From Embleya hyalina (lineage in GTDB: Bacteria > Actinomycetota > Actinomycetes > Streptomycetales > Streptomycetaceae): a stretch of DNA of 64,000 nt. Shown here piece after piece: positions 1-64,000 of this stretch. The stretch covers positions 62,001 to 126,000 of the forward strand of contig NZ_BIFH01000034.1 in assembly GCF_003967355.1 (NCBI RefSeq), written 5' to 3'. How positions within the stretch are numbered: position 1 is the first letter of the stretch; each line of letters starts with the position of its first letter. Under the pieces are notes generated by a model that was given only the letters and a program-made list of their open reading frames with translations, was not told the origin of the DNA and made no database searches. Made by a program: the position numbers and the translations under genes.

Positions 1-605
1 ACGCCGGGCAGTGCCAAGGGCGAGCCGAGTGTGATGAGCAGGTCGATCGGCAGGTCGGGTCGTTCCCACAGGGCCTCGTAGGCGACGATCGATCCCAGGG
101 AGTGCGCGATCACCACCCGTGCCCCCGAGGACGCGACCGCGTCGGTCACGCGTGCGCGGGCGGCTTTGCGGGCCGGGCTGTCGGGGTCGCGGAGATAGGC
201 GCCGACCTCGCGGGCGATCCGGTTCGTGAACCAGGCCACCGAGGCCTCGGGCAGCCCGCGACTTTGGGCGAGCCAGGTGGCGGCTTGGCGAACGCGGATG
301 AAGGAGCGTCCCATCGGCACGGCTTCGGGTAGGCCGAGTTCGGTCAACCAGGCGAGGGCGATTTCTTGCTCGAGCGGGTCGAGGTCCTCGAGGTCCTCGG
401 ACGCACCCTGTCGGTCGGATCTGCGCAGTAGGTCGGCGTAGTACGCCACCGTCACCGTCGGCGTCGGGCCCGCGTGCCCGGCGCCCTCGAGGGATCGGGC
501 GAGGGCGGGGGTCCACACACGATTCGCGAGGTTCGCCGCCGCCTCCTCGGGGGTCAGGCGACGTTTGAAGTTCCAGATCCCGTGTACGCCCACGATCGCG
601 TTCAT
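1..605 (-). CDS. Alpha/beta hydrolase (lipase/esterase fold), cut by the left edge
   Basis: About 201 N-terminal residues are visible and the C-terminus lies outside the window. The protein opens with GVHGI (residues 6-10), the oxyanion-hole type HG motif of alpha/beta hydrolases. It carries the nucleophile elbow AHSLGS with the presumed catalytic Ser at about residue 169. There is no signal peptide, so it should act in the cytoplasm. Its ATG overlaps the TAA stop of the upstream caspase gene by one base, so the two are almost certainly translated together. Inference: it is the last visible gene of a defence-type operon and could be a lipid- or ester-cleaving effector. The Asp/His of the triad are not visible. 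The fold is well supported, but the substrate is unknown. Confidence 0.85.
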   Translation of the reverse strand, partial: MNAIVGVHGIWNFKRRLTPEEAAANLANRVWTPALARSLEGAGHAGPTPTVTVAYYADLLRRSDRQGASEDLEDLDPLEQEIALAWLTELGLPEAVPMGRSFIRVRQAATWLAQSRGLPEASVAWFTNRIAREVGAYLRDPDSPARKAARARVTDAVASSGARVVIAHSLGSIVAYEALWERPDLPIDLLITLGSPLALPG

Positions 606-3600
606 TACGGCCTCTCGTTGGGTTCCAGGACGACGACGTCGTGGCCGCCTCCGATGACGAGGGACCCGTCGGACGCGGCCCGAACCGCGTAGGCGGGGTG
701 GAACACGGCGTAGTGGTCGACGCCGTTCTCGAGCGGGTCCCATACCAGGAGGCGGTGGTCCAGGCCGCCGGCAGCGATCACGGCCCGCTCTCCGATCCGC
801 AGGACGGCGAGGTCCAGGGCCGCGTCATCGATCGCGGCGACTTCCCGGCCGTTCGTCAAGTCGCTTGCCCGCAGGCCACGATCGCCGCCGGTTACGAGTG
901 TGGCGTGTCCGTCGAGCATCGCGATGGTCACCGCACGTGTGGTGTCGGTGTCGGGATCCGAATCGACCGGGGTGTCTGTGAGCATTCCCGTGCGCGCGTT
1001 CCAGGTGCGTACGGTGTCGTCGGAGCCCGCGCTGAGCACGAGGGGTCCCGTCTCGGTCTCCGCGACGGACAGGGAACGCACCCGGCTCTGCTCGTCGTGA
1101 CTCATGACCGGGTGCGACAGTTGCTCTCCCGCGACGGGGTCCCACAGGCGGACGGTGCCGTCCGCGCCACCGGTGACGATCACGTCGCGCTCGTCCACGC
1201 GTGCGTGCGCCACTGCGGTGACGGCACCGACGTGACCGGTCATCGGCGCCCCTGCGGCGGTGCCGGAGTCGGCGTCCCACAGGCGGACGGTGCCGTCGGC
1301 GCCTCCGGTGATCACCACGTCCCGTCCGGCCAGGCGTGCGCACGCCACCGCGAGTACCGATCCCGTGTGCCCCTGCAGGCGTTGGCCGCGCTGTTTCCCG
1401 GTCTCCAGGTCGCGGACGAGGACGTCGCCGGTCGCGTCGCCGGCCACTATGATCCCGTCTTCGCGGATCCAACCGCAGTCGAGGGCGAGTACCCAGCCGG
1501 GTGGGGCGGCCGTCGGTTCCATCGGTCCCAGGACGGCCCACCGGGGCCGCCACGACTGCCCGTGCGCGAAGGCGTCGACGAGTTCCCGGGAGGCGTTCGC
1601 CGCGGCCAGGACCGCCAGGAGTTGGCGACGCCCGATCGGTTCGACCCGGGCCAGCGACTCGTAGCGACTTGAGTACAACCGAACGGCGAGGCGGGCCTCG
1701 GGGCCTCGGGCGTGCCGGAACCCCTCCTTGAGCACCGCCGGATCCGCGTGGACGAGGAACTCGGGATCGACGAGGAGTTCGTCCGCGCGATCCGCTGCCG
1801 CCGCGTGGTCCAGGACGTGGCGCAGAATGTAACGCGGGCTGATCTCCCACAGTCGACGCTTTCCGTCGTGGAAGGTGTGCGTCGCGAGAAGGTGGTCCAG
1901 GACGGTCCCGAAATCCGGGTTCCGGGGTGTGTCGACGAGCGCCGCCGGTGCGGCGGATTTCGTATCGCGGGGCGCGAGGTAGTCGATGAGCCCTTGGTGG
2001 AACAACCGGTACCGCAGGATGCCCTCGCGGTCCGGGGCGGATCGAAGGTAGAAGAAGACGTCGTCGAGCAATGCCCGGACCGCCTTCGGATCCCGGTCGG
2101 TATCCGGATCGCGGGCGAGGTGGTCGGCGAGCGGCACGGCCACTTCCAGGGGCATGCCCTCGCCCTGTGCGTGCGCGAACGCCACCAGGAGCGATCGCAT
2201 CCGCGGGCCGCGATCGTGGATGGCCAGCTCCATCTCCAGCACGGCCGGCAGGTCCACCGGCGCGGTCCCACCCAGTTGTTCCGCCTCTTCCGGGGTGGTC
2301 GGGGCCGGGGCGGATGCCAGGTACCGAGTGAAGACGTCCGCCACCAGGAACGCCCCCCACTCGGGACGATCCCCCCGGGCCGGGGGTACGACAGGCCTGC
2401 GGGGCACCAGGGTCTCGGCAACGGCACGCGCCAGGGTCCGACGGATCGACGCCGTCCCCGGCTTCGCGTACGGCTCCTCCACGCGCAACCGGCTGCCGAT
2501 GTGCTCGGCCAGGTCGCTCCGGACCTCCGCCGGATCGGCTGAGTCAAGGTCGATCAGGCCTCCCTGGGCGGCGGCCAGATCCTTCAGGACCGTGAAATCC
2601 CCCCACGGTCGCATGCCGATCAACAGCCGGCACACCGGCCGGCCATCGGCACGGAAGGCCCCTGCCAGCGTCGCCAACTCGTCCCGCAGTTCTTTCCACC
2701 TCGGGGATTCGTCCAGGGCGTCGACGATCAGGACACACGTGTCATCACCCGCCGACAGCGCCTTGATCAGTGTCCCGGAGTCGACGTGCCTCCTCCCGAG
2801 GATGTCGAGGAGGTCGAGTTGACGGGCGATGGCGGTCAGGACCTCCCCGGCCGGGCGCCCGCGTGCGTGTACCGCGGCCAAGCGTGGATTGACCTCGGGT
2901 CGGCAGCCGTCCTCCAGCCGCCGGACGACCTCGGGCACGGCGTTGGACAGTTCCGCGTGCGCCGCGCACGCCAACGCCCCCAGGAGCGCGGACTTCCCCA
3001 CGCCGGGGCTTCCCGTGACCACTCGCAGGTTCCCCGACCCGCCGGACCGGTCGTCCAACCACGGCGCCAGCAGACGCAGTTGGGATTTTCGGCCGGTGAA
3101 GTGATCGCCCGCCTTGTCCGTGAAGTGCCGGGCGTCACGACGTTCGAGAAAGCCTCGGGCACCCGCGTCCACGGTCCGCAGGCTCGCCGCTCCCTCGTCG
3201 AAACGCACGTTGGGGAAGAACGGCAGTTCGGGTTCGTCCAGCGTCATGTCCATCGCGGTGGCGTGCACCAACTGACCGAACTTCGAACGCTGCCGCACCC
3301 GGTTGGCGATCCTGCGGGCCACCGCCGAGAACGCCACGAACCGCCGGGCGGGGTCGGTGTCGAGACCGGTCTCCGCGACCTCCTGCAGGACCTCGGCGAG
3401 CGCGTAGCTGAAATCGCCGGCGAAGGCGTCCTGCTGAGGGGCCGACGCGGCGATCACCCACGCCTTGCTCCCGGCCCCCGGACGATGCGTGGCCGCCGGC
3501 AACGTGGCCGCGCGCCCGGACCGACACAAATCGAACAGGAACAGCGTGGGTCTGTCGTGGTCCAAGGCCCCCTCGACCCAGTTCCCGGCGTTGGTGGTCG

Positions 3601-3925
3601 CCCCGTGCTTCCCGCACGAGGGCACCACCGCCACCCGGTAGGGGTTCGTTTCCGGGGAATCCACCCCGTGGGACACCACGTAGACGATCCTCGCGTCACC
3701 GAGGGCGTCCTGGACCCGCCCCCGCAACTCGGCGGCGTCCGGATCCATGACCGAGTCCGCCTCGAACGCCATGGCCTCCAGGGCCGACCGCACACGCGGG
3801 ACGACATCGTCCACGAACTCGAGGTCCGCGAAGGACGAGTCGTCCATTTCCGCCTCGTCGCCGTCGTCGGGCGGGCCGTGGAAACGACCGACCCCCACCA
3901 GCAACGCCCACTCCCGGGCCGACAC
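605..3925 (-). CDS. Caspase-like protease fused to STAND/NACHT-type NTPase and WD40 repeats
   Basis: About 1106 residues. Domain order: an N-terminal peptidase C14 (caspase) fold with presumed catalytic His in VSHGV (about residue 86) and Cys in FDLCRSG (about residue 134); then a P-loop NTPase with Walker A GSPGVGKS (about 305-312) and Walker B VLIVDALDE (about 398-406); a helical middle; and WD40 blades from about residue 850 (motifs such as GGADGTVRLWD). In known families this layout pairs a death-type protease with an NTP-driven switch and a C-terminal sensor. The gene sits 3' of a modified-base-reader/HNH gene and is coupled (TAATG) to a hydrolase gene. I chose GTG at 3925, where the caspase fold begins; an upstream ATG at 4012 would add an arginine-rich tail. 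Inference: an abortive-infection type defence protein. Confidence 0.88.
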   Translation of the reverse strand: MSAREWALLVGVGRFHGPPDDGDEAEMDDSSFADLEFVDDVVPRVRSALEAMAFEADSVMDPDAAELRGRVQDALGDARIVYVVSHGVDSPETNPYRVAVVPSCGKHGATTNAGNWVEGALDHDRPTLFLFDLCRSGRAATLPAATHRPGAGSKAWVIAASAPQQDAFAGDFSYALAEVLQEVAETGLDTDPARRFVAFSAVARRIANRVRQRSKFGQLVHATAMDMTLDEPELPFFPNVRFDEGAASLRTVDAGARGFLERRDARHFTDKAGDHFTGRKSQLRLLAPWLDDRSGGSGNLRVVTGSPGVGKSALLGALACAAHAELSNAVPEVVRRLEDGCRPEVNPRLAAVHARGRPAGEVLTAIARQLDLLDILGRRHVDSGTLIKALSAGDDTCVLIVDALDESPRWKELRDELATLAGAFRADGRPVCRLLIGMRPWGDFTVLKDLAAAQGGLIDLDSADPAEVRSDLAEHIGSRLRVEEPYAKPGTASIRRTLARAVAETLVPRRPVVPPARGDRPEWGAFLVADVFTRYLASAPAPTTPEEAEQLGGTAPVDLPAVLEMELAIHDRGPRMRSLLVAFAHAQGEGMPLEVAVPLADHLARDPDTDRDPKAVRALLDDVFFYLRSAPDREGILRYRLFHQGLIDYLAPRDTKSAAPAALVDTPRNPDFGTVLDHLLATHTFHDGKRRLWEISPRYILRHVLDHAAAADRADELLVDPEFLVHADPAVLKEGFRHARGPEARLAVRLYSSRYESLARVEPIGRRQLLAVLAAANASRELVDAFAHGQSWRPRWAVLGPMEPTAAPPGWVLALDCGWIREDGIIVAGDATGDVLVRDLETGKQRGQRLQGHTGSVLAVACARLAGRDVVITGGADGTVRLWDADSGTAAGAPMTGHVGAVTAVAHARVDERDVIVTGGADGTVRLWDPVAGEQLSHPVMSHDEQSRVRSLSVAETETGPLVLSAGSDDTVRTWNARTGMLTDTPVDSDPDTDTTRAVTIAMLDGHATLVTGGDRGLRASDLTNGREVAAIDDAALDLAVLRIGERAVIAAGGLDHRLLVWDPLENGVDHYAVFHPAYAVRAASDGSLVIGGGHDVVVLEPNERP

Positions 3926-4014
3926 GCAACCGTTCCCCGTCCACGCTCGAATTCCGACACGACCCGCCCGGCTCCGCCGGCGACGTCGACCGCGTTGCGG
4001 TCGACGTCCCATGC

Positions 4015-5010
4015 CTAGGTCTCGAACAACCTCAACGGGGCCGTGTCCCGGAACACCCTCGCGTGATGCCACGCGAGGTACCCGGCGGTCGCCAGCGACC
4101 GGTACGCGATCTCGCAACCCGTCAGGGCGAGGCGCTCGACGTGGACCCGGAGCGCGGGCACCTCCAGCGCCTGCGGACTCGTCACCACGATCCCGCCGCC
4201 GTCGACCGCGACGTAGCCGAGCCTGAACAGGCTCTCGCACCCCAGAGTGCACAGCGCGATCACGTTCGCCGGGTCGCCGCGCTCCTGCGGCGAACACCCA
4301 CGCGTCTTGATCGCCGCAACGACCAGGAACCCGTCGGGGACCTCACCGCGGCACAACGCACAGGTCCCGGTCGTGATCCGACCCGCCGACGGCGCGGGGA
4401 CGTCCGCCCCGGCACCCGGCACGGCTGCGGACACGACCCGGGCCGGCGACGGAGCGACATCCGGTCCCGACGCCGCCGGGAGGGCCGCCGACAGGGATGA
4501 CCCCGGTCTCGCCTCCCGCAGGGCACGCATCGTCGCTCCCTGATCCTCGACGAGGAGCGTCAGGTTCTGGACGTTCCGTGTGTCCTTCCAACCGAGGGCC
4601 GCACGCACCTCGTCCATGAGGATGTCGTGCTCGCGGACGTCGTCGAGGGCATACATCCACTCCCACGTCTGTCCCAGCTGGTCCCGCCCCCACAGACGCT
4701 CGGCGAACGGGGTGCTGTGCCACACGGCAGACACGATCCCGCTGAGGTACGCCACCTTGTCACCGGTGAAGAACGCCAGATCGCCCTTCGCGATACGCCT
4801 CGCCTTGGAGACGTTCACACCCCTCTGACCCGGCGTCACCCCCCACACACAGGCCTCCCCGTCGGGAAACGACACCGAGAGCTCCCGGAACGCCTTCCCC
4901 GGTATGACCCTCTCGTGGTCGAGGAAGGAAACACGCCGGGCGATGGTGGCGTCGTAGTGCCGCCTCACCGACTTCTGCGACAACGCCGCCGGTTGGAAGA
5001 AGACGTGCAA
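4015..5010 (-). CDS. EVE/YTH-like modified-base reader fused to a degenerate HNH domain
   Basis: About 331 residues from TTG 5010, which follows a G-rich ribosome site; longer upstream starts would add low-complexity sequence. Residues about 47-140 (WGVTP, GDLAFF, LWGRD, QTWEWMYALDDV) resemble the PUA/EVE/YTH-like domains found at the front of modification-dependent restriction enzymes. After a Pro/Ala linker comes a Cys-rich HNH-like module (CALC at about 217-220, LCTLGC at about 253-258). Where active relatives carry an AHIK-type histidine, this protein has AAIK (about 232-235), so cleavage may be lost. Its TAG stop lies only 2 bp from a possible ATG (4012) of the caspase gene, so it should be co-transcribed with it. 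The fold call rests on recognised motifs, not on a search. Confidence 0.7.
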   Translation of the reverse strand: MHVFFQPAALSQKSVRRHYDATIARRVSFLDHERVIPGKAFRELSVSFPDGEACVWGVTPGQRGVNVSKARRIAKGDLAFFTGDKVAYLSGIVSAVWHSTPFAERLWGRDQLGQTWEWMYALDDVREHDILMDEVRAALGWKDTRNVQNLTLLVEDQGATMRALREARPGSSLSAALPAASGPDVAPSPARVVSAAVPGAGADVPAPSAGRITTGTCALCRGEVPDGFLVVAAIKTRGCSPQERGDPANVIALCTLGCESLFRLGYVAVDGGGIVVTSPQALEVPALRVHVERLALTGCEIAYRSLATAGYLAWHHARVFRDTAPLRLFET

Positions 5011-5366
5011 CGGACCCCCCGGGCGTGAAGATCGCCACTCTAGCGCGGCCGCACGAAGCAACGTCGCTTCCCTGCCGGCAAGTTGCTCCTGCCCCCGACG
5101 TCGACGACGCGTGTGTCCCACTCGGGTGCCCCTGTTGCGGGGCCGACGGATCGGCTGCGCACGCTTCCGCGGAACACCGGAACTGTCCCCGCGTGCGAAG
5201 CCGACCCATACTCGTTGCCGCACGTGTACGCGGATAAGGAAGCTTCCCGACGTGATCATTTGTCGGCCTCGGCTGCTATGGATGCAACGATGCGCAATGG
5301 CATCGAAGTTCACGATCCGGCCCGCCGGCATCGGCCGGGATTCCCTGCGCCCACGAAAGGTCCGAC
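5011..5366. promoter_or_regulatory. Divergent intergenic region between two reader/HNH genes
   Basis: These 356 bp hold no convincing gene and must carry the promoters for both the leftward reader/HNH-caspase-hydrolase operon and the rightward HNH gene. I see no clear operator palindrome. A shared regulatory region would keep the two reader proteins co-expressed. Confidence 0.5.
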
Positions 5367-6407
5367 GTGACCACGCCCGTACTCGCGTCACCCACCACCG
5401 GCCCCGACCTGGTCATGACGCCCCGAGGCAACGCAGATGTCCGCGGCCCCGCGAACTTCGAGAAATCGATCGTACGCGGTGTCCTCCTCGCGAACCATGC
5501 CGCGCATCTCGGCCCCGACGCAGGCGTGTTGCGCGGGCTCTATCCGGACGGCGTCGCCCATCTGTGGGGAGCCACGCCCTGCAGCGTCCCCGGCCACGAG
5601 AAGACACGGGCCATCGCCCAACGCAGGGCGGGCGACCACCTCCTCGTCTACGCCGAGAAGAAGATCATCGCTCGCGCGCTGATCGTCCACTGCCTCGACA
5701 ACGCTCCCCTCGCCCGGTCCGTCTGGGGCGACACCAACGGGCAGACGTGGCAGCACATCATGGCCCTGGACGAGATCGAACTCCTCGACGACGTCCCCGC
5801 GGCAGGGATCCTCCGATCGCTCGTCAGGCAGGACTTCCTGCGCAGCCTCGTCCGCCGAACCCACCGGGAGTACCGCTCGATCGCCCACCTCCTTCCCCCA
5901 CACCTGAGTGTGATCCCCGCCGGTCGAACCCGGCCGGGACCCGACATCCCCGCCCAACTGGGCTCCGAACCGGTCCCCACCGGTCCCACACGCCGCACCC
6001 CACAGACCGGCCAACGCACCGTCCGCAACACCGCCCGATCCGAACGCGTGCGCGACCACTACAAACACACCTGCCAGATCTGCGGGCGCTCCATGCGCAC
6101 CGCGACCGGACACACCAGCGAGGGCGCACACTTCCGAGCCCTCGAACACGACGGCCCCGACCACGAGACCAACATCGGCTGCCTCTGCGCGTACTGCCAC
6201 ACCGAATACGACGCGGGCGGCATCTACATCGACGACGACCTGGTCGTGCGCTCGGGAACGACCGGCAAACGCGAACGCGACCTCCACGTATCCAGGGCAC
6301 ACCCCATCGACCGGGACCACCTCCGCTTCCACCGCGCCTGGTTCGGCCTCGACACCCACCCCGACGTAGACCCGACCAGACTCAAGCCCGGATGGCCCAA
6401 GCCATAA
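5367..6407 (+). CDS. EVE/YTH-like reader fused to HNH endonuclease (type IV restriction-like)
   Basis: 346 residues from GTG 5367, with GAAAGG about 8 bp upstream. The first half repeats the reader domain of the divergent gene (HLWGATP at about 65-71, SVWGDTNGQTW at about 118-128, then an LDEIE segment). A linker leads to a canonical HNH endonuclease: CQICG (236-240), EGAHFRAL with His at about 255, and CLCAYCHTEYD (272-282) with His at about 278. All expected metal and catalytic positions appear intact, unlike in the neighbour. Known relatives cut DNA bearing modified bases. Inference: this is the active nuclease of a two-gene pair whose other member lost its catalytic His. It could also be an independent type IV enzyme. 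Confidence 0.8.
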   Translation: MTTPVLASPTTGPDLVMTPRGNADVRGPANFEKSIVRGVLLANHAAHLGPDAGVLRGLYPDGVAHLWGATPCSVPGHEKTRAIAQRRAGDHLLVYAEKKIIARALIVHCLDNAPLARSVWGDTNGQTWQHIMALDEIELLDDVPAAGILRSLVRQDFLRSLVRRTHREYRSIAHLLPPHLSVIPAGRTRPGPDIPAQLGSEPVPTGPTRRTPQTGQRTVRNTARSERVRDHYKHTCQICGRSMRTATGHTSEGAHFRALEHDGPDHETNIGCLCAYCHTEYDAGGIYIDDDLVVRSGTTGKRERDLHVSRAHPIDRDHLRFHRAWFGLDTHPDVDPTRLKPGWPKP

Positions 6408-6444
6408 CACGACGTCCGAGCCGTCGGGCACCGCCTGCGGCACC

Positions 6445-6666
6445 TTAGGCCGGCGGGCACGGAGGCCCGGGTTCCTCGTCGGTGAGCGTCCCGGGCTCAA
6501 CTCCCGGTGCCGGGAGCCTGCTCCAACTCGCGAAGTCGGTCGGCCGCAGTCCGACGGGGCGAGCGAGCATCGGACCACTCGTGGATCGACCACAGGAAGT
6601 CGGCGACACCGGACGGCCATCCGAGCCGCCAACGGCGAACACCGGATGCGCGATCGTGCCGGACAC
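6445..6666 (-). CDS. Possible small ORF downstream of the immunity gene
   Basis: 73 codons starting with GTG directly after the stop of the putative immunity gene. It has no recognisable domain and no clear ribosome site, and its composition is unremarkable. It may be only open frame in GC-rich DNA. The rest of 6408-6666 shows nothing else except a short hairpin near 6500-6520. Confidence 0.2.
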   Translation of the reverse strand: MSGTIAHPVFAVGGSDGRPVSPTSCGRSTSGPMLARPVGLRPTDFASWSRLPAPGVEPGTLTDEEPGPPCPPA

Positions 6667-7101
6667 CTACGCAGGTTGGTGTGGTGCCCACACGTGGGCG
6701 AGGTGGTCGGTGAGGGCACGATGGACGGGACCGAGGCCCGCGTTGCGGGGGATGGTGAAGTCGGTGTCGCCGTAGCCGTTCTCGACGCCGTCCTCGGTGT
6801 TGAACACGATCCGGACGTCGGTGGGCAGGAGGCCGAGGAACCAGGTGGTGAGGACCTCGGCGGCGGCGCGGGCGTCACACGTGCCGATGTGCAGGGCGCC
6901 GGTCTCGAGGTCGTAGATGCCCTGGAAGTCCCAGTCCTGGATGCGGAACCCGAACCCGAGAAGGCCCGGGACGCGTTCCTTGTGGTGTGCGCCCGGACGG
7001 TCCGCGATCGCGGCGATCACGGCGTCGGCGGTCATGATCCAGGGGCGGTCGCGGGCGGGTTCGACGAACCAGCGCGTGGCGTAGCGGGTGGGATCGGACA
7101 T
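6667..7101 (-). CDS. Putative immunity protein for the adjacent polymorphic toxin
   Basis: 144 residues, acidic, with no signal peptide or membrane segment. I do not recognise the family. The gene starts 30 bp after the stop of the WXG100-like toxin gene on the same strand. That is the usual place for the cytoplasmic protein that neutralises the toxin's C-terminal nuclease domain, so the call is by position only. The protein has an aromatic-rich N-terminal third (RWFVEP, RPWIM) and a C-terminus rich in Asp and His. It could instead be an unrelated conserved small protein. Confidence 0.6.
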   Translation of the reverse strand: MSDPTRYATRWFVEPARDRPWIMTADAVIAAIADRPGAHHKERVPGLLGFGFRIQDWDFQGIYDLETGALHIGTCDARAAAEVLTTWFLGLLPTDVRIVFNTEDGVENGYGDTDFTIPRNAGLGPVHRALTDHLAHVWAPHQPA

Positions 7102-7131
7102 AGGGGGTTCCTCGTGGGGTGCGTGCGGGTG

Positions 7132-8688
7132 TCAGGGTGTGAGGAGGACTCGGCCGGGGGTGTGATGGCGGGCCATGAGGATCTGCCAGTAGGCGACGCT
7201 CGCGGGGTTGTTGGTGTGGAGTTCGACGGTGGTGAGTCGTCCCTTGGATTCGGTGACGGCGTCGGCGTAGCGGGTGATCTCCTCCTTGTCGTCCTTGAAG
7301 ATCTTTGCCTCCCAGGGGCGGAGTTCGCGTTGTTCGGCGTCGGTGAGACTGGTTTCGGTGCGGCAGGTGCTGTCGGGGTTGCGGACGTGTTTGGCCTCGA
7401 CGATGGCGCCGTCGTCGGGGCGTAGCCCGTCGGCCTGGATCTTTTCGCCGTCGGAGAGGGGGAGGTCGTATTCGGGGTAGCCGGCGGTGCGTCGTTGGTA
7501 GGCGTTGTCGGGGTCCTTCTCGTCGCGGTGGTTCGCGAAGTGGTGGGCGTTGAGGGTGCTCTGCCATGCGACGAAGTCGGCGCGTTGTGCCGGGGTGAAC
7601 AGCGGTGCGCCGGGAGGCGGCGGCAGGGCGGGTGTGATCAAGGCGGGGTCGACGGGGTCGGGGACGCCGAACGTGCCGGTGAACAACCCGGCGAAGCCGG
7701 CGGTGTTCGTGGTGGTCAGCGAGGTCAGGGCGACGGGCACGGGCTGCGCCGGCACGGCGGGGACGAGTGGGGGTATCGGGGGGATGCCGGGGACGAGCGG
7801 GGCGTTGCCGCCGCCGGGTGCGGGGAGGGTGACGCGGGATCGGGAGGTGTTGAGGATCGGCGGTAACTCGCCGAGGGCGCGTATCGCCGGGTCGGACAGC
7901 ACGGCGTGTTTCAGGTCGTCGCCGCCGCCGAACAGCTTCGGCGGGAAGTGAATTTTGCCCTGGTCCGCTTTGACGTGGGCGGCGTACCGCTCGCACGCGT
8001 GGGCGATCTGACGACACGCCGCGGCCAGGTTCGCGATCAGGGGCGCGCACTCGGTGGGTTCGCCCGGCGCGCCCTGGTAGCCGACGAACAGCTTGAAATG
8101 GGCGTCGAACCCGTTCATGGCGACGCCGCGGCACTCGGCGAGCATGGTGCGGGCGCCCTGCTGCGCCTGGGCGAGGACGGTGTCGAGGAGGGACGCGGCG
8201 GAGTTCCAGCTGCCGCGGGCGGAGGAAAGTTTCCCGCGGTTGCCCTTGGAGGGGTTCAGGACGCGTTCGAAGGTGCCCTGTTCGTCGACGATGTGCGGGA
8301 GTTCGCGTCCGCGCCCGGTCGCGTCGCAGGGGTCGGCGGCCGGTCCGCGGAGGGCTTCGATGGCCGGACCGATGGGTTGTGCGCGCATCATCGCGGCGGC
8401 GATCGCGTCCTCCGTGGCCAGGTAGTCGGCGGCGGTGCGCATGACGGTGGCGGAGGTGGCCCCCATCACGGAGGCGGCGAACGCGATCTGGTCGACCGTC
8501 TCCGCGGCGGCCGGCTGGTAGACCTTCGCGAACGCGTTGCCCGCCCCGTCGTCGCCCGCCATCCCCGCAGAGCCACCCAGGTCGTGCGCCAGGGCGTTCG
8601 CGATCGTGTTCACCTGTTCCCGCAGGGTGTTGAACCCCTGCGCGGTGACCACCAGGCGATCGAAACCCACGTCGAAATCCGCCGTCAT
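7132..8688 (-). CDS. WXG100/ESX-like polymorphic toxin with C-terminal restriction-fold nuclease
   Basis: About 518 residues from ATG 8688, preceded by a G-rich ribosome site. Residues 1-100 are an all-helical ESX/WXG100-like module without a signal peptide (MTADFDVGFDRLVVTA at the start). A second helical region follows, then a Pro/Ala-rich linker at about 280-380. The last 116 residues look like a restriction-endonuclease-fold toxin of the Tox-REase type: an Asp cluster around 420-426, then EAK (431-433) inside a predicted strand. In known systems such proteins are exported by type VII (ESX) machinery and kill neighbours by DNA cleavage. No secretion genes lie in this window. The downstream small gene is the presumed immunity partner. 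Confidence 0.8.
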   Translation of the reverse strand: MTADFDVGFDRLVVTAQGFNTLREQVNTIANALAHDLGGSAGMAGDDGAGNAFAKVYQPAAAETVDQIAFAASVMGATSATVMRTAADYLATEDAIAAAMMRAQPIGPAIEALRGPAADPCDATGRGRELPHIVDEQGTFERVLNPSKGNRGKLSSARGSWNSAASLLDTVLAQAQQGARTMLAECRGVAMNGFDAHFKLFVGYQGAPGEPTECAPLIANLAAACRQIAHACERYAAHVKADQGKIHFPPKLFGGGDDLKHAVLSDPAIRALGELPPILNTSRSRVTLPAPGGGNAPLVPGIPPIPPLVPAVPAQPVPVALTSLTTTNTAGFAGLFTGTFGVPDPVDPALITPALPPPPGAPLFTPAQRADFVAWQSTLNAHHFANHRDEKDPDNAYQRRTAGYPEYDLPLSDGEKIQADGLRPDDGAIVEAKHVRNPDSTCRTETSLTDAEQRELRPWEAKIFKDDKEEITRYADAVTESKGRLTTVELHTNNPASVAYWQILMARHHTPGRVLLTP

Positions 8689-8700
8689 ACGAGCCCCCCA

Positions 8701-9264
8701 GGACGCGAACCGAACGTGACCGGTGACCAACGTACCGCCACCACGACGAGCGGGCCCAAGACGACGGATCTCTCGGTCGTCTCCGGGATCTCCACCTGGT
8801 CGGCATCAACGAAAAACGAGTCGGGTCCTCAAGTCCTCAACACTCCGGGAGGTGGCGGCACACGTCTCGCCGATAGTTGCCGGGGCAGCCGGCACCGACG
8901 GCTACCCCGGCAACAGGGCGACTGCCACCTCGAGGGTGAGCGCGGCGAGCGCAGACGCGAATGCATCGACCAGCTGTCGCCCGCATCACCGGACCGTTGT
9001 ACACCACACCGAGGGATGCGGACGCGGCGCGGCGACCGGATCCGGCCGCTGAAGCCGACCGACGGCGACCGCAGGCGCGGTCGCTTGCCCAACCCCCGAC
9101 CGTCCCCTCGACGGCATGGGCGTCATCAACCCGGATCGCTGGTCAACTCACGGAGCCGATTTACCCCGTGGTCGGCGCTGGCCGGTTTTCTCGGAGACCT
9201 TCGCACGGGGATGAGTGTGCGTCAGGCTGGTGTCGGGGCGTTCTGGCAGACATTAGGGGGATGA
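8701..9264. other. Intergenic stretch without recognisable gene
   Basis: It lies between the divergent toxin gene and tcmP. No frame has convincing coding character. AGGGGG at 9255-9260 is the ribosome site of tcmP. Promoters for both flanking genes must lie here, but I could not assign them. Confidence 0.5.
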
Positions 9265-10428
9265 ATGTCGACCGGTACCGACAAGGACTACTGGAAGGCG
9301 CAGGCGCTGCCGAGCGTGCTCAAGCATCGCCTGCTGCGGTCGTATATCCCGCGTTTCGCGGGGATGACTGGCTCGCACAGCAAGCAGATCGTCTACCTTG
9401 ACGGCTACGCGGGCGAAGGCCGGTACGAGGACGGGAGGAAGGGTTCGGCCGAACTCGCGATGGGCATCGCCGCCGATCACGCCGCGATGGGCAGGCCGAT
9501 CGTGTGGACGTGCTTCTTCGCCGAACGCAAGGCCGCGTCCGCCGTGAAACTCCGCGAGGTGGCAGGGGAGTACGTCAAGCGTGGCGTGGATTCGAGGATT
9601 CACCACGGGGAGGTCGACGACCTGCTGGACCAGGCCGTGGCCGCGGCGGTCGGTCTGCCTTTGTTCCTTTTCCTGGATCCGTGTGGCCTGGGGGTGCCGT
9701 TCGAGCGGCTCACCGGCATTGTCAACGGGCCTCGGGCGGTGCCGCCGCAGTGGCCGCCGACGGAGTTCCTGTTGAACTTCAGCCTGGAGGCCGTGCGTCG
9801 GATCGGCGGGCACCAGCGGTCCGAGCAGGGCAACGCACGCACCATGGAGCGCTTGGACATCGTGTGCGGCGGGTCCTGGTGGCGTGACATCGTGGACCGC
9901 GAAGGCGTGAACGCGGACGAGCCCGTGGCCACCGAGTACGCACGACGTCTGCAGGAGGCGACCGGCATGTTTGTGCGGTCGGTGCCCGTGCGCCGCCGTC
10001 CGCGCCACAAGGCCGTCTACCACTTGGTGTTCGCCACGCGGAGTCAGTACGGGTTGTGGGCCTTCGGGGACTCGGCGGCCAAGGCCCGCGACGCCTGGTG
10101 GGAATCGCTGGCTCAGGACGAGGCGGCAAGGAACGAGGCGTCGGACACGCCCTTCCTGCTGACCGAGGCCGAGGTGCTGCGCCCGGACCCGGAGACGATC
10201 GAACGCGCGGCACTGCCGGTGATCGCGGACAACATCGAACGTCTGCTGCGCGAGGGGCGGCCGGTGAAGCTGGTCGATCACACCCTCGAGGTGTTCGGCG
10301 ACCTGTATGGGCAGGTCACCGAGCCGGTGGTCCGCAAGGCGATCAAACTGCTGCACACGCAGCGCCGGACTCCCAGCAACGGGAAGGGCAGCCCGATCCA
10401 CAACCTGGTCGTCGACCCACCCGCCTGA
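9265..10428 (+). CDS. tcmP: Three-Cys-motif partner protein TcmP
   Basis: 387 residues with a strong ribosome site (AGGGGG) 5 bp before the ATG. The N-terminal part carries the family's YLDGYAGEGRY segment and GSAELA, a Rossmann-like glycine-rich region, followed by FLDPCGLG at about residue 133. The next gene, which converges on it, encodes a Gp37/Gp68-type three-Cys-motif protein. That neighbour pairing defines the TcmP family. The biochemical role of the pair is not established; the domain order suggests nucleic-acid or nucleotide chemistry. Related pairs occur in phages and mobile islands, which fits the surrounding accessory DNA. Confidence 0.88.
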   Translation: MSTGTDKDYWKAQALPSVLKHRLLRSYIPRFAGMTGSHSKQIVYLDGYAGEGRYEDGRKGSAELAMGIAADHAAMGRPIVWTCFFAERKAASAVKLREVAGEYVKRGVDSRIHHGEVDDLLDQAVAAAVGLPLFLFLDPCGLGVPFERLTGIVNGPRAVPPQWPPTEFLLNFSLEAVRRIGGHQRSEQGNARTMERLDIVCGGSWWRDIVDREGVNADEPVATEYARRLQEATGMFVRSVPVRRRPRHKAVYHLVFATRSQYGLWAFGDSAAKARDAWWESLAQDEAARNEASDTPFLLTEAEVLRPDPETIERAALPVIADNIERLLREGRPVKLVDHTLEVFGDLYGQVTEPVVRKAIKLLHTQRRTPSNGKGSPIHNLVVDPPA

Positions 10429-10431
10429 CGT

Positions 10432-10475
10432 ACCGTCCGGCCGACGACGCGATGCCGTGTCGTCGACCGGACGGT
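10432..10475. terminator. Bidirectional hairpin terminator
   Basis: A 17-bp stem with one mismatch (left arm ACCGTCCGGCCGACGAC at 10432-10448, right arm 10459-10475) lies between two convergent genes and can end transcription from both sides. Confidence 0.75.
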
Positions 10476-10477
10476 CG

Positions 10478-11224
10478 CTACGCCGGGACTGCGAGGGGCA
10501 TCTGGTCCCAGGTGCGGCCCTCGAGGTCGCGGCCGTTGGACTTGGGGGTGTGTCCGCCCCACTGCTTGAAGAAGAACGGCACCCGCGCGGCGACGCACAG
10601 ATCGCGGATCTCGGCGGCCCATTCGGGATCCATGCGCCGGTGGCCGGGCCCGGACTCGCCGCCCGCGATCACCCAGCCGATGCTCTCGAGGTCAAGGCCG
10701 GTGAGCGGGCCCAGGAGGGGTTCGCAGCTGAGGAATCGGACCGCGGCCGGGACTTCGCGGAGGTCGTCGACGCGGTACATGGACGCTTGGTCCTCGACGG
10801 AGACGCCGATCCACACGTTCGGTGGCCACGTCAGCTTCCCGGCCACCTGCCGCAGGCGGCGGGAGCGTTTGGTCAGGACCTGGTAGGTGTGTTGCGGGGT
10901 GTCGGCCATGACCTCGAACACGCGCCGGACGAACGGCAGCGGCACGCGGGCGTGGAAGAGGTCGGACATGCTGTTGACGAACACCGTCCGTGGGCTCCTC
11001 CACCCGTAGGGCACCGTGAGCGCGGAGGCGTGGGTGGTGAGCGCGAACCCCGGCCCGGAGGTGCGCGGGTCGCCGTCGGCCTGGTACTTGGCGGCGCCCA
11101 TGGCCTTCAGCCGTTTCGCGAGCGTCAGGGCGTAGCAGTTGTCGCAGCCCTTGGAGATGCGGTCGCATCCCGTGGTGGGGTTCCAGGTCGCCTCGGTCCA
11201 CTCGATGCTGCTGCGATCACTCAC
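10478..11224 (-). CDS. Gp37/Gp68 (DUF5131) three-Cys-motif protein
   Basis: 248 residues. The N-terminus has SIEWTEATWNPTTGC followed by the three-Cys motif, C-x6-C-x2-C in GCDRISKGCDNCYA. The body has the family segments VSVEDQ and GWVIAGGESG and a C-terminal FFFKQWGG. Members are annotated as phage Gp37/Gp68-like and have been compared with radical-SAM folds; the three Cys could bind a metal cluster. It is convergent with tcmP, its usual genetic partner, and separated from it by a shared hairpin terminator. The start is GTG at 11224. The reaction is unknown. Confidence 0.88.
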   Translation of the reverse strand: MSDRSSIEWTEATWNPTTGCDRISKGCDNCYALTLAKRLKAMGAAKYQADGDPRTSGPGFALTTHASALTVPYGWRSPRTVFVNSMSDLFHARVPLPFVRRVFEVMADTPQHTYQVLTKRSRRLRQVAGKLTWPPNVWIGVSVEDQASMYRVDDLREVPAAVRFLSCEPLLGPLTGLDLESIGWVIAGGESGPGHRRMDPEWAAEIRDLCVAARVPFFFKQWGGHTPKSNGRDLEGRTWDQMPLAVPA

Positions 11225-11499
11225 ACCGGACTCCCTTCCTCGTCGACGTCGGGCACGCTACCGACGCAACCGCCCAGACGCCTCATGCGGCTGGCGAAAC
11301 GAGCCGATCGATACCCAGGCTTCACACCTTGTTCGAACATTGATGCGAAATCGGGGCGGTCGGTCCCGAGGCCACACTTCGCCGTCTGCCGTGTATGGGC
11401 GGGATCGCCCATTCCAGGCCGGAGCGCGATCGCGTGCGTCCGGGCCGGGGAGGCGCTCCGTGGGGATTGGGGTTGCGTTCGGTCTGAGAAGATGGGGCC

Positions 11500-11763
11500 A
11501 TGGCGCGAGAGACGACGCACGACGAACGGTTGCGAGACCTCGAGGCCGAAGCGTTCCGCACTGGCCGGACGCTGGCCGAGCACTCGGAACAGCTCAAGAC
11601 CATCAGCGAGCAGCAGCAGACCGCATTCCGCAACGTGGACTCCCTCGCCGACGCCATCGGCGCCCCCGGCGACCGCAGCATCACCCAGCGTCTCGATACC
11701 ATCGAACGCGTCCTATTCGCCCTCGCCCGCGCCCAGGGCATCAACCCCGACAACCTGTCCTGA
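11500..11763 (+). CDS. Small coiled-coil protein of unknown function
   Basis: 87 residues starting MARETTHDERLRDLEAEA, rich in Glu, Gln and Leu in a heptad-like pattern and without membrane segments. A GA-rich ribosome site precedes the ATG. I do not recognise the family; similar short helical proteins are common beside accessory genes in Streptomyces. It may oligomerise. Confidence 0.55.
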   Translation: MARETTHDERLRDLEAEAFRTGRTLAEHSEQLKTISEQQQTAFRNVDSLADAIGAPGDRSITQRLDTIERVLFALARAQGINPDNLS

Positions 11764-11894
11764 CCCTGTAGGACGGCAACCGCGGGACGTCGCAGGCGCG
11801 GAATCGACTCGGCATGAACCCCGACGACCCGCCGTAAAAACGAACGTGATGATCCGGCGCGGCATCGACGCCCACGATTCGTCCGCGTGCCCAC

Positions 11895-12353
11895 GCCGAC
11901 GATGCGTTCGAGGTCGCGTTCGGAGGCGCTGGCGTGGTGGGCGTCGAACAACTCTTGGGCGCGGTCCGGGGGCAGGGGCCGGGTGATGCGGCGCGTGTGC
12001 GGGTCGTCGGTCGACCCGGCCGCCGAGGAGAAGCCGAACCGGGCCCTGGTCTCGACGATCGCCGCACCTGCGGCGGCGGCGCGCTACTCGGCGCGGCGGC
12101 GGATCTGGGGCTGCCACAGGCGCCGGACCTCGGCGTCGATCCTGGCGTTCACCGGGCGGGGCGGGTTCTTGCGATCGCCCTTGAGATAGCGCTCGACGGT
12201 GCGCTGGCTGCCCCCGAGCAGCTGGGCAACGGCACGGGTGCGGTTGCCGTGCTTGCTCATCAGGAACCGCACCCGCGCCCGGGTGGATTGCGGCGGCTTG
12301 CGGGTGAGGACGTGTTGCGCGGCTTGGTCCAGGCCGTCACCGATCTTGCCCAC
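11895..12353 (-). pseudogene. tpg: Damaged telomere terminal-protein gene tpg (premature amber, 3' end lost)
   Basis: From ATG 12353 the protein reads as Tpg, the protein that caps linear Streptomyces replicons: MGKIGDGLDQAAQHVL, an HTH-like segment with GGSQRTVERYLKG, then RIDAEVRRLWQP. At 12084-12086 the frame hits TAG where the second copy in this window (33665-34024) has CAG for Gln. Reading through, the same frame continues with Tpg residues (AAIVETRARFGFS and RITRPLPPDRAQELF) until about 11895. There homology stops abruptly and the conserved acidic C-terminus is missing. It is therefore broken twice. Unless TAG is suppressed, only 89 residues are made. Confidence 0.82.
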
Positions 12354-12427
12354 CGGTTGCTCCGTTCGTTGCGGTGTCGGAGCTCGATGTCGTTCGAGGG
12401 GTCGAGCACTTGTTCATCTGCGGGAGC

Positions 12428-13324
12428 TCACGCCGGTGGGTCCTGCCGCCAGGTTCCCGAGTGGAGGTCGGGCTTGCGTGGGCCGGTGATCGTGGCCGCG
12501 GGCATGGTGGAGTCGATCGGGTCGGGGATGTTGGGTACGGGGTGCAGTGTCTCGAGGTTGGACAGCGGTGACAGGGCTGCCTCGAGGGTTGGGTAGACGG
12601 GCAGGTACGGCGTGACGCAGGTGAGGATCATGACGCGTCCCACCCGGGCCAGGCTGAGGTCGGACGTCCCGGAGACGACGCGCAGGATCGCGCCGCGTTG
12701 GCGGAGGATCTTGAGCGCGTGCAGCAGGGTGCTCAGGACGGCGGTGTCCATGAAGGTCACGGCGGACAGGTCGACGATGATCTGGGGGCGTCGTTCGTCG
12801 GCGAGGACGCGGTCGAAGCCCGGGCGCAGTCTGCGGGTGGCGTGGACGTCCCATTCGCCGTGGAGGCGGACGATCTGCCATGGGTCGTGGGGGGTGAGTT
12901 CGCAGCGCACGCCTTCGCGTTGGTGGACGATTCCCAGGGGCATGTCGATCGCCGGTGTGCGTCGGACGTCCGCGGCGGTGATGGATGTTTCGGTGGGCGT
13001 GGTGGGCAGACGGCCCTCGCGGGCGAGTGTCCAGCGGTTCTGGCACTCGGCCTGGAGGGCGTTGTCGCCGCCGCAGGCGCGTACGAGGGCGCGGGCGCGG
13101 TCGAGGGCGAGCAGGCGTTTGCCGGTGAGGCCGTCGCCGAGGGTGCTCTTGGGTACGTGGACGCCGAACTTTCGCATGCGGACGCAGAGTTCCTGGAGGG
13201 AGGGTTGTCCGGCGCGGAGTCGTATCTGGGCGAGCCAGTTGGCGAACGCGCGACGGGGCAGGGGGACTTCGACGATGGCCAGCGGTGCGTCGGCCCGGCC
13301 GGTTCGTCGGTTGCGGACGGTCAC
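12428..13324 (-). CDS. HTH-STAS domain regulator (anti-sigma-factor antagonist-like)
   Basis: About 298 residues from GTG 13324 (GGGGAA upstream). The N-terminal ~90 residues form an XRE-like helical module (ANWLAQIRL, VPKSTLGDGLTGKRLL, VRACGG). The C-terminal ~120 residues form a STAS domain (WQIVRLHGEWDV, then IIVDLSAVTFMDTAVLSTLL). The usual phospho-acceptor Ser of the DLS-FMDSS signature is Thr here. A paralogue with FMDSS lies at 15175-16089. Known STAS proteins bind anti-sigma kinases, and fusion to an HTH-like module is unusual. No kinase is adjacent. Inference: a partner-switching regulator in the cytoplasm. Confidence 0.75.
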   Translation of the reverse strand: MTVRNRRTGRADAPLAIVEVPLPRRAFANWLAQIRLRAGQPSLQELCVRMRKFGVHVPKSTLGDGLTGKRLLALDRARALVRACGGDNALQAECQNRWTLAREGRLPTTPTETSITAADVRRTPAIDMPLGIVHQREGVRCELTPHDPWQIVRLHGEWDVHATRRLRPGFDRVLADERRPQIIVDLSAVTFMDTAVLSTLLHALKILRQRGAILRVVSGTSDLSLARVGRVMILTCVTPYLPVYPTLEAALSPLSNLETLHPVPNIPDPIDSTMPAATITGPRKPDLHSGTWRQDPPA

Positions 13325-13581
13325 GGGTTCCCCGTTTCGCCTGGTGGTGTGCGGTGTTGGGCCGTCACCGGTGGTGGCCTTCCAAGGTAGTGGCGCCCAC
13401 CGACAGCGTTGCGCGCCGCAGACGTCGTCCGCAGTCGTCTGTGGTCGTCCGCGGGCGTCCGCGTTCGGCCGGGATCGTCCGCGAGGGTGGCGGGAGGGTG
13501 TGGCGGTCGTCTTCGATGGTGGCGTTGCAGCACGATCCGGACGGCGTCGTGGCCGCGTCGCCGGTGATCCCGTGAACGCGC

Positions 13582-13611
13582 GAGCCCTCGCCGGCATGCC
13601 GGCGAGGGCTC
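13582..13611. terminator. Perfect 30-bp palindrome, probable terminator
   Basis: The self-complementary stem starts GAGCCCTCGCCGGCA and has no loop bases in the simple pairing. It lies in the gap upstream of the minus-strand STAS gene and could end transcription from either side or bind a dimeric protein. Confidence 0.5.
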
Positions 13612-13938
13612 AGACGTGTTCCGGTCGGATGCGCGGGCTACCACCCCCGACGCGCCGATCGGAGTGCTGAGCCGAGCCCGGGCGAACGAGGTCAACGTCA
13701 GCGTGAACACGATAACGCGAAACGCGACCGAAAACTCCCCAGGATTAGGGAATCGCTTCCGGAGTCGTCGAGAATACCCAGGTCACGGAGCATTTCGGCG
13801 GTCTTGGTAGTCACTCGGACGGCGGCGTAGGCTAACGTGCGCACATCACCCGCGGAATGCCCGCCTCCTACCAGGGCGTCCGGCGTTCCCGGGTACATGA
13901 ACGAGCCCGGGCGAACGAGAAAGCAGGAACGCCAGGAA

Positions 13939-14262
13939 ATGTCCGAAAGTTTCTCGACGCTTTTTTGCGTCGTACTGATCGTTTTCGTGTTGGCGGCGGT
14001 GATCGCCTACGCGGTACGGCGCATGAGCACCTCGGCGCCGGCCCGGCTGGCGGGGGTGATCGCGGCCATCACCGCGTTCGCCGGGGTGGTGCCGGCGGTG
14101 ATCTACGCGGCACTGGCCGCGGCACCGACGTCGACCAGGCCGGTGGCGCCCGCGGCCGCCAGCGTCCCCGCCACCGCGACCGCCACTCCCCCCACAAGCC
14201 CGAGCCCCACCACGAGGGGGATAACGGAACCCGGCCCAGCCGCCGTCGACCGCCTTCCGTGA
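13939..14262 (+). CDS. Small membrane protein with Pro/Thr-rich tail
   Basis: About 107 residues from ATG 13939 with AGGAA just upstream; an in-frame ATG at 13897 would be longer. Two hydrophobic segments are visible, near residues 8-25 (LFCVVLIVFVLAAVIAYAV) and 35-55 (LAGVIAAITAFAGVVPAVIY). An extended Pro/Thr/Ala tail follows, probably outside the membrane. Its stop overlaps the GAGGAG ribosome site of the Crp-like gene, so the two form an operon. Function unknown; the pairing suggests a membrane partner of that regulator. Confidence 0.65.
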   Translation: MSESFSTLFCVVLIVFVLAAVIAYAVRRMSTSAPARLAGVIAAITAFAGVVPAVIYAALAAAPTSTRPVAPAAASVPATATATPPTSPSPTTRGITEPGPAAVDRLP

Positions 14263-14276
14263 GGAGCGGGACGTTG

Positions 14277-15032
14277 GTGCCCAGGCCTCGACGGACACCC
14301 GAGCCCGACGAACCACCCGCGGTCCCCTCCCCGAGGTACGCCCGCCGTTCCTACCCGGCGCACAGCTTTCTCGGGCTGCTCGACATCGCGCATCGCGAGG
14401 CTCTGTTGCGCAGGGCGTCGGTGTCACGGGTGAACAAGAGCGGCGCGAGGAATCTCTACTACGAGAAATCCGTGTTCGTGGTCCTGTCCGGGATCCTCCG
14501 GGAGATCCCCTATTCCGGCGACTCCACGAACACGCGGTTGCGCATGACAGGCGACATCGTCGAATCGTCGACCGTATTCGATCCGCTCGGCGGGAACGCG
14601 ATGGTCCACGGCGTACAATCCACCGCCGTTATCGCGATCCCGCGTCCCGTGTTCACGACATTCCTCGCCACCCGTCCCGCCGCCATGACCGCGTTGGCGA
14701 AATCCATGGCCCAACGCGAGAAACTCGACCTCTACCTCGACGTCCACGTCCGCCACGGCACCACGCCCGTCCGGATCGCCCGCTATCTGTGTTTCCTCGC
14801 CGACTTCCTCGGCGAGGAGACCGGCACGGCGGTCCATCCCGGCATCCGCATCTCCGGCTTCTCGCAGAGCGACATCGCCGAGGGCATCGGCGCCTCCCGG
14901 GCGTCGGTGGAGAACTTCTTCCGCGAGCAGCGCACCGCCGGGCGGGTGACCACCGCCTACCGCGTCATCGACATCGTCGACCCCGCCTCGCTCCGGGCGG
15001 GGGTGGGCAACATGCCTCCGTGGCAGCCCTGA
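14277..15032 (+). CDS. Crp/Fnr-like transcriptional regulator
   Basis: About 251 residues. The N-terminal two thirds resemble the effector beta-barrel of the Crp/Fnr superfamily (YYEKSVFVVLSGILRE, MTGDIVESSTVFDP), though the cyclic-nucleotide phosphate loop is not clear. The C-terminus is a winged helix (SQSDIAEGIGASRASVENFFRE). GTG 14277 or TTG 14274 can start translation after GAGGAG. It follows the membrane gene by 14 bp. The ligand is unknown, and the protein may sense something other than cAMP. Confidence 0.72.
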   Translation: MPRPRRTPEPDEPPAVPSPRYARRSYPAHSFLGLLDIAHREALLRRASVSRVNKSGARNLYYEKSVFVVLSGILREIPYSGDSTNTRLRMTGDIVESSTVFDPLGGNAMVHGVQSTAVIAIPRPVFTTFLATRPAAMTALAKSMAQREKLDLYLDVHVRHGTTPVRIARYLCFLADFLGEETGTAVHPGIRISGFSQSDIAEGIGASRASVENFFREQRTAGRVTTAYRVIDIVDPASLRAGVGNMPPWQP

Positions 15033-15047
15033 CCCGAACCTCGACCA

Positions 15048-15093
15048 CGACGGCCGGTGGCCCGCCCGATTCCGGGCGGGCCACCGGCCGTCG
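15048..15093. terminator. Strong bidirectional terminator
   Basis: A perfect 21-bp stem (15048-15068 and 15073-15093) closes over loop ATTC. It separates the rightward Crp-like gene from the leftward STAS gene, whose ends face each other. Confidence 0.85.
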
Positions 15094-15174
15094 GGTGCTG
15101 CGCGAAGAGCTCGCTCGCGGCGAGCGACCGGGTCGTCGGCCGCCCCGATGCTCCACCACGGCCTCGGATCGGGC

Positions 15175-16089
15175 TCAGGCCGGTGTTTCCTCCCGGCCGG
15201 CGAGCGGCGATCGGGAAGGCGGAACGACCGTTCCCCGCACGACCGTCGGCGTCGGCGCGTGCGACGCCTCCTGGACGGGCGCGGTGTCGGCGTCGAGCGC
15301 GGACAGGGGCGAGAGCGCGACCTCCAGGGTCGGGTAGACGGGCAGGATCTGGTTCAGGCCGGTCACGATCATCACCTTGCCCATCCGGGTGAGGTTGCCC
15401 TCGCCCATCCCCGAGACCAGGCGCAGGACGGCGCCGCGCAGGCGCATGGTCTGCAGGACGTAGACGAGGCCGCCGAGGAGGCTGCTGTCCATGAAGGTGA
15501 CGTCGGACAGGTCGACGACCACGTGGGGGTGGTGGGTGTCGGCGACGACGCTCTCGAGGTGGGGTCGGACGGCGGGCATGACGTGGCCGTCCCAGTCGCC
15601 GCTGAAGCGGACGACCTGCCAGGCGCCGTGCTGAATGATGCTGCAGCTGACGCCGGCGCGGCGGTGGTGGGCGCCGAGGGGGATGTCGATGGGTTCGGCG
15701 TCGCGCAGGCCGATGTCGGGTCCGCCCTCGGCGGGGGTGCGGGTGATCTGGCCGGCCTTGGCGTTCGTCCACCGGTTGCGGCATTCCGCGAGCAGTCCCT
15801 GACCGCCGCCGCAAGCCCGGACGACGGCGATGGCGCGTTCTCTGGAGAGCAGGCGGCGGCCGGTGAGGCCGTCGCCCAGGGTGCTCTTGGGGATGTCCAC
15901 GCCCGCGCGCTTGCAGCGGCGGCGGATCTCGTCGTAGGAGGGGTCGCCGCCGTGCAGGCGCACCAGGCAGAGCCAATTCGCGAAGTCCTTCACGGGATCG
16001 GGATCGTCGCCGCGGGCGGGCGGGAGTTCGTCCACGACGGTCGGGACCGGTTCGTCGTGCTCGCGAGCGCTCATCTCGATCTCCCCCAT
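15175..16089 (-). CDS. HTH-STAS domain regulator, paralogue of the 12.4 kb gene
   Basis: About 304 residues from ATG 16089 with GGGGGAGAGCC in front; a second ATG at 16074 also has a good site. It has the same layout as the 12428-13324 protein: a helical XRE-like module (ANWLCLVRLHGG, IPKSTLGDGLTGRRLL, VVRACGG) and a STAS domain (WQVVRFSGDWDG, VVVDLSDVTFMDSSLLGGLV). Here the canonical Ser pair is present, so phosphorylation is plausible. A Pro/Thr-rich tail follows the STAS domain. The two genes flank the Crp/membrane operon, which suggests local duplication. Confidence 0.77.
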   Translation of the reverse strand: MGEIEMSAREHDEPVPTVVDELPPARGDDPDPVKDFANWLCLVRLHGGDPSYDEIRRRCKRAGVDIPKSTLGDGLTGRRLLSRERAIAVVRACGGGQGLLAECRNRWTNAKAGQITRTPAEGGPDIGLRDAEPIDIPLGAHHRRAGVSCSIIQHGAWQVVRFSGDWDGHVMPAVRPHLESVVADTHHPHVVVDLSDVTFMDSSLLGGLVYVLQTMRLRGAVLRLVSGMGEGNLTRMGKVMIVTGLNQILPVYPTLEVALSPLSALDADTAPVQEASHAPTPTVVRGTVVPPSRSPLAGREETPA

Positions 16090-16467
16090 GGCTCTCCCCC
16101 GTTGATCGGCGGGTCCCCGGCCGGCCGCGGGCTCGATGTGGCGTCGTCCGCGTCCGTCCCCGCCGTCCGCGTCCGTCCGCGATCGTCCGGACGGGTGGTG
16201 CCAGCGGCGTCGTCGACGCCGAACATGTGGCGACCGTACCCGCGTTTCGCCCCGCCGGCTCCGGATATCGCAGGGTCCACGGAGCGCTCCGGTGTCCTGC
16301 GGCGTGTTCCTGGACCTACGAACGCATCGAATCATCACCACCGAGCCTCGGCCCGCCGCCGACGCCTATACCGCCCCGGGGGCACCGGATCCGGAAGGTG
16401 ATCGCTCGGAACGGGCGGAGTAGCCCCTGGACGATCGTGGCCCCTGGGCCTGCCGTTCGGCCGCGGA

Positions 16468-16683
16468 TCACGCGTGACGGCCGACCACCCATTCCTTCGG
16501 GTCCCCGCCGGGCCGGCCGGTGGTGAGGTCCTGGAATCCGGCGAGGCGGTTGCGCACGGAGTCGGCCACGTAGTCCTCGACCGACGCGGCGAGTCCGAGT
16601 CCGATCAACTCCCTTACGCGCTCCACCGCTTCCGGCGAGAGTTGGACACGGACCTCGGCACCGGGCGTCGTATCGATACTCAT
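16468..16683 (-). CDS. Ribbon-helix-helix antitoxin-like small protein (orphan)
   Basis: 71 residues from ATG 16683: AEVRVQLSPEAVERVREL followed by a helix with SVEDYVADSVRNRLA. This strand-helix-helix pattern is typical of ribbon-helix-helix DNA-binding antitoxins. No toxin gene is adjacent, so it is either an orphan antitoxin or a small repressor. The upstream ribosome site is weak. It would autoregulate if it behaves like its family. Confidence 0.55.
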   Translation of the reverse strand: MSIDTTPGAEVRVQLSPEAVERVRELIGLGLAASVEDYVADSVRNRLAGFQDLTTGRPGGDPKEWVVGRHA

Positions 16684-16769
16684 CCGGCGCACGCTACCGC
16701 CGCCCTCCGACATCGGGCTTGGACGGCGGCGGGCCGCTCTCCCAGCCCTCGATACCCCCAAGCATCACC

Positions 16770-16945
16770 TCCCGGATCCTGCCGATCGGCCCGACCGAAC
16801 GTGGGCACGCCGAGACGCAAGCCTGAACCGGCGACACGACTTGGGATGAACGAGGTCCTGCGGGACGGCACGACCCGCCACGGGGGATCGGCGGGCGCGG
16901 GCGATACGAAACGGCGGCCGCCCCAGGCGCGGGTACTGGTTGACC
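16770..16945. repeat. Diverged repeat, copy 1 (partner at 20115-20335)
   Basis: Shares blocks in the same order with 20115-20335: GCCTGAACCGGC, a GGGGGATCGG block and the identical run GATACGAAACGGCGGCCGCC. It has no coding character of its own and lies beside a recombinase relic. Confidence 0.6.
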
Positions 16946-16949
16946 GCGC

Positions 16950-17115
16950 TGCCGCCGCGAACACCAATGGCCTGGCCGCGTCCGCGTCGCTCGCCCTCCT
17001 GCAGGAGCCGCACGGCAACGCCGTCCAACGCTTGGCGCACCTCGGTCCTGGTCGTCGCGGACTGGGACCGCCCATTCCGCGCACGCTCTACCGCTGTGGC
17101 GAGAGCCGGACGTGG
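16950..17115 (-). pseudogene. Relic of a tyrosine-recombinase N-terminal region
   Basis: Read on the minus strand with a frameshift, the peptide VRDDQ then RQALDGVAVRLLQEGER matches the segment RDDQAEARKALDGLTVRLL of the integrase pseudogene at 28648-29600. Only about 50 codons survive. Confidence 0.6.
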
Positions 17116-17159
17116 ACCTCGGCACCGGAGGTCGCGTTGTTACTCGTCGGAGGCCGTCG

Positions 17160-17374
17160 CGCGCGTCAATCCAATGATCATTTCAATCTCGAATCGCATC
17201 GGAATTTGGATTATAGAATATAAAATCCCCAATTGGCACACTTTACAACGGGCGCGGCCGATATCGCATTCAATATATTCGAGTCACGATTTATTCCGTT
17301 GACTCTTCACATCCACTTGAATACGCTCCGCAGACCGACATGGCGCCATGGGGAGCGCCTGACCTGGGGGGGAA
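17160..17374 (+). promoter_or_regulatory. AT-rich promoter region of the secreted protease gene
   Basis: This stretch is strikingly AT-rich within GC-rich DNA, notably 17170-17300 with runs such as GATTATAGAATATAAAATC. A G-rich ribosome site sits at 17366-17374. Such islands attract Lsr2-type silencers in actinobacteria and often mark foreign DNA. No gene is visible. Confidence 0.65.
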
Positions 17375-18592
17375 ATGAGCAGGAATATCAAACGCCTCGC
17401 GGCGGCCGTCGTAGCATTCGCGGCTTTGGCGACAGTACCTTATTCCGCTTCTGCCGACACACCCACCGAGCTGTCCGCCGCCGTGTTGGCGGGCATGTCT
17501 CCCGAGGAGCAGGGCCGTGTCCTCGAGCCTCTGCGTGTGGTCGCCGACGGGGTGGTCACAGTGGGACGCGACCTGCGCGCGGACATCTACACCTCGGCGG
17601 AGATGAGCGCGGACTACAAGGCCCTCAACGTATACCTCACCGACACGTCGCAAGCCGACGCGTTCATCGCACAGGTCCACAAGGAATACCCGAACGCCGA
17701 CACGAAGCTCATCGTCGTGAAACAAGGGAAGAACTCCGAGGCCTCGATGATCCGTGAGGCGTCGCTTCTCCTCGACGACAAGACACTGCCGTTCGAGGTG
17801 TATTCGGCGAGCTTCGCGGGCGACGGCGGGAGCATCACTCTCTCCGTAAACGATCCCGGAAACGCGAATAGTTACCTGGTGTCGGCGAAGGGGCGCAACC
17901 GAACGGCCGCCCCCACGCTCGACGTCCGCGTCGAGAAAGGGGCTGCGGCCAAGCCGCTGACCCGAGAGAACGACTTCGCCCCGTTCTACGCCGGAGGTGC
18001 CCTCGGCGTCGGATCCAGCCCGGAACGTTCCTTCTGCACGAGTGGGATACCGACCATCAGTACCTGGGACGCTCGGCAGTGGCTGGTCACCGCCGGACAC
18101 TGCTACGACGTGGGCGCGCAGGTGTACACGCACGGCGGAAACTACGTCGGCCAGGTCAGGGCGAAGGACCCCAACGTCGACGCGGCCTTCATCGAGACCG
18201 AGACCAGCGACTACACCTGGGACGGCTACGACACGAACGGTTACATGCGCGGACTCAACGGCGCCCGCTCCACCGTGGCCGGGGACTACGTGTGCAACCT
18301 GGGCTACAACACCAAGGTCATGTGCAACATCCGGGTCGCCGGCTCCAACATCTGGCCGGTGAACGGCACGAACATCGTAGGTTCGGTCGGCGGCCAGTGG
18401 GACGACTACTACGCCGCGACAGGCGGTGACAGCGGAGGACCGATCATCACCATCAACGACACGAACACCCGCCAGATCAACGGAACCGTCAGCACAGGAT
18501 TCCGCTGCGACAACGTGGCCTGCAAAAGCGTGGGATGGCCCAGCGCCGTCGCCATCATGAACGCCTTCTCCGTTCGTCTCCACCACCGCTGA
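17375..18592 (+). CDS. Secreted chymotrypsin-like serine protease (S1 family) with propeptide
   Basis: 405 residues. A signal peptide (MSRNIKRLAAAVVAFAAL, Ala-rich, SASA before the likely cleavage near residue 28) directs export. A propeptide of about 170 residues follows. The mature domain shows all three catalytic motifs: His in TAGHC, Asp in the DPNVDAAFIE region and Ser in GGDSGGP. Four or more Cys can form disulfides. The layout matches streptogrisin-like extracellular proteases. The gene is single, behind an AT-rich promoter, and ends at a shared hairpin terminator. Confidence 0.9.
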   Translation: MSRNIKRLAAAVVAFAALATVPYSASADTPTELSAAVLAGMSPEEQGRVLEPLRVVADGVVTVGRDLRADIYTSAEMSADYKALNVYLTDTSQADAFIAQVHKEYPNADTKLIVVKQGKNSEASMIREASLLLDDKTLPFEVYSASFAGDGGSITLSVNDPGNANSYLVSAKGRNRTAAPTLDVRVEKGAAAKPLTRENDFAPFYAGGALGVGSSPERSFCTSGIPTISTWDARQWLVTAGHCYDVGAQVYTHGGNYVGQVRAKDPNVDAAFIETETSDYTWDGYDTNGYMRGLNGARSTVAGDYVCNLGYNTKVMCNIRVAGSNIWPVNGTNIVGSVGGQWDDYYAATGGDSGGPIITINDTNTRQINGTVSTGFRCDNVACKSVGWPSAVAIMNAFSVRLHHR

Positions 18593-18598
18593 CACGAT

Positions 18599-18640
18599 TT
18601 TCGTCCGGTGCGACCGCCACCGTCGTCGCACCGGACGAAA
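18599..18640. terminator. Bidirectional hairpin terminator
   Basis: A 16-bp perfect stem (TTTCGTCCGGTGCGAC at 18599-18614, complement at 18625-18640) closes over a 10-base loop, with T-rich flanks. It lies between convergent protease and anti-sigma-like genes. Confidence 0.85.
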
Positions 18641-18647
18641 GTCCGTC

Positions 18648-19403
18648 TCACGGCAGCGCGTCGAGCCGCGCCGTCGAAATCAGCAACGGGTAGGACGCAT
18701 CGATCGCACGGCCGCCGGGCCGGTTTCCGTCGGCCGTGGGCGGTGTCATCACGAGCGCCACCGTGTACCTTCCCGGGTCCGCCCACACCTGCTGCCAGGT
18801 CACCGCCCCGCACAACCACACCGGGGTCGGCTGCCGGATCGTCCGACTCCATGCGGGCCAATCCGGGCTTCGGAGCATACGCCCGGGCGGCAGGGCACCG
18901 GCCTCGACCGGACCGCCCACCACGATCCCGTCCCGCAGCACCACCACGACGGGATACACCTCGGTGGCGTTCAATCCGCTCGGCGAGGGCGACTCCAGGT
19001 CGGCCTCCACCTTCGGCGGACCGTCCGGTGCCCCTGCGGGGCGTTCGATCCTCAGCGGCGACAGACCGACCCCCTCGAACCGCTCCGCCGTGGGGTATCC
19101 GAGCGGTCGACCACACGTGAACGGCCCCGGTTCCTGCGCGCCCCACGCAGGCGCGTCGCGCGGAGTCGGCGCGGCGGCCGAGGTCGACGGGTCCGCGGAG
19201 CCCGCCCCGCGCACGATCGCGGCGACCACCCCCACACCGCACACGGCCACCGCCGTGGCGACTGCGGCCGTGCGCAACCGGCGGCGTCGCCGGCGCCGAT
19301 CGGCTTCCGCCGTCAGGGTCTCCCGGGGCATCTCGCGCAGCGGCCTCGCCTCGTGGGAGAGCGTGTCCAGAGCGTGGCGAATGTCATCTCGGCTCGAACT
19401 CAT
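18648..19403 (-). CDS. Membrane protein, probable partner of the adjacent ECF sigma factor
   Basis: 251 residues: a short cytoplasmic N-terminus with RRRRRRRLR, one membrane segment at about 45-65 (TAAVATAVAVCGVGVVAAIV), then an external domain with Cys residues and no recognised fold. The gene overlaps the sigma-factor gene by 20 bp, the usual arrangement for an anti-sigma or membrane signalling partner. I see no zinc-binding HxxxCxxC motif, so it is not a classical ZAS anti-sigma factor. Confidence 0.75.
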   Translation of the reverse strand: MSSSRDDIRHALDTLSHEARPLREMPRETLTAEADRRRRRRRLRTAAVATAVAVCGVGVVAAIVRGAGSADPSTSAAAPTPRDAPAWGAQEPGPFTCGRPLGYPTAERFEGVGLSPLRIERPAGAPDGPPKVEADLESPSPSGLNATEVYPVVVVLRDGIVVGGPVEAGALPPGRMLRSPDWPAWSRTIRQPTPVWLCGAVTWQQVWADPGRYTVALVMTPPTADGNRPGGRAIDASYPLLISTARLDALP

Positions 19404-19923
19404 GGTCTTCCTCCTCGGTGTTCGTCGTGTCCGCGCTCGTCGACATCCGCCGCAGCGCCGCGCGCGCGGCGCTCAGTTGGCTCTTGACCGACCCCGGGCC
19501 GCATCCCAGAACGTTCGCGATCTCCGCGATCGGAAGATCCTCGAGGTAGTACAGGACCAGGCAGGCCCGCTGTCCCGGCGGCAAACGCGACAGCAACTCC
19601 CGGGTCCACAACCGCGCGGATACCCGCGACTCGGGCCCCTCCTCGTCGAACGACGCCTGTCGCGTACGGAACATGGGCCGCAGCCGGGCCCAGCGGCCTG
19701 CCCTGCGGGACTCGTCGATCACCAGGTTGACGATCACCCGCCGGACGTACGCCTCCAACTCCGCCAAGTCGCGCGGGTGCCGCCGCGCGAGGGTACGCAC
19801 CAGGGCCTCCTGCACGAGGTCGTCGGCCCGGTCGTCGTCGCCACACAGCAGGAAGGCGTACCGCTTCAACGCCTGCCCACGCGCCGCCACCAGGGAATGC
19901 ACCACCTCCCCGTCAACACCCAT
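19384..19923 (-). CDS. ECF RNA polymerase sigma factor (SigE-like family)
   Basis: 179 residues with both sigma regions. Region 2 carries RYAFLLCGDDDRADDLVQEALVRT and region 4 carries LPPGQRACLVLYYLEDLPIAEIANVLGCGPGSVKSQ. It is preceded by GGGAGGGCGG, a strong ribosome site. It directs RNA polymerase to specific promoters and is coupled by a 20-bp overlap to the membrane gene that follows. Autoregulation is likely, but I could not identify its promoter motif. Confidence 0.9.
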   Translation of the reverse strand: MGVDGEVVHSLVAARGQALKRYAFLLCGDDDRADDLVQEALVRTLARRHPRDLAELEAYVRRVIVNLVIDESRRAGRWARLRPMFRTRQASFDEEGPESRVSARLWTRELLSRLPPGQRACLVLYYLEDLPIAEIANVLGCGPGSVKSQLSAARAALRRMSTSADTTNTEEEDHEFEPR

Positions 19924-20114
19924 CCGCCCTCCCCCACCCCGACACCCGACCTGTCGTCACCGTCACACCCCTAAAGAACGAACAACCCTCGAGGCGGGTT
20001 GGCCGCGTCGGCGAGAAGATTCCTGGCCTTCCCAACTCGACGAGACCGTGACCACGACCCTCGCTCGCAGCGAGCCAACAATTCCCGGAGCCTCGAACCA
20101 CGTTCCCACCGGCA

Positions 20115-20335
20115 GAGCCCTGAACATCCCGACCAACCCGATCGAACGCGGGTACGTAAAGCGCGGGCCTGAACCGGCGGCGCACGACCCGGGCGCGAAC
20201 GGTGGTCCCCCCCAACGGCACGAACCGCCAGGGGGGATCGGGGGGCGGCGGAACGCCCACCGATGGCGCGCGCAGCGTGCCATGGCGCCGGCAGGCGATA
20301 CGAAACGGCGGCCGCCGCAGGCGTTGGCAGGCATC
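20115..20335. repeat. Diverged repeat, copy 2 (partner at 16770-16945)
   Basis: Shares ordered sequence blocks with copy 1 but has an extra segment of about 40 bp in the middle. The stretch 19924-20490 holds no gene I can support besides this repeat. Confidence 0.6.
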
Positions 20336-20495
20336 GGTCGCAGGGGCCGGCGACCGTGAACGATGCCGTCGACCGGTGCTGTTGAGTGCGTGAGGGACGG
20401 ATTCGTGGGTCGGAAAGCGGTCGGACGTCGGGCGGAGGTCGGGTTTTTCAGAGGCGAATCGGCGGATTGTGGGCCTGACCTGCGGGTTTGCGAAA

Positions 20496-20730
20496 CGGTA
20501 TGTCGTGGCTGTCACGACATACCGCTGAGGGATGTGTCGTGCTGGGCTTACATATCTCTCCCCGACTTCACCGCCACGGTTAACTCGTGGTCGGTTGTGT
20601 CGAGTTCCGCCTTGGGTGACCGCGCGTGGTTCGCCGGCGATGGGCCGGGGGCCGGCGTCCGCCGGCCGGATGCGACACATCGACCGGCGTTGTGTCGGCC
20701 CTGGGTCGACACAACGCGACACGACTTAAC
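20496..20730 (+). promoter_or_regulatory. Cluster of TGTCG inverted repeats upstream of paired winged-helix genes
   Basis: One perfect inverted repeat has arms of 12 bp (CGGTATGTCGTG at 20496-20507, complement at 20513-20524). A second has arms CGTTGTGTCG (20688-20697) and CGACACAACG (20707-20716). Extra single TGTCG or CGACA copies lie around them. This is iteron- or operator-like DNA directly before 20806 and could be an autoregulatory operator or a replication origin. Confidence 0.55.
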
Positions 20731-20805
20731 GGCCGGGGGCAAGTTCCATAACCACGGGGGTAAAGATCGCTATCGTCGCCGGGTGAGATTCCTGGGAGGA
20801 CCCGA

Positions 20806-21426
20806 GTGACCGACCCCGCACGCCCGATCCCCGCATCACCGACGCCTGCGCGGACGGATCCTTCCGCGTCGCCGGGGCCCGGTCAGCCGCCGCGGCGGGT
20901 GAGCCTGGGTCAGGCGATCACCGAGGCGATCGTCACGAAAGCCCCCCAGGCCCGGGTTCCCCGGTCTGTGGAGCGAGTCTCGGTCGACCTGCACTACCGG
21001 TCGCCGCACCACATGTTGGGGGACGAGGGCTTCAGCCTCGTCAGCAACGACTATCTCGCGAACGTTCTGGCGAAGTCGGTGGCCGCGAGGGTGGTCTCGC
21101 CGCGGCAGTGCGCGATCATGCTGTACATGATCGGACGCCAGCAGGAATCGCTGGTCGGGATGAACCAGCAGGCCATCGCGGACGCGTTGTCCATCCCGCG
21201 GTCGACCGTGTCGACCGAACTCACCGGCCTGAGCGGCCTGAACTGGGTGCGGAAGGTCCGCCGCGGGGTATACCAGGTGAATCCGTTGCTGGCCTACATG
21301 GGCAACGGGAACGCGCAACGCGCGACGTTGGCCGACGCGCGGGCCCTGGCGCTCGCGTCCGGGTTCCCCGACGAGGTCTGCGTCCCCGAGATGCCGGCAC
21401 CGAGGAAGAAGGGCACGACGCCGTGA
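20806..21426 (+). CDS. Winged-helix DNA-binding protein (MarR/RepL-like)
   Basis: 206 residues from GTG 20806 with GGGAGG upstream. A disordered Pro-rich N-terminus precedes a helical domain with a clear winged helix (QQAIADALSIPRSTVSTELTGL, then RGVYQVNPLLAYMGNG). The end of the wing followed by YQVNPLLAY resembles plasmid RepL-type initiators, but MarR-like repressors look alike at this level. It overlaps the next winged-helix gene by 4 bp and lies behind clustered TGTCG repeats. Replication or copy control is inferred only. Confidence 0.65.
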   Translation: MTDPARPIPASPTPARTDPSASPGPGQPPRRVSLGQAITEAIVTKAPQARVPRSVERVSVDLHYRSPHHMLGDEGFSLVSNDYLANVLAKSVAARVVSPRQCAIMLYMIGRQQESLVGMNQQAIADALSIPRSTVSTELTGLSGLNWVRKVRRGVYQVNPLLAYMGNGNAQRATLADARALALASGFPDEVCVPEMPAPRKKGTTP

Positions 21427-21815
21427 TGCTCTACTCGTCGACCGCGCTGTGGTCGATACTGCCCGACCTCGACCTCCCCCCGGCGACCATGCGCGTCCTC
21501 GCCCGGCTCCAGGCCGTCCAGCAGCCCGGCGGACTGATCGTCGAGAGCCAGGTCGACATCGCAAGTGCCCTCGGGCTCTCCCAGGTCACCGTCTCCCGCA
21601 GCATGCGCACCCTGAGGGACCGCAACCTCGTCATCGGCTCCCGCGGCTCGAAACGCCTGCACCCGCTGATCGCCGGCTACGCGTCCAGCGAGGACTACGA
21701 ACGCGCCGCGATCGAGGCCGTGCGGCGCGACGACATCCCAGACATCACCGTGCCGCTGTACGTCCAACCCCCACCCCGGGTCGGACACGCCCCACCACTC
21801 TCCGCCGTCAGCTGA
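21423..21815 (+). CDS. Second winged-helix protein, coupled to the first
   Basis: About 130 residues starting at GTG 21423 (or ATG 21426) inside the stop of the preceding gene. A helix-turn-helix is visible (QVDIASALGLSQVTVSRSMRTLRDRNLV), with a short wing (SKRLHPLIAGYAS) and an acidic tail. It shares the HTH-wing-LxPLxxxY pattern with its partner, so the two probably arose by duplication and may act as a heterodimer on the upstream repeats. Confidence 0.65.
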   Translation: MMLYSSTALWSILPDLDLPPATMRVLARLQAVQQPGGLIVESQVDIASALGLSQVTVSRSMRTLRDRNLVIGSRGSKRLHPLIAGYASSEDYERAAIEAVRRDDIPDITVPLYVQPPPRVGHAPPLSAVS

Positions 21816-22075
21816 ACCAGGCGGCCGAGAAAGAGGCTGTGTGGCCGCGCTTGTTCGGGTTAATAGGGGTCGATGCCTGATCTCTGAGCACACGGCACCG
21901 ACCGCGAACGCGGACTTGGCCCGTCCCGGTTGCTTCGAGGTGGTCGGTGCGGCGCAACGCGGTGGCGGGGCATGGCGCTGGGTGCTTCGTCCGGTTGGGC
22001 GTCACGCGGAAGATTGTGACGTTAATCGGCGCGGTGCCTATGACGGTTCCCGGACGCACATGATCGCGAGGATCT

Positions 22076-24286
22076 TCACCCCGGGTGGGAAGTACGCGGG
22101 ATGCGGCGGGCGAGGTGGTGATCCTCGTGTGCTTCGGTGGCCCGGGCACGAGGTCCTGATCGGTCGTCAGGGCCGGGAAACATCGCCAGCAATGCCTGTG
22201 TTCCCATCCCGGAGAACCTGAAGTGTGTGGGGCCGCAGGCGCGCAGGACTCCGGTCTCCGTGGCCCATTCGAGGAAGCGGTGCAGGCGAAGGGGCAGGAA
22301 CCACCGCAGGCGAAGAGGAAGCGTCCGTGTGGAGAACCGGGCGTTCGGCCGGGCGTGCCGGGCGAGTGTGCCGAGCCATCTCAGCGCATCTTCGGAGGGG
22401 TAGGCGGGGTGAGTGGGAGCCTGGGCGAAGGCGTGCTTGAGCAGGAAGAGCAGGGGTGGTGCCTGCGAGTGTGAGGTGATCAGGTCGGCGATGTCGTGGA
22501 CGTAATCGCCGTCGGGAGACAGCTGTTCGTAGTGGGTGGTTGCGGCGACCAGGTATCCCGGGTTGGTCATGGCGCGGATGAACGGCGTTTCCAGGCTGCT
22601 GTTGCTGGGTTCCGTGCGCAGGAGGGAGAGCACCGGTTGCCAACGTTCACGGTCCCGAACGCGGTGGCTGAGGTACTTATGCACCTCCCGGCGGTGGGGG
22701 CGATCGAGCTTCACGACGGCGTAACCTCCACGTGATGGCCCCAACGTGCGGGCCAGTTGGTGGAAGCGTTGGGTACGGCAGGTGATCACCGCTCCCGGGA
22801 ACGAGGAGCGTAGGTCGTCGAGGAGTTCCTTCATGGACTCGAGGGAGGACATCTCGTCGATGCCGTCCAGTACCGGGAGGATCAATCGTGAGCCCGCGAG
22901 TTGATCGGCCTCATGCTTTGAGAAGTGGTGAACCGCGATCAATTCGTCGCGCAGCCATCGTTGGAGGGAATGACCGTCCGGTTTCCGGGCCGGGTGGAGG
23001 ACGACAGGTACGGGCCCGTCCGGGGTGCGGGTGAGCAAACGGGTAGCCAGTTCTCGGGCCATTACGGTCTTTCCGGCCCCGGGTGCTCCCAGGATGATCA
23101 ACCGCGACGATTTGATCCTGGTGAAGAACGAGTCGATGTCCCTCGAGGAGCCCGGCAGAGGCGGACCGAGGTAGGCCGGGCCGAGGCGCGGGTCGTGCTC
23201 GAGGCGGAGATTGAGCATGTTGTGGTCGCCGTCGAGCGCCCGTCGCAGGGCTTTCTTCTCGTGGTGGTAGACCCGCACCGCCAGCCGACGTGCCGACTTC
23301 TCAGGCGTGGTGGTTCTACCTCTTGAGCGTCCTACCGAGTAGAGCAGGGCGAGACTCATCGCTACACCGGACAGGACCACCGGCAGGACACTCTTCCAGG
23401 ACGACGGGAGGGGCACGTCCAAGAGCGAAGGGAGGAACGCGACCAGCAGCGTGCTCATCGCGAGCAGCATCGGCCCTTCGACGAGGAAACGTGAACTCCA
23501 GCGATCCGTAGCGTCATGGATCACCACCTCGGCCATGGAAAAGGGGGCCTCGGCGGCCGGGGGGCCTTGTGGGACCCGGGGCGGGAACACGTCGAGGAGC
23601 GACAGGTGCGTCCATGTTCGGCGCCAATCCTGCAACTCCCGGGAACCTGCGCCGCATGCGAGGGCGAAGGCCATCACGACTTCGGAGGACGGCAGGCGTT
23701 TCCCGCTCAGGGCGTCCGACAGCGTGCTGCGCGCCAGGAACGGTACGCGAGGGTGACGGTCGGCTCGTTGACTGCGGACGCTGAGTTCACGAAACGATGG
23801 ATTGCCGGCCGCCGCCCTGCGGACGCGCATGGCGTGCACGAACAACTGTGTGGCTTCCTCGCGTTGCCCGGTGGCACGCGCGGCCGCCAGCAGTTCGTCG
23901 AACTTGAGATCCGTTAGGGGCGCCTCGACGGGTTCCGTGGCGAGGCCCACGGTCGGGGCTGATGGTTGGGGCGGCTCGATGGGTTGGAGCTGTTTGCCGT
24001 GAGGAACCGGATCCGGAGAGGCGGTGCTGCGGGCCGTGTCCCAGTGCGCGCGCCACGTCGCCTCGTCCTGCGTTTCGTCACACGCGCGTACGAACGCCCA
24101 GGCGAGAGTCCATCCCGGCAGCTTTCGGCCCGACGCGGCCTGAGACAGCGCGGCGGCCGAATAGTGGGCGCGCTCCGCGAGCACGCGGTATTGGGGAGTT
24201 CCCGCGTGCCGACGTATCTCACGCAGCCGCCGGGCGAAGTCGGGTACGGGGCCTTCGCCTTCGATCGGCCTTTCCGGACGGGCCAT
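22076..24286 (-). CDS. Membrane-embedded XRE-NACHT-type NTPase
   Basis: About 736 residues from ATG 24286. Domains: XRE-like helices at about 14-70 (YSAAALSQAASGRKLPGW), a second HTH-like module at about 150-225 (RSTLSDALSGKRLPS), two membrane segments at about 270-291 and 299-318, then a NACHT/STAND P-loop NTPase with Walker A GAPGAGKT (400-407) and Walker B LILPVLDGIDEM (467-478). A helical C-terminus of unknown sensing role follows. Such proteins are regulators or defence switches, and the membrane segments put the NTPase at the inner membrane face. A small membrane gene lies upstream on the same strand. An in-frame TTG at 24334 would start inside the upstream palindrome and is less likely. 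Confidence 0.82.
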   Translation of the reverse strand: MARPERPIEGEGPVPDFARRLREIRRHAGTPQYRVLAERAHYSAAALSQAASGRKLPGWTLAWAFVRACDETQDEATWRAHWDTARSTASPDPVPHGKQLQPIEPPQPSAPTVGLATEPVEAPLTDLKFDELLAAARATGQREEATQLFVHAMRVRRAAAGNPSFRELSVRSQRADRHPRVPFLARSTLSDALSGKRLPSSEVVMAFALACGAGSRELQDWRRTWTHLSLLDVFPPRVPQGPPAAEAPFSMAEVVIHDATDRWSSRFLVEGPMLLAMSTLLVAFLPSLLDVPLPSSWKSVLPVVLSGVAMSLALLYSVGRSRGRTTTPEKSARRLAVRVYHHEKKALRRALDGDHNMLNLRLEHDPRLGPAYLGPPLPGSSRDIDSFFTRIKSSRLIILGAPGAGKTVMARELATRLLTRTPDGPVPVVLHPARKPDGHSLQRWLRDELIAVHHFSKHEADQLAGSRLILPVLDGIDEMSSLESMKELLDDLRSSFPGAVITCRTQRFHQLARTLGPSRGGYAVVKLDRPHRREVHKYLSHRVRDRERWQPVLSLLRTEPSNSSLETPFIRAMTNPGYLVAATTHYEQLSPDGDYVHDIADLITSHSQAPPLLFLLKHAFAQAPTHPAYPSEDALRWLGTLARHARPNARFSTRTLPLRLRWFLPLRLHRFLEWATETGVLRACGPTHFRFSGMGTQALLAMFPGPDDRSGPRARATEAHEDHHLARRIPRTSHPG

Positions 24287-24295
24287 GGTGGACGG

Positions 24296-24325
24296 GGCGT
24301 GGAGAACGCGAGCGTTCTCCACGCC
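24296..24325. terminator. Perfect 14-bp-arm palindrome between small membrane gene and NACHT gene
   Basis: Arms GGCGTGGAGAACGC (24296-24309) and its complement (24312-24325) flank GA. It lies 10 bp after the end of the membrane gene and 10 bp before the NACHT ATG on the same strand. It could therefore be a terminator, an attenuator or an operator. Confidence 0.6.
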
Positions 24326-24334
24326 CCTTTGCAA

Positions 24335-24553
24335 TCAGGCGCGGGTGGGCGCGGGGCGGACGGGGAACAGGCCACGGGCCGCGACCCGGGTGGTGACCGT
24401 GACGGTGGCGGCCGCGGTGAGTGTGGGCATGACGTCGTACCCCAGCAACCCGCAGGTCACCACGACGATCACGATCACGATCACCATCAGGCGGCGCATC
24501 ACCAGCCCCAGAGAGCAGGAAGACCCGCCCTCCAGGCGCCAGTTGAGGAGCAT
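24335..24553 (-). CDS. Small membrane protein upstream of the NACHT gene
   Basis: 72 residues from ATG 24553 (GAGGTC upstream). One strongly hydrophobic span lies at about 20-41 (RRLMVIVIVIVVVTCGLLGY), with a basic C-terminal tail. There is no known domain. It ends at a palindrome just before the NACHT gene. It belongs to a series of tiny membrane proteins beside sensor genes in this window, and a role as effector or anchor is inference. Confidence 0.6.
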   Translation of the reverse strand: MLLNWRLEGGSSCSLGLVMRRLMVIVIVIVVVTCGLLGYDVMPTLTAAATVTVTTRVAARGLFPVRPAPTRA

Positions 24554-24972
24554 GCGAAGACCTCGTTTCGTCTACTGACCCGGACATCACTCGATGACTC
24601 CGGCGCGGTTGCCGCCGCGTACCGGATCGAGCGTGGTAACAGAATGCTCCCGTTCCTTGCGGAAAGTCGAGCGAAGCCCGCAGCAGGACCCGGCTGGAGC
24701 GAAGTCGTGAATAACTCGCATGGGCCGGAACGAGGACCCCGGGGCACTCGGGAGGTTCGGACATGTCGGGTGAGGGCGAGTAATCAATCCGGGCCCGGCC
24801 GGATGACAATTGGATGTATCCGCAGGTCAGGGGTTGATTACAGACCGAGATCGGCTATTCTCGTCCGAGAAGATGAGAGCGTCGGGCATACCGATGCACA
24901 ATCACTTCTGCGGGCCGCATCGTGAGGTGGGCCCCGAGGTCTCCGTCTGTTGACCCGGACGTCCTCGACGCG
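24554..24972. other. Intergenic region without recognisable gene
   Basis: No convincing coding frame. It contains somewhat AT-richer patches around 24780-24910 and must hold the promoter of the small membrane gene at 24553. Confidence 0.45.
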
Positions 24973-25003
24973 AAAAAGGCCTCTCGTTGCCGCGAGAGGC
25001 CTT
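24973..25003 (-). terminator. Rho-independent terminator for leftward transcripts
   Basis: Read on the minus strand, an 11-bp stem (AAGGCCTCTCG with its complement) is followed by five T. It lies downstream of the toxin-antitoxin operon. Confidence 0.8.
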
Positions 25004-25077
25004 CGTCATGTGTAAGTGGGACAAGGGCGCCGGCTCGATTGCCGACCGGCGGCCCGTGGCGAACACGGCATGGTCAC

Positions 25078-25126
25078 AGCGAACGAGACCCGCCGGAGGA
25101 CCTCCCTCCGGCGGGTCTCGTTCGCT
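25078..25126. terminator. Large hairpin terminator after the toxin gene
   Basis: Perfect 22-bp arms at 25078-25099 and 25105-25126 with a 5-base loop, 82 bp after the toxin stop. Together with the hairpin at 24973 it forms a tandem terminator. Confidence 0.8.
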
Positions 25127-25207
25127 GGGTTACGCAAGGAGGTCGTGACGACAGTCGGCAGGCGGCCCCGCTGCCGCCCGGGTGCCCATCGGCATGCCGG
25201 CGAACTT

Positions 25208-25450
25208 CTACGGCGGCTCCTGGACGCGGGTGACGGAGACGACCTTCACCTCGTTCGAGACGTAGTAGATCGTGATGCAGCCGCCGACGAGGGCCTGGCG
25301 GTAGTCCCGTTCACGGATGGCGGTGGAGCCGTGGCCGTAGGGGTCGTCGGCGATCCCGCCGATCTCCCGGTCGAACCGGGCCCGCACGTCCGGCCGTAAC
25401 GCGGCGACTGCGGCCCGCGCCTCGGTGGAGAACTGCACCCGGTAGCTCAC
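25208..25450 (-). CDS. RelE/ParE-type toxin
   Basis: 80 residues from GTG 25450. The small alpha/beta protein has VQFSTEARAAVAALRPDVRARFDREIGGI followed by LVGGCITIYYVSNEVKVVSVTRV, the strand pattern of RelE/ParE toxins. Relatives cut mRNA on the ribosome or poison gyrase; which one cannot be told here. Its GTG overlaps the antitoxin stop by 4 bp (GTGA), the usual antitoxin-first order. Confidence 0.8.
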   Translation of the reverse strand: MSYRVQFSTEARAAVAALRPDVRARFDREIGGIADDPYGHGSTAIRERDYRQALVGGCITIYYVSNEVKVVSVTRVQEPP

Positions 25451-25728
25451 TGCGGCGAACCCGCGCTCTCGTCCATCTCGGCGAACCCGGAGAAGTCCCC
25501 GCGCTTGAGCTGTTCGATCAGCGCCTCGTCCTCGTCGATCGCCTCCTGCGGCAGCCCCCACCGGGCCGCGATCAACGGCACCTCCATCAACGGGGCCTCG
25601 TCGATCGCCGCGTCGAACGCCGCACGCCGATCCTCCGGCAACGACGCGCGGATGCTCCCGATCGACCCGGGCAGATCCACGAACTCGCCGCCGATCCGGG
25701 TACGCAGATACGGCTCCTGCTCGGCCAT
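25447..25728 (-). CDS. Antitoxin of the RelE/ParE-type pair
   Basis: 93 residues from ATG 25728 with AGGAGAG upstream. Acidic and helical, with RASLPEDRRAAFDAAI and ARWGLPQEAIDEDEALI. It is clearly related to the frameshifted gene at 61713-61973 (ANLPEERRTEFDRVVG). The position before the toxin with a 4-bp overlap supports an antitoxin role. It probably represses its own promoter, though no HTH is obvious. Confidence 0.75.
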   Translation of the reverse strand: MAEQEPYLRTRIGGEFVDLPGSIGSIRASLPEDRRAAFDAAIDEAPLMEVPLIAARWGLPQEAIDEDEALIEQLKRGDFSGFAEMDESAGSPQ

Positions 25729-25853
25729 CGGATGCTCTCCTCTCACGGGAATGGACGGTGCGTCCCCCAGTGTGCGCTCCCACCTCGAGGTGTCGGCAGT
25801 GGCGCACGACGGCGCACAGGGGTGGCGGTGCTAGGGCCTGTGTGAGGTTGTGA

Positions 25854-26381
25854 TCAGTTGGGCGGTCGCACGAGGTCGTCTATCCAGATCATCGAGGCGC
25901 GGAGGTGAAGGCCTGCGAGGTAGCTCTCGGGTGTCTTGTCGAAGCGGGTGGCGATGCCTCGCCAGGCCTTCAGCTTGTTGATCAGGCGCTCGACGGTGTT
26001 CCGCTCTTTGTAGAGTTCAGTGTCATGGTCGACGGGTCGCCCGCCCCTGCTGCCCTTCCGTTTCCGGCTGGCAGCCTGGTCCCTCTTCTCCGGGATGACA
26101 GCTTTGATCCCGCGTTTGCGCAGGTAGGCGCGGTTGGCGCGGGACGAGTAGGCCTTGTCTGCGGCGACCGCGCCGGGCCGGGTGCGAGGCCGGCCGACGG
26201 GCAGGCGCACGCGCACTTTGGAGAGGACGGGCACGAACCGGGGGCTGTCGCCGGCCTGTCCCGCAGTCAGAACGAGTGCCAGCGGACGGCACCCGCGGTC
26301 GGCGGCGAGATGGACCTTGCTGGTCGGCCCACCCCGTGACCTGCCGAGCAGGGCCTGCTTCAGACGGAGTCTGCGTCGCAA
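25854..26381 (-). CDS. IS5-type transposase, C-terminal frame
   Basis: 175 residues. It holds the second and third catalytic positions of the DDE domain: Asp in AADKAYSS and Glu in YKERNTVERLINKLKAWR. It overlaps the upstream frame by about 22 bp in a different phase, so a ribosomal frameshift presumably fuses the two into the active transposase. Confidence 0.88.
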   Translation of the reverse strand: MRRRLRLKQALLGRSRGGPTSKVHLAADRGCRPLALVLTAGQAGDSPRFVPVLSKVRVRLPVGRPRTRPGAVAADKAYSSRANRAYLRKRGIKAVIPEKRDQAASRKRKGSRGGRPVDHDTELYKERNTVERLINKLKAWRGIATRFDKTPESYLAGLHLRASMIWIDDLVRPPN

Positions 26382-26842
26382 TCGGACCCGTCCGCGCTCG
26401 TCCTGTCCGTTCTGTTCCTGCGACTCGCCCCCTTTTGCCGGGCTCTCTCCTGCTCGCGCGCGGCCTCCTCCAGGGCCTGCATGAGCTCCTCGTCGACGAG
26501 CATCCCGGCGGTGTCGTGGTGGGCGCGGACGGTCGTGGAGTCGACGCTGACCAGCGACAGGTCAGTCTTTTCCTCGCGGGCGGCCTCGGCGATCAGGCCT
26601 TCGAGCAGGGCGCTGAACACGCCGGCGTCCCGCCAGACCCGAAACCGGCCGAAGACCGTGGACCAGGGGCCGAACTCGTCAGGCATCTCCCGCCACTGGG
26701 CGCTGGAACGGAACCGCCAGATCACTCCCTCGAACTGGTCACGAAGCCGTTCGGGATAGGGCCCGAACCTGCCGATCGGCAGGTAGGGCTCGATCAAACT
26801 CCACTGCTCGTCGCTGAGTTGCCTGCGCGTCACAGCCAACAT
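26360..26842 (-). CDS. IS5-type transposase, N-terminal frame
   Basis: 160 residues starting at 26842: a DUF4096-like N-terminus (LSDEQWSLIEPYLP, WRFRSSAQWREMPDEF) and the first catalytic Asp in VSVDSTTVRAH. The end is an Arg/Ser-rich stretch where frameshifting into the second frame would occur. Confidence 0.88.
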   Translation of the reverse strand: MLAVTRRQLSDEQWSLIEPYLPIGRFGPYPERLRDQFEGVIWRFRSSAQWREMPDEFGPWSTVFGRFRVWRDAGVFSALLEGLIAEAAREEKTDLSLVSVDSTTVRAHHDTAGMLVDEELMQALEEAAREQERARQKGASRRNRTDRTSADGSDCDADSV

Positions 26843-26995
26843 TCCTACCGGGTTCTGCCCCGGAGCAGGGGCAGAACCCGAGGAGTGATCGCAACATCAC
26901 ACAGGCCCTAGGACTCGAAGAACGCCTCGGAGCGGCCCGGCTTCCGCTTCCGGGTTCCGGCCTCGAATAACGCGCCGTTTCCGAGGCCAAAGCTT

Positions 26996-27172
26996 TCAGT
27001 TGCGCTTCACCAGGTTGTGAAGAGCGAGCAGGACGGCGATTCCGATACCAACTGCGGCTCCCAGTGCCGAGTTGCGGTAGCTCGCGTAGACGACGGCGCC
27101 GGCCACAGTGAGCAGCACGAGAGTGCGCAGATCGAACGGCTCGTTCCCGCCGTGGTCGGGATTGACGGACAT
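26996..27172 (-). CDS. Very small membrane protein
   Basis: 58 residues from ATG 27172 with GAGGAGAG upstream. Two hydrophobic spans are separated by a short SYRNSA loop (LRTLVLLTVAGAVVYA and LGAAVGIGIAVLLALHNL), ending VKRN. It is divergent from the coiled-coil XRE gene at 27291 and lies next to the IS element. Function unknown. Confidence 0.6.
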   Translation of the reverse strand: MSVNPDHGGNEPFDLRTLVLLTVAGAVVYASYRNSALGAAVGIGIAVLLALHNLVKRN

Positions 27173-27290
27173 GGGCTCTCCTCGGGGTTTGGTTTCGGGG
27201 ATCCGAGGATGCTCGGGTGTGGCAGCGTTGCGGCAGTTGGCACACGTTGCCGATCTCGAACAACGGATCGGCGTGCGCGAGGGGACGGGC

Positions 27291-28361
27291 ATGGGGGAAG
27301 AAATGACGCCGGTTGAGGCGGAGTTGGTCGAGCGCACTCCGCTGAAGGCGATCCCGGCGGGGGTGCGGCCCCGCTGCCGGGCGTTGGCCTTGGATCTGCG
27401 AGCCCTGTTCGAGGTGTTGCAGGTGTCGGTGCGTACGTACGCGCTGCGTGTGCAGCTGGATGCCGGTGCTCTTTCCCGGTATCTCAACGGAACCCGGGTG
27501 GCTCCGGCCGAGTTCGTGGAGCGGTTGTTGCTGGACGTCGCGACCAAGGCGGGACCTCGCACGGCCGAGGCGATAGCCAGCATTCGCGCCGCCCAGCGCG
27601 CCGCCTTGGCCGAGAGCAACCGGGTGCAAGCTGAGTTGCAACGTCTGCGCGACGAGTTGGCGGAGGCTGATCGTCGACGCCAACGGTGCGAGGTCCGAGA
27701 GGAGGCCATCATCGAGGCGTTGCAGGCTCGGCAACGCGATCTCGCCGATCTGAACGGACGCCATCGCGAATTACAGGCTGCCAGCGAGCAAGAGCGTGTC
27801 GATCACGACGCGGAACTCGGCGTGGCCAACGACGAGCGGGCACGCCTGCGTGAGGAATGTGACCGCCTGATGGCCAAGGTCGAGGCGCTGCGCGAGGCAT
27901 TGGACGACGCCCATCGCCGGACTCTGGAAGCCGAGCACCGATGTGAGGAGCTTGAACGCATCCTGGAGGTCACCGAGCATGGAGCCACCCGAGCGAACGC
28001 CGAGGGTGGGCCACTTCAAGATCCTGATCATCTCTGGAACGCGTTGTGGATGTCTCTGTTCCAGCTGTACCAAGCCGCGGGGCATCCGAGCCTGCAGGAA
28101 CTAGCGGACGAGAGCCGTTCCTCAAGCCCTTCGATCACGTTGCCGCTTGGGGTGATGCACGATTGGCTTCAGGGGGTCTCCATTCCCGCAGCGGATCAAC
28201 GGTTCGCGCGGTTTCGCTCTCTCCTATATCGACGAGCCGTCCTGTCCGGGAACGAAGGAGACCTACTCATGCCGCACGATCCGGTATGGGAGGAGACGCT
28301 CCAAGCCGTGGAAGACGCCATACGCGCTGCGGAGATCCGGCGACGCTTGGCTCAGGCTTGA
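27291..28361 (+). CDS. XRE-like HTH protein with long coiled coil
   Basis: About 356 residues; start at ATG 27291 (GAGGGG upstream), with ATG 27303 a near-equal alternative. An N-terminal HTH-like module (LDAGALSRYLNGTRVAPAEFVERLL) is followed by about 130 residues of heptad-rich coiled coil (Glu/Arg/Leu, starting AELQRLRDELAEADRRRQR). A second helical domain near the C-terminus has LYQAAGHPSLQELADES. It shares the HTH-plus-coiled-coil plan with 38071-39249 but lacks that protein's membrane tail. The small XRE gene follows after 4 bp. Inference: sensor or scaffold protein. Confidence 0.65.
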   Translation: MGEEMTPVEAELVERTPLKAIPAGVRPRCRALALDLRALFEVLQVSVRTYALRVQLDAGALSRYLNGTRVAPAEFVERLLLDVATKAGPRTAEAIASIRAAQRAALAESNRVQAELQRLRDELAEADRRRQRCEVREEAIIEALQARQRDLADLNGRHRELQAASEQERVDHDAELGVANDERARLREECDRLMAKVEALREALDDAHRRTLEAEHRCEELERILEVTEHGATRANAEGGPLQDPDHLWNALWMSLFQLYQAAGHPSLQELADESRSSSPSITLPLGVMHDWLQGVSIPAADQRFARFRSLLYRRAVLSGNEGDLLMPHDPVWEETLQAVEDAIRAAEIRRRLAQA

Positions 28362-28365
28362 ACGT

Positions 28366-28593
28366 GTGCTCACCAGCGCCCGAAGGAGGAAAGCGCTGTC
28401 CCTGAGCGAGCTGGCCGAGCATTGCGGTTCATCGGTCGGAAAGCTCAAGCACATCTTCGGTGGCAAGATGATCCCATCGGAAGAATTGTTGATAAGCCTG
28501 GCGACGTCACTGGACCTGCCTTTGGCAGAGCTGTTGGACCTTCATCGGGAGCTGTACGCGGCACTCCGTGCCGGTACCAGCCGCATCGGATGA
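28366..28593 (+). CDS. Small XRE-family HTH protein
   Basis: 75 residues from GTG 28366, 4 bp after the preceding stop. Nearly the whole protein is one helix-turn-helix (LSLSELAEHCGSSVGKLKHIFGG, then IPSEELLISLATSLDL). It is probably a DNA-binding repressor of the pair. Confidence 0.7.
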   Translation: MLTSARRRKALSLSELAEHCGSSVGKLKHIFGGKMIPSEELLISLATSLDLPLAELLDLHRELYAALRAGTSRIG

Positions 28594-28647
28594 AACTGCG
28601 GCACCAGGTCGGAGACCAGTGAACTGAGCCGGGTACCGGGGTCTTCC

Positions 28648-29600
28648 TCAGACGAGGTCGGCGGAGCTGTTGTCGTTCCAGCCGTCCTCGATCTGCATGG
28701 GGAGGGAGCGGGAGTGGCAGGCCCGGCCGCCCTGGTCGGCGATGGCGACGGCGTCCTTCCCCTTGCGGCGGGCCAGGGAGGCGTGGCCGACGCGCAGCGA
28801 GTGTCCGGTCCAGGCAACCGCGCCCTCGGCCCGGATGCTCACCCGCTTCACCGCGCGGCTGATCGAGTCGGGGGTCATGCCGCCGGTGACGTGGCCCCAC
28901 TGGTCGATGCCGACGAACGCGGGGGCGTCGGGCGCAGACCAGGCGGGGGCGGCGTCGGCGGCGAGGCGGGCGCGGCAGGTCTCCCAGGCCCGGACCGCAC
29001 AGACCTCCGTGTCACGTTGGCGCAGGATCCGTGCCCCGCGCACCGAGTGCGTCGTCTTGCCGGTGAGGATCGACACGACCAGGCCGCGCGGGTGCAAAGC
29101 GACGTCGCGGGCGAGGAGTCCAGCCGGATCCTGGGCGCGGGAGGCGTAGTGCAGTCCGGTGAGGATCAGCGCGCGGTCGCGGTGCCCGGTGAGGGTGTCG
29201 GGGCAGGCCCGGACCACGGTGTACAGGCCCCCCACGTTGACGGCCTTGGCCTGGCCGCGTCCGCGCGCTCGCCCTCCCGCAGGAGCCGTACGGTCAGCCC
29301 GTCCAACGCCTTGCGGGCCTCGGCCTGGTCGTCGCGGGCGACGTTCACGCCGCGCTCGCGCAGCCCGACGACGACCGCGGCGAGGATAGTCGAGGCGGAA
29401 CTCGGCGCGTAGCCGATGCCGTTCGCCCGGCCTTCGCACAGCATCCACGCGACGAACGCGACCAGCGAGCCGCGGCCGCCCTCGTCGACGGGCGGGCCCT
29501 GGGTCGCGGTGAACCGCTCCCAGGTCCGCCACGCCTTGGCGTAGGTGTCAGTTGTGTTCTTCGGGACGATCGCCTCGGCGACGGCGTCGGCCAGGTCTCC
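28648..29600 (-). pseudogene. Tyrosine recombinase/integrase, frameshifted
   Basis: The C-terminal frame (28648 to about 29265) holds an Arg in ASRAQDPAGLL, Lys in LTGKTTHS and TGHSLR with His and Arg of the active site. The N-terminal frame (about 29270 to 29600) has KNTTDTYAKAWRTWERF and ALDGLTVRLLREGER. The two join only with a one-base shift near 29270. The final segment ends PMQIEDGWNDN where relatives carry the nucleophilic Tyr, so even a repaired protein may be inactive. Its upstream end also lacks a start. It belongs to the same family as the fragments at 16950 and 37631. Confidence 0.78.
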
Positions 29601-29678
29601 GCCTCGGCCCGGCGGCGCAACGTCGACGGAGCTGCGGTCGACGGTGTACCGGCGGCCGACGTGCGTGACATTGGTGAG

Positions 29679-29888
29679 CTACAGCGCCGTGACCATGAGC
29701 GACAGTGTCGCCACACACACCGTGAGCGTGGCCAGGAATGTGACCGCGCCCCGTTCGACACAGGCGACCGGGCGTGCGCCGTCGAGGCGGCTCAACACGG
29801 CGGTGGCAAAGGCGACCATCGCGGCGAACAGCACGGCGACCGCCAGCGCGAGGAGCAGGAGGGTCAGGCGAGTGAGGGAAGTGTCCAT
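29679..29888 (-). CDS. Very small membrane protein divergent from the NACHT-LRR gene
   Basis: 69 residues from ATG 29888. Two hydrophobic spans (LTLLLLALAVAVLFAAMVAF and AVTFLATLTVCVATLSLMVT) flank a short loop. It has a weak ribosome site. Its start lies 117 bp from the start of the XRE-NACHT-LRR gene on the other strand, so they share a promoter region. Function unknown; an effector or anchor role is inference. Confidence 0.6.
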   Translation of the reverse strand: MDTSLTRLTLLLLALAVAVLFAAMVAFATAVLSRLDGARPVACVERGAVTFLATLTVCVATLSLMVTAL

Positions 29889-30004
29889 CGTGTGGGTCCC
29901 GAGGGTGGTAGGGATGCGTGGAACACACTGTCTTCGGTGGGGTGTTCGCCGGGGTTCGGGCGAACGAAGTCGAACGTGAGCGATCACGGTCTGGGGGCGT
30001 TGGG

Positions 30005-32905
30005 GTGGCGGGACCGGTCGAGAATCCGTTGGGGCGACTGGCCGAGTGTTTGCGTCGGTTGCGTGCGGAGCGCGAGCTATCGGTGGACGCACTGCGGGCG
30101 CGGTCGGGGCTGGGGCGTACCACTGTGAGTCAGGCGTTGAACGGTCGGGCGGTTCCCTCGCCGGGCACGGTGGTGGCGTTGGCGAGGGCTTTGCGCGCCG
30201 ATCCGGAGCCGCTGTTGGACCTGCTCGCGCAGGGTTCGGCCGCGGCCGACACGTCGAAGGCGTCGACTGAACGGGCTGGGAGCGAGGTGCTCGCGCGATC
30301 GGCTGCGGAGCTGCGGTTCGACGAGCGGTACTTGGCATACGTACGGGATCGGCACGCCAACCTGACGGTGTTCGGTCTGGATCTGGGGCGGACGCAGCAG
30401 GCCCGGTGGTCGTTGGACGCGGCCTATCTGAGCCTCGAGCTCGCGGTACACAAGGAGCGGCACCCGAGCCGTCACGTGGTCGACGAGGACGTGGAGCGGG
30501 CGCCGTCGGTGTCGGTGGAGCGGGCGGAGCGGGCGTTGTCCGGGTCCGCGCGACTGGTCTTGCGGGGCCACGCCGGTGGAGGGAAGACGACGTTGCTGCA
30601 GTGGCTGACGGTGTCCGCCGCGTCCGGCAAGGTCCCCGACGAGTTGGCGTCGTGGCGAGGGCGAGTGCCGTTCTTGTTGCCGCTCCGGACGCTGTCGCGG
30701 CATGGCGCGCTACCGGGACCCGAGGGGTTCCTGAAAGGCTTGGAGTGCCCGCTCGCCGACGCACAGCCGCCCGGCTGGGCCGACGGGGTACTGGCGTCCG
30801 GACGGGGCGCGATCCTGGTCGACGGCGTCGACGAGGTCCCCCAGGAACAACGCGCCGCAGCCGAACAGTGGCTGGAGGGGCTGGTCGCCGCCTACCCGAC
30901 GACGGTCTTCGTGGTCACCACGCGCCCGACGGCAGTGCCGCAAGGATGGCTGCGATCGACGGGATTCACGGAAGTGGCGGTACGACCGATGAGCACGGCG
31001 GACACCGCGTTGTTCGTCGGACGCTGGCACACCGCCGCCCGGCTCTGCGCCCAGGACACCGCCGAGCGCCGACATCTGGACGAACTTGAGGCGTCGTTGA
31101 GGACGAGCGTACGCGCGCAGCGCGATCTCGCGGAGCTGGCGACGTCGCCGTTGATGTGCGCGGTGATCTGCGCGCTGCACCGGGAGCGGCGGGGCTACCT
31201 GCCCCACACGCGGATGGAGTTGTACGCGGCCGCGTTGTCGATGCTCCTGGTGCGCCGCGACCGCGAACGGGGCGTGGGCGCACCCGAAAGCATGGACCTG
31301 AGCGAGCAGCAGAGCGTGCTGCTCCTGCAGCGTCTCGCATACTGGCTGATTCGCAACCGGCAACAGGAGATGGACGTCGCGACCGCAGTGTCAGTGATCG
31401 ACGTCGCCCTGCCCTCGATGCCGCAGATTGCCGAACAGGGCGACGCCGAACGGGTACTGGAACACCTGGTCGCACGCAGCGGGCTGTTGCGTCGACCGAC
31501 CGAGGACACGATCGACTTCATCCACCGCACGTTCCAGGACTACCTCGGCGCGAAGGCCGTCGTGGAAGCCCGAGACTTCCCTCTTCTGGTCGACAACGCC
31601 CGGGACGACCAGTGGGAGGACGTCATCCGCATGGCCGTCGCCCACGCGGGCCCCACTGACGGCGCCAAACTCCTCCAACGCCTGATCCGCCGCGGCGACC
31701 AACGCCCCAAGCAACGCGCCCGCACCCACCTCCTTGCCGCTGCGGCACTGCGCTACGCCACCGAGATCGACTCCGAAACCCGCGCCTTGGTCGACGACCG
31801 CACCCGCGCCCTGATGCCCCCACGCACATACCAAGACGCCTATGGCTTGGCCGCCCTCGGCCCCGGCGTCCTGGACCTGCTCCCGGCCACGGACGCGGGC
31901 CTGGAGGAAGACGAAGGTACCGCTGTAATCCATACCGCCGGAATTATCGGTGGAGACCAAGCCCATGCCTTCCTCCACCGCTTCGCTAAAACCAGCCAAA
32001 GGCCATATCCGGCTTTCGCCACCCACTGGGAAAGGTTCGACGTGGATGAATATGCCCGAGATATTCTTGCATTGCATGCAATGGGAAATTTGCGCATCAG
32101 GAGTCATGCGCAAAGAGAAGCGCTCCGGCATATCCATTCGGTGACCAGGGTGGCGTTTCTCGGGAACTTCACCGTCGAGGAGATCTTCGAACATGTATCG
32201 GTTGAGAATCTCCTGGATCTGGAAATTTCCGACACCTCGTTGAGCGATGTCTCGGTCTTGCAGAATGCCCGGGTGCTGACGTATCTATTTCTGCATGGTT
32301 GCTCCAGTATTCGCGACCTTGACGGCCTCGCGAACCTCGGGCTGCAAGAGTTAGTTATCTATAATTCGCCACTCGAGTGCTCTTTCGATTTCCTCGTTTC
32401 TCTGCGAAAACTTCGAAATCTCACTTTGCTCACAGAGCTTCCGTGGAGGGATTTGACAGAGCTACGGGCATCGGAAAATCTCGAAAATCTCCAGGTTGGG
32501 TTTGGTCCCTCAATCTCCGGCGTGTCACGATGGCAAGAGTTGCGTACTTTTGGGACTTCCACGCCCGTCACGCGATTGCATGAATGGCAAGAGCTTGCCG
32601 ATCTTCCTAATCTGGGCACACTTTCCATGGCGGGAAATTTTGGCAATGCAATACCCTGCCCAAGGGTGAAGGATCTTTGGCTGGTGTCCCATGAGGGCCG
32701 TCCCGCCGACCTCAACGATGTGGTGAGCACCTTTCCGGGTCTCACACATCTGACATTGGCCGGAGACCAGTGGGTACCGGATCTCACGCCTCTCACCGGT
32801 ATCGAGGGGATTCGTATCGATGCATCGCACGTGAAGAGCGTGATCGGCGCCAATATATTCGACGAAAAACAGCTCCTGGCGCCGAGAAGTCAGCGATCCA
32901 AGTAG
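30005..32905 (+). CDS. XRE-NACHT-LRR protein (bacterial NLR-like)
   Basis: About 966 residues from GTG 30005; a GTG at 29918 would add 29 low-complexity residues. Residues 10-65 are an XRE-type HTH (LRAERELSVDALRARSGL). A NACHT domain follows, with Walker A GHAGGGKT (188-195), Walker B AILVDGVDEV (269-278) and downstream VTTRPTA. Helical repeats run to about 700. From about 730 the protein is leucine-rich repeats (VENLLDLEISDTSLSD and similar). This is the tripartite NTPase-switch plus LRR-sensor layout of NLR-like phage-defence proteins. Codon and base composition drop in GC from about 31.9 kb, so the LRR part may have been exchanged. Confidence 0.85.
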   Translation: MAGPVENPLGRLAECLRRLRAERELSVDALRARSGLGRTTVSQALNGRAVPSPGTVVALARALRADPEPLLDLLAQGSAAADTSKASTERAGSEVLARSAAELRFDERYLAYVRDRHANLTVFGLDLGRTQQARWSLDAAYLSLELAVHKERHPSRHVVDEDVERAPSVSVERAERALSGSARLVLRGHAGGGKTTLLQWLTVSAASGKVPDELASWRGRVPFLLPLRTLSRHGALPGPEGFLKGLECPLADAQPPGWADGVLASGRGAILVDGVDEVPQEQRAAAEQWLEGLVAAYPTTVFVVTTRPTAVPQGWLRSTGFTEVAVRPMSTADTALFVGRWHTAARLCAQDTAERRHLDELEASLRTSVRAQRDLAELATSPLMCAVICALHRERRGYLPHTRMELYAAALSMLLVRRDRERGVGAPESMDLSEQQSVLLLQRLAYWLIRNRQQEMDVATAVSVIDVALPSMPQIAEQGDAERVLEHLVARSGLLRRPTEDTIDFIHRTFQDYLGAKAVVEARDFPLLVDNARDDQWEDVIRMAVAHAGPTDGAKLLQRLIRRGDQRPKQRARTHLLAAAALRYATEIDSETRALVDDRTRALMPPRTYQDAYGLAALGPGVLDLLPATDAGLEEDEGTAVIHTAGIIGGDQAHAFLHRFAKTSQRPYPAFATHWERFDVDEYARDILALHAMGNLRIRSHAQREALRHIHSVTRVAFLGNFTVEEIFEHVSVENLLDLEISDTSLSDVSVLQNARVLTYLFLHGCSSIRDLDGLANLGLQELVIYNSPLECSFDFLVSLRKLRNLTLLTELPWRDLTELRASENLENLQVGFGPSISGVSRWQELRTFGTSTPVTRLHEWQELADLPNLGTLSMAGNFGNAIPCPRVKDLWLVSHEGRPADLNDVVSTFPGLTHLTLAGDQWVPDLTPLTGIEGIRIDASHVKSVIGANIFDEKQLLAPRSQRSK

Positions 32906-32918
32906 GTGCCGGGCGGGT

Positions 32919-33245
32919 AGCAGATCCATTTGCAGGCGGGCGTTGTCGGCCAAGGCTCGGTCGAGGTCCTCGCGCAGTTCGGCAGGATCGAGTCCGAGAG
33001 CCTTCAGGGCCCGGGTGGTCAGGTGGCGTTCGCGGTCGCTGCGGTCCTGCTGCTCGCGGAGGAGCGCAGCGAGTTCGTCCTTGTCGTGAGCGAGACGTTC
33101 GGCGCGTTCGCGCCACGCCCGGGCCTGATTGTGCGGGCGGGCACTAGCCTCCAGCGCCGCGCGCCGCAACCCGTCCAGGCGCTCCGCCCCCTGTGGCGTC
33201 GGTGGTGTACCGCGTTCGGCGAGAAACGCGGCAAGGGTGGTGTTC
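32919..33245 (-). pseudogene. Truncated copy of the coiled-coil XRE gene of 38071-39249
   Basis: The minus-strand peptide from LAAFLAERGTP through LDGLRRAALEASARP to LREDLDRALADNARLQ matches the middle of the 38071-39249 protein almost residue for residue. Both ends are missing: the HTH start is gone at about 33245, and the C-terminal coiled coil and membrane segments are cut where the NACHT-LRR gene ends. A partial duplication. Confidence 0.82.
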
Positions 33246-33664
33246 CTGGACCTGGTGCCAGGCGACGACACGATCCCGGGCTCCGGCGGAGGTCATCGGC
33301 TGAAGTTGCGCGAAGGCGTATCCGGCCCGGGTGAGGCGGGTGCGCCATCCGGGTGTGCGGATCCCGGGGCGAGAAGTGGTGACGTAGCCGGGGGCCGGCC
33401 GCGCGGCCGGACGGCAATCTGACCCATCGCCCCGGCTCGCTCGGGACCTGGCGGGCATCGGACCGGCCAAGATATCGCCAGCGGTGCCGGATTCGACGGG
33501 CCGTAGGCGCCTGGGCCACCCCGCCACGGCGAGTGGAACTGAACGGGCTCGGCGCGCCCCTCGAGGAGAGCGCCGCTCTGCGGTCCGGGTGATCCTCGTC
33601 TTGTGTAGGGCTACTGCGGCAAGTAACCATTGCCACCCGCGCAGCGCCGACCTGTGCGTTCGCG
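33246..33664. other. Junction region without supported gene
   Basis: It lies between two gene fragments. Short open frames exist on both strands, but none shows a recognisable domain or ribosome site. Confidence 0.45.
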
Positions 33665-34024
33665 TCAGCCTTGGATGTCGAAGTCGATGTAGTCGACGTC
33701 GGTGAGTTCGACCACGTCCAGGTCTTCGGCGCGGGTGCCGCTCTCCTGGAAGTAGGCCTGGTGCGGGCCGGCGGCCACGATGCGCTCCAGGTCGCGCTCG
33801 GAGGTGCCAGCATGGTGGGCCTCGAACAACTCCCGGGCCCGGTCGGGGGGAAGCGGTTGGGTGATGCGGCGCATGTCGGGGTCGTCGGTCGAGCCAGCAG
33901 CCGAGGAGAACCCGAACCTGGCTCTGGTCTCGACGATCACAGCGCCTGCGGCTGCGGCGCGTTGCTCGGCGCGGCGGCGGACCCGGGGTTGCCACAGGCG
34001 GCGGACCTCCGCGTCGATCCTGGC
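33665..34024 (-). pseudogene. tpg: C-terminal fragment of telomere protein gene tpg
   Basis: Encodes the C-terminal ~118 residues of Tpg: RIDAEVRRLWQPRVRRRAEQ, VETRARFGFSSAAGSTDD and ELFEAHHAGTSERDL, then the acidic end ELTDVDYIDFDIQG. The N-terminal DNA-binding part is missing; at 34024 homology ends against a recombinase fragment on the other strand. It overlaps in sequence with the 11895-12353 relic, so these are two separate damaged copies, not one split gene. Confidence 0.82.
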
Positions 34025-34029
34025 CGCGT

Positions 34030-34282
34030 CGGCACCGCGCGGCTGTCCCCGGACGGCTGCCGGATCGCGATCACCCGCGCCGCCGAGCGCGCCGGGCTGG
34101 ACGTGCGGCTCACCGGCCACTCCGCGCGCCGCGGACTGGTCACCACCGGCCGCAAGAAGGGCAAGAAGCCGGAGAAGCTGCGCAAGCAGTCCGGACATTC
34201 CGCGAACAGCCCGGTGTTGTGGTCCTACGTCGAGGACGGCGAGATGTGGGAGGACGCCGCCACCGAGGGCCTGGGGCTGTAG
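34030..34282 (+). pseudogene. C-terminal fragment of a tyrosine recombinase
   Basis: Ends with the canonical catalytic region: His-Arg in LTGHSARRGLV, His in KQSGHSANSPV and Tyr in LWSYVEDGEMW. The N-terminus is lost at the junction with the tpg fragment. It is a different family from the pseudogene at 28648. Confidence 0.8.
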
Positions 34283-34306
34283 CACGCCCGGGATGCACGG
34301 CAAGTG

Positions 34307-34337
34307 ACGAAGCCCCGGCGCAAGGCCGGGGCTTCGT
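34307..34337. terminator. Bidirectional hairpin terminator
   Basis: Perfect 13-bp arms (ACGAAGCCCCGGC at 34307-34319, complement at 34325-34337). It follows the recombinase fragment on one strand and a small ORF on the other. Confidence 0.8.
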
Positions 34338-34341
34338 TGCA

Positions 34342-34461
34342 TCACATGGAGATGAAGGTGTCGAACAGATCCCTGAGGATCGCCCACGCCGCGTGCCGCA
34401 GCAGCGTTGCCGCCACCCGGCGCGCGAACGACTCCTTCGCATCGTGTCGTTGCCTACGCAA
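34342..34461 (-). CDS. Possible tiny basic amphipathic peptide
   Basis: About 39 residues from TTG 34461, with GGAGGCG about 8 bp upstream. The sequence RRVAATLLRHAAWAILRDLF is amphipathic. The stop is 5 bp from a strong hairpin, which supports a real transcript. No family recognised. Confidence 0.35.
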   Translation of the reverse strand: MRRQRHDAKESFARRVAATLLRHAAWAILRDLFDTFISM

Positions 34462-34720
34462 GTCACGCCGCCTCCCTTCCTTGGAGTACCCCGGGTTTAC
34501 AGGGCCTTGGGCGCCTACCCCAGTGGTCGTCCTCGGAAGGTGATGCGTGGGCATCCTCCTGTATCAGGAGGTTCGCTGCCAAGCAGATTTCGTAAGCGCG
34601 GATGCCGCGTGCAACCCGCAACTTCTTTGACAAGAGCGGCAATACGCCCCCACCCACCTCCAGCATGCTCATCCATGAGGTGCAGGAGAACGCTGCCACC
34701 GACGGCATCGAGCCGTAGCC

Positions 34721-34780
34721 GTCGCGTCGGATTTGGGGAGCTTATCCGATGCGATGCCAACTGGGTTGGCATCGCATCGG
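34721..34780. repeat. 60-bp direct repeat with palindromic core, copy 1
   Basis: Nearly identical to 37950-38009. The core has perfect 16-bp arms (CCGATGCGATGCCAAC at 34746-34761, complement at 34765-34780) around TGG. Copy 2 sits just upstream of an integrase start, so the element resembles a recombinase att or operator site. Confidence 0.75.
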
Positions 34781-34829
34781 CTTGATCGGGCTCGCGCTGA
34801 AGGGGCCGGCCGATCGTCCCCGAGTCGCC

Positions 34830-34961
34830 TCACCCAGCCCAGCCCAGCGCGTCCGGCCCGGCGTCGGCGGTGGCGGCGGTCACGTCGTCACCGAGCACGT
34901 AGCGGCGCCACAGCACGAGTTGCACCGTTCCGCTGTAGTACCAGCCGGGTCCGGTGGTCAT
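34830..34961 (-). CDS. Possible 43-residue ORF
   Basis: Starts MTTGPGWYYSGTVQLVLW at 34961, 50 bp after the stop of the small membrane gene on the same strand. It has no domain and a poor ribosome site. It could be the second gene of a small operon or chance. Confidence 0.3.
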   Translation of the reverse strand: MTTGPGWYYSGTVQLVLWRRYVLGDDVTAATADAGPDALGWAG

Positions 34962-35011
34962 CACGATGTCGGGGTTGTTGTGTCTGGAGCGGTCCGTCGT
35001 AACGGCCGGGT

Positions 35012-35182
35012 TCAGTGGTGGGTGATCCACCACACGAGCCACGTACCGACCGCGGTGCCGGTGGCCAGACCTCGCGCCGCGGTCGCGGCCAGGACACGAC
35101 CGGCGCGGGCCAGGCGGGCCCGTACGGCGATCACGGCCGGCGGGGTCGGGGGGTCGACGGGGGTGCCGGTGGTGGTGGTCAT
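35012..35182 (-). CDS. Very small protein with C-terminal membrane segment
   Basis: 56 residues from ATG 35182 with GGGAG upstream. A polar N-terminus (MTTTTGTPVDPPTPPAV) and basic helix lead to one hydrophobic tail (GLATGTAVGTWLVWWITHH), a tail-anchor type layout. It is divergent from the pentapeptide-repeat gene. Function unknown. Confidence 0.5.
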   Translation of the reverse strand: MTTTTGTPVDPPTPPAVIAVRARLARAGRVLAATAARGLATGTAVGTWLVWWITHH

Positions 35183-35513
35183 GCCTGTCTCCCGAGAGCG
35201 CGTGACGGATGGGTGGGCCGGCGGCGCGGGGCAGCCGGTCGGCTCCTTCCACCGTGGACCCGTCGGGCGTGTGCGGGGCGTGCGCGCACACGGGTCCGGA
35301 CGGGAACGGGACGTCCCGCGCACGGGATTCGTCGTGGGCGTGCCGGCGTTCCGCCGGCGCCGAGGACGTGCGTGGGACGAAACTTGGCGCACGGGACGCG
35401 GGGGGCGTGGATGGCGATCGGAACACCGGACGAGCGACGGCTTCCGGCGGGTCCGCCGAGTCCGGGTTGATCGGGCCGCAACCGCAGGCTCACACAGGGT
35501 CGTCCCCGATGGC

Positions 35514-37493
35514 ATGACCTCGCCTCCCGCGCCTTCGCCCACACCCCCGCCGTGGCCGCACTGCGCGGAAGGTACGACCACGACCGACCTCGTCGGATGT
35601 CGGGGCATATACGTCACCGGACACACTCGGTGTCTGGCCCACCTCGGTCCCGCCGACCGGACCGCTTACCTGGCCAGCCTGACCCCCGGCGCCGACGTCA
35701 ACCACTGCGGCACCACCCTTGACGGCCCTCTGCTGACCGAGCTCCTGTACGCACTCCGCGACCCCACCACAACCCATCCCCGTCTCGGTAACGCCGACTT
35801 CCGAGACGCGACGTTCACCGCCAACGCCTGGTTCCAGGACGCCAGGTTCATCGCCGATGCCGACTTCAGGGACGCGGCCTTCGCCGCCGACGCCCATTTC
35901 CAGGACGCGACGTTCGCCGCCGACGCCTACTTCCAGGACGCGACGTTCGCCGCCGACGCCAATTTCCCGGGCACGGCCTTCACCAGCGACGCCTACTTCC
36001 AGAGCGCGACGTTCACCGCCGGTGCCTACTTTCGGGGTGCGACCTTCACTGCCGACGCCAACTTCGACGACGCGACGTTCACCGCCAGGGCCAACTTTCG
36101 GGGCGCGACGTTCACTGCCGACGCCAACTTCCTGGGCGCGACCTTCACCGCCAGCGCCTGGTTCCAGGGCGTGACCTTCGCCGCCGACGCCAACTTCCTG
36201 GGCGCGAGGTTCACCGCCAGCGCCTGGTTTCAGCGCGTGACCTTCGCCGCCGACGCCGACTTCCACGACGCGACGTTCACCGCCGGTGCCTATTTCAGGG
36301 ACTCGACGTTCACTGCCAACGCCTACTTCCAGGACGCGACGTTCACCACCTACGCCGGCTTCAGGGGTGTCGTGGTCGGTGGTAATGCCAGGTTCGACGG
36401 TGGGCGGTTCAATTCCCTGGCGGTGCTGGGACCGTTGTGGTGCCAGGGGGTGTTGGACCTGTCGGAAGCGGTGTTCGGTATGCCGGTGGTGATCGAGGCC
36501 GCAGTCGGGGAGTTGCGATGCGGGCGGACGCGGTGGGAGGCGACGGCGACGCTGCGGTTGTGGCACGGCGACCTCGACATGAGCGGTGCGGTCCTCAACT
36601 TTCCCTTGGCCGTGGTCTCGGCCGCCGCAGGCACCGACCCGGTACGGGTGCTGAGCGTAAACGGGGTCGACGCCGCCCATCTGGTCCTGACCGATACCGA
36701 CCTCACCGTGTGCCGATTGCTCGGCGCGTTCCACCTCGACCAACTCCGTCTGGAGGGCGACACCCGTTTCGCTCGCACACCAGCGGGAATCGACCCGCTC
36801 CGCGGTATGCCCGTGCGCTGGACCGACCGCCTGGCCCTGGCCGAGGAACACCACTGGCGGGCACTGCCCGCACACCGCCCCCGGCTGCGCGCCGGGTGGA
36901 CGCCCGCACCGCCGCTGTCCTCCGGCTCACCGCCAACCGTGCCCGGGCCTGCCGCGCTCGCCGCGCTGTACCGCCAACTCCGCAAGGCATTCGAGGACGG
37001 CAAGGACGAACCCGGCGCCGCCGACTTCTACATGGGTGAGATGGAGATGCGCCGCCTCGACCGACGCCCTGGCCGCCCCCGCGCCGAACGCGGACTCCTG
37101 ACTGCCTACTGGGCCCTGTCCGGCTACGGCCTGCGTGCCTCTCGCGCCCTGACCTGGCTGCTCCTCGCCATGACCGTCACGGTCCTCGCGATGATGCTCT
37201 GGGGATTGCCCACGAGCGACCCCGAGCCGCGGACGAACGGCACCCTCGCCGGGCAGAACATCGCGCTCACGACCGACACCCCCGACCCCGTCCTGACCGG
37301 CCCACCCCACACCAGGCTGACCGGCAAACGCGCCGAGAAGGCTACCCGAGTCGTCCTCAACTCCGTCGTGTTCCGCTCCAGCGGACAAAACCTCACCACA
37401 CGCGGTGCGTACATCGAGATGGCCTCCCGCTTCCTCGAACCCGTCCTCCTCGGCCTCGCGGCCCTTGCCATCCGAGGCCGCGTCAAACGCTGA
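35514..37493 (+). CDS. Pentapeptide-repeat protein with C-terminal membrane segments
   Basis: About 659 residues from ATG 35514. After a small Cys-containing N-terminal module (CRGIYVTGHTRCLAHL), residues about 90-290 are tandem pentapeptide repeats of the A(D/N)xxF type (repeating unit like ATFTADANF), which fold as a right-handed quadrilateral beta helix. A linker and helical part follow (LAALYRQLRKAFEDGKDEPG), then two membrane spans near 545-565 and 636-652. Similar actinobacterial proteins are common, but their role is unproven; the pore-like tail suggests a channel or toxin-type effector. The gene is flanked by two 60-bp repeats and divergent from a tiny membrane gene. Confidence 0.8.
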   Translation: MTSPPAPSPTPPPWPHCAEGTTTTDLVGCRGIYVTGHTRCLAHLGPADRTAYLASLTPGADVNHCGTTLDGPLLTELLYALRDPTTTHPRLGNADFRDATFTANAWFQDARFIADADFRDAAFAADAHFQDATFAADAYFQDATFAADANFPGTAFTSDAYFQSATFTAGAYFRGATFTADANFDDATFTARANFRGATFTADANFLGATFTASAWFQGVTFAADANFLGARFTASAWFQRVTFAADADFHDATFTAGAYFRDSTFTANAYFQDATFTTYAGFRGVVVGGNARFDGGRFNSLAVLGPLWCQGVLDLSEAVFGMPVVIEAAVGELRCGRTRWEATATLRLWHGDLDMSGAVLNFPLAVVSAAAGTDPVRVLSVNGVDAAHLVLTDTDLTVCRLLGAFHLDQLRLEGDTRFARTPAGIDPLRGMPVRWTDRLALAEEHHWRALPAHRPRLRAGWTPAPPLSSGSPPTVPGPAALAALYRQLRKAFEDGKDEPGAADFYMGEMEMRRLDRRPGRPRAERGLLTAYWALSGYGLRASRALTWLLLAMTVTVLAMMLWGLPTSDPEPRTNGTLAGQNIALTTDTPDPVLTGPPHTRLTGKRAEKATRVVLNSVVFRSSGQNLTTRGAYIEMASRFLEPVLLGLAALAIRGRVKR

Positions 37494-37496
37494 ACT

Positions 37497-37640
37497 CACT
37501 GACATCTGGCCGTGGCGAAAGGCACTGACAAGTTCGTTCGCGTCCGACAACATGGGCTGTCGTCCGCCACGAAAATGAACTTGTCAGCGACTTTGGCCGT
37601 CAAATGTCAGCGCGTTCGCCACGAAAAGTGTCAGTGGCTC
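37497..37640. repeat. Imperfect inverted repeat with TGACA/TGTCA motifs
   Basis: CTGACAAGTTCGTT near 37526 faces AATGAACTTGTCAG near 37585, and outer TGACATCTGG faces CAAATGTCAG. Four or more TGACA-type motifs are spaced along about 140 bp. It looks like fused ends of a small mobile element or recombinase sites, directly after the pentapeptide gene. Confidence 0.55.
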
Positions 37641-37913
37641 TGATGGGACGTCACGAACGCGATGAGCGAGCCGCGGCCGCCCTCGTCGACGGGCAGGCCC
37701 TGCGCGGAGGTGAACCGCTCCCACGTCCGCCACGCCTTGTCGTAGGTGTCGGTCGTGTTCTTCGGGACGATCGCCTCGGCCACCGCGTCGGCCAGGTCCT
37801 CCGCCTGGGCCAGGCGGTGGGCGACGTCGACGCCGTGCCGCTCGACCCAGCGCGTCACCAGCTCGTCGCGCGGATCGGCCGACTCCGGGACGGGTTCGAG
37901 GACGTGGCTCACG
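37631..37913 (-). pseudogene. N-terminal fragment of a tyrosine recombinase
   Basis: Starts at GTG 37913 with a strong GGGAGGGAG ribosome site and reads VSHVLEPVPESADP, then LADAVAEAIVPKNTTDTYDKAW and GRGSLIAF. The frame then leaves homology and stops at the TGACA repeat. It is the same family as 28648-29600 and keeps the natural start that copy lacks. The catalytic domain is gone. Confidence 0.8.
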
Positions 37914-37949
37914 GACGATCTCCCTCCCGAGTGGTGACGCGTCCGGTTT

Positions 37950-38009
37950 GTCGCGTCGGATAAGGGGAGGTTATCCGATGGGATGCCAACCCTGTTGGCG
38001 TCGCATCGG
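37950..38009. repeat. 60-bp direct repeat with palindromic core, copy 2
   Basis: Matches 34721-34780 at most positions in the same orientation. The palindromic core spans 37975-38009 around CCT. It ends 37 bp upstream of the integrase start at 37913, so it may hold that gene's promoter, operator or att site. Confidence 0.75.
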
Positions 38010-38070
38010 GGTGCGGGGATGTCCAGGTGGCCGTTGTGGCGGGCCGTCTCCTCGGTGGGGCCGTCGCCGA

Positions 38071-39249
38071 TCATGCCGGAAACGCCACGAGCGCGAGGAC
38101 GGCGTAGGAGGCGAGGGTCAGGAATCCGGTCAGGAGCAACGCTGGGACCAGCAACACGGCGGCGTACTCGCGAAGAACCGTCGACACGGATTTGTCGAGC
38201 CCCTTCGCTTCACCCACGGCACCGACGATCGTCGCGAACGTATTCGCGACCAGGTAGGACAGAGCAGGCACCTGGAAGATCGAGCCGTGGTGACGTACCC
38301 ATGAGGGCGCCACGTTCCCGGGAGTCCAGGTCCCTACCAGAGCGGCGGCGCCGAGGTACCCCGCGCAAACCACACCCACACACCAGAACACGAACGCCAG
38401 GTTCGACCGCCACTTCTGCGTCCTCCCGGGGCTCGCGGTGCGTGGGGCGCGTCGGCCACGTTCGGCCGGGCCAGCGGGGACGGCAGGTCGGGTCGGAGCG
38501 AGGCGTGTTGCCGGGGTGGGAACACGTGCGGCGACCGGTACCACGTCCCGCGCGGCCTCCCGGACGAGGGCGCCGACCTGGTGGCGCAGGACCTCGACCT
38601 CGCGGCTCAGGCGTTCGGCGGCGGTGCGTTGTTCGGCGAGGTCGTGTTCGAGGTTTCGGGTGTAGGCCGCCGCCGCGGCGAGTTGGCGGTCCAGGTCGTC
38701 CACGCGGGCACGGAGTTCGTCGCGTTCGTGTTCGGCGGTGGTCTTCTCCGCCTGTAGGCGGGTGTTGTCGGCCAGGGCTTGGTCGAGGTCCTCGCGCAGT
38801 TCGGCGAGATCGAGTCCGAGAGCGTTCAGGGCCCGGGTGGTCTCGTCGCGTTCGCGGTCGCCGCGGTCCTGCTGCTCGCGTAGGAGCGCGGCGAGTTCGT
38901 CCTTGTCGTGGGCGAGGCGTTCGGCGCGTTCGCGCCACGCCTGGGCCTGGTTGTGCGGGCGGGTGCTGGCCTCCAGCGCCGCGCGCCGCAACTCGTCCAG
39001 GCGCTCCGTCTCCTGCGGCGTCGTCGGTGTGCCGCGTTCGGCGAGAAACGCGGCGAGGGCGGTCAGGAACGCGGCGGGCGCGATGCGCCGGCCCTGAAAG
39101 TAGCGGGTGACCACCGAGGCGTTGGTGGGGATGGACGCGGCGAACTCCCGGCGCGAGGCGCCGCACCGCTCGAAGCACTCCTCCATCGCGGCTCCGTAGG
39201 CCGCCGCCTCCGGCTCGATCCCGTCCCGCTCGGGTCTCTCCTCGACCAT
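38071..39249 (-). CDS. XRE-like HTH, coiled-coil protein with C-terminal membrane segments
   Basis: 392 residues from ATG 39249. An N-terminal HTH (ERCGASRREFAASIPTNASV, RYFQGRRIAPAAFL) is followed by about 180 residues of coiled coil (LREDLDQALADNTRLQAEK, LDRQLAAAAAYTRNLEHDL). A Pro-rich linker leads to three hydrophobic segments at the end (LAFVFWCVGVVCAGYLGAA, LSYLVANTFATIVGAVG, AAVLLVPALLLTGFLTLA). The protein is probably anchored in the membrane with a cytoplasmic sensing head. A truncated duplicate lies at 32919-33245. A tiny membrane gene is divergent from it. Function unknown; the layout fits a sensor or pore-forming conflict protein. Confidence 0.7.
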   Translation of the reverse strand: MVEERPERDGIEPEAAAYGAAMEECFERCGASRREFAASIPTNASVVTRYFQGRRIAPAAFLTALAAFLAERGTPTTPQETERLDELRRAALEASTRPHNQAQAWRERAERLAHDKDELAALLREQQDRGDRERDETTRALNALGLDLAELREDLDQALADNTRLQAEKTTAEHERDELRARVDDLDRQLAAAAAYTRNLEHDLAEQRTAAERLSREVEVLRHQVGALVREAARDVVPVAARVPTPATRLAPTRPAVPAGPAERGRRAPRTASPGRTQKWRSNLAFVFWCVGVVCAGYLGAAALVGTWTPGNVAPSWVRHHGSIFQVPALSYLVANTFATIVGAVGEAKGLDKSVSTVLREYAAVLLVPALLLTGFLTLASYAVLALVAFPA

Positions 39250-39479
39250 GCCCGCCGCCCCCTTCGACACCGTCCCGTCCCCGATTCAAGCGGGATCGTC
39301 GGCCGTGTCGTGCGAGAACCCGAAGGTTTCCGCACCGGGAACGCCCCGCCCGCCGAACGACGCCTTGCCGATCCGCCGGGAACACCCCGTTCCCCCTGCC
39401 GCAGCACCCGGCGGTCGCCGGACGCTCGTTCGTGCCCGGCGACCGCCGAGGCGGACAACGAACGAATGGAGAACACGAC

Positions 39480-39629
39480 ATGCCCCGGCCCCACACCGCC
39501 ACGCCCCGGCCCTTCCTCGAGCTGCGCGTCGGCGGCCTGCACCTGACCGTCCAACACCTCCCGCATCGACTTGTCACCGTCGCCGCCGCCGTCCTGGGAT
39601 CCGTGGGGACGATCTGGCTGGGGCGGTGA
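39480..39629 (+). CDS. Very small protein with C-terminal membrane segment
   Basis: 49 residues from ATG 39480 (GGAGA upstream). A polar N-terminus leads to one hydrophobic tail (LVTVAAAVLGSVGTIWLG), as in the 35012-35182 protein. It is divergent from the coiled-coil membrane gene. Function unknown. Confidence 0.5.
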   Translation: MPRPHTATPRPFLELRVGGLHLTVQHLPHRLVTVAAAVLGSVGTIWLGR

Positions 39630-39921
39630 CCCCTTCGCATCACGAAGCGGCCCGGCAGGGAGGGTGGTCACGGTCCCTCCGGGTCCCGAGGACGACGGCG
39701 ACCCCACGCGTTCCCGCCGCGGGCACACGGCCACGGACGGACACGTACCGGCGTGAAGCGGTGTGCCCCTTGTCCTCGGCGCCGCAGGCGCCCACCTCGG
39801 CAACGTACCGACGACGGCCGGGCAGTTTCGGTGTTCCGGCCGTCTCTTGGACGTTTCGACGCCACGATGGATCCCTCTTGTCGACGAGCGATTCCGCCGT
39901 CGGGGAGAGGGGGTGGCCACG
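39630..39921. other. Short intergenic region
   Basis: No gene is visible. GGGGAGAGGG at its right end is the ribosome site for the next gene. Confidence 0.4.
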
Positions 39922-40158
39922 ATGCTCGCTCTGTGGATCGTCGTGTACGTGCTCGCGCCGGTGCTGCTCGTGGTGGTGACCGGGGTGATGGCGGTCGTCC
40001 GCGAGCTGGCCAGGGCGAGGGCGATTCGGGGTATCGCCGCGCAGGTCGCGTCCGGACGGACTTTGGTGATCGAACGTCGAGGGGATGGGACGATGTTGCT
40101 GATCGCGCCCGAGGGTGCGCCGGTGGCGGCGGTGGCGGCCGTCGTGGTGGACGGCTGA
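39922..40158 (+). CDS. Small single-span membrane protein upstream of ECF sigma gene
   Basis: 78 residues from ATG 39922 with GGGGAGAGGG upstream. One N-terminal membrane span (MLALWIVVYVLAPVLLVVVTGVM) precedes a small soluble domain (TLVIERRGDGTMLLIAPEG). It ends 6 bp before the sigma-factor gene and is probably in its operon. Confidence 0.6.
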   Translation: MLALWIVVYVLAPVLLVVVTGVMAVVRELARARAIRGIAAQVASGRTLVIERRGDGTMLLIAPEGAPVAAVAAVVVDG

Positions 40159-40164
40159 TCGCCG

Positions 40165-40761
40165 GTGTTCGGGGGGCGGCGGAGGCGGGATCGGTACGAG
40201 GATCTCGATTCCCTGGTGCGGGACATGCACGCCGACATGGTCCGCGTCGCGTACACGTACGTGGGCGACGACGCGGACGATGTGATCCAGAACGCGTGCA
40301 TCGGTCTGTTCAGGAACTGGCACACCCTGCAGGCCATGGCGGAGGTGGGGCGGCAGCGGAGCTACGCGTGGACGACGGTGATCAACGCGGCGCGCAAGCA
40401 CCGCGCAAGCGCATACCAGCGCCATGTCAGGCCCCACGGCGACATGGAGCGGGTGGGGGAGATCGGATATCTGCCCAAGGCCTTGGACGAGGTGCGCCAG
40501 GACGCGGAGGAAAGGCTCGTCCGGGCCTGTCGGGTCATCGACGGATTGACCCCGGCCTGCCGGGAGGTCGCGGTGCTCGCCCTTGCCGGGTACGAAGTCA
40601 AGGAGATCTCGACGATGCTGGGGGTGTCGGCCAGCACGGTACGCACGCAGGTCTCGACGGCGAGGTCCCGCCTCGAGGCCGCCGAGACGGCGCATCTGGG
40701 AACCTCCTCGGCGGTGTCGGACGTCCAAGGCGCGAGTGAGACGGGAGGTGGTCGCTCGTGA
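40165..40761 (+). CDS. ECF RNA polymerase sigma factor
   Basis: 198 residues from GTG 40165. Region 2: MVRVAYTYVGDDADDVIQNA followed by LFRNWHTL. Region 4: LTPACREVAVLALAGYEVKEISTMLGVSASTVRTQ. It overlaps the next gene by 4 bp (GTGA). Membrane genes on both sides suggest a signal-responsive sigma operon. Confidence 0.88.
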   Translation: MFGGRRRRDRYEDLDSLVRDMHADMVRVAYTYVGDDADDVIQNACIGLFRNWHTLQAMAEVGRQRSYAWTTVINAARKHRASAYQRHVRPHGDMERVGEIGYLPKALDEVRQDAEERLVRACRVIDGLTPACREVAVLALAGYEVKEISTMLGVSASTVRTQVSTARSRLEAAETAHLGTSSAVSDVQGASETGGGRS

Positions 40762-41576
40762 CGTTGTTCCGCAGGCGCCGGTCCGACGACCTCGCCGAGT
40801 TGCACCGCCTGGGGCGCGTCCGCCGGGAGAACCTGCCCCCGGCCGACGCGGAGACCGCGCTGCGGCGACTGCACGCCACCGTGGACACCCACCCGGCCCT
40901 TCCCCCCGGTCCTCCGCCCAAAATCGTGACGGCAGCGAGGCCGCCGGAGAACGTTCCCGCACCGCACCGCGCTCCGGCGCCGAGGCACGCACCCTTGCCC
41001 CCGATGCCGAGCGGCATTGTCATGAACGGTCCGTCGTACCTGAGGGCAGCGATCGTGGGCACGGCGGGCGCAGTGGTCGCGGCGTTGATCACGGTGATCG
41101 TTCTCCAACCCCACGACGAGCCCGCAGGACATTCCGCCCCGGCCCCGACGACAGCGGAGGCGAGGCCTCCCACACACGCGGGGACGCCTCCGGTCACGGC
41201 GTCCCCCGGCAATGGGCTGGCGCTCGAAACCCTGCGCATCCCGGGCGGCGTGGAGGACCGAATCGTCGGCGGCGACACGCTGCTCGGTTGCGAACCGGGT
41301 CCCCGCCGCTACCGACTCGACGGGAAGTACCGAACGTTCGACGCCCGGCTGAGGGTCCCCTCTTCCGGCACCACGCCCGTGACCGTGACATTGACCGTCG
41401 ACGGGTTCGACGGAGGGCCCCTCGTCGCCAGCGCGACGGCCATGCCCGGCGGCCCCCCCGCAACCCTGCACGCGAACATGCAGGGTGTGGGGATCCTGTC
41501 GCTGACCGTCCAACGCTCCGACGATCCCGCCGACTGCTCGCCGGCAGAGCTCCTGCAGCCGGTACTGACCAAGTAA
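40758..41576 (+). CDS. Membrane protein with external NPCBM-like domain, sigma partner
   Basis: 272 residues. A basic cytoplasmic part (LFRRRRSDDLAELHRLGRVR), one membrane span at about 97-117 (AAIVGTAGAVVAALITVIVL), a Pro/Thr-rich stalk, and an external beta-sandwich resembling NPCBM/NEW2 carbohydrate-associated domains (YRLDGKYRTFDARL). Its start lies inside the sigma gene. Inference: it relays a cell-surface state to the sigma factor. Confidence 0.72.
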   Translation: MTLFRRRRSDDLAELHRLGRVRRENLPPADAETALRRLHATVDTHPALPPGPPPKIVTAARPPENVPAPHRAPAPRHAPLPPMPSGIVMNGPSYLRAAIVGTAGAVVAALITVIVLQPHDEPAGHSAPAPTTAEARPPTHAGTPPVTASPGNGLALETLRIPGGVEDRIVGGDTLLGCEPGPRRYRLDGKYRTFDARLRVPSSGTTPVTVTLTVDGFDGGPLVASATAMPGGPPATLHANMQGVGILSLTVQRSDDPADCSPAELLQPVLTK

Positions 41577-41619
41577 CGGCAATGCCCGCACACTCGCACC
41601 ACGGCCGGCGGTAGGCATC

Positions 41620-41645
41620 GGCCCAGGGCAAACGCCCCTTGGCCC
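41620..41645. terminator. Imperfect hairpin, possible terminator of the sigma operon
   Basis: GGCCCAGGGC pairs with GCCCCTTGGCC across AAAC with one bulge, about 45 bp after the stop. Confidence 0.4.
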
Positions 41646-41649
41646 CGAC

Positions 41650-42090
41650 TCCGGCCCGGAATGGCCCGGCGGCCGCCGATGCCGCCATTGCTGTCGTTGT
41701 CGTTCGCGTTCGGCGCGTTCCCGACGCACCTGCTGCTCACGGCGTTCACGGTCGAGGTCGACGCGGATCGTGTCCTCGGCGGCGGACCGGTCCTCAGGCA
41801 TGTCGGTGCGCAGCGCGGCCTCTTCGCGCAGGCCTCGGGCGCGGTCCCGGTCGTTGTCGGCCTCGGTGCGGGCGACGGCGCGGGTGCGCGGTGGTGGTGT
41901 CGGCGGCGACCTGCGCGCAGGTGAGGCCGGCGTGCCCCAGCCCGATCCTGCCGAGCCGGCCGAGGCATTCGAGTTCGCGCCACCGGGCGCGGGCGTCGTC
42001 CGCGCGGCGACGGTGCTCGTCGGCCCACGCCTGGTGGTGGTCCGCGCGGTCGAGGTGGGCCAGGGGCGTTGGTCCCGAGAGGTTGGCCCG
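41650..42090 (-). pseudogene. Decayed coiled-coil gene with frameshift
   Basis: On the minus strand LDRADHHQAWADEHRRRADD and LGHAGLTCAQVAADTTTAH continue, after a one-base shift near 41890, into RAVARTEADNDRDRARGL and DRERREQQVRRERAERERQR. The joined peptide is a plausible helical protein, but start and stop are unclear. I do not recognise it. Confidence 0.35.
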
Positions 42091-42183
42091 GCCGTTCCTG
42101 TCCGGCCCACCCCTTCGGGTCCGCCGTCGGCACGGGAGCAACCACCCTGGTCTGGCTCCTCGAGGGACGCGTCTCGTGAACAC

Positions 42184-42299
42184 GACCGTCAATGCGGCCG
42201 CGTGGTGGGAGGTTCGTCGAGCTTCGATCCGCGTCTTCACGTCCTGTGTCAGTGCGACCTCGTAGAGTTCCGGGCTCGTTGTCGACGGAAGAGTGGATC
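42184..42299 (+). promoter_or_regulatory. Promoter region of cas3
   Basis: Gap before cas3 with GGAAGAG as ribosome site at 42287-42293. The segment GTGTCAGTG at 42246-42254 matches the first nine guide positions of the CRISPR-like unit at 45256-45347, except position 6. Confidence 0.5.
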
Positions 42300-45224
42300 A
42301 TGCCGGATGAATCGGGTGGCTTACTGGCGATCAGAGGCGACCATGCCGCCCTGCTGGGCGTGTTGTGGGGCAAATCGGCAGGCAAGGCGGGTGGGCGCGT
42401 CAATCTGTTGCTGTCGCACCTGCTGGACACGGCCGCCGTGGCGGAGTTGATCTGGGATCGATTCCTGGCTCCGTCGACCCGCCGCACGCTCGACGAGTTG
42501 GCGGGTGGGGAGACGAGGGGGAAGCGGCTGTTCTGTTGGTTGTGTGCCGTACACGATGTCGGCAAGGCGACGCCGCCTTTCCAGCAGATGGATCGCGCGG
42601 GTTCCTTGGCCGTGCGGGCAGTCGGCCTCGGGTGGCGGAAGGAAGCCGGGCCGAGGCAGTGGAGGCACGATCGGGCGGGTGGTCGCGTGCTGATCGATCG
42701 GTTGCGGGCCTCCGGTTGGCGGGATGAGCACGTCGACTGGGTATGGCCGCTCGTGGCCGGGCATCATGGGCTCTTCCCGTCCGCGGGGTCTCTGGCCCTG
42801 CGGGGGAGCAAGCGCACTCTCCTCAACGGCGACGCGCGGTGGGAGGTCGCTCAACGGGCCTTGCTGGAAGCGGTGACCGCCGCACTCGGGTACGGGTCCG
42901 TGGACGAGGTCGAGCCGGTGCGAGTGCCCTCTCGGGCAACGCAGTTGCAGGTCAGTGGGTTGATCGTCATGGCGGATTGGATCGCCAGCGACGAGAGGCA
43001 CTTCGTGGGCATCGACGACTTGGCGTCGTTGGGCATGAAGGTCTCGCGCGAGCGCGCCGCCAGGGCCTGGGAGGAGCTGGGGCTCAGGGGTGGCTGGGGT
43101 CGTCTGCCGCTTCCCGGCGAGGATGTGTTCCGGGAGCGATTCGACGAACAGCCGCGGCCGTCGCAGGCCATGGTGTTGCGGGCTGCGCATGCGATGGCCG
43201 AGCCGGGATTGTTGATCGTCGAGGCTCCGATGGGCGAGGGGAAGACGAAGGCCGCGTTCCTCGCGGCGGAGGTCCTGGCCGCTCGGTTCGGCGCGGACGG
43301 GGTGTTCATGGGGATGCCGACCCAGGCCACCTGTGATCCGATGTTCGATCGGATGCGCGACTGGTTGCGCGGCATCGATCCCAAACTCGTGTCCCAGGTC
43401 GCTCTCCTGCACGGCAAGAGTAGGTTCAATCCCGAGTGGAAGGAGCAGATCGACGCGGGCGCGGGATCCATGGGCGGGCGTTTCGCGAGTGTCGACGAGT
43501 TCGGCCTCGATTGTTGCGACGATCCCTACCTGGACGGTGGTGGCACGGTCGCCCAGGCGCTCGCCGGCTGGTTCCTCGGGCGCCATCGGGGCCTGCTGGC
43601 ACCCTTCGTCGTCGGCACGATCGACCAGTTGTTGTTCGCGGCGACGCGTACGAAGCACGTGATGCTCCGTATGGCCGGGCTCGCGGGCAAGGTCGTCGTT
43701 CTCGACGAAGTGCACGCCGCGGACGTGTACATGTCGCAGTTCCTGCAGGAGGCGCTCCGGTGGCTCGGTCAGGCCCGCGTCCCGGTCGTGATGTTGTCCG
43801 CGACCCTCGCGCCCGCGCAGCGGCACGCGTTGGTGGGCGCCTACCTGGCGGGGGCGGCGTCCCGCACCGAGTGCGACCTGTCCGGCTGGGTCGAACCGCA
43901 GGGGTATCCGTGCGCGACGTCGGCCTGGTGGGACGGGGAACGGGCCCGGTTCGGTGTCGACGCCGCGCCCGCGTGGCGCGAGGCGGCCCTGCGGGCGGAC
44001 GAGTCGCTTCCCGCGGTCCGACTCGAAGTGTTGCCGGAGACGGTGATCGGAAGCGACGACGCCCTCGAGGACGCGCAGCGCCGCGTGGACGAGGAGGTCG
44101 CGGACCTGCTGGTGGAGCGGCTCGCCGAGGGCGGCTGTGCCCTGGTCATCCGCAACACGGTCGCGCGAGCCCAGTCGTTGGCGAAGGTCCTGTACGAGCG
44201 GTTCGCAGAGGATGAGGTCGACCTGTTGCACGGCCGGTTGACCGTGCGGGCGCGAGCCGATCGGACCCGGGCCGCCCTGAACGCACTCGGAACATCCGGC
44301 GAAGGTGACGACCGCCCGGCCCGATGGGTGCTGGTGGCGACGCAGTTGGCCGAGCAGTCCTTCGATGTCGACGCGGATCTGCTGATCACGGATCTGGCCC
44401 CGGTCGACCTGTTGCTGCAGCGGATCGGAAGGTTGCATCGTCACACCGGTACGGCCCGCCCGTGCGGTCTGCGCGAACCCCGCGTCGTGGTGACCGGGTT
44501 CGCGCCCGCCGACGACGGACCACCGGACCTGCTCGGGGCGTCCGAGGGGATCTACGGGCGCTGGCCCCTGCTCCGGACCGCGGCGCTCGTCCTCGACGCC
44601 GCCGCGCACGACGGGTGGCGTGTACCCGCGCAGGTCCCCGAACTCGTCGGTCGTGTATACGGCGAAACTCACGACGTCGTCCCGGCGGCGTGGCGGTCTG
44701 CGGAGGACGAGGCCCGTCTGCTGTGGGAGGACACCAGACGCGAGCGCATCGAGGACGCCGAGCGGTACCTGTTGACCCGAACCGGCGAGCACGAGAACAC
44801 CACCCTCGAGGGGCTGCACTTCGCGGGCGCTTTGGACGGGGGCGAGCGTCGACTCCAGGCCGTCGTGCGCGACGGCCGACCCGGCGTCGAGGCCGTCCTG
44901 GTGGTTCGGGAACCGGGCGGCGGGTACCGTACGCCGGCCGGTCGCGCCCTGTCGGTGAACGGGGACGTCGCCGAGGCGCTGCTCGACGAGGTGCTGGGCG
45001 GGACGGTGCGGCTGTCCGCGGGCCAGAGCCTGGCCGCCCAAAAGGAGCTGGAGCCACTGCCCGGCTGGCGGGGCGACCCCTGGCTGCAGTACAGCCCGGC
45101 TCTCGTCGTGGACGCCGAGGGGTGGGCGGAAGTCGGCGGTTACACCCTGCGGTACGACCCCGTGCTCGGGCTCGTGCAGGAAAGCGCCCCGGACTTCGCA
45201 GGCCGGGCCGAGAGACGGAGGTAG
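42300..45224 (+). CDS. cas3: Cas3 helicase-nuclease, type I-E
   Basis: 974 residues from ATG 42300. The HD nuclease half shows HLLD (His 40), HDVGK (85-89) and GHHG (154-157). The helicase half shows Walker A APMGEGKT (309-316), DEVH (469-472), SAT (500-502) and the motif VI segment QRIGRLHRH. In type I-E it is recruited to Cascade-bound DNA, unwinds it and degrades one strand. All catalytic motifs appear intact. It is separated from cas8e by 220 bp that hold a hairpin terminator and a CRISPR-like mini-element. Confidence 0.97.
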   Translation: MPDESGGLLAIRGDHAALLGVLWGKSAGKAGGRVNLLLSHLLDTAAVAELIWDRFLAPSTRRTLDELAGGETRGKRLFCWLCAVHDVGKATPPFQQMDRAGSLAVRAVGLGWRKEAGPRQWRHDRAGGRVLIDRLRASGWRDEHVDWVWPLVAGHHGLFPSAGSLALRGSKRTLLNGDARWEVAQRALLEAVTAALGYGSVDEVEPVRVPSRATQLQVSGLIVMADWIASDERHFVGIDDLASLGMKVSRERAARAWEELGLRGGWGRLPLPGEDVFRERFDEQPRPSQAMVLRAAHAMAEPGLLIVEAPMGEGKTKAAFLAAEVLAARFGADGVFMGMPTQATCDPMFDRMRDWLRGIDPKLVSQVALLHGKSRFNPEWKEQIDAGAGSMGGRFASVDEFGLDCCDDPYLDGGGTVAQALAGWFLGRHRGLLAPFVVGTIDQLLFAATRTKHVMLRMAGLAGKVVVLDEVHAADVYMSQFLQEALRWLGQARVPVVMLSATLAPAQRHALVGAYLAGAASRTECDLSGWVEPQGYPCATSAWWDGERARFGVDAAPAWREAALRADESLPAVRLEVLPETVIGSDDALEDAQRRVDEEVADLLVERLAEGGCALVIRNTVARAQSLAKVLYERFAEDEVDLLHGRLTVRARADRTRAALNALGTSGEGDDRPARWVLVATQLAEQSFDVDADLLITDLAPVDLLLQRIGRLHRHTGTARPCGLREPRVVVTGFAPADDGPPDLLGASEGIYGRWPLLRTAALVLDAAAHDGWRVPAQVPELVGRVYGETHDVVPAAWRSAEDEARLLWEDTRRERIEDAERYLLTRTGEHENTTLEGLHFAGALDGGERRLQAVVRDGRPGVEAVLVVREPGGGYRTPAGRALSVNGDVAEALLDEVLGGTVRLSAGQSLAAQKELEPLPGWRGDPWLQYSPALVVDAEGWAEVGGYTLRYDPVLGLVQESAPDFAGRAERRR

Positions 45225-45226
45225 GC

Positions 45227-45262
45227 GCGGGCCGGGACCGTCCGACGACGACCCCGGCCCGC
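45227..45262 (+). terminator. Hairpin after cas3, overlapping a CRISPR-like repeat
   Basis: GCGGGCCGGG (45227-45236) pairs with CCCGGCCCGC (45253-45262). The right arm overlaps the first CRISPR-like repeat at 45256-45283, so the two RNA structures are mutually exclusive in a read-through transcript. Confidence 0.6.
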
Positions 45263-45347
45263 CCCCGCGAACGCGGGGCCCACCCGTCGACCCGACTCGG
45301 TGCGAGACACGGACACGGGTCATCCCCGCGATCGGCGCGGGGCCTAC
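45256..45347 (-). CRISPR. Two-repeat, one-spacer CRISPR-like element between cas3 and cas8e
   Basis: 45256-45283 ends CCCCCGCGAACGCGGGGCCC-AC and 45317-45347 reads GGGTCATCCCCGCG then CGCGGGGCCTAC. Both keep the palindrome and flanks of the I-E repeats of this locus with a few changes; the second has a 3-base longer loop. The segment between them is exactly 33 bases, the spacer length of the arrays here. Polarity matches the minus-strand arrays. It could make a crRNA-like RNA that directs Cascade to regulate cas genes, or be an array remnant. The repeat likeness and spacing are directly visible; the role is inference. Confidence 0.55.
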
Positions 45348-45444
45348 GGCGGATTCTCGCATTCCGCCCCGTCGCTCCGGCCGAATGTGCCAGGGTTTTT
45401 TTCCGAAACCTCTTTTAGACATGGACAGTTGGGGGCTATTCAGC
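45348..45444 (+). promoter_or_regulatory. Probable promoter and ribosome site of the Cascade operon
   Basis: This short stretch has T-rich tracts (GGGTTTTTTTCCG near 45395) unusual for the region and GGGGGCTATTCAGC before ATG 45445. The long gap from cas3 suggests separate transcription of cas8e to cas2. Confidence 0.5.
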
Positions 45445-47136
45445 ATGCCCGCATTCAGCCTGGTCGACGACCCGTGGCTGACCCTCGCCCCGAGGGGCGG
45501 AGGCCCTCCCGAACTCCACCCGGGACGCCACGCCCTGATCCACGCCGACGAGTTCGAGACACTCGTCGTCGACCTTCCCACCCAGGCACCGGCACTGCTC
45601 AGACAGTTCCTCCTGCCGATCGTCCGGGCCGCGCTCGGCCCACCCGGCGGCCGCGCCGGGTGGCTCGAGCGCTTTCGCGCCGGCGCGTTCGACAAAGACG
45701 AGAAGGAACGGCTGAACGCCTATCTGGACACCCATCGCGACCGGTTCGACCTCTTCCATCCGACGCACCCGTTCGCGCAGGTCGCGGGGCTGCGCACGGC
45801 CAAGGACGAGACCAAGGGCTCCGCGCTGCTCGTCGCGACCGCCGCCACCGGCAACAACGTGCCCCTGTTCGCGTCGCGGACGGAGGGCGACCCGCTGCCG
45901 CTCACCCCGGCCGAGGCCGCCCACTGGCTGCTGCACACCCACTGCTGGGACACCGCCGCGATCAAGACCGGCGCCGCCGACGACGACCAGGCGAAGGCGG
46001 GCAAGACGACGGGCAACCCGACCGGCCCCCTCGGACAACTCGGCGTCGTGGTTCCGACCGGCCGCACCCTGTACGAGACCCTCCTGCTGAACACCCCGTA
46101 TCGCACGGGCGCCATCCCCGGCGACAAACCGCAGTGGGAACAACCGCCGGCCGGACACACCTGGAAGACCCGCGCGGCACACGGCCTGTCGGACCTGTGG
46201 ACCTGGCAGTCCCGCAGGATCCGCCTCGTGCCCGAGGAGACGCACGACGGCACGGTCCGGGTCACCCGCGTGATCATCACCGCAGGTGATCGACTCAAGG
46301 AAACCCCCGACTTCGAACCGCACACCGCCTGGTCCATCCCCCCGACCGGCAGGAAGTCCCCCCAGACACCCATGCGTCGCCCGCGTCGCCACCAACCGGG
46401 GAAGGCGGCCTGGCGCGGCCTGGACGCCCTCCTGGAAGCGGACGTACGAACGTCCACCGGGCCGGGCAAGAGCTCCGCCGGCTTCGAGACCAGCGTCCTG
46501 GTGGACCAACTCCGCGACCTCGGCGACGCATTGCCCACCGACCACCCCGTTCAACTGGAGATGACCGGGATCTCGTACGGGACACAATCGGCCGTCGTCG
46601 ACGACGTCCTCTTCGACGCCATCCCCCTGCCCCTCACCGCACTCGCCGCCGACAGCCCCGCCCGCGACGCCCTCCTCGAAGCCGCCGAACAGGCCGAGGA
46701 ACTCGCCCGCGCGATCAACCACCTCTCGGCCGACCTGCGCCGGGCCGCGGGCGCCGACCCCATCCCCTGGGACAAGGGCCAACGACCCGGCGAACTGCTC
46801 CTGCACGCCCTGGACCCCCTGATGCGTCGCCTGCTCGCCGGCCTGCGCAGCGCCGCAGACGACGCCGACCTCGTCGAACGCGGCCTGCTCGCCTGGGAAC
46901 AACTCGCCCTGCGGCACGCGCACGACATCGCGGATCGGGTCGTCACCGCCGCCGCGCCGGGCGTGTTCGCGGGCCGCACCGTCGACGACAACGGCCGCGA
47001 ACGCACCTACCGCCTGGCCACCGCCGACGACAACTTCCGATTCCAGCTCCGACGGACCCTCACCCGGGCCACCGAGACCGCACGCCGCGACACCGCCGCG
47101 AACACACACGACGAGGACGAGGATGACGACACCTGA
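45445..47136 (+). CDS. cas8e: Cas8e (Cse1/CasA), Cascade large subunit
   Basis: 563 residues from ATG 45445: the N-terminus FSLVDDPWLTLAPRGGG is the Cse1 signature, and ATG 45421 lacks a ribosome site. Other Cse1 features are LFHPTHPFAQVAGLR and a helical C-terminal four-helix region. The subunit recognises the PAM and recruits Cas3. The next gene starts 14 bp before its stop, so the two are coupled. Length fits the family. Confidence 0.95.
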   Translation: MPAFSLVDDPWLTLAPRGGGPPELHPGRHALIHADEFETLVVDLPTQAPALLRQFLLPIVRAALGPPGGRAGWLERFRAGAFDKDEKERLNAYLDTHRDRFDLFHPTHPFAQVAGLRTAKDETKGSALLVATAATGNNVPLFASRTEGDPLPLTPAEAAHWLLHTHCWDTAAIKTGAADDDQAKAGKTTGNPTGPLGQLGVVVPTGRTLYETLLLNTPYRTGAIPGDKPQWEQPPAGHTWKTRAAHGLSDLWTWQSRRIRLVPEETHDGTVRVTRVIITAGDRLKETPDFEPHTAWSIPPTGRKSPQTPMRRPRRHQPGKAAWRGLDALLEADVRTSTGPGKSSAGFETSVLVDQLRDLGDALPTDHPVQLEMTGISYGTQSAVVDDVLFDAIPLPLTALAADSPARDALLEAAEQAEELARAINHLSADLRRAAGADPIPWDKGQRPGELLLHALDPLMRRLLAGLRSAADDADLVERGLLAWEQLALRHAHDIADRVVTAAAPGVFAGRTVDDNGRERTYRLATADDNFRFQLRRTLTRATETARRDTAANTHDEDEDDDT

Positions 47137-47722
47137 CATCGAACGACGCGAACGGTACTGGGACACCCGTATCGGCGTCGACGGCCGTTGGCGCGTCGAC
47201 CACGCCACCGGATACGTCGGGCCGCCGCCCGGGGCCGACCTCGCGGCGATGCGCACCGGACTGGGACGCACCCCGGGCGAGGCATGGGCCGTGTGGACGT
47301 TCAGCGTGTCCGAGGTCGACGAACACCTCGCCCGCCAGGACCGCATGTCCGCCGAACAACGAGCGGAACACGCCGCGCTGGCCCTGTACGGCCTCCACCA
47401 GCAGTCGCAGTCCACCCCGATGCACAAGTCCGGAGTACGCCCCGGACAGGCCCTGCGCGCCCTGCGGGCCACCGGGAAGTTCAGCGAACAGGCCGTCGAC
47501 CGACGCGTCGACGCCGCCGCCACCGCCACCCGGGCCGAGGCGCTGCACATCCACCTCCGCGGCCTGGTCACCCAACTCCGAGCCGTCGCCCAACCCCTCG
47601 ACTACAACACCCTGCTGGAAGACCTGCGCGAATTCGAACATCCGGACGGCCGCCGCCGGGTCCGCAGGCGCTGGGGCCGCGACTACTACGGCTGGAAACC
47701 GGACGCCGACCCCACACCGTGA
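47123..47722 (+). CDS. cas11: Cas11e (Cse2/CasB), Cascade small subunit
   Basis: 199 residues, helical and basic, with Cse2-type segments ALYGLHQQSQSTPMHKSG and DYNTLLEDLREFEHPDGRRRVRRRWGRDYY split by short loops. It forms the belly dimer that stabilises the crRNA and target strands. It overlaps cas8e by 14 bp and precedes cas7e in the standard I-E order. Confidence 0.95.
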   Translation: MTTPDIERRERYWDTRIGVDGRWRVDHATGYVGPPPGADLAAMRTGLGRTPGEAWAVWTFSVSEVDEHLARQDRMSAEQRAEHAALALYGLHQQSQSTPMHKSGVRPGQALRALRATGKFSEQAVDRRVDAAATATRAEALHIHLRGLVTQLRAVAQPLDYNTLLEDLREFEHPDGRRRVRRRWGRDYYGWKPDADPTP

Positions 47723-47814
47723 CGACCACGCCACCGGACGATTCCCTCGATCCCGCCCCGTACGTCCCACCCGTTCCAACCGCTCGAACCGTTCCACCGA
47801 ACCCCGGAGAGATC

Positions 47815-48945
47815 ATGACCGCCGCACCGCTGTACATCGACATCCACATCCTGCAGACCGTCCCACCCGCCAACCTCAACCGCGACGACCAGGGCAACCC
47901 CAAGGAGGCCTACTTCGGCGGCGTCCGCCGCGCCCGCGTCTCCTCCCAGGCATGGAAACGCGCCACCCGCATGCAATTCGCCTCCCACCAGCCCGAAGGC
48001 GAACAGGGCACCCGCACCAAGCGCATCGCCACCGAACTCGCCACCCGCCTCGCCCGCACCGGCGTCGACGGCGAACAGGCACAACGCCTCGCCACCGCCC
48101 TGCTCACCCCCCTGGGCGTCAAACCCGGCAAGAAGGCCGGCGACACCGCCTACCTGCTGTTCTACGGCCACCACCAAGTGGAGAACATCGTCGACCTCGT
48201 CGCCGACCGGGCCACCGACCTCGTCGCACTGGACGACACCGACCTCGTCGACGCAGTGAAGAACCTGCCCGTCGCCGACACACTCCGCACCGGACACCCC
48301 ATGGACGTCGCCCTGTTCGGCCGCATGGTCGCCGACATCCCCTCCCTCAACGTCGACGCCGCCACCCAGGTCGCCCACGCCCTGTCCACCCACGCCGTCG
48401 AACTCGAATTCGACTACTACACCGCCGTCGACGACCAAAACACCGCCGAGGAAACCGGCGCCGGAATGATCGGCACCGTCGGCTTCAACTCCGCCACCCT
48501 CTACCGCTACGCCACCATCGGCCTCCACCAACTCGAGGACAACCTCGGCGACACCGACGCCGCCATCGACGCCACACGACTGTTCGTCCAGGACTTCGCC
48601 CGCGCCGTACCCTCCGGCCACCAGAACACCTTCGCCCACCGCACCCTGCCCAACCTCGTCGCCGTCGCCATCCGCACCGACCAACCCGTCAACCTCGTCT
48701 CCGCGTTCGAGGAACCCGTCCCCGGCACCGACGGCATCGCCGCCGACTCCGCCATCCGCCTCGCCGACGAATACGCCCGCGTCACCCAGGCGTGGGGCGG
48801 CCCGGAACACATCGACGTGTGCCACACCTTCGACACCAAATCCCCCGCCGGCGCACGACTCGCGGAGGTCTTCGGCGACACGAAACCGTTCCCCACGCTG
48901 CTCACCGGCCTCACCGCCCGACTCCAGGCCAGGACGAACGCGTGA
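47815..48945 (+). CDS. cas7e: Cas7e (Cse4/CasC), Cascade backbone
   Basis: 376 residues from ATG 47815 with GGAGAG upstream; an earlier GTG would add an unrelated tail. Family segments: YIDIHILQTVPPANLNRDD, GGVRRARVSSQAWKRATR and a C-terminal DVCHTFDTKSPAGARL. Six copies normally wrap the crRNA. Stop and the cas5e start overlap by 4 bp (GTGA). Confidence 0.97.
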   Translation: MTAAPLYIDIHILQTVPPANLNRDDQGNPKEAYFGGVRRARVSSQAWKRATRMQFASHQPEGEQGTRTKRIATELATRLARTGVDGEQAQRLATALLTPLGVKPGKKAGDTAYLLFYGHHQVENIVDLVADRATDLVALDDTDLVDAVKNLPVADTLRTGHPMDVALFGRMVADIPSLNVDAATQVAHALSTHAVELEFDYYTAVDDQNTAEETGAGMIGTVGFNSATLYRYATIGLHQLEDNLGDTDAAIDATRLFVQDFARAVPSGHQNTFAHRTLPNLVAVAIRTDQPVNLVSAFEEPVPGTDGIAADSAIRLADEYARVTQAWGGPEHIDVCHTFDTKSPAGARLAEVFGDTKPFPTLLTGLTARLQARTNA

Positions 48946-49727
48946 CCACCGACCACCTCGTACTCCTGCTGCGCCTCGCCGGGCCGATGCAGTCCTGGGG
49001 CGACCGCAGCGCGTTCAACCGCCGCGAGACCCGCCCCGAACCCACCAAATCAGGCGTCGTCGGACTCCTCGCCGCCGCCGCCGGCCGCCGCCGCGAGGCC
49101 GACATCACCGACCTGGCCGAGCTGCGGCTCGGCGTACGCGTCGACCAGGCCGGATCACTGATGCGCGACTACCACACCGTCAGCGACTACCGCGGGCAAC
49201 CCTTGCCCCAAGCGGGCGTATCTGCCAAAGGCATCCAGAAGCCGACCTCACCCGCCAAACACACCCACATCACGCAACGCTTCTACCTCCAGGACGCCGT
49301 CTTCGTCGCCGGCATCGAAGGACCCGCCGACCTGATCACGACACTGGGCACCGCCGTCTCCAACCCGGCGTTCCCACTCGCACTCGGCCGCCGCTCGTGC
49401 GTACCCACACAACCCGTGAACCTCGGACTGCGCCCGACCGACCTCGAGACCGCACTGATCACCGAGCCCTGGCAGATCGGCGACCACGCCCGCCGACGCC
49501 AGGCCCGCAAGGGCCGCCCCGCCACCGTGCAACTGGCCGCGACCCTCGACGACCCCGACGGCGACGACGTCGCCCACGACCGCCCCGTCTCCTTCGACCC
49601 GCTGCGCCGCGCGTTCACGAGCCGCCGCATCCGCCACGCCTGGTTGACCGTTCCGTCCGGATTCGACAACCCGGATCCGGACGCGCGCTCCGCCGGCCAC
49701 GACCCCTTCGCACTCCTGGACTGGTGA
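48942..49727 (+). CDS. cas5e: Cas5e (CasD), crRNA 5'-handle subunit
   Basis: 261 residues from GTG 48942. RAMP fold with the N-terminal LVLLLRLAGPMQSWGDRSAF motif, PTKSGVVGLLAAAAGR and a beta-hairpin region with KHTHITQRFYLQDAVF. It caps the crRNA 5' handle. It overlaps cas7e by 4 bp and is followed at once by cas6e. Confidence 0.96.
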   Translation: MTTDHLVLLLRLAGPMQSWGDRSAFNRRETRPEPTKSGVVGLLAAAAGRRREADITDLAELRLGVRVDQAGSLMRDYHTVSDYRGQPLPQAGVSAKGIQKPTSPAKHTHITQRFYLQDAVFVAGIEGPADLITTLGTAVSNPAFPLALGRRSCVPTQPVNLGLRPTDLETALITEPWQIGDHARRRQARKGRPATVQLAATLDDPDGDDVAHDRPVSFDPLRRAFTSRRIRHAWLTVPSGFDNPDPDARSAGHDPFALLDW

Positions 49728-49732
49728 CCCTC

Positions 49733-50491
49733 ATGCCCTACCTGTCCCGCGTCCGGCTCAACCCGCTGCGCGGCGAGAGCCGGACGCTGCTGGCGAATCC
49801 GCGCGCGATGCGCGGTGCCGTGCTGGGCGGCGTCGCCGAACGACCCACCGAGGAACGCGTCCTGTGGCGACTGGACACGGACAACCCACGACGGCCGATG
49901 CTGTTCGTCCTCACCGAGTCCAAGCCCGACTGGACACACATCGTCGAACGCGCGGGCTGGCCCGACGCCGACGGCGAACACGCCGCCGTACGCGACTACA
50001 CACCGCTCCTCGCACGGATCGCGGTCGGCCGCGAGTTCGCCTTCCGACTCACCGCGAACCCCGTACAGAACACGAGCACACCGCAGGCGCCCTCGACCAT
50101 CCAGGGCAAACGCAAGTCCGCGGGCCACACGCGATCCTTCCGCATCGGACACCGCACCGCCGCCGACCAGACGGCCTGGTTCCTCAAGCGCTGCGAACGC
50201 TGGGGATTTACGGTCCCGGACGCACGCACGGACCCCGCGGCACCGGGGCTCGACGCCCCAGAAAGCGGCGAGGCCGCACGTGAAGTCCGGATCACCGCAC
50301 GGCAACGCCACTCGTTCGGCAAGAACGGCCGCGGCGAATCTCCGGTGGTCCTGACCACGGCCACGTTCGAGGGACGGCTGCGCGTGACCGACGCCGCCCT
50401 GTTCGCGGAAAGACTGGTCGGGGGCATCGGCCCGGGAAAGGCCTACGGCTGCGGCCTGATGACCCTCGCCGCGCTGCCGGAAGGATCCTGA
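49733..50491 (+). CDS. cas6e: Cas6e (CasE), pre-crRNA processing endonuclease
   Basis: 252 residues from ATG 49733 (MPYLSRVRLNPL); GTG 49724, overlapping the cas5e stop, is an alternative. The C-terminal glycine-rich loop GGIGPGKAYGCGLMTLA is diagnostic. It cleaves the repeat hairpin to give mature crRNAs, so it should process the arrays here if their repeats keep the stem. Confidence 0.96.
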   Translation: MPYLSRVRLNPLRGESRTLLANPRAMRGAVLGGVAERPTEERVLWRLDTDNPRRPMLFVLTESKPDWTHIVERAGWPDADGEHAAVRDYTPLLARIAVGREFAFRLTANPVQNTSTPQAPSTIQGKRKSAGHTRSFRIGHRTAADQTAWFLKRCERWGFTVPDARTDPAAPGLDAPESGEAAREVRITARQRHSFGKNGRGESPVVLTTATFEGRLRVTDAALFAERLVGGIGPGKAYGCGLMTLAALPEGS

Positions 50492-50493
50492 AC

Positions 50494-51516
50494 GTGCCCG
50501 ACATCTGGTGGAAGGCCCACCCGCACGACCTGCACCGCCTGGTCGATCGCGTCTCCAGCGTGTACGTCGAACGCAGCCACGTCGACCGCGACGACAACGC
50601 CGTCGTCGTCATCAACAAACGGGAGACCGTACGCGTCCCGGCCGCGATGATCGCCGTCATGCTGCTCGGACCCGGCACCCGCGTCACCCACCAGGCGATC
50701 GCGGTCCTCGCCGATTCCGGCACGGCGGTGTGCTGGGTCGGGGAACGAGGCGTCCGTCTGTACGCCACCGGCATCGGCCCCGCACGAGGCGCCGGACTGT
50801 TGCACCGGCAGGCATGGCTGGTGACCCGACCCAGGGAACGACTCGCCGTCGCCCGCGCGATGTACGGCATGCGCTTCCCCGGTGAGGACGTGTCGAAGGC
50901 CACGATGCAGGTGCTGCGCGGACGCGAAGGCAGACGAATGCGTGACGTGTACAAGGCCGAATCGGAACGTACCGGGGTGCCGTGGAAGCGCCGCGAATAC
51001 CGCGCGGGGGACGCCTTCGCGGCCGGAGACGACGTCAACCGGCTGTACTCGGCGGCGAATGCCGCGCTGTACGGCATCAGCCACGCCGTCATCGTGGGCC
51101 TGGGCGCGAGCCCGGGCCTGGGCTTCGTCCACACCGGGACGGCAACGTCGTTCGTCCAGGACGTCGCCGACCTCTACAAGGCCGAGTACTCGGTCCCCCT
51201 GGCGTTCGATCTCGCGGCCAAGGGCCTCGTCGACGAACGCGACGCACGCGTCGGCCTGCGGGAACTCATCGTCCGCGACAAACTCCTGGGGAGAATCGTC
51301 GACGACGTCAAAGCACTGCTGACGCCCCAGGGAGTCGAAATCCCGGACGTCGAGGCCAACGAACTCTGGGACGATCAGACCGGCACCGTCGCCGGCGGCG
51401 TCGACTACGGCGGGGACGACACGCCGGACCTCGTCCGAGAGGCCTCGATGGGAGAGGACCACATCACCATCCTGGGCCCCGACTTCGACGAACCCACCGA
51501 GGGCGGGAGACAGTGA
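50494..51516 (+). CDS. cas1: Cas1e, adaptation integrase
   Basis: 340 residues from GTG 50494, 2 bp after cas6e. Signature segments YVERSHVDRDDNAVVV, VGERGVRLYATG, SAANAALYGISHAVI and GFVHTGTATSFVQDVADLYK, with the catalytic Glu, His and Asp positions of Cas1 present. A C-terminal tail of about 40 acidic residues is longer than in E. coli. It integrates new spacers with Cas2 at the leader end. Confidence 0.97.
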   Translation: MPDIWWKAHPHDLHRLVDRVSSVYVERSHVDRDDNAVVVINKRETVRVPAAMIAVMLLGPGTRVTHQAIAVLADSGTAVCWVGERGVRLYATGIGPARGAGLLHRQAWLVTRPRERLAVARAMYGMRFPGEDVSKATMQVLRGREGRRMRDVYKAESERTGVPWKRREYRAGDAFAAGDDVNRLYSAANAALYGISHAVIVGLGASPGLGFVHTGTATSFVQDVADLYKAEYSVPLAFDLAAKGLVDERDARVGLRELIVRDKLLGRIVDDVKALLTPQGVEIPDVEANELWDDQTGTVAGGVDYGGDDTPDLVREASMGEDHITILGPDFDEPTEGGRQ

Positions 51517-51791
51517 CGGTCATCGTGCTCATCGCCGTCCCGGAAGGCCTGCGCGGCCACCTCACCCGCTGGATGGTCGAAGTCAACGCCGGCGTCTTCG
51601 TCGGCACCCCCAGTCGCCGCGTACGCGACCGCCTCTGGCAACTTCTGACCGAGCGCATCCGGGACGGACAGGCCGTAATGGCCGAACCGGCGAACAACGA
51701 ACAGGGCTGGGCCGTTCGCACGGCCGGCCGCGATCGCTGGCGACCGACGGACTTCGACGGACTGATCCTGTCGGCACGTCCCGGAAAGTGA
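51513..51791 (+). CDS. cas2: Cas2e, adaptation subunit
   Basis: 92 residues from GTG 51513, overlapping cas1 by 4 bp. Type I-E Cas2 fold: VTVIVLIAVPEGLRGHLTRW, VGTPSRRVRDRLWQLL and a C-terminal TAGRDRWRPTDFDGL. It bridges two Cas1 dimers. The array-1 leader follows directly. Confidence 0.96.
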   Translation: MTVIVLIAVPEGLRGHLTRWMVEVNAGVFVGTPSRRVRDRLWQLLTERIRDGQAVMAEPANNEQGWAVRTAGRDRWRPTDFDGLILSARPGK

Positions 51792-51870
51792 AGACATCAA
51801 TAGGTGTGGTGGCATGATGCAACTAAATGAAATTCGTGTTACCTGCCGGTAGAAGCCCAGTTCAGGCAGC
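51792..51870 (+). promoter_or_regulatory. Leader of CRISPR array 1
   Basis: AT-richer segment between cas2 and the first repeat. Its core (GGTGGCATGATGCAAC, then GTTAC and GGTAGAA) is the reverse complement of the leaders of arrays 3-6, which fixes array orientation. It should carry the array promoter and adaptation signals. Confidence 0.85.
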
Positions 51871-52317
51871 GTTGGCCCCGCGCTCGCGGGGATCGCTCCC
51901 CCCCACGCTGGTGGCCGCTCCTCGCTGCGGAGTTGGCCCCGCGCTCGCGGGGATCGCTCCCCCGTCATGTCCGGGAGCTCGACGCCCGCGGGGTTGGCCC
52001 CGCGCTCGCGGGGATCGCTCCGGCCGGAGTGCCCGGGCGAGTCGGCGTTCGCGGTTGGCCCCGCGCTCGCGGGGATCGCTCCTGCATGGGGATTGCGGTG
52101 AGTCCGCGCATCTCGTTGGCCCCGCGCTCGCGGGGATCGCTCGGTTATCGCCGGGGCGGGTGCCCTGGCCAAGCGGTTGGCCCCGCGCTCGCGGGGATCG
52201 CTCTCGCGCGAGCCCATGGGCCTGATGCCCAGATCTGTGGGCCCCGCGGAGATCGCTCGACGCAGAAGACCGGTGACACCTCCCGGAAGTGGTTGGCCCC
52301 ACCTGCGCGGGGCCGAC
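51871..52317 (+). CRISPR. CRISPR array 1 (type I-E), plus orientation, decayed distal end
   Basis: 28-base repeats (GTTGGCCCCGCGCTCGCG then GGGATCGCTC) begin at 51871, 51932, 51993, 52054, 52115 and 52176 with exact 33-base spacers. A seventh at 52237-52258 has lost six stem bases. The last, 52292-52317, is a chimera: its left half is this repeat and its right half is the opposite-orientation repeat. The leader is at the left, next to cas2. Confidence 0.95.
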
Positions 52318-52562
52318 AGACCATCATGCCTACGTGCTGGGAACGGCCTGGGAGCATCCCCGCTCGCGCGGGGCCGACGCCGAGGTTGGCGCGTTCGCGC
52401 AAGTGGGTGCGGGAACATCCCCGTGTTCGCGGGGCCGACGCGGCCTGTGCGCGGCCGTCTTCTCCGCCTCGGCCGAGCAATCCCGCGTTCCCGGGGCCGA
52501 CGGCGAGGTCGACGGCGTGCGCGGACACCGCCAGGAGCAATCCCCGCCTGCGCGGGGCCAGC
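52292..52562 (-). CRISPR. CRISPR array 2 remnant, minus orientation, leaderless
   Basis: After the chimeric repeat (52292-52317), reverse-orientation repeats lie at 52351-52378, 52412-52439, 52474-52501 (degenerate) and 52534-52562 (degenerate, one extra base). Spacers are 32-34 bases. No leader follows; instead a gene fragment abuts the last repeat. Confidence 0.9.
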
Positions 52563-52574
52563 TTGGCGCCGATG

Positions 52575-52737
52575 CGGGCGGCGTGCCGGTGCCAGGCCCG
52601 CCGAGCCGCCGGGCGGCGTGGTCGTAGCCCTGCAGGAACGCAGTCACGCCAGCGAGGGAGACGCGACCTATGTACATCCCGGGCCGCTTGGCAAAGAACG
52701 CAAGGTACTCGCGCTCGGTCATCTCGGTCGGATCCAT
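52575..52737 (-). pseudogene. 5' fragment of an RPGMYIG-family gene between arrays
   Basis: From ATG 52737 the peptide has MTEREYLAFFAKRPGMYIG then VSLAGVTAFLQGYDHAARRLG, a motif seen in small actinobacterial proteins of unknown role. Homology stops where array 2 begins, so the 3' end was lost when the array moved in or expanded. 52738-52840 is non-coding and probably held its promoter. Confidence 0.6.
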
Positions 52738-52840
52738 CACCCCGGAATCCTCTCGTGCTGTCACAAGGCGGCCGCACACCGGCACTCGATCGGCACACCC
52801 AACCTTGTATTCACAAGTTCCCGACAGCATCAGGTACGTA

Positions 52841-53295
52841 GAAGCATCCCCGCTTGTGCGGGGCCGATGTCCCGGAGCCAGCACGGTACGGAGCGGATCA
52901 GGGAACATCCCCGTCTGCGCGGGGCCGACCTCCTCCCACACAAGCGGCCCGTGGCCCATGTCGGAACATCCCCGCCTGCGCGGGGCCGACCCTGATACCA
53001 CATGCCGGCCCACGCCATACTCAGGAACATCCCCGCCTGCGCGGGGCCGACCGACCCCGGGGCCGGCCACGGCCCCGGGGTGGGGGAACATCCCCGCCTG
53101 CGCGGGGCCGACCGGCGAGGTCGCCGCGCGCGGTGCGGGGCGCCGGGAACATCCCCGCCTGCGCGGGGCCGACCGTGCGACCCGGCGTGCCCGGTGATCC
53201 CGGGAGGGAACATCCCCGCCTGCGCGGGGCCGACCTACTGAGGGAGGGTTCGTGCCGAACCTGGCTGGGAACATCCCCGCCTGCGCGGGGCCGAC
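52841..53295 (-). CRISPR. CRISPR array 3 (type I-E), minus orientation
   Basis: Eight 28-base repeats start at 52841 (degenerate, oldest), 52902, 52963, 53024, 53085, 53146, 53207 and 53268, each 61 bases apart. On the plus strand they read GGAACATCCCCGCC then TGCGCGGGGCCGAC. The leader is at the right. Confidence 0.96.
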
Positions 53296-53440
53296 ACCGG
53301 ATGACCTGGGGTTCTACCAGCGGGTAACAGCTTTTTCACTCGGTTGCATCATGCCACCCATGCCTCGTTTCCGCGAGGTGAATCTCCGCCGGCACCACGG
53401 TGGTTCACCCCACCACCACCCTCCACGCACGGAAGCAACG
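53296..53440 (-). promoter_or_regulatory. Leader of CRISPR array 3
   Basis: Conserved with the leaders at 53850, 57109 and 62449: GATGACCTGGG, TACCAGCGGGTAACAGC, CGGTTGCATC, then an outer GGTGAA and GGTTCACC inverted repeat. Confidence 0.85.
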
Positions 53441-53586
53441 CTCGCGCCCACCCGACTGCGGCCGGCACGACCGAGGACAACCCGGCCCCCGGCACCGGCA
53501 GGATCAACCGACCGACCGGCCCGCCGCCATACTGCGTCAGAACCACGCTCTCCCAGGGAGCGGCGCCTCTCGCAGATTCTCAACGC
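53441..53586. other. Non-coding gap between arrays 3 and 4
   Basis: No gene or complete repeat is visible. It lies beyond the conserved leader of array 3. Confidence 0.4.
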
Positions 53587-53849
53587 CGACGCAAAGCAAT
53601 CCCGCTCGCGGAGCCGACTTCGCGTTCACCACCGCTGCCCCTATCCGGAGGGAGCATCCCCGCGCCCGCGTGGCCGATGATGTCCGGCTGTCGGCCCTCA
53701 ACTTCGCGGAGTTGGGCAACCAATCATGAAATACGGCCTGCGGATATCGTTCCGAACTCAGGCACGCGGCCGCGTGCGCGGGGCCGACCCGGGTCGCGGA
53801 CTCGTACTCCGCCCAGAGCTTGGAGCATCCCCGCCTGCGCGGGGCCGAC
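53587..53849 (-). CRISPR. CRISPR array 4, heavily decayed, minus orientation
   Basis: Only the leader-proximal repeat 53822-53849 is canonical. Repeats at about 53587-53612, 53651-53678 and 53761-53788 carry deletions or changes in the stem, and one repeat between 53679 and 53760 has vanished. Such decay stops Cas6e processing. Confidence 0.82.
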
Positions 53850-54010
53850 CCCTCGATGACCTGGGCATTTACCAGTCGGTAACCATATTTTCATTCGGTT
53901 GCATCTTGCCACCCATGCGTTGTACGCAGCGAGGTGAACCTCCGTCGATACCAAGGTAGTTCACCCGACGATCCCCTCGGTGCCCGTGGAGCGGTGATCG
54001 TTCCGGCCCG
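53850..54010 (-). promoter_or_regulatory. Leader of CRISPR array 4
   Basis: Same order of motifs as the other minus-strand leaders, including GGTAACC, CGGTTGCATCTTG and the outer inverted repeat GGTGAAC / GTTCACC. Similarity continues to about 54010 (CCCTCGGTGCC, GGTGATCG). Confidence 0.82.
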
Positions 54011-54157
54011 ACCGAGGAGCCCGATCGTCCCCGCAGTCGTACCCAGTGAGGCCCCGGATGCGGGCCGATCCTCGGGTCACTCACAGCCAGGCGGTGTGTC
54101 CCTTCCCGGCATTAACCTGACGATCGTCCGGCGGAACCCGGGGGTCGAGGAGTGGCT

Positions 54158-55750
54158 GTGGTACTCAAGGATCTGACGGAACGGGGTGCGGTTCTCCGTG
54201 CGATCGACGAGTTCGACGAGGTCGGGCAGGCCGCGTTTCTGAAGCATTACGAATACGGTCGGTCGACCCGATACTTCGTCGAGTATCGGGGCGCTGTCTA
54301 CGACGTCAAGGCACTCGTCGGAGCAGCGTACGGGTATCAGTATCCGGACCGAGGGCCGTTGACGAGGAAACAGTTCAGCGGCGGGCAGGCGGCGGCGAAC
54401 GCGGCCGTGGAGCGCCTGGGTTTCACGGTGGTCGACCGACATGCCGCGGTCTCGACGACCGGGACGGAGTTCCTCGCCCGCGTGGAGGCGGTGGCTCCCC
54501 AACGATTCAGGGATCGAACGGCGCTGCATCGCCCGTTGATGCTGCTCTGGGCCCTGAAACAGGTCCGCGAGAACGCACCCCGCCGGCTACGGTGGATTGT
54601 CCTCCGCGAGGCTCTCACCGACTTGGGCGAGAGGTTCGGCAACGCCCGCGACCTGAACGCCCAGGCGCTGTACCCGCTCTGGGCGCTGCGCAACGACGGG
54701 TTGTGGGAGGTGGACGGCACCGAACACCTGGCGCCCTCGCAACGCCCGACGCTGGGGGACCTGAACCGGGACAACCCACTCACCGGATTCCCCGCCGCAG
54801 ACCACAAGTTGCTGAGGGACGAACCCCAAGTCCTCGAAGCCGCAATCGATCTCGTGCTCACAAAGTTCTTCGATCCAGCCCCGCCCAGACTGTCCGAATG
54901 GGTACGTCCCCACGCGCCAACCTCGGCTGTGGTTCCGCACGGGCGGCCCGGTGTCACCGAGGATGCCCGGAGCGAGGACCTGGAACTGCGCCTTGCGCTC
55001 GGCGACCCGAACGGCGACGGACCGATCCCCGAGACCGACCTCATCGAATACACCGCCCCCGACACCCGAACCGACCTGGCGCTCGAACATGCCCGCGCCG
55101 CGACCCGCACCGTCCGCGTCAGCCGCCCCGACGGAGCAGGAGGGCGGTACTTCGAGACTCGGGCACTGGCCGTCGGACGCTGCACGGGACCCTCACCCTC
55201 CAGCGGGGACACCTGGCTGCTCCAGCCCGTTCCCTCCGATGACCCGGAAACCTGGCCGCCCCCCGTACACGAACTCGTGACCTCGTCCCTCCAGGACACC
55301 ATCAACGAACACCTACAAGCCACCCCGAGCAATACGACGAACCCCTACGCACTCCTCAACGAAAGAGCCACCCAGGGCGCCGACGACCGAATCGGCAACA
55401 CCGTCGAGCGAGCGGTCGTCAAACGAGCGCGCAGCCGCAGTGCCCGTCAGGCCGTACTCGAACGCAGCGCCGGATCCTGCGAGAACCCACGCTGCCTCGG
55501 CCATCCCACCGAACTCACCGACGCCGGCCGACCCATCCTCGAAGTCGACCACATCCACGACCTCGCCCGCGGCGGCAGAGACATCCCCGAAGTGATGATC
55601 GCGCTCTGCCCCAACTGCCACGCCCTGAAAACCCGAGGCGTCAACCGCGACAACCTCACCAAGGAACTGCTCCACGTCGCTCGACAACGCCACGCCAACC
55701 ACCTGGCGAAGACACCCTCCCCTCAAGACACGTGGAACGAGCCGAAATGA
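54158..55750 (+). CDS. ScoMcrA-like type IV restriction enzyme (phosphorothioate-reader plus HNH)
   Basis: About 530 residues; GTG 54158 has GAGGAG 6 bp upstream, GTG 54152 is the alternative. An N-terminal head domain (YFVEYRGAVYDVKALVGAAYG, FSGGQAAANAAVERLGF) is followed by a sulfur-binding-type domain at about 115-180 (LHRPLMLLWALKQV, YPLWALRNDGLWEV), as in ScoMcrA of S. coelicolor. A variable middle follows. The C-terminus is a complete HNH nuclease: CENPRC (441-446), EVDHIHDLARGG and LCPNCHALKTRG. Relatives cut phosphorothioated or methylated DNA. No dnd genes are in the window. It lies between CRISPR arrays 4 and 5. Confidence 0.85.
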   Translation: MVLKDLTERGAVLRAIDEFDEVGQAAFLKHYEYGRSTRYFVEYRGAVYDVKALVGAAYGYQYPDRGPLTRKQFSGGQAAANAAVERLGFTVVDRHAAVSTTGTEFLARVEAVAPQRFRDRTALHRPLMLLWALKQVRENAPRRLRWIVLREALTDLGERFGNARDLNAQALYPLWALRNDGLWEVDGTEHLAPSQRPTLGDLNRDNPLTGFPAADHKLLRDEPQVLEAAIDLVLTKFFDPAPPRLSEWVRPHAPTSAVVPHGRPGVTEDARSEDLELRLALGDPNGDGPIPETDLIEYTAPDTRTDLALEHARAATRTVRVSRPDGAGGRYFETRALAVGRCTGPSPSSGDTWLLQPVPSDDPETWPPPVHELVTSSLQDTINEHLQATPSNTTNPYALLNERATQGADDRIGNTVERAVVKRARSRSARQAVLERSAGSCENPRCLGHPTELTDAGRPILEVDHIHDLARGGRDIPEVMIALCPNCHALKTRGVNRDNLTKELLHVARQRHANHLAKTPSPQDTWNEPK

Positions 55751-55920
55751 CACCGCAGCCGAGAAAGCCCCCGAGAAGAATCGACCACACTCGTCCACGC
55801 CGGACCGGTTCCGGTGTTGTCTGGGGAAGGAGGCCGGATGCGCCCGACCTCCGGGCTGGTCGGGCGTCGGGAACTCGCCGGGCCGACAGGCGTTTCCTCC
55901 CGTCCGCCTGCTCCTGGTCG
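55751..55920. other. Gap before array 5 with a possible extra decayed repeat
   Basis: No gene is visible. 55866-55890 (GGAACTCGCCGGGCCGAC) looks like a further eroded repeat at the old end of array 5. Confidence 0.45.
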
Positions 55921-57108
55921 GGAGCATCCCCTCTTGCACGGGGCTGATCGCCAGGTCCAGCACGGCCGCGCCGTCACCCAGGGAGCAGTTCCCGCCTGCG
56001 CGGGGCCGACGCCGTCATGCCGCGCCCGACGCCTGCGAGTCCCGGAACATCCCCGCGCTCGCGGGGCCGACATGCGGGTCTGCGTCGTGCGCTGGTCTTT
56101 CAGGGGAGCATCCCCGCTCGCGCGGGGCCGACTGCAGCACACGGATCCGTGGACGGACGCGCAGGGGAGCATCCCCGCTCGCGCGGGGCCGACTGCGTGG
56201 ATGCGTGCATCACGCTGCGGTTCGCGGGAGCATCCCCGCTCGCGCGGGGCCGACACGACCTCCCCGCCGACTCGGGCGTCCTCGACAGGAGCATCCCCGC
56301 TCGCGCGGGGCCGACCGCGTCGTGGCTGACGCTGGGTCAGGGGCCGGCGGAGCATCCCCGCTCGCGCGGGGCCGACGGGCGACCCCATCGAAGCCACACA
56401 GCGGCACGGGGAGCATCCCCGCTCGCGCGGGGCCGACCGATGACCCGCACCGAGCAGCCCGACGACACCAGGAGCATCCCCGCTCGCGCGGGGCCGACGT
56501 CCACGGCGGGGGTGGCGTTGCGGGCGGCGGGGGAGCATCCCCGCTCGCGCGGGGCCGACGCCATGAGGGTGAGGGCCAACGAGGCGATGCCGGGAGCATC
56601 CCCGCTCGCGCGGGGCCGACCAAAGGCCCCCCGAGTACTACGACGTCATCGAAGGAGCATCCCCGCTCGCGCGGGGCCGACGTTCCGTGAACGCGGTGCC
56701 GGTCGTGTCCACGGGGAGCATCCCCGCTCGCGCGGGGCCGACGTCACCAGCTCGGTGTGGGCGCCGTTCGAGAAGGGAGCATCCCCGCTCGCGCGGGGCC
56801 GACTGGCCGCGCGCCTTCGCCCACGCGGTGAACGCAGGAGCATCCCCGCTCGCGCGGGGCCGACCCGAGCCGGGGCCGGTTGCGAAATAGCCGCCCGGGA
56901 GCATCCCCGCTCGCGCGGGGCCGACGCCGAGACGGTTGTCGACGACCAAGTGGGGCCAGGAGCATCCCCGCTCGCGCGGGGCCGACAGACCGGCCCTCTC
57001 GGCGAGACCTGGTACAGCCGGAGCATCCCCGCTCGCGCGGGGCCGACTCGTCGGCGGCCACCGCGGCCTCGACGTGCGCGGGAGCATCCCCGCTCGCGCG
57101 GGGCCGAC
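55921..57108 (-). CRISPR. CRISPR array 5 (type I-E), 20 repeats, minus orientation
   Basis: Repeats start at 55921 and 55982 (both degenerate), 56044, 56105, then every 61 bases to 57081. From 56105 on they are identical (plus strand GGAGCATCCCCGCTCGCG then CGGGGCCGAC), giving about 19 spacers. Sequence homogeneity toward the leader and decay at the far end show recent activity. It is the largest array in the window. Confidence 0.97.
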
Positions 57109-57270
57109 ACTGGATGACCTGGGATTCTACCAGTGGGTAACAGCATTTTCGCCCGGTTGCATTTTGCCACCACCGTGTCGTTTGCGGCGGGGTGAATCTC
57201 TGGCAACATCACGGTAGTTCACCCGACGACCCCCTCGGTGCCTCTCGAGTGGTAATCGATCCGGGCCAGC
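57109..57270 (-). promoter_or_regulatory. Leader of CRISPR array 5
   Basis: GATGACCTGGG, TACCAGTGGGTAACAGC and CGGTTGCAT are followed by the GGTGAAT / AGTTCACC inverted repeat, as in the other minus-strand leaders. Confidence 0.85.
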
Positions 57271-57401
57271 CGGGGATCGCAGCCATCGGCATCGCCGCTC
57301 CCGTCCTCGACGTGCCGTCGGCGAGACCGGCGGCGCATTCCTCTACGGGCATCGGGAACGTCGATGAACCCAATGCCCTTACACGCGGGACCAATTCGGG
57401 A
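57271..57401. repeat. Array-flank duplication with a decayed CRISPR repeat
   Basis: 57274-57372 resembles 63871-63975 (both share GGATCGCAGCCATCGG and a GGCGGCGC block). At 57365-57392 lies a strongly eroded repeat-like segment in the place where the right-edge copy has a good repeat. Confidence 0.55.
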
Positions 57402-57560
57402 TCAACCGTCCGTGGGGACCGGCCATGACCGGCCGTCGGGCCCGCCGCACCACACGGTCTGTGTGCCGTCGGCGGCGACGTCGAGGCCGAACGTGTCGAA
57501 GGCCGGTCGGCCGTTGTCCGTCCACCGGGACCAGGCCGCGATCACCTCGTCCCACAGGCG
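57402..57560 (-). pseudogene. C-terminal fragment of a protein-L-isoaspartate methyltransferase-like gene
   Basis: Minus-strand peptide LWDEVIAAWSRWTDNGRPA, then FGLDVAADGTQTVWCGGPDG and a stop at 57402, matches the usual C-terminal end of isoaspartate O-methyltransferase-like proteins. The catalytic part is missing at the junction with the next gene. Confidence 0.6.
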
Positions 57561-57568
57561 CCCTCGCC

Positions 57569-58441
57569 TTGGTTGCTGTGGTCGGCCCGGTCGAACCGGC
57601 CCTGCTGACCGCGTGGACCGCCCACTACCGCCGGCTCGGCGTCGAGCGCTTCCACCTCGCCTTCCACTTCCCCCAGCACGTCCCCGATGCCGGGCGCCGG
57701 CAACTGCTGACCACCGCCCGGGAACTCGGCCTGCCCACCGGCCAGGTCAGCATGGGTCCATGGCACGAGCACACCAACTCCGAACTGCGCGACGCGCTGC
57801 GTGAACAGGCCGGCCCCGGTTGGCACCTGCTCGCCGATTCCGACGAGTTCCACACCCACCCTGCCCCGCTCGCCGAGGTCACCGAGGCGGCCGAGGAGAA
57901 CGGCCGAGCCGTGGTGGGCGGGCTGATGCTCGACCGCGTCAGCGCCGACGGCCGCCTCGCCCTCTGGCGCCCCGAGGACGGACTCGACCGCACCTTCCCT
58001 CTCGGCGGCCACCTCACCCACTGCCTCCTGCACGGAGACCCCCGCAAGATCGTCCTTGCCCTCTCGGACGCCGCCGTCGCTTCCGGTAACCACCACGCCC
58101 CCGGCCGCAAGCCCGACCCCCACACACTCGCGTGCGTCCACCACTTCAAATGGCGCTCCGGCGTCGTGGACGACCTGCGTCGCCGCGTCGACCACTTCAC
58201 AAACGGCGCTTGGACCGAGCACACCCCGGCCGTCCGCAGCGAGGCTACCCGCCTGCTTCAGCACATCGACCGCCACAACAACAACCGCATCGACGTCTCC
58301 GACCCCCGCCTCGGGTTCCGCCACGTCACCCTCGACCGCATGCCCGATGACTGGGCCACCGAAGCCGCCCGGATCCACACCGCTTGGCGCCCGCCCCGTC
58401 AGAGCTGGCCCGGCTCCACGATCTCCTCGCCCTCATTCTGA
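57569..58441 (+). CDS. Glycosyltransferase-like protein (family 2/92 type), 5' end uncertain
   Basis: About 290 residues from TTG 57569; no good ribosome site, so the gene may be 5'-truncated at the junction with the methyltransferase fragment. Features: VEPALLTAWTAHYRRLGVE at the start, a DSDEF metal-binding DxD-type motif near residue 90, GGHLTHCLLHGDPRKIVL and VHHFKWRSGVVDDLRRRV. This resembles DUF2334-free nucleotide-sugar transferases of the GT-A fold. Its 3' end overlaps the convergent kinase gene by 43 bp. Substrate unknown. Confidence 0.65.
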   Translation: MVAVVGPVEPALLTAWTAHYRRLGVERFHLAFHFPQHVPDAGRRQLLTTARELGLPTGQVSMGPWHEHTNSELRDALREQAGPGWHLLADSDEFHTHPAPLAEVTEAAEENGRAVVGGLMLDRVSADGRLALWRPEDGLDRTFPLGGHLTHCLLHGDPRKIVLALSDAAVASGNHHAPGRKPDPHTLACVHHFKWRSGVVDDLRRRVDHFTNGAWTEHTPAVRSEATRLLQHIDRHNNNRIDVSDPRLGFRHVTLDRMPDDWATEAARIHTAWRPPRQSWPGSTISSPSF

Positions 58442-58899
58442 GGTGCCTCGAACCGCGCGAAGAAGTCGTCCAGAGCCTCAGGGGTCACGATCAGCGAGTT
58501 CGCGTCACCTCTCCGGTTGCGCTCGGCCAGCCTGCGCAGCAGCTCGTCCCGATCGACGGGGAAGTAGAGCAGCCGCCAGCGCCCGCCGGCCGACTCCACC
58601 AGCTTCTTCATCGCATCGCGGTCCTTGCGCGGCCACAGCCCGTGATCCCACACCACATCCCGGCCCTCGGAGACCAGCTCGACCAGCCGTGAGTGCAGCT
58701 CGGCGACGACCGGGGCCTCCTTCTCGAAGTAGGTGTGCTCCGGGTAGTCGACGCCGTACCGACCGTGCCGCTCGTGGACGACCTCGTCCACCGAAAGCCG
58801 CACCGCGCCCGGTGGCTCCAGCTTCCGCCGAGCGTAGGTCGTCTTTCCCGAGCCGGTGAGCCCCACCAGCAGGAACACCACTGGAGAACTCTCGGCCAC
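58399..58899 (-). CDS. P-loop kinase-like ATPase
   Basis: 166 residues from GTG 58899 with GGGGAG upstream. Walker A GLTGSGKTTYARRKLE near residues 13-28, a strand with DVVWDHGLW, and an arginine-rich lid region (RRLAERNRRGD). The layout is that of small phosphotransferases such as chloramphenicol phosphotransferase or zeta-like kinases. The substrate cannot be deduced. Its C-terminus overlaps the convergent glycosyltransferase gene. Confidence 0.78.
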   Translation of the reverse strand: MAESSPVVFLLVGLTGSGKTTYARRKLEPPGAVRLSVDEVVHERHGRYGVDYPEHTYFEKEAPVVAELHSRLVELVSEGRDVVWDHGLWPRKDRDAMKKLVESAGGRWRLLYFPVDRDELLRRLAERNRRGDANSLIVTPEALDDFFARFEAPQNEGEEIVEPGQL

Positions 58900-59001
58900 T
58901 GACGACTCCCCTCACCGCTACCGGCGTTCACCGGCAAGTCTGCCACCACGGTCGGTTCCGGGAACCGCGTTCCGAACCCGCCACCACCGAAGGAGACACG
59001 C

Positions 59002-59976
59002 GTGCCCGCATCCGCCCTCGCCCGCCTGCTGCGGGCCTACGTTCGCCACGCGCCCGGAACAGTCGGCAAGCGCCCGCTCGTCGACCGTTTCCTCGACGAT
59101 CACCTTCGAACCCATCCCCTCCACACCACCGCTCGGTTGCGCTCGGGTGACCTGGTCACCGTCACCACTAGCGACGTCATTCAGCGATACCAGTACCTCT
59201 TCGGTGAGTGGGAGCCGAACCTGAGCGCCTTCCTGCGCGACCGCCTGCGGCCGGGAGATACCTTCATCGACGTCGGGGCCCACCGTGGCGCGTTCAGCCT
59301 CCTGGCCTCCCACGCAGTCGGACCGACCGGCCACGTCGTCGCCATCGAGCCCACCCCGCAGTTCCACAAGGACCTCGTCGGCGCAGCCTCTACCAACCAC
59401 CGCACGAACATTCGCACCATCCGCTCGGCCGCCTCCGACACCACCGGCACGCTGATCCTCTACCTGGAGGACCCGGCCAACCTCGGCCACACCACTGTGG
59501 TTCGACCCCGCAACGTCCACACCACATTTCACGTGCCGACCGCGCCACTTGCGGAGCTGCTCAGTCAGGCCGAGCTCTCCACCGCCCGGGTCATCAAGAT
59601 CGACGTCGAGGGCGCCGAGGCGGCGGCGGTCAGGGGACTGCTGCCCGCGCTTCCGCGCCTGCGCGAGGACGCGGAACTGGTCGTGGAAGTCACCCCCAGG
59701 CTCCTGGCCAAGCAGGGCGAGAGCACCACCGGCATCATCGACAAGCTGCGCGAGTACGGCTTCCACGCCTACACGCTCACCAACGACTACGACCCGGCCA
59801 CCTATCCCCGGGCCATACGCCGCCCTCAGGCGCCCGTCAGGTGCATCGGGACCCCGGAGCAAATGACCGACTTGGTCTTCTCTCGTATCGACGCCGACCT
59901 CCTCCCCCTCGATTGCCGAGCAGGACCCACACATCCCGGCCGCGGGGTCGGCCCGAGTCGCCTGCCTCGCCGATGA
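59002..59976 (+). CDS. FkbM-family methyltransferase
   Basis: 324 residues from GTG 59002 with GAAGGAGAC upstream. SAM-binding motif I FIDVGAHRGAFSLLA at about 88-102, then VVAIEPTPQFHKDL and the FkbM signature VIKIDVEGAE at about 196-205. Such enzymes O-methylate sugars, lipids or natural products. With the neighbouring glycosyltransferase it suggests a remnant of a surface-glycan or metabolite tailoring set. Confidence 0.85.
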   Translation: MPASALARLLRAYVRHAPGTVGKRPLVDRFLDDHLRTHPLHTTARLRSGDLVTVTTSDVIQRYQYLFGEWEPNLSAFLRDRLRPGDTFIDVGAHRGAFSLLASHAVGPTGHVVAIEPTPQFHKDLVGAASTNHRTNIRTIRSAASDTTGTLILYLEDPANLGHTTVVRPRNVHTTFHVPTAPLAELLSQAELSTARVIKIDVEGAEAAAVRGLLPALPRLREDAELVVEVTPRLLAKQGESTTGIIDKLREYGFHAYTLTNDYDPATYPRAIRRPQAPVRCIGTPEQMTDLVFSRIDADLLPLDCRAGPTHPGRGVGPSRLPRR

Positions 59977-60008
59977 CACCCGTGGCGCTATGACAAGGAC
60001 TGGGTACT

Positions 60009-60482
60009 TTGACGAACAACAGTGTGATGAACAGTCGCAATTCGGTCTGCGTGATCGTTCACGACAAGGACACCGACACGATTGCCGCCGTGCACTACGC
60101 CGCCCGAAACTGGTTGCCGCAGCCCGCCTGGACGGTCCCGGGCGGCAAGGCCGAGCCCGGAGAAGCCCTCGACGAGGCCGCCGCTCGCGAACTCGAAGAG
60201 GAAACCGGTCTGCTCGTCGATCCGGCAGATCTCGTACTCGTCCACGTGATCCACGTCGAACAGGGCTGAGACCAGGCCGGGCAGTTCGTCCTCTTCGTCT
60301 TCGCCACCGACACGTGGACCGGCGAACTGACCAACACCGAGCCGGACAAGCACCTGGCCGCCCGGTGGGTCACTGCAGGTCGGCTACCCGAGCCCGCGTT
60401 CCCGACCTCCGCGCAGGCACTGGCCGCCTACCACGGCGGACGTCCCTCCTTCTCCCGCCACGGATGGTCGGTCCTGTACTGA
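60009..60482 (+). pseudogene. NUDIX hydrolase interrupted by an in-frame TGA
   Basis: From TTG 60009 the frame encodes a NUDIX domain with a complete NUDIX box (GGKAEPGEALDEAAARELEEE, one residue groups shortened here) and stops at TGA 60267-60269. Translation of the same frame continues sensibly for another 70 codons (QAGQFVLFVFATDTWTGEL to GGRPSFSRHGWSVLY), so a TGG to TGA change has truncated the protein. The 86-residue product keeps the catalytic box but lacks the final strands. Confidence 0.78.
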
Positions 60483-60714
60483 ACATCCTGCGAACGTGTC
60501 CCGAAAGGTACCGAGATGCCGATGAGTAGTGCCGATGAGTAGTAGGGAGGACGGGCGCTCACGACGGCGAGGGAGAGGGTCTCGGTGGAGGTGATTCCGA
60601 CCTCGATGAGCGCCGGTGCTGGGCAGCACCCCGCCTGATCTTGGCTCGTATCAGTCTCTTGAGAAGAAGTCAGACAGGGCAGCATCGAGGGTAGGTCGGC
60701 TGCCGGGAGGCGCG
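60483..60714. other. Intergenic region with short tandem repeat
   Basis: TGCCGATGAGTAG occurs twice in tandem near 60518-60543. No gene is visible. GGGAGG at 60705-60710 is the ribosome site of the next gene. Confidence 0.5.
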
Positions 60715-61491
60715 ATGCTGAACTACGCAGGGGACTGGATATTCCCGAGGGCCGAAGCTTTCAAGACCGAGCGGGAGCTCAGCACACATGTCTTGAGTGT
60801 GCTCGAAAAGTGGTTCCACATCGAGGAGCAAGTGCCGGGATTCTACCGGGGCCGCGAGCCCGTGAGAATCGATGCGATTCTAGTTCCACGTGATCCCGAG
60901 CCCTGGTTCGACGAAGAGCCAGCGTTCGGGGTGGAGTTCAAGCGCCCCGTGGAGGACATGAATCTAGGGTCTTACCATGCGTGGGCTGGGCAGGCTGTCG
61001 ACTATGCGCACTGCGAGTTCGGGCATCATGGGCGCCTTCAGGTATTCCTCTGCCCCTCGCCCATGGTCGGCTATCTGGCCAGCGAGCGCCACATGACTGA
61101 ACTGCGGCAACGGCGTGCGAACCTGCCGGCATTCACAGAGCAGAGTGAGCTGAGCATTTCGGCCCGACTGCCGGCCCCGGGGGATGTACCCGAAATAGTT
61201 CGGGCGCGAGCCGACAAGAAGAGGAGGGATGAGCAGGCCAGACTCGATACCGAGGACGCCACAGCCCGCAGTCTCGGCTTCGAGGACGATGTGCATAGGC
61301 GACAGGAGGAACGTCGATTCACAGCGCTGGAACTTATGCGTCTTCTGGGTCAGCTCAACGTAGGGGAGCTTATGCCGAGCCGATACTACGGCTGGACGCT
61401 GCTGCGTTCCGGCATGCCGCTGTGGTCGCAAAATAGAGGCGTCCACCGTAGGTTCAGCCTCAAACCGCGGACAGCGGCTCGCGATCGTTGA
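60715..61491 (+). CDS. PD-(D/E)XK nuclease-like protein of unknown function
   Basis: 258 residues from ATG 60715. The N-terminal half shows helix-strand order with Asp in VRIDAIL (about residue 45) and then FGVEFKRP, an E-x-K motif typical of restriction-fold nucleases; HAWAGQAVDYAHCEFG follows. The C-terminal half is a charged helix (RADKKRRDEQARLDTED) and a short basic end. GC is lower than in neighbours, suggesting transfer. No methylase or partner is adjacent. It could be a solitary nuclease or a DNA-binding relic of one. Confidence 0.6.
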   Translation: MLNYAGDWIFPRAEAFKTERELSTHVLSVLEKWFHIEEQVPGFYRGREPVRIDAILVPRDPEPWFDEEPAFGVEFKRPVEDMNLGSYHAWAGQAVDYAHCEFGHHGRLQVFLCPSPMVGYLASERHMTELRQRRANLPAFTEQSELSISARLPAPGDVPEIVRARADKKRRDEQARLDTEDATARSLGFEDDVHRRQEERRFTALELMRLLGQLNVGELMPSRYYGWTLLRSGMPLWSQNRGVHRRFSLKPRTAARDR

Positions 61492-61712
61492 CCAGACGTA
61501 CGCCGTCCGGTGCAGCCAGGAAGGCCGAGGTCCCTGAGGTACGTCAGTCGGGCAGAGAAGTGCCTCCAGTCAAGGCTTCAACCAATTCGATCACCCCCGG
61601 CCCCGGCGTTCGACCATACCCCTACCCGGTGTCGTGGATCCGTGCTGTCGGCCGTCGGGTCCGGTGTCACCAGGCCGTGTTCGGCCACGCCAGTCCACAC
61701 CACCCGGTGGGT

Positions 61713-61973
61713 CACGGCACGAAGGGGGTGCCGTCGGGATTGTGAACGCCGGTCCAGTCGACTGCCCTGATCCGGTCGCCCGGAGCGGCGTCCTCCTGGG
61801 CCCTTGTCCGGAAGCGCAAACCGCATGATCGCGAGCTGGACGATCTGCCGCAGCGGGGTGGAGCCGACTACGCGGTCGAACTCGGTGCGGCGTTCCTCGG
61901 GGAGGTTGGCGCGGATCTCGTCGAGGGTGTCGAGCAGGGCGACGGTCTCGCCACGGACGCTCGTGGTGGGCAT
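61713..61973 (-). pseudogene. Frameshifted antitoxin-like gene, related to 25447-25728
   Basis: From ATG 61973: TVALLDTLDEIRANLPEERR then VGSTPLRQIVQLAIMRFALP, homologous to the antitoxin at 25447-25728. Near 61808 the frame is lost. One base removed restores EDAAPGDRIRAVDWTGVHNP and a stop at 61713. Either a real mutation or a sequencing error. No toxin gene follows. Confidence 0.65.
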
Positions 61974-62115
61974 GTGTCCAGGGCGGCACCGTCACCCGGG
62001 TTGATCGGTAGCCGGCACACCCGGCAACACGACGCACCGGGTACCGCTCCCGACTTTGGCAGACCGGAACGATGCGACGACGTCGGTGCCCACGCAGTTG
62101 ACGCAGTAGCTCGCC
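61974..62115. other. Gap before array 6, possible gene remnant
   Basis: The minus-strand peptide YCVNCVGTDVVASFRSAK with two Cys could be the tail of a small zinc-ribbon gene cut by array 6, but its start is lost. Confidence 0.3.
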
Positions 62116-62448
62116 CAGGCATCCCCACGCTCGCGGGGCCGACAACACTGCGGTGACGAGGCCCTGTTCCGCATCCGGACCATCCCCGCGTTCGCGGGGC
62201 CGACCACGTCGTCGACAGCCGCTCGGTGACCCGGGTGGGACCATCCCCGCGCTCGCGGGGCCGACCTCGGCCAGCGACACCAGCGCCGCCTCGACCAGGG
62301 ACCATCCCCGCGCTCGCGGGGCCGACAGCAGCCAGTGCTGGACATCGCCGGGAACCATGGGACCATCCCCGCGCTCGCGGGGCCGACAAGACCAGCAACG
62401 TCTCGGTGGAGTTCATGGAGGGACCATCCCCGCGCTCGCGGGGCCGAC
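62116..62448 (-). CRISPR. CRISPR array 6 (type I-E), minus orientation
   Basis: Six repeats start at 62116 (degenerate), 62177, 62238, 62299, 62360 and 62421. The typical plus-strand form is GGACCATCCCCGCGCTCG then CGGGGCCGAC, with 33-base spacers. The repeat variant differs from arrays 3 and 5 in the loop and the third to fifth bases. Confidence 0.96.
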
Positions 62449-62610
62449 ACTGGATGACCTGGGCGTCTACCAGCGGGTAACAGCCTTTTCGTTCGGTTGC
62501 ATCTTGCCATCCATGCGTTGTCCGCAGCGTAATGAACCTCCGTCGATACCAGGGTAGTTCCCCGGACGACCCCCTCGGTGCCTGTCGAGCGGTGATCGAT
62601 CCGGCCCGAC
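62449..62610 (-). promoter_or_regulatory. Leader of CRISPR array 6
   Basis: GATGACCTGGG, TACCAGCGGGTAACAGCC and CGGTTGCATCTTGCC match the other leaders, and similarity extends through GTCGATACCAGGGTAG to about 62610. Confidence 0.85.
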
Positions 62611-62793
62611 CGAGGGTCGAGATACGACGCGGACAGACTCGTTCGCGTGGGTCCGAACGCCCTCGCGTCGATCCTCGACGCCTGCTGATCCGGGTGGGCC
62701 CACCGGCCCGCCCGCTGCTCGGGGCGGGCCGGTGGGCCCATGTGCTCACGGAATCGATGCTGTCCGTCGCATCGCAACCGACGGGTGGATTCG

Positions 62794-63300
62794 TCAGTAG
62801 CAGTCCAGGCTGGAGGCCGCGTCGTTCGACTGCACGTTGGACGAGCTCGCGCCCGGCAGCATCCTCCAGATGCGGCCGCCGCCGGCGCCGTAGTCGTTCC
62901 AGACGTCGACGAACCTCGACGGGGAGTTGTCCGCCCAGGCCGACGCCTGGTCGTTGAAGCCGTAGTCGGTCAGGTTGATGATCAGGCCCGAGCAGATCGC
63001 CGGGATCGCGTTCCAGGCGAGCATGCGCCCGCCGAAACCGCTGTGCTCCCACAGACAGAACTGGTTGTAGCCGCAGTCGGCCACGCCACGCAGGCTTGCG
63101 AGCTTCAAGGTGACGGCGCCGTTCTGCCAGGAGACGGTGTCCGCGCCGGTCTGCACGCCGCCGGGGTGCTCGGCGAGCACCTGGGCCATCTGCGTCCGTA
63201 ACGATGCCGCCGTGGGGGCGGCGTCGGCAACGCCGGTGCCGACGGGTAAGCCCAGGCCGACGACGACCGCGGTGGCCAGTGCGGCTGACTTGATCTTCAT
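62794..63300 (-). CDS. Secreted peptidase inhibitor family I36-like protein
   Basis: 168 residues from ATG 63300. A signal peptide (MKIKSAALATAVVVGLGLPV, cleavage near AVADA-type site GVADAA) leads to a Cys-containing beta/gamma-crystallin-like domain with NQFCLWEHSGFGGRML and FNDQASAWADNSPSRF, the I36 pattern. Relatives inhibit metalloproteases or coat the cell surface. A conserved Cys pair and C-terminal DCY suggest disulfides. The ribosome site is weak (GAGGG). Confidence 0.82.
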   Translation of the reverse strand: MKIKSAALATAVVVGLGLPVGTGVADAAPTAASLRTQMAQVLAEHPGGVQTGADTVSWQNGAVTLKLASLRGVADCGYNQFCLWEHSGFGGRMLAWNAIPAICSGLIINLTDYGFNDQASAWADNSPSRFVDVWNDYGAGGGRIWRMLPGASSSNVQSNDAASSLDCY

Positions 63301-63960
63301 TCGATACCCTCGCTGTCCGTTCGCATGGATACGTTCGGTACGTTCGCGCGGTTCGACGGATCCAGGAACGGGGAGGCGGGGTTCCGGTGGACCCTCGCGG
63401 ACCCTCTCGCGCAGGGCAGAACGTGCTCACCGGAACGGTTTCCGCTCCGCGCCGCTCCCGTACCCATTAAGTCGAACCCGGCGCCCCCGGGCAAGCAAAC
63501 ACGATATGAACTCCCGCCCCAGACAAGGCAATTGCCAACCCAGGCATCTCATCACCCGGCACCCACACCCCGCCCCGCGGGCACCGCGCCGGCCCGGCCG
63601 GGAGTGCTCTTCCGTGCCGCCGGCGGCCGGTGAAGGAGACGCTGCGCCCGGGCATGTGCCGTTCGTCGACCGGGTGTCATCGCAGCCCGGTCGCCGGTGC
63701 GCTCTCGCCGGGCGTAGCCGGGGCCGCCGGGGAATTCACCCCCTCCGAGATCATCCGTGCCGGGTACTCGCGGCGCCGGAGCAACACAGCCGGGAGCCCG
63801 GGGATGATCACCTTCGGGTGTCGTACAGGGTCCGCGTCCACACGTGGCGGTCGACCCTCGGGTCGACCAAGGATCGCAGCCATCGGTGTCGACTCCGCCT
63901 TCGACGCGGACGTCGGCAGGCACCGGCGGCGCGTCCCGTATGCGGGCGCCGAAATCGTCG
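63301..63960. other. Intergenic region, no supported gene
   Basis: Several short open frames exist without domains or ribosome sites. The last ~100 bp repeat the flank seen at 57274-57372. The promoter of the secreted inhibitor must lie near 63301-63450. Confidence 0.45.
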
Positions 63961-63961
63961 A

Positions 63962-64000
63962 GGAACCGAATCCCCCGCCTGCGCGGGGCCGACTCGCCCT
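63962..64000 (-). CRISPR. Start of a further CRISPR array at the right edge
   Basis: A repeat with a short insertion (GGAACCGAATCCCCCG then CCTGCGCGGGGCCGAC) ends at 63993, with seven bases of a spacer before the window ends. By analogy with arrays 3-6 it is the old, leader-distal end of an array extending to the right. Confidence 0.75.

Follow-up and report, generated by a model that had tools for sequence, protein, structure and literature searches.

A putative cas8e-repressing CreR mini-array in the type I-E CRISPR-Cas locus of Embleya hyalina

The type I-E CRISPR-Cas locus of Embleya hyalina carries, in the gap between cas3 and cas8e (positions 45255-45347 of the 64,000-nucleotide stretch analysed here, hereafter the window), a one-spacer mini CRISPR unit whose guide lies on the minus strand. 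Its sequence and those of its relatives suggest, with a probability that we put at roughly 0.9, that the unit is a mini-array of the Cas-regulating RNA (CreR) type and that Cascade loaded with its guide would repress the cas8e-cas2 operon, a feedback on Cascade's own production. Since the guide matches the region of the cas8e start in many relatives, the CRISPR system most likely turns down its own production.

Results

The cas locus and its solitary unit

The window encodes a complete I-E set (cas3, cas8e, cse2, cas7e, cas5e, cas6e, cas1e and cas2e), and its ordinary arrays start at about 51.87 kb. The features to which we refer are:

42300-45224, plus strand: cas3 (TIGR01587 and TIGR01596 above cut-off; start codon uncertain)
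45227-45262, no strand assigned: GC-rich hairpin 3' of cas3, overlapping the 3' repeat of the unit
45255-45283, minus strand: 3' repeat of the unit, 29 nt, with the I-E stem CCCCGCG/CGCGGGG
45284-45315, minus strand: spacer (guide) of the unit, 32 nt counted from the 8-nt handle
45305-45315, minus strand: seed of the guide, its first 11 nt, TGTCCGTGTCT
45316-45347, minus strand: 5' repeat of the unit, 32 nt, its stem-loop 3 nt longer than those of the arrays
45316-45323, minus strand: handle ATGACCCG, 8 nt, within the 5' repeat
45353-45361, minus strand: predicted extended -10 (TGCGAGAAT) in a promoter that would serve the unit itself; the 5' repeat follows after 5 nt
45388-45396, plus strand: predicted extended -10 (TGCCAGGGT) of cas8e, motif TGNYANNNT
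45396-45427, minus strand: stretch that the 32-nt guide would span by arithmetic, extending back to the predicted cas8e -10
45417-45427, minus strand: target site of the guide, TGTCCATGTCT, 10/10 outside position 6
45428-45430, minus strand: PAM AAC, adjoining the target site
45445-47136, plus strand: cas8e/cse1 (TIGR02547), first gene of the presumed repressed operon
47123-50491, plus strand: cse2, cas7e, cas5e and cas6e, the rest of Cascade (TIGR02548, TIGR01869, TIGR01868 and TIGR01907 above cut-off)
50494-51791, plus strand: cas1e and cas2e (TIGR03638 and TIGR01873 above cut-off)

Further in-frame ATGs of cas8e occur at 45385 and 45421, and its alignments to most close loci start at residues 1-4. 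Downstream of the operon, the array next to cas2 (51870-52221) has an orientation opposite to that of the arrays at 52299-53300 and 55970-57115 and a different repeat (GTTGGCCCCGCGCTCGCGGGGATCGCTC). The array ends at 53.8, 57.1 and 62.4 kb have about 200 bases in common, perhaps a leader, and a 532-codon ORF (54152-55750) between two arrays has a C-terminus that by eye resembles an HNH endonuclease.

The unit consists of two diverged type I-E repeats that bracket a 32-nt spacer; it thus has the plan of CreRs, in which two repeat-like sequences near cas genes enclose a single spacer. Among the 41 array repeats picked by pattern within the 64-kb window, the closest is identical to the 3' repeat at 23 of 29 positions and to the 5' repeat at 25 of 29, its three extra loop bases omitted, and the units of relatives end in a stem similar to that of the 3' repeat. 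An earlier sequence-only reading had already singled out this solitary repeat-spacer-repeat unit with its diverged repeats, and its assignment of the guide to the minus strand holds, with TGTCCGTGTCT as the start counted from the handle; its count of exactly 33 spacer bases becomes 32 from the handle, with unit bounds at 45255-45347. We rejected a canonical CRISPR array as a description, because the unit has a single spacer and diverged repeats instead of several near-identical ones. In an Rfam search of the unit, no CRISPR family scored up to E 10, and the two matches returned (a microRNA family and a Burkholderia RNA) are at chance level. Single-strand folding favours pairing of one repeat with the other, with an energy not better than that of shuffled sequences (z = -0.43).

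The hairpin 3' of cas3 had been read as a terminator whose arm overlaps the first repeat; the overlap stands, the terminator less so, as no terminator-like site passed our consensus scan. No sigma-70-like promoter passed it either. Two predicted promoter motifs recur among the 59 units that we identified in relatives (see below). On the minus strand, TGNNANANT is found between the target and the unit in 17 of 59 loci, where base shuffles would give 0.69; on the plus strand, TGNYANNNT precedes the target by no more than 62 nt in 28 of 59 loci, with 4.3 expected. According to passages of PMC4762764, the cas3 operon of Streptomyces avermitilis is separate from cse1-cas2, which fits a control of cas8e alone.

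A guide match at the predicted cas8e promoter

The window guide agrees with the cas8e promoter/leader (45417-45427) at 10 of 10 positions, 1-5 and 7-11, beside a PAM AAC. Unit and site are 70 bases apart, and the PAM is separated from the cas8e ATG by 14 nt. As in CreRs, the guide is partly complementary to a (here predicted) cas promoter next to a PAM. AAN followed by TGTCCNTGTCT has a single occurrence in the window and a single one in the 12.05-Mb genome (control 0); the pattern AANTGTCCNTGTCT, absent from 100 shuffles, is likewise unique in the window and genome-wide, its one occurrence being the 45417-45427 site. We compared the 41 window spacers found by pattern, one being the unit itself, with the region upstream of cas8e: the 40 ordinary spacers reach at most 7/10, the unit's spacer 10/10. 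A cas promoter had indeed been proposed as the target, but that of cas3, which we rejected: it agrees at 6 of 10 positions outside position 6 and has CTG, no AAN, in the PAM place.

Distribution of the unit in relatives

Relatives were collected by Cas8e similarity in five overlapping samples, from which only the best matches were taken as loci. Of 61 genomes close to the window, 22 had a match; of 391 genomes sampled from the order, 20 reached E <= 1e-100, and of 394 from the class, 41 reached E <= 1e-60. A scan of the collection gave 29 loci, and a different query against 394 genomes of the family gave 31 at E <= 1e-120. For plasmids, 10 records were taken of the 69 and 24 listed in two overlapping searches. 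Removal of 29 duplicates from 137 loci left 108 distinct ones, 98 of which have cas3 directly upstream of cas8e.

The comparison of the cas3-cas8e gap in relatives, suggested by the sequence-only reading as a check, speaks for conservation. Where cas3 lies upstream and the gap measures at least 148 nt (a limit chosen after inspection of the data), the unit is present in 58 of 68 loci, 51 at 10/10 and 7 at 9/10. With shorter gaps, none of 30 loci has a 10/10 pair and three have 9/10; among the loci without cas3 upstream, one of ten has the unit (L034). We take the 9/10 pairs of L015, L091 and L095, which have short gaps, and of L058, which has an array, as chance, because shuffled sequences also yield nines. 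All ten plasmid records examined carry the unit, two of them at 9/10 (L099 and L134). The ten wide-gap loci without a scored unit are L018, L025, L027, L028, L038, L063, L079, L088, L108 and L123.

Some individual loci deserve mention. L038 has the guide CTTTTGCGTCT and the target TTTTCGTCTT behind AAG, with one base of length difference, perhaps a pair in transition. L028 (Streptosporangium violaceochromogenes) shows by eye a decayed-looking unit in its gap, with a guide at 7/10 to a site before cas8e. L058 has an ordinary array in the place of the unit, 700 nt upstream of cas8e, possibly the ancestral state. In L135 (plasmid p1 of Streptomyces sp. WAC00288), the 1 kb before casA has a short hypothetical protein as its sole annotation where cas3 would be expected; similarity reveals a cas3-like stretch, so Cas3 may be broken, and guide and target still agree at 10/10. 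L096 is a distant locus with its site 267 nt upstream and may be weak.

Guide and target change together

Our first test of co-variation used 24 loci chosen by a handle-like string and a hairpin, with neither PAM nor target required. Twenty of them match their own cas8e upstream region at 10/10, two at 9/10, L038 at 8/10 and L019 at 7/10; L019 had been read on the wrong strand, and L062 repeats L041. Summed over the 24 loci, the match is 233; when guides were reassigned among loci 20,000 times, the sum averaged 161 and never exceeded 187. AAN occupies the PAM place in all 20 perfect matches although it had not been demanded. The wider search demanded AAN and a G-rich stem end and was run on the 108 loci in cas8e orientation; 52 of them have a 10/10 pair upstream of cas8e and 11 have a 9/10 pair, whereas 1,080 dinucleotide-preserving shuffles gave none at 10/10 and 15 at 9/10. 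The 59 units carry 47 distinct seeds, each fitting its own site, so that seed and target must have changed together many times, even though close relatives do not contribute independent seeds. This evolution of guides in step with their targets, together with the cas8e match in the window, backs the assignment to the CreR class that the sequence-only reading had proposed.

Agreement across the 59 units is 59, 54, 59, 59 and 59 at positions 1-5 and 59, 59, 58, 59 and 58 at positions 7-11, these ten positions being part of the selection. Outside the selection, agreement drops to 16 of 59 at position 6, to 12 of 59 at position 12 and to 12-28 of 59 at later ones; the up to 28 of 59 at some of these exceeds a quarter, and in short spacers the later positions run past the spacer end and compare repeat sequence. 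Position 6 and positions from 12 onward thus look free of pairing constraint in these alignments, the former as anticipated for a seed with a free sixth base, and the match, confined to positions 1-11, is too short for interference by the E. coli threshold of 18-25 bp, as in CreRs. The PAMs, whose first two letters were required, are AAC (32), AAT (13), AAG (12) and AAA (2). Across the whole stretch taken for each of the 59 loci, a site with AAN and 10/10 agreement occurs once in 52 and is absent in the seven with 9/10 pairs; the 13-kb loci among them cover cas3 and its upstream side. Measured to the extrapolated start of cas8e, the distance of the target is at most 40 nt in 33 of 59 units and larger in the other 26, up to 582 nt.

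Spacer lengths follow 6-nt steps

The spacers of the 59 units measure 14 (9 units), 15 (1), 20 (17), 21 (5), 26 (5), 32 (20), 33 (1) and 44 nt (1), i.e. 52 are of length 6n+2, 7 of length 6n+3 and none of any other. The lengths of L040, L048 and L045 (32, 32 and 44) were read by eye, since the program gave none for the first two and 17 for L045, misled by an internal hairpin; that of L065 was shifted by one base. In L045, the 44-nt spacer includes a hairpin of its own, CCCCAGTCTCACTGGGG. First noted in part of the loci, the steps held in those added later, many of them kin. A Cas8e tree of 58 rows (L055 was too short and left out) implies at least 11 changes of length class; this is a quick tree, with 18 of 55 inner branches weak and five long rows.

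The Cas7 filament also has a step of 6 nt. Shortened spacers are reported to give smaller Cascades in E. coli (work cited in passages of PMC10551041). We consider it somewhat better than an even guess that actinobacterial I-E regulatory guides change length by whole 6-nt steps and that the cells would build small or enlarged Cascades, with matching Cas7 numbers, dedicated to cas8e repression; short guides would then add a second layer of protection from self-cutting and would differ in how they compete for Cas subunits.

Discussion

Proposed mechanism and alternative explanations

The sequences show the anatomy of the unit, the match of guide and target, their co-variation in relatives and the PAM; beyond these, we infer transcription, processing, binding, repression and feedback in the following form. 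An RNA would start near the first repeat, from a promoter on the minus strand located between the unit and cas8e; within this repeat, as within the second, Cas6e would cleave to release a crRNA-like guide. Cascade loaded with this guide would bind the seed site, flanked by AAN, in the cas8e promoter/leader and block transcription of cas8e-cas2. Guide pairing would end at position 11, below the length for Cas3 recruitment, so that the cell would be spared self-cutting. Repression would lift when immune crRNAs or anti-CRISPR proteins consume Cascade.

An antisense RNA could in principle act at the same place: the guide, being complementary to the plus strand, would pair with the cas8e leader mRNA near the Shine-Dalgarno-like GGGGG and block translation without any Cascade on DNA, and the proximity of the site to the extrapolated cas8e start in 33 of 59 units agrees with this. 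We nevertheless regard it as improbable. Position 6 is mismatched in 43 of 59 units, pairing ends at position 11 regardless of spacer length and AAN appeared unasked in all 20 perfect matches, all marks of Cascade binding DNA; moreover, in the nine 14-nt units the site lies 102-147 nt upstream of the extrapolated start, which places it clear of the ribosome site.

Fainter still is the chance that the unit belongs to an addiction module of the CreTA kind, in which the guide would repress a toxin gene located in the gap. Such a module exists in the I-E system of Citrobacter rodentium, where a toxin is guarded by a crRNA-like element that lies between cas3 and casA on the opposite strand (passages of PMC12055562), the same gap and strand as in our unit. 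In three loci, the interval from target to cas8e also contains an ORF of 109-113 codons (L049, 5669-5998; L081, 1074-1403; L083, 1025-1366), and L076 and L085 have one by eye. However, our unit targets cas8e, with its site within 40 nt of the extrapolated start in more than half of the units (the same 33 of 59), and the 14 nt between PAM and ATG in the window leave no room for a toxin gene beneath the target. The ORF of about 110 codons shows by eye a hydrophobic stretch and a basic tail, and no Pfam family scored above cut-off in L049, L081 and L083. Where it lies between target and cas8e the guide would control it too, and its product is possibly a Cascade-repressed membrane protein or toxin. 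A decaying remnant of a former array before cas8e, now without function, is the least probable reading: the repeats are diverged, L058 has an ordinary array in that place and Corynebacterium diphtheriae has I-E variants with an array between cas3 and cse1 (passages of PMC12231136), but neither seeds and targets kept in step across 47 distinct seeds nor spacer lengths of 6n+2 or 6n+3 in 59 of 59 units would be expected of it. The unit may well descend from such an old array remnant.

Relation to known regulatory crRNAs

The reading that we prefer, a CreR mini-array repressing cas8e, has precedents. Liu et al. 2023 reportedly described CreRs as Cas-regulating RNAs of mini-CRISPRs, and Shmakov et al. 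2023 are said to have found regulatory mini-arrays in which two repeat-like sequences surround a spacer partly complementary to cas promoters, that of cas8 above all; these share the repeat-spacer-repeat plan and the partial cas-promoter match of our unit. Autorepression of cas genes by CreR is stated for types I-B, I-E and V-A in passages of PMC13131331, so the window unit belongs to a kind already reported in I-E. Together with the C. rodentium element (PMC12055562), this also means that the sequence-only reading, which knew of no I-E example with such a layout, does not hold in general on that point. Two further reviews describe CreR in general (passages of PMC12737573 and PMC12948488), and common to the descriptions in all three are a crRNA-like RNA, a partial cas-promoter match, an effector acting as repressor and no toxin. 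The unit and its relatives add features of their own: an actinobacterial I-E system, the cas3-cas8e gap and guide lengths in 6-nt steps.

Repression by Cascade through a partial seed is likewise shared with CreTA of Haloarcula hispanica (I-B) and C. rodentium (I-E), the type I-B CreA acting through an 11-bp seed (passages of PMC12055562 and PMC10989794). Truncated crRNAs repress without cutting in type I-B (passages of PMC10551041 and PMC10989794); those are engineered, whereas the 14-26-nt guides of our I-E relatives are natural and the window guide is of full length. Passages of PMC5904413 report that E. coli Cascade binds with AAG and five seed pairs while interference needs 18-25 bp, which agrees with the short seed and free sixth base of the units, and also that some E. 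coli crRNAs do need position 6. Among the literature matches listed, none concerned an actinobacterial I-E CreR family, seed co-variation or 6-nt steps in regulatory spacers, the contents of Liu et al. 2023 and Shmakov et al. 2023 being outside the scope of this comparison. The 6-nt steps in spacer length are the freshest part of the finding.

Implications

The 59 natural guide-target pairs show what Cascade needs for repression without cutting, and the pattern that evolution has kept for it is AAN and two blocks of five pairs separated by one free base, with little else. The length classes offer a direct test bed for natural variation of the Cas7 number in Cascade. Feedback control is suggested as a standing part of actinobacterial I-E loci that have a cas3-cas8e gap, including those on plasmids.
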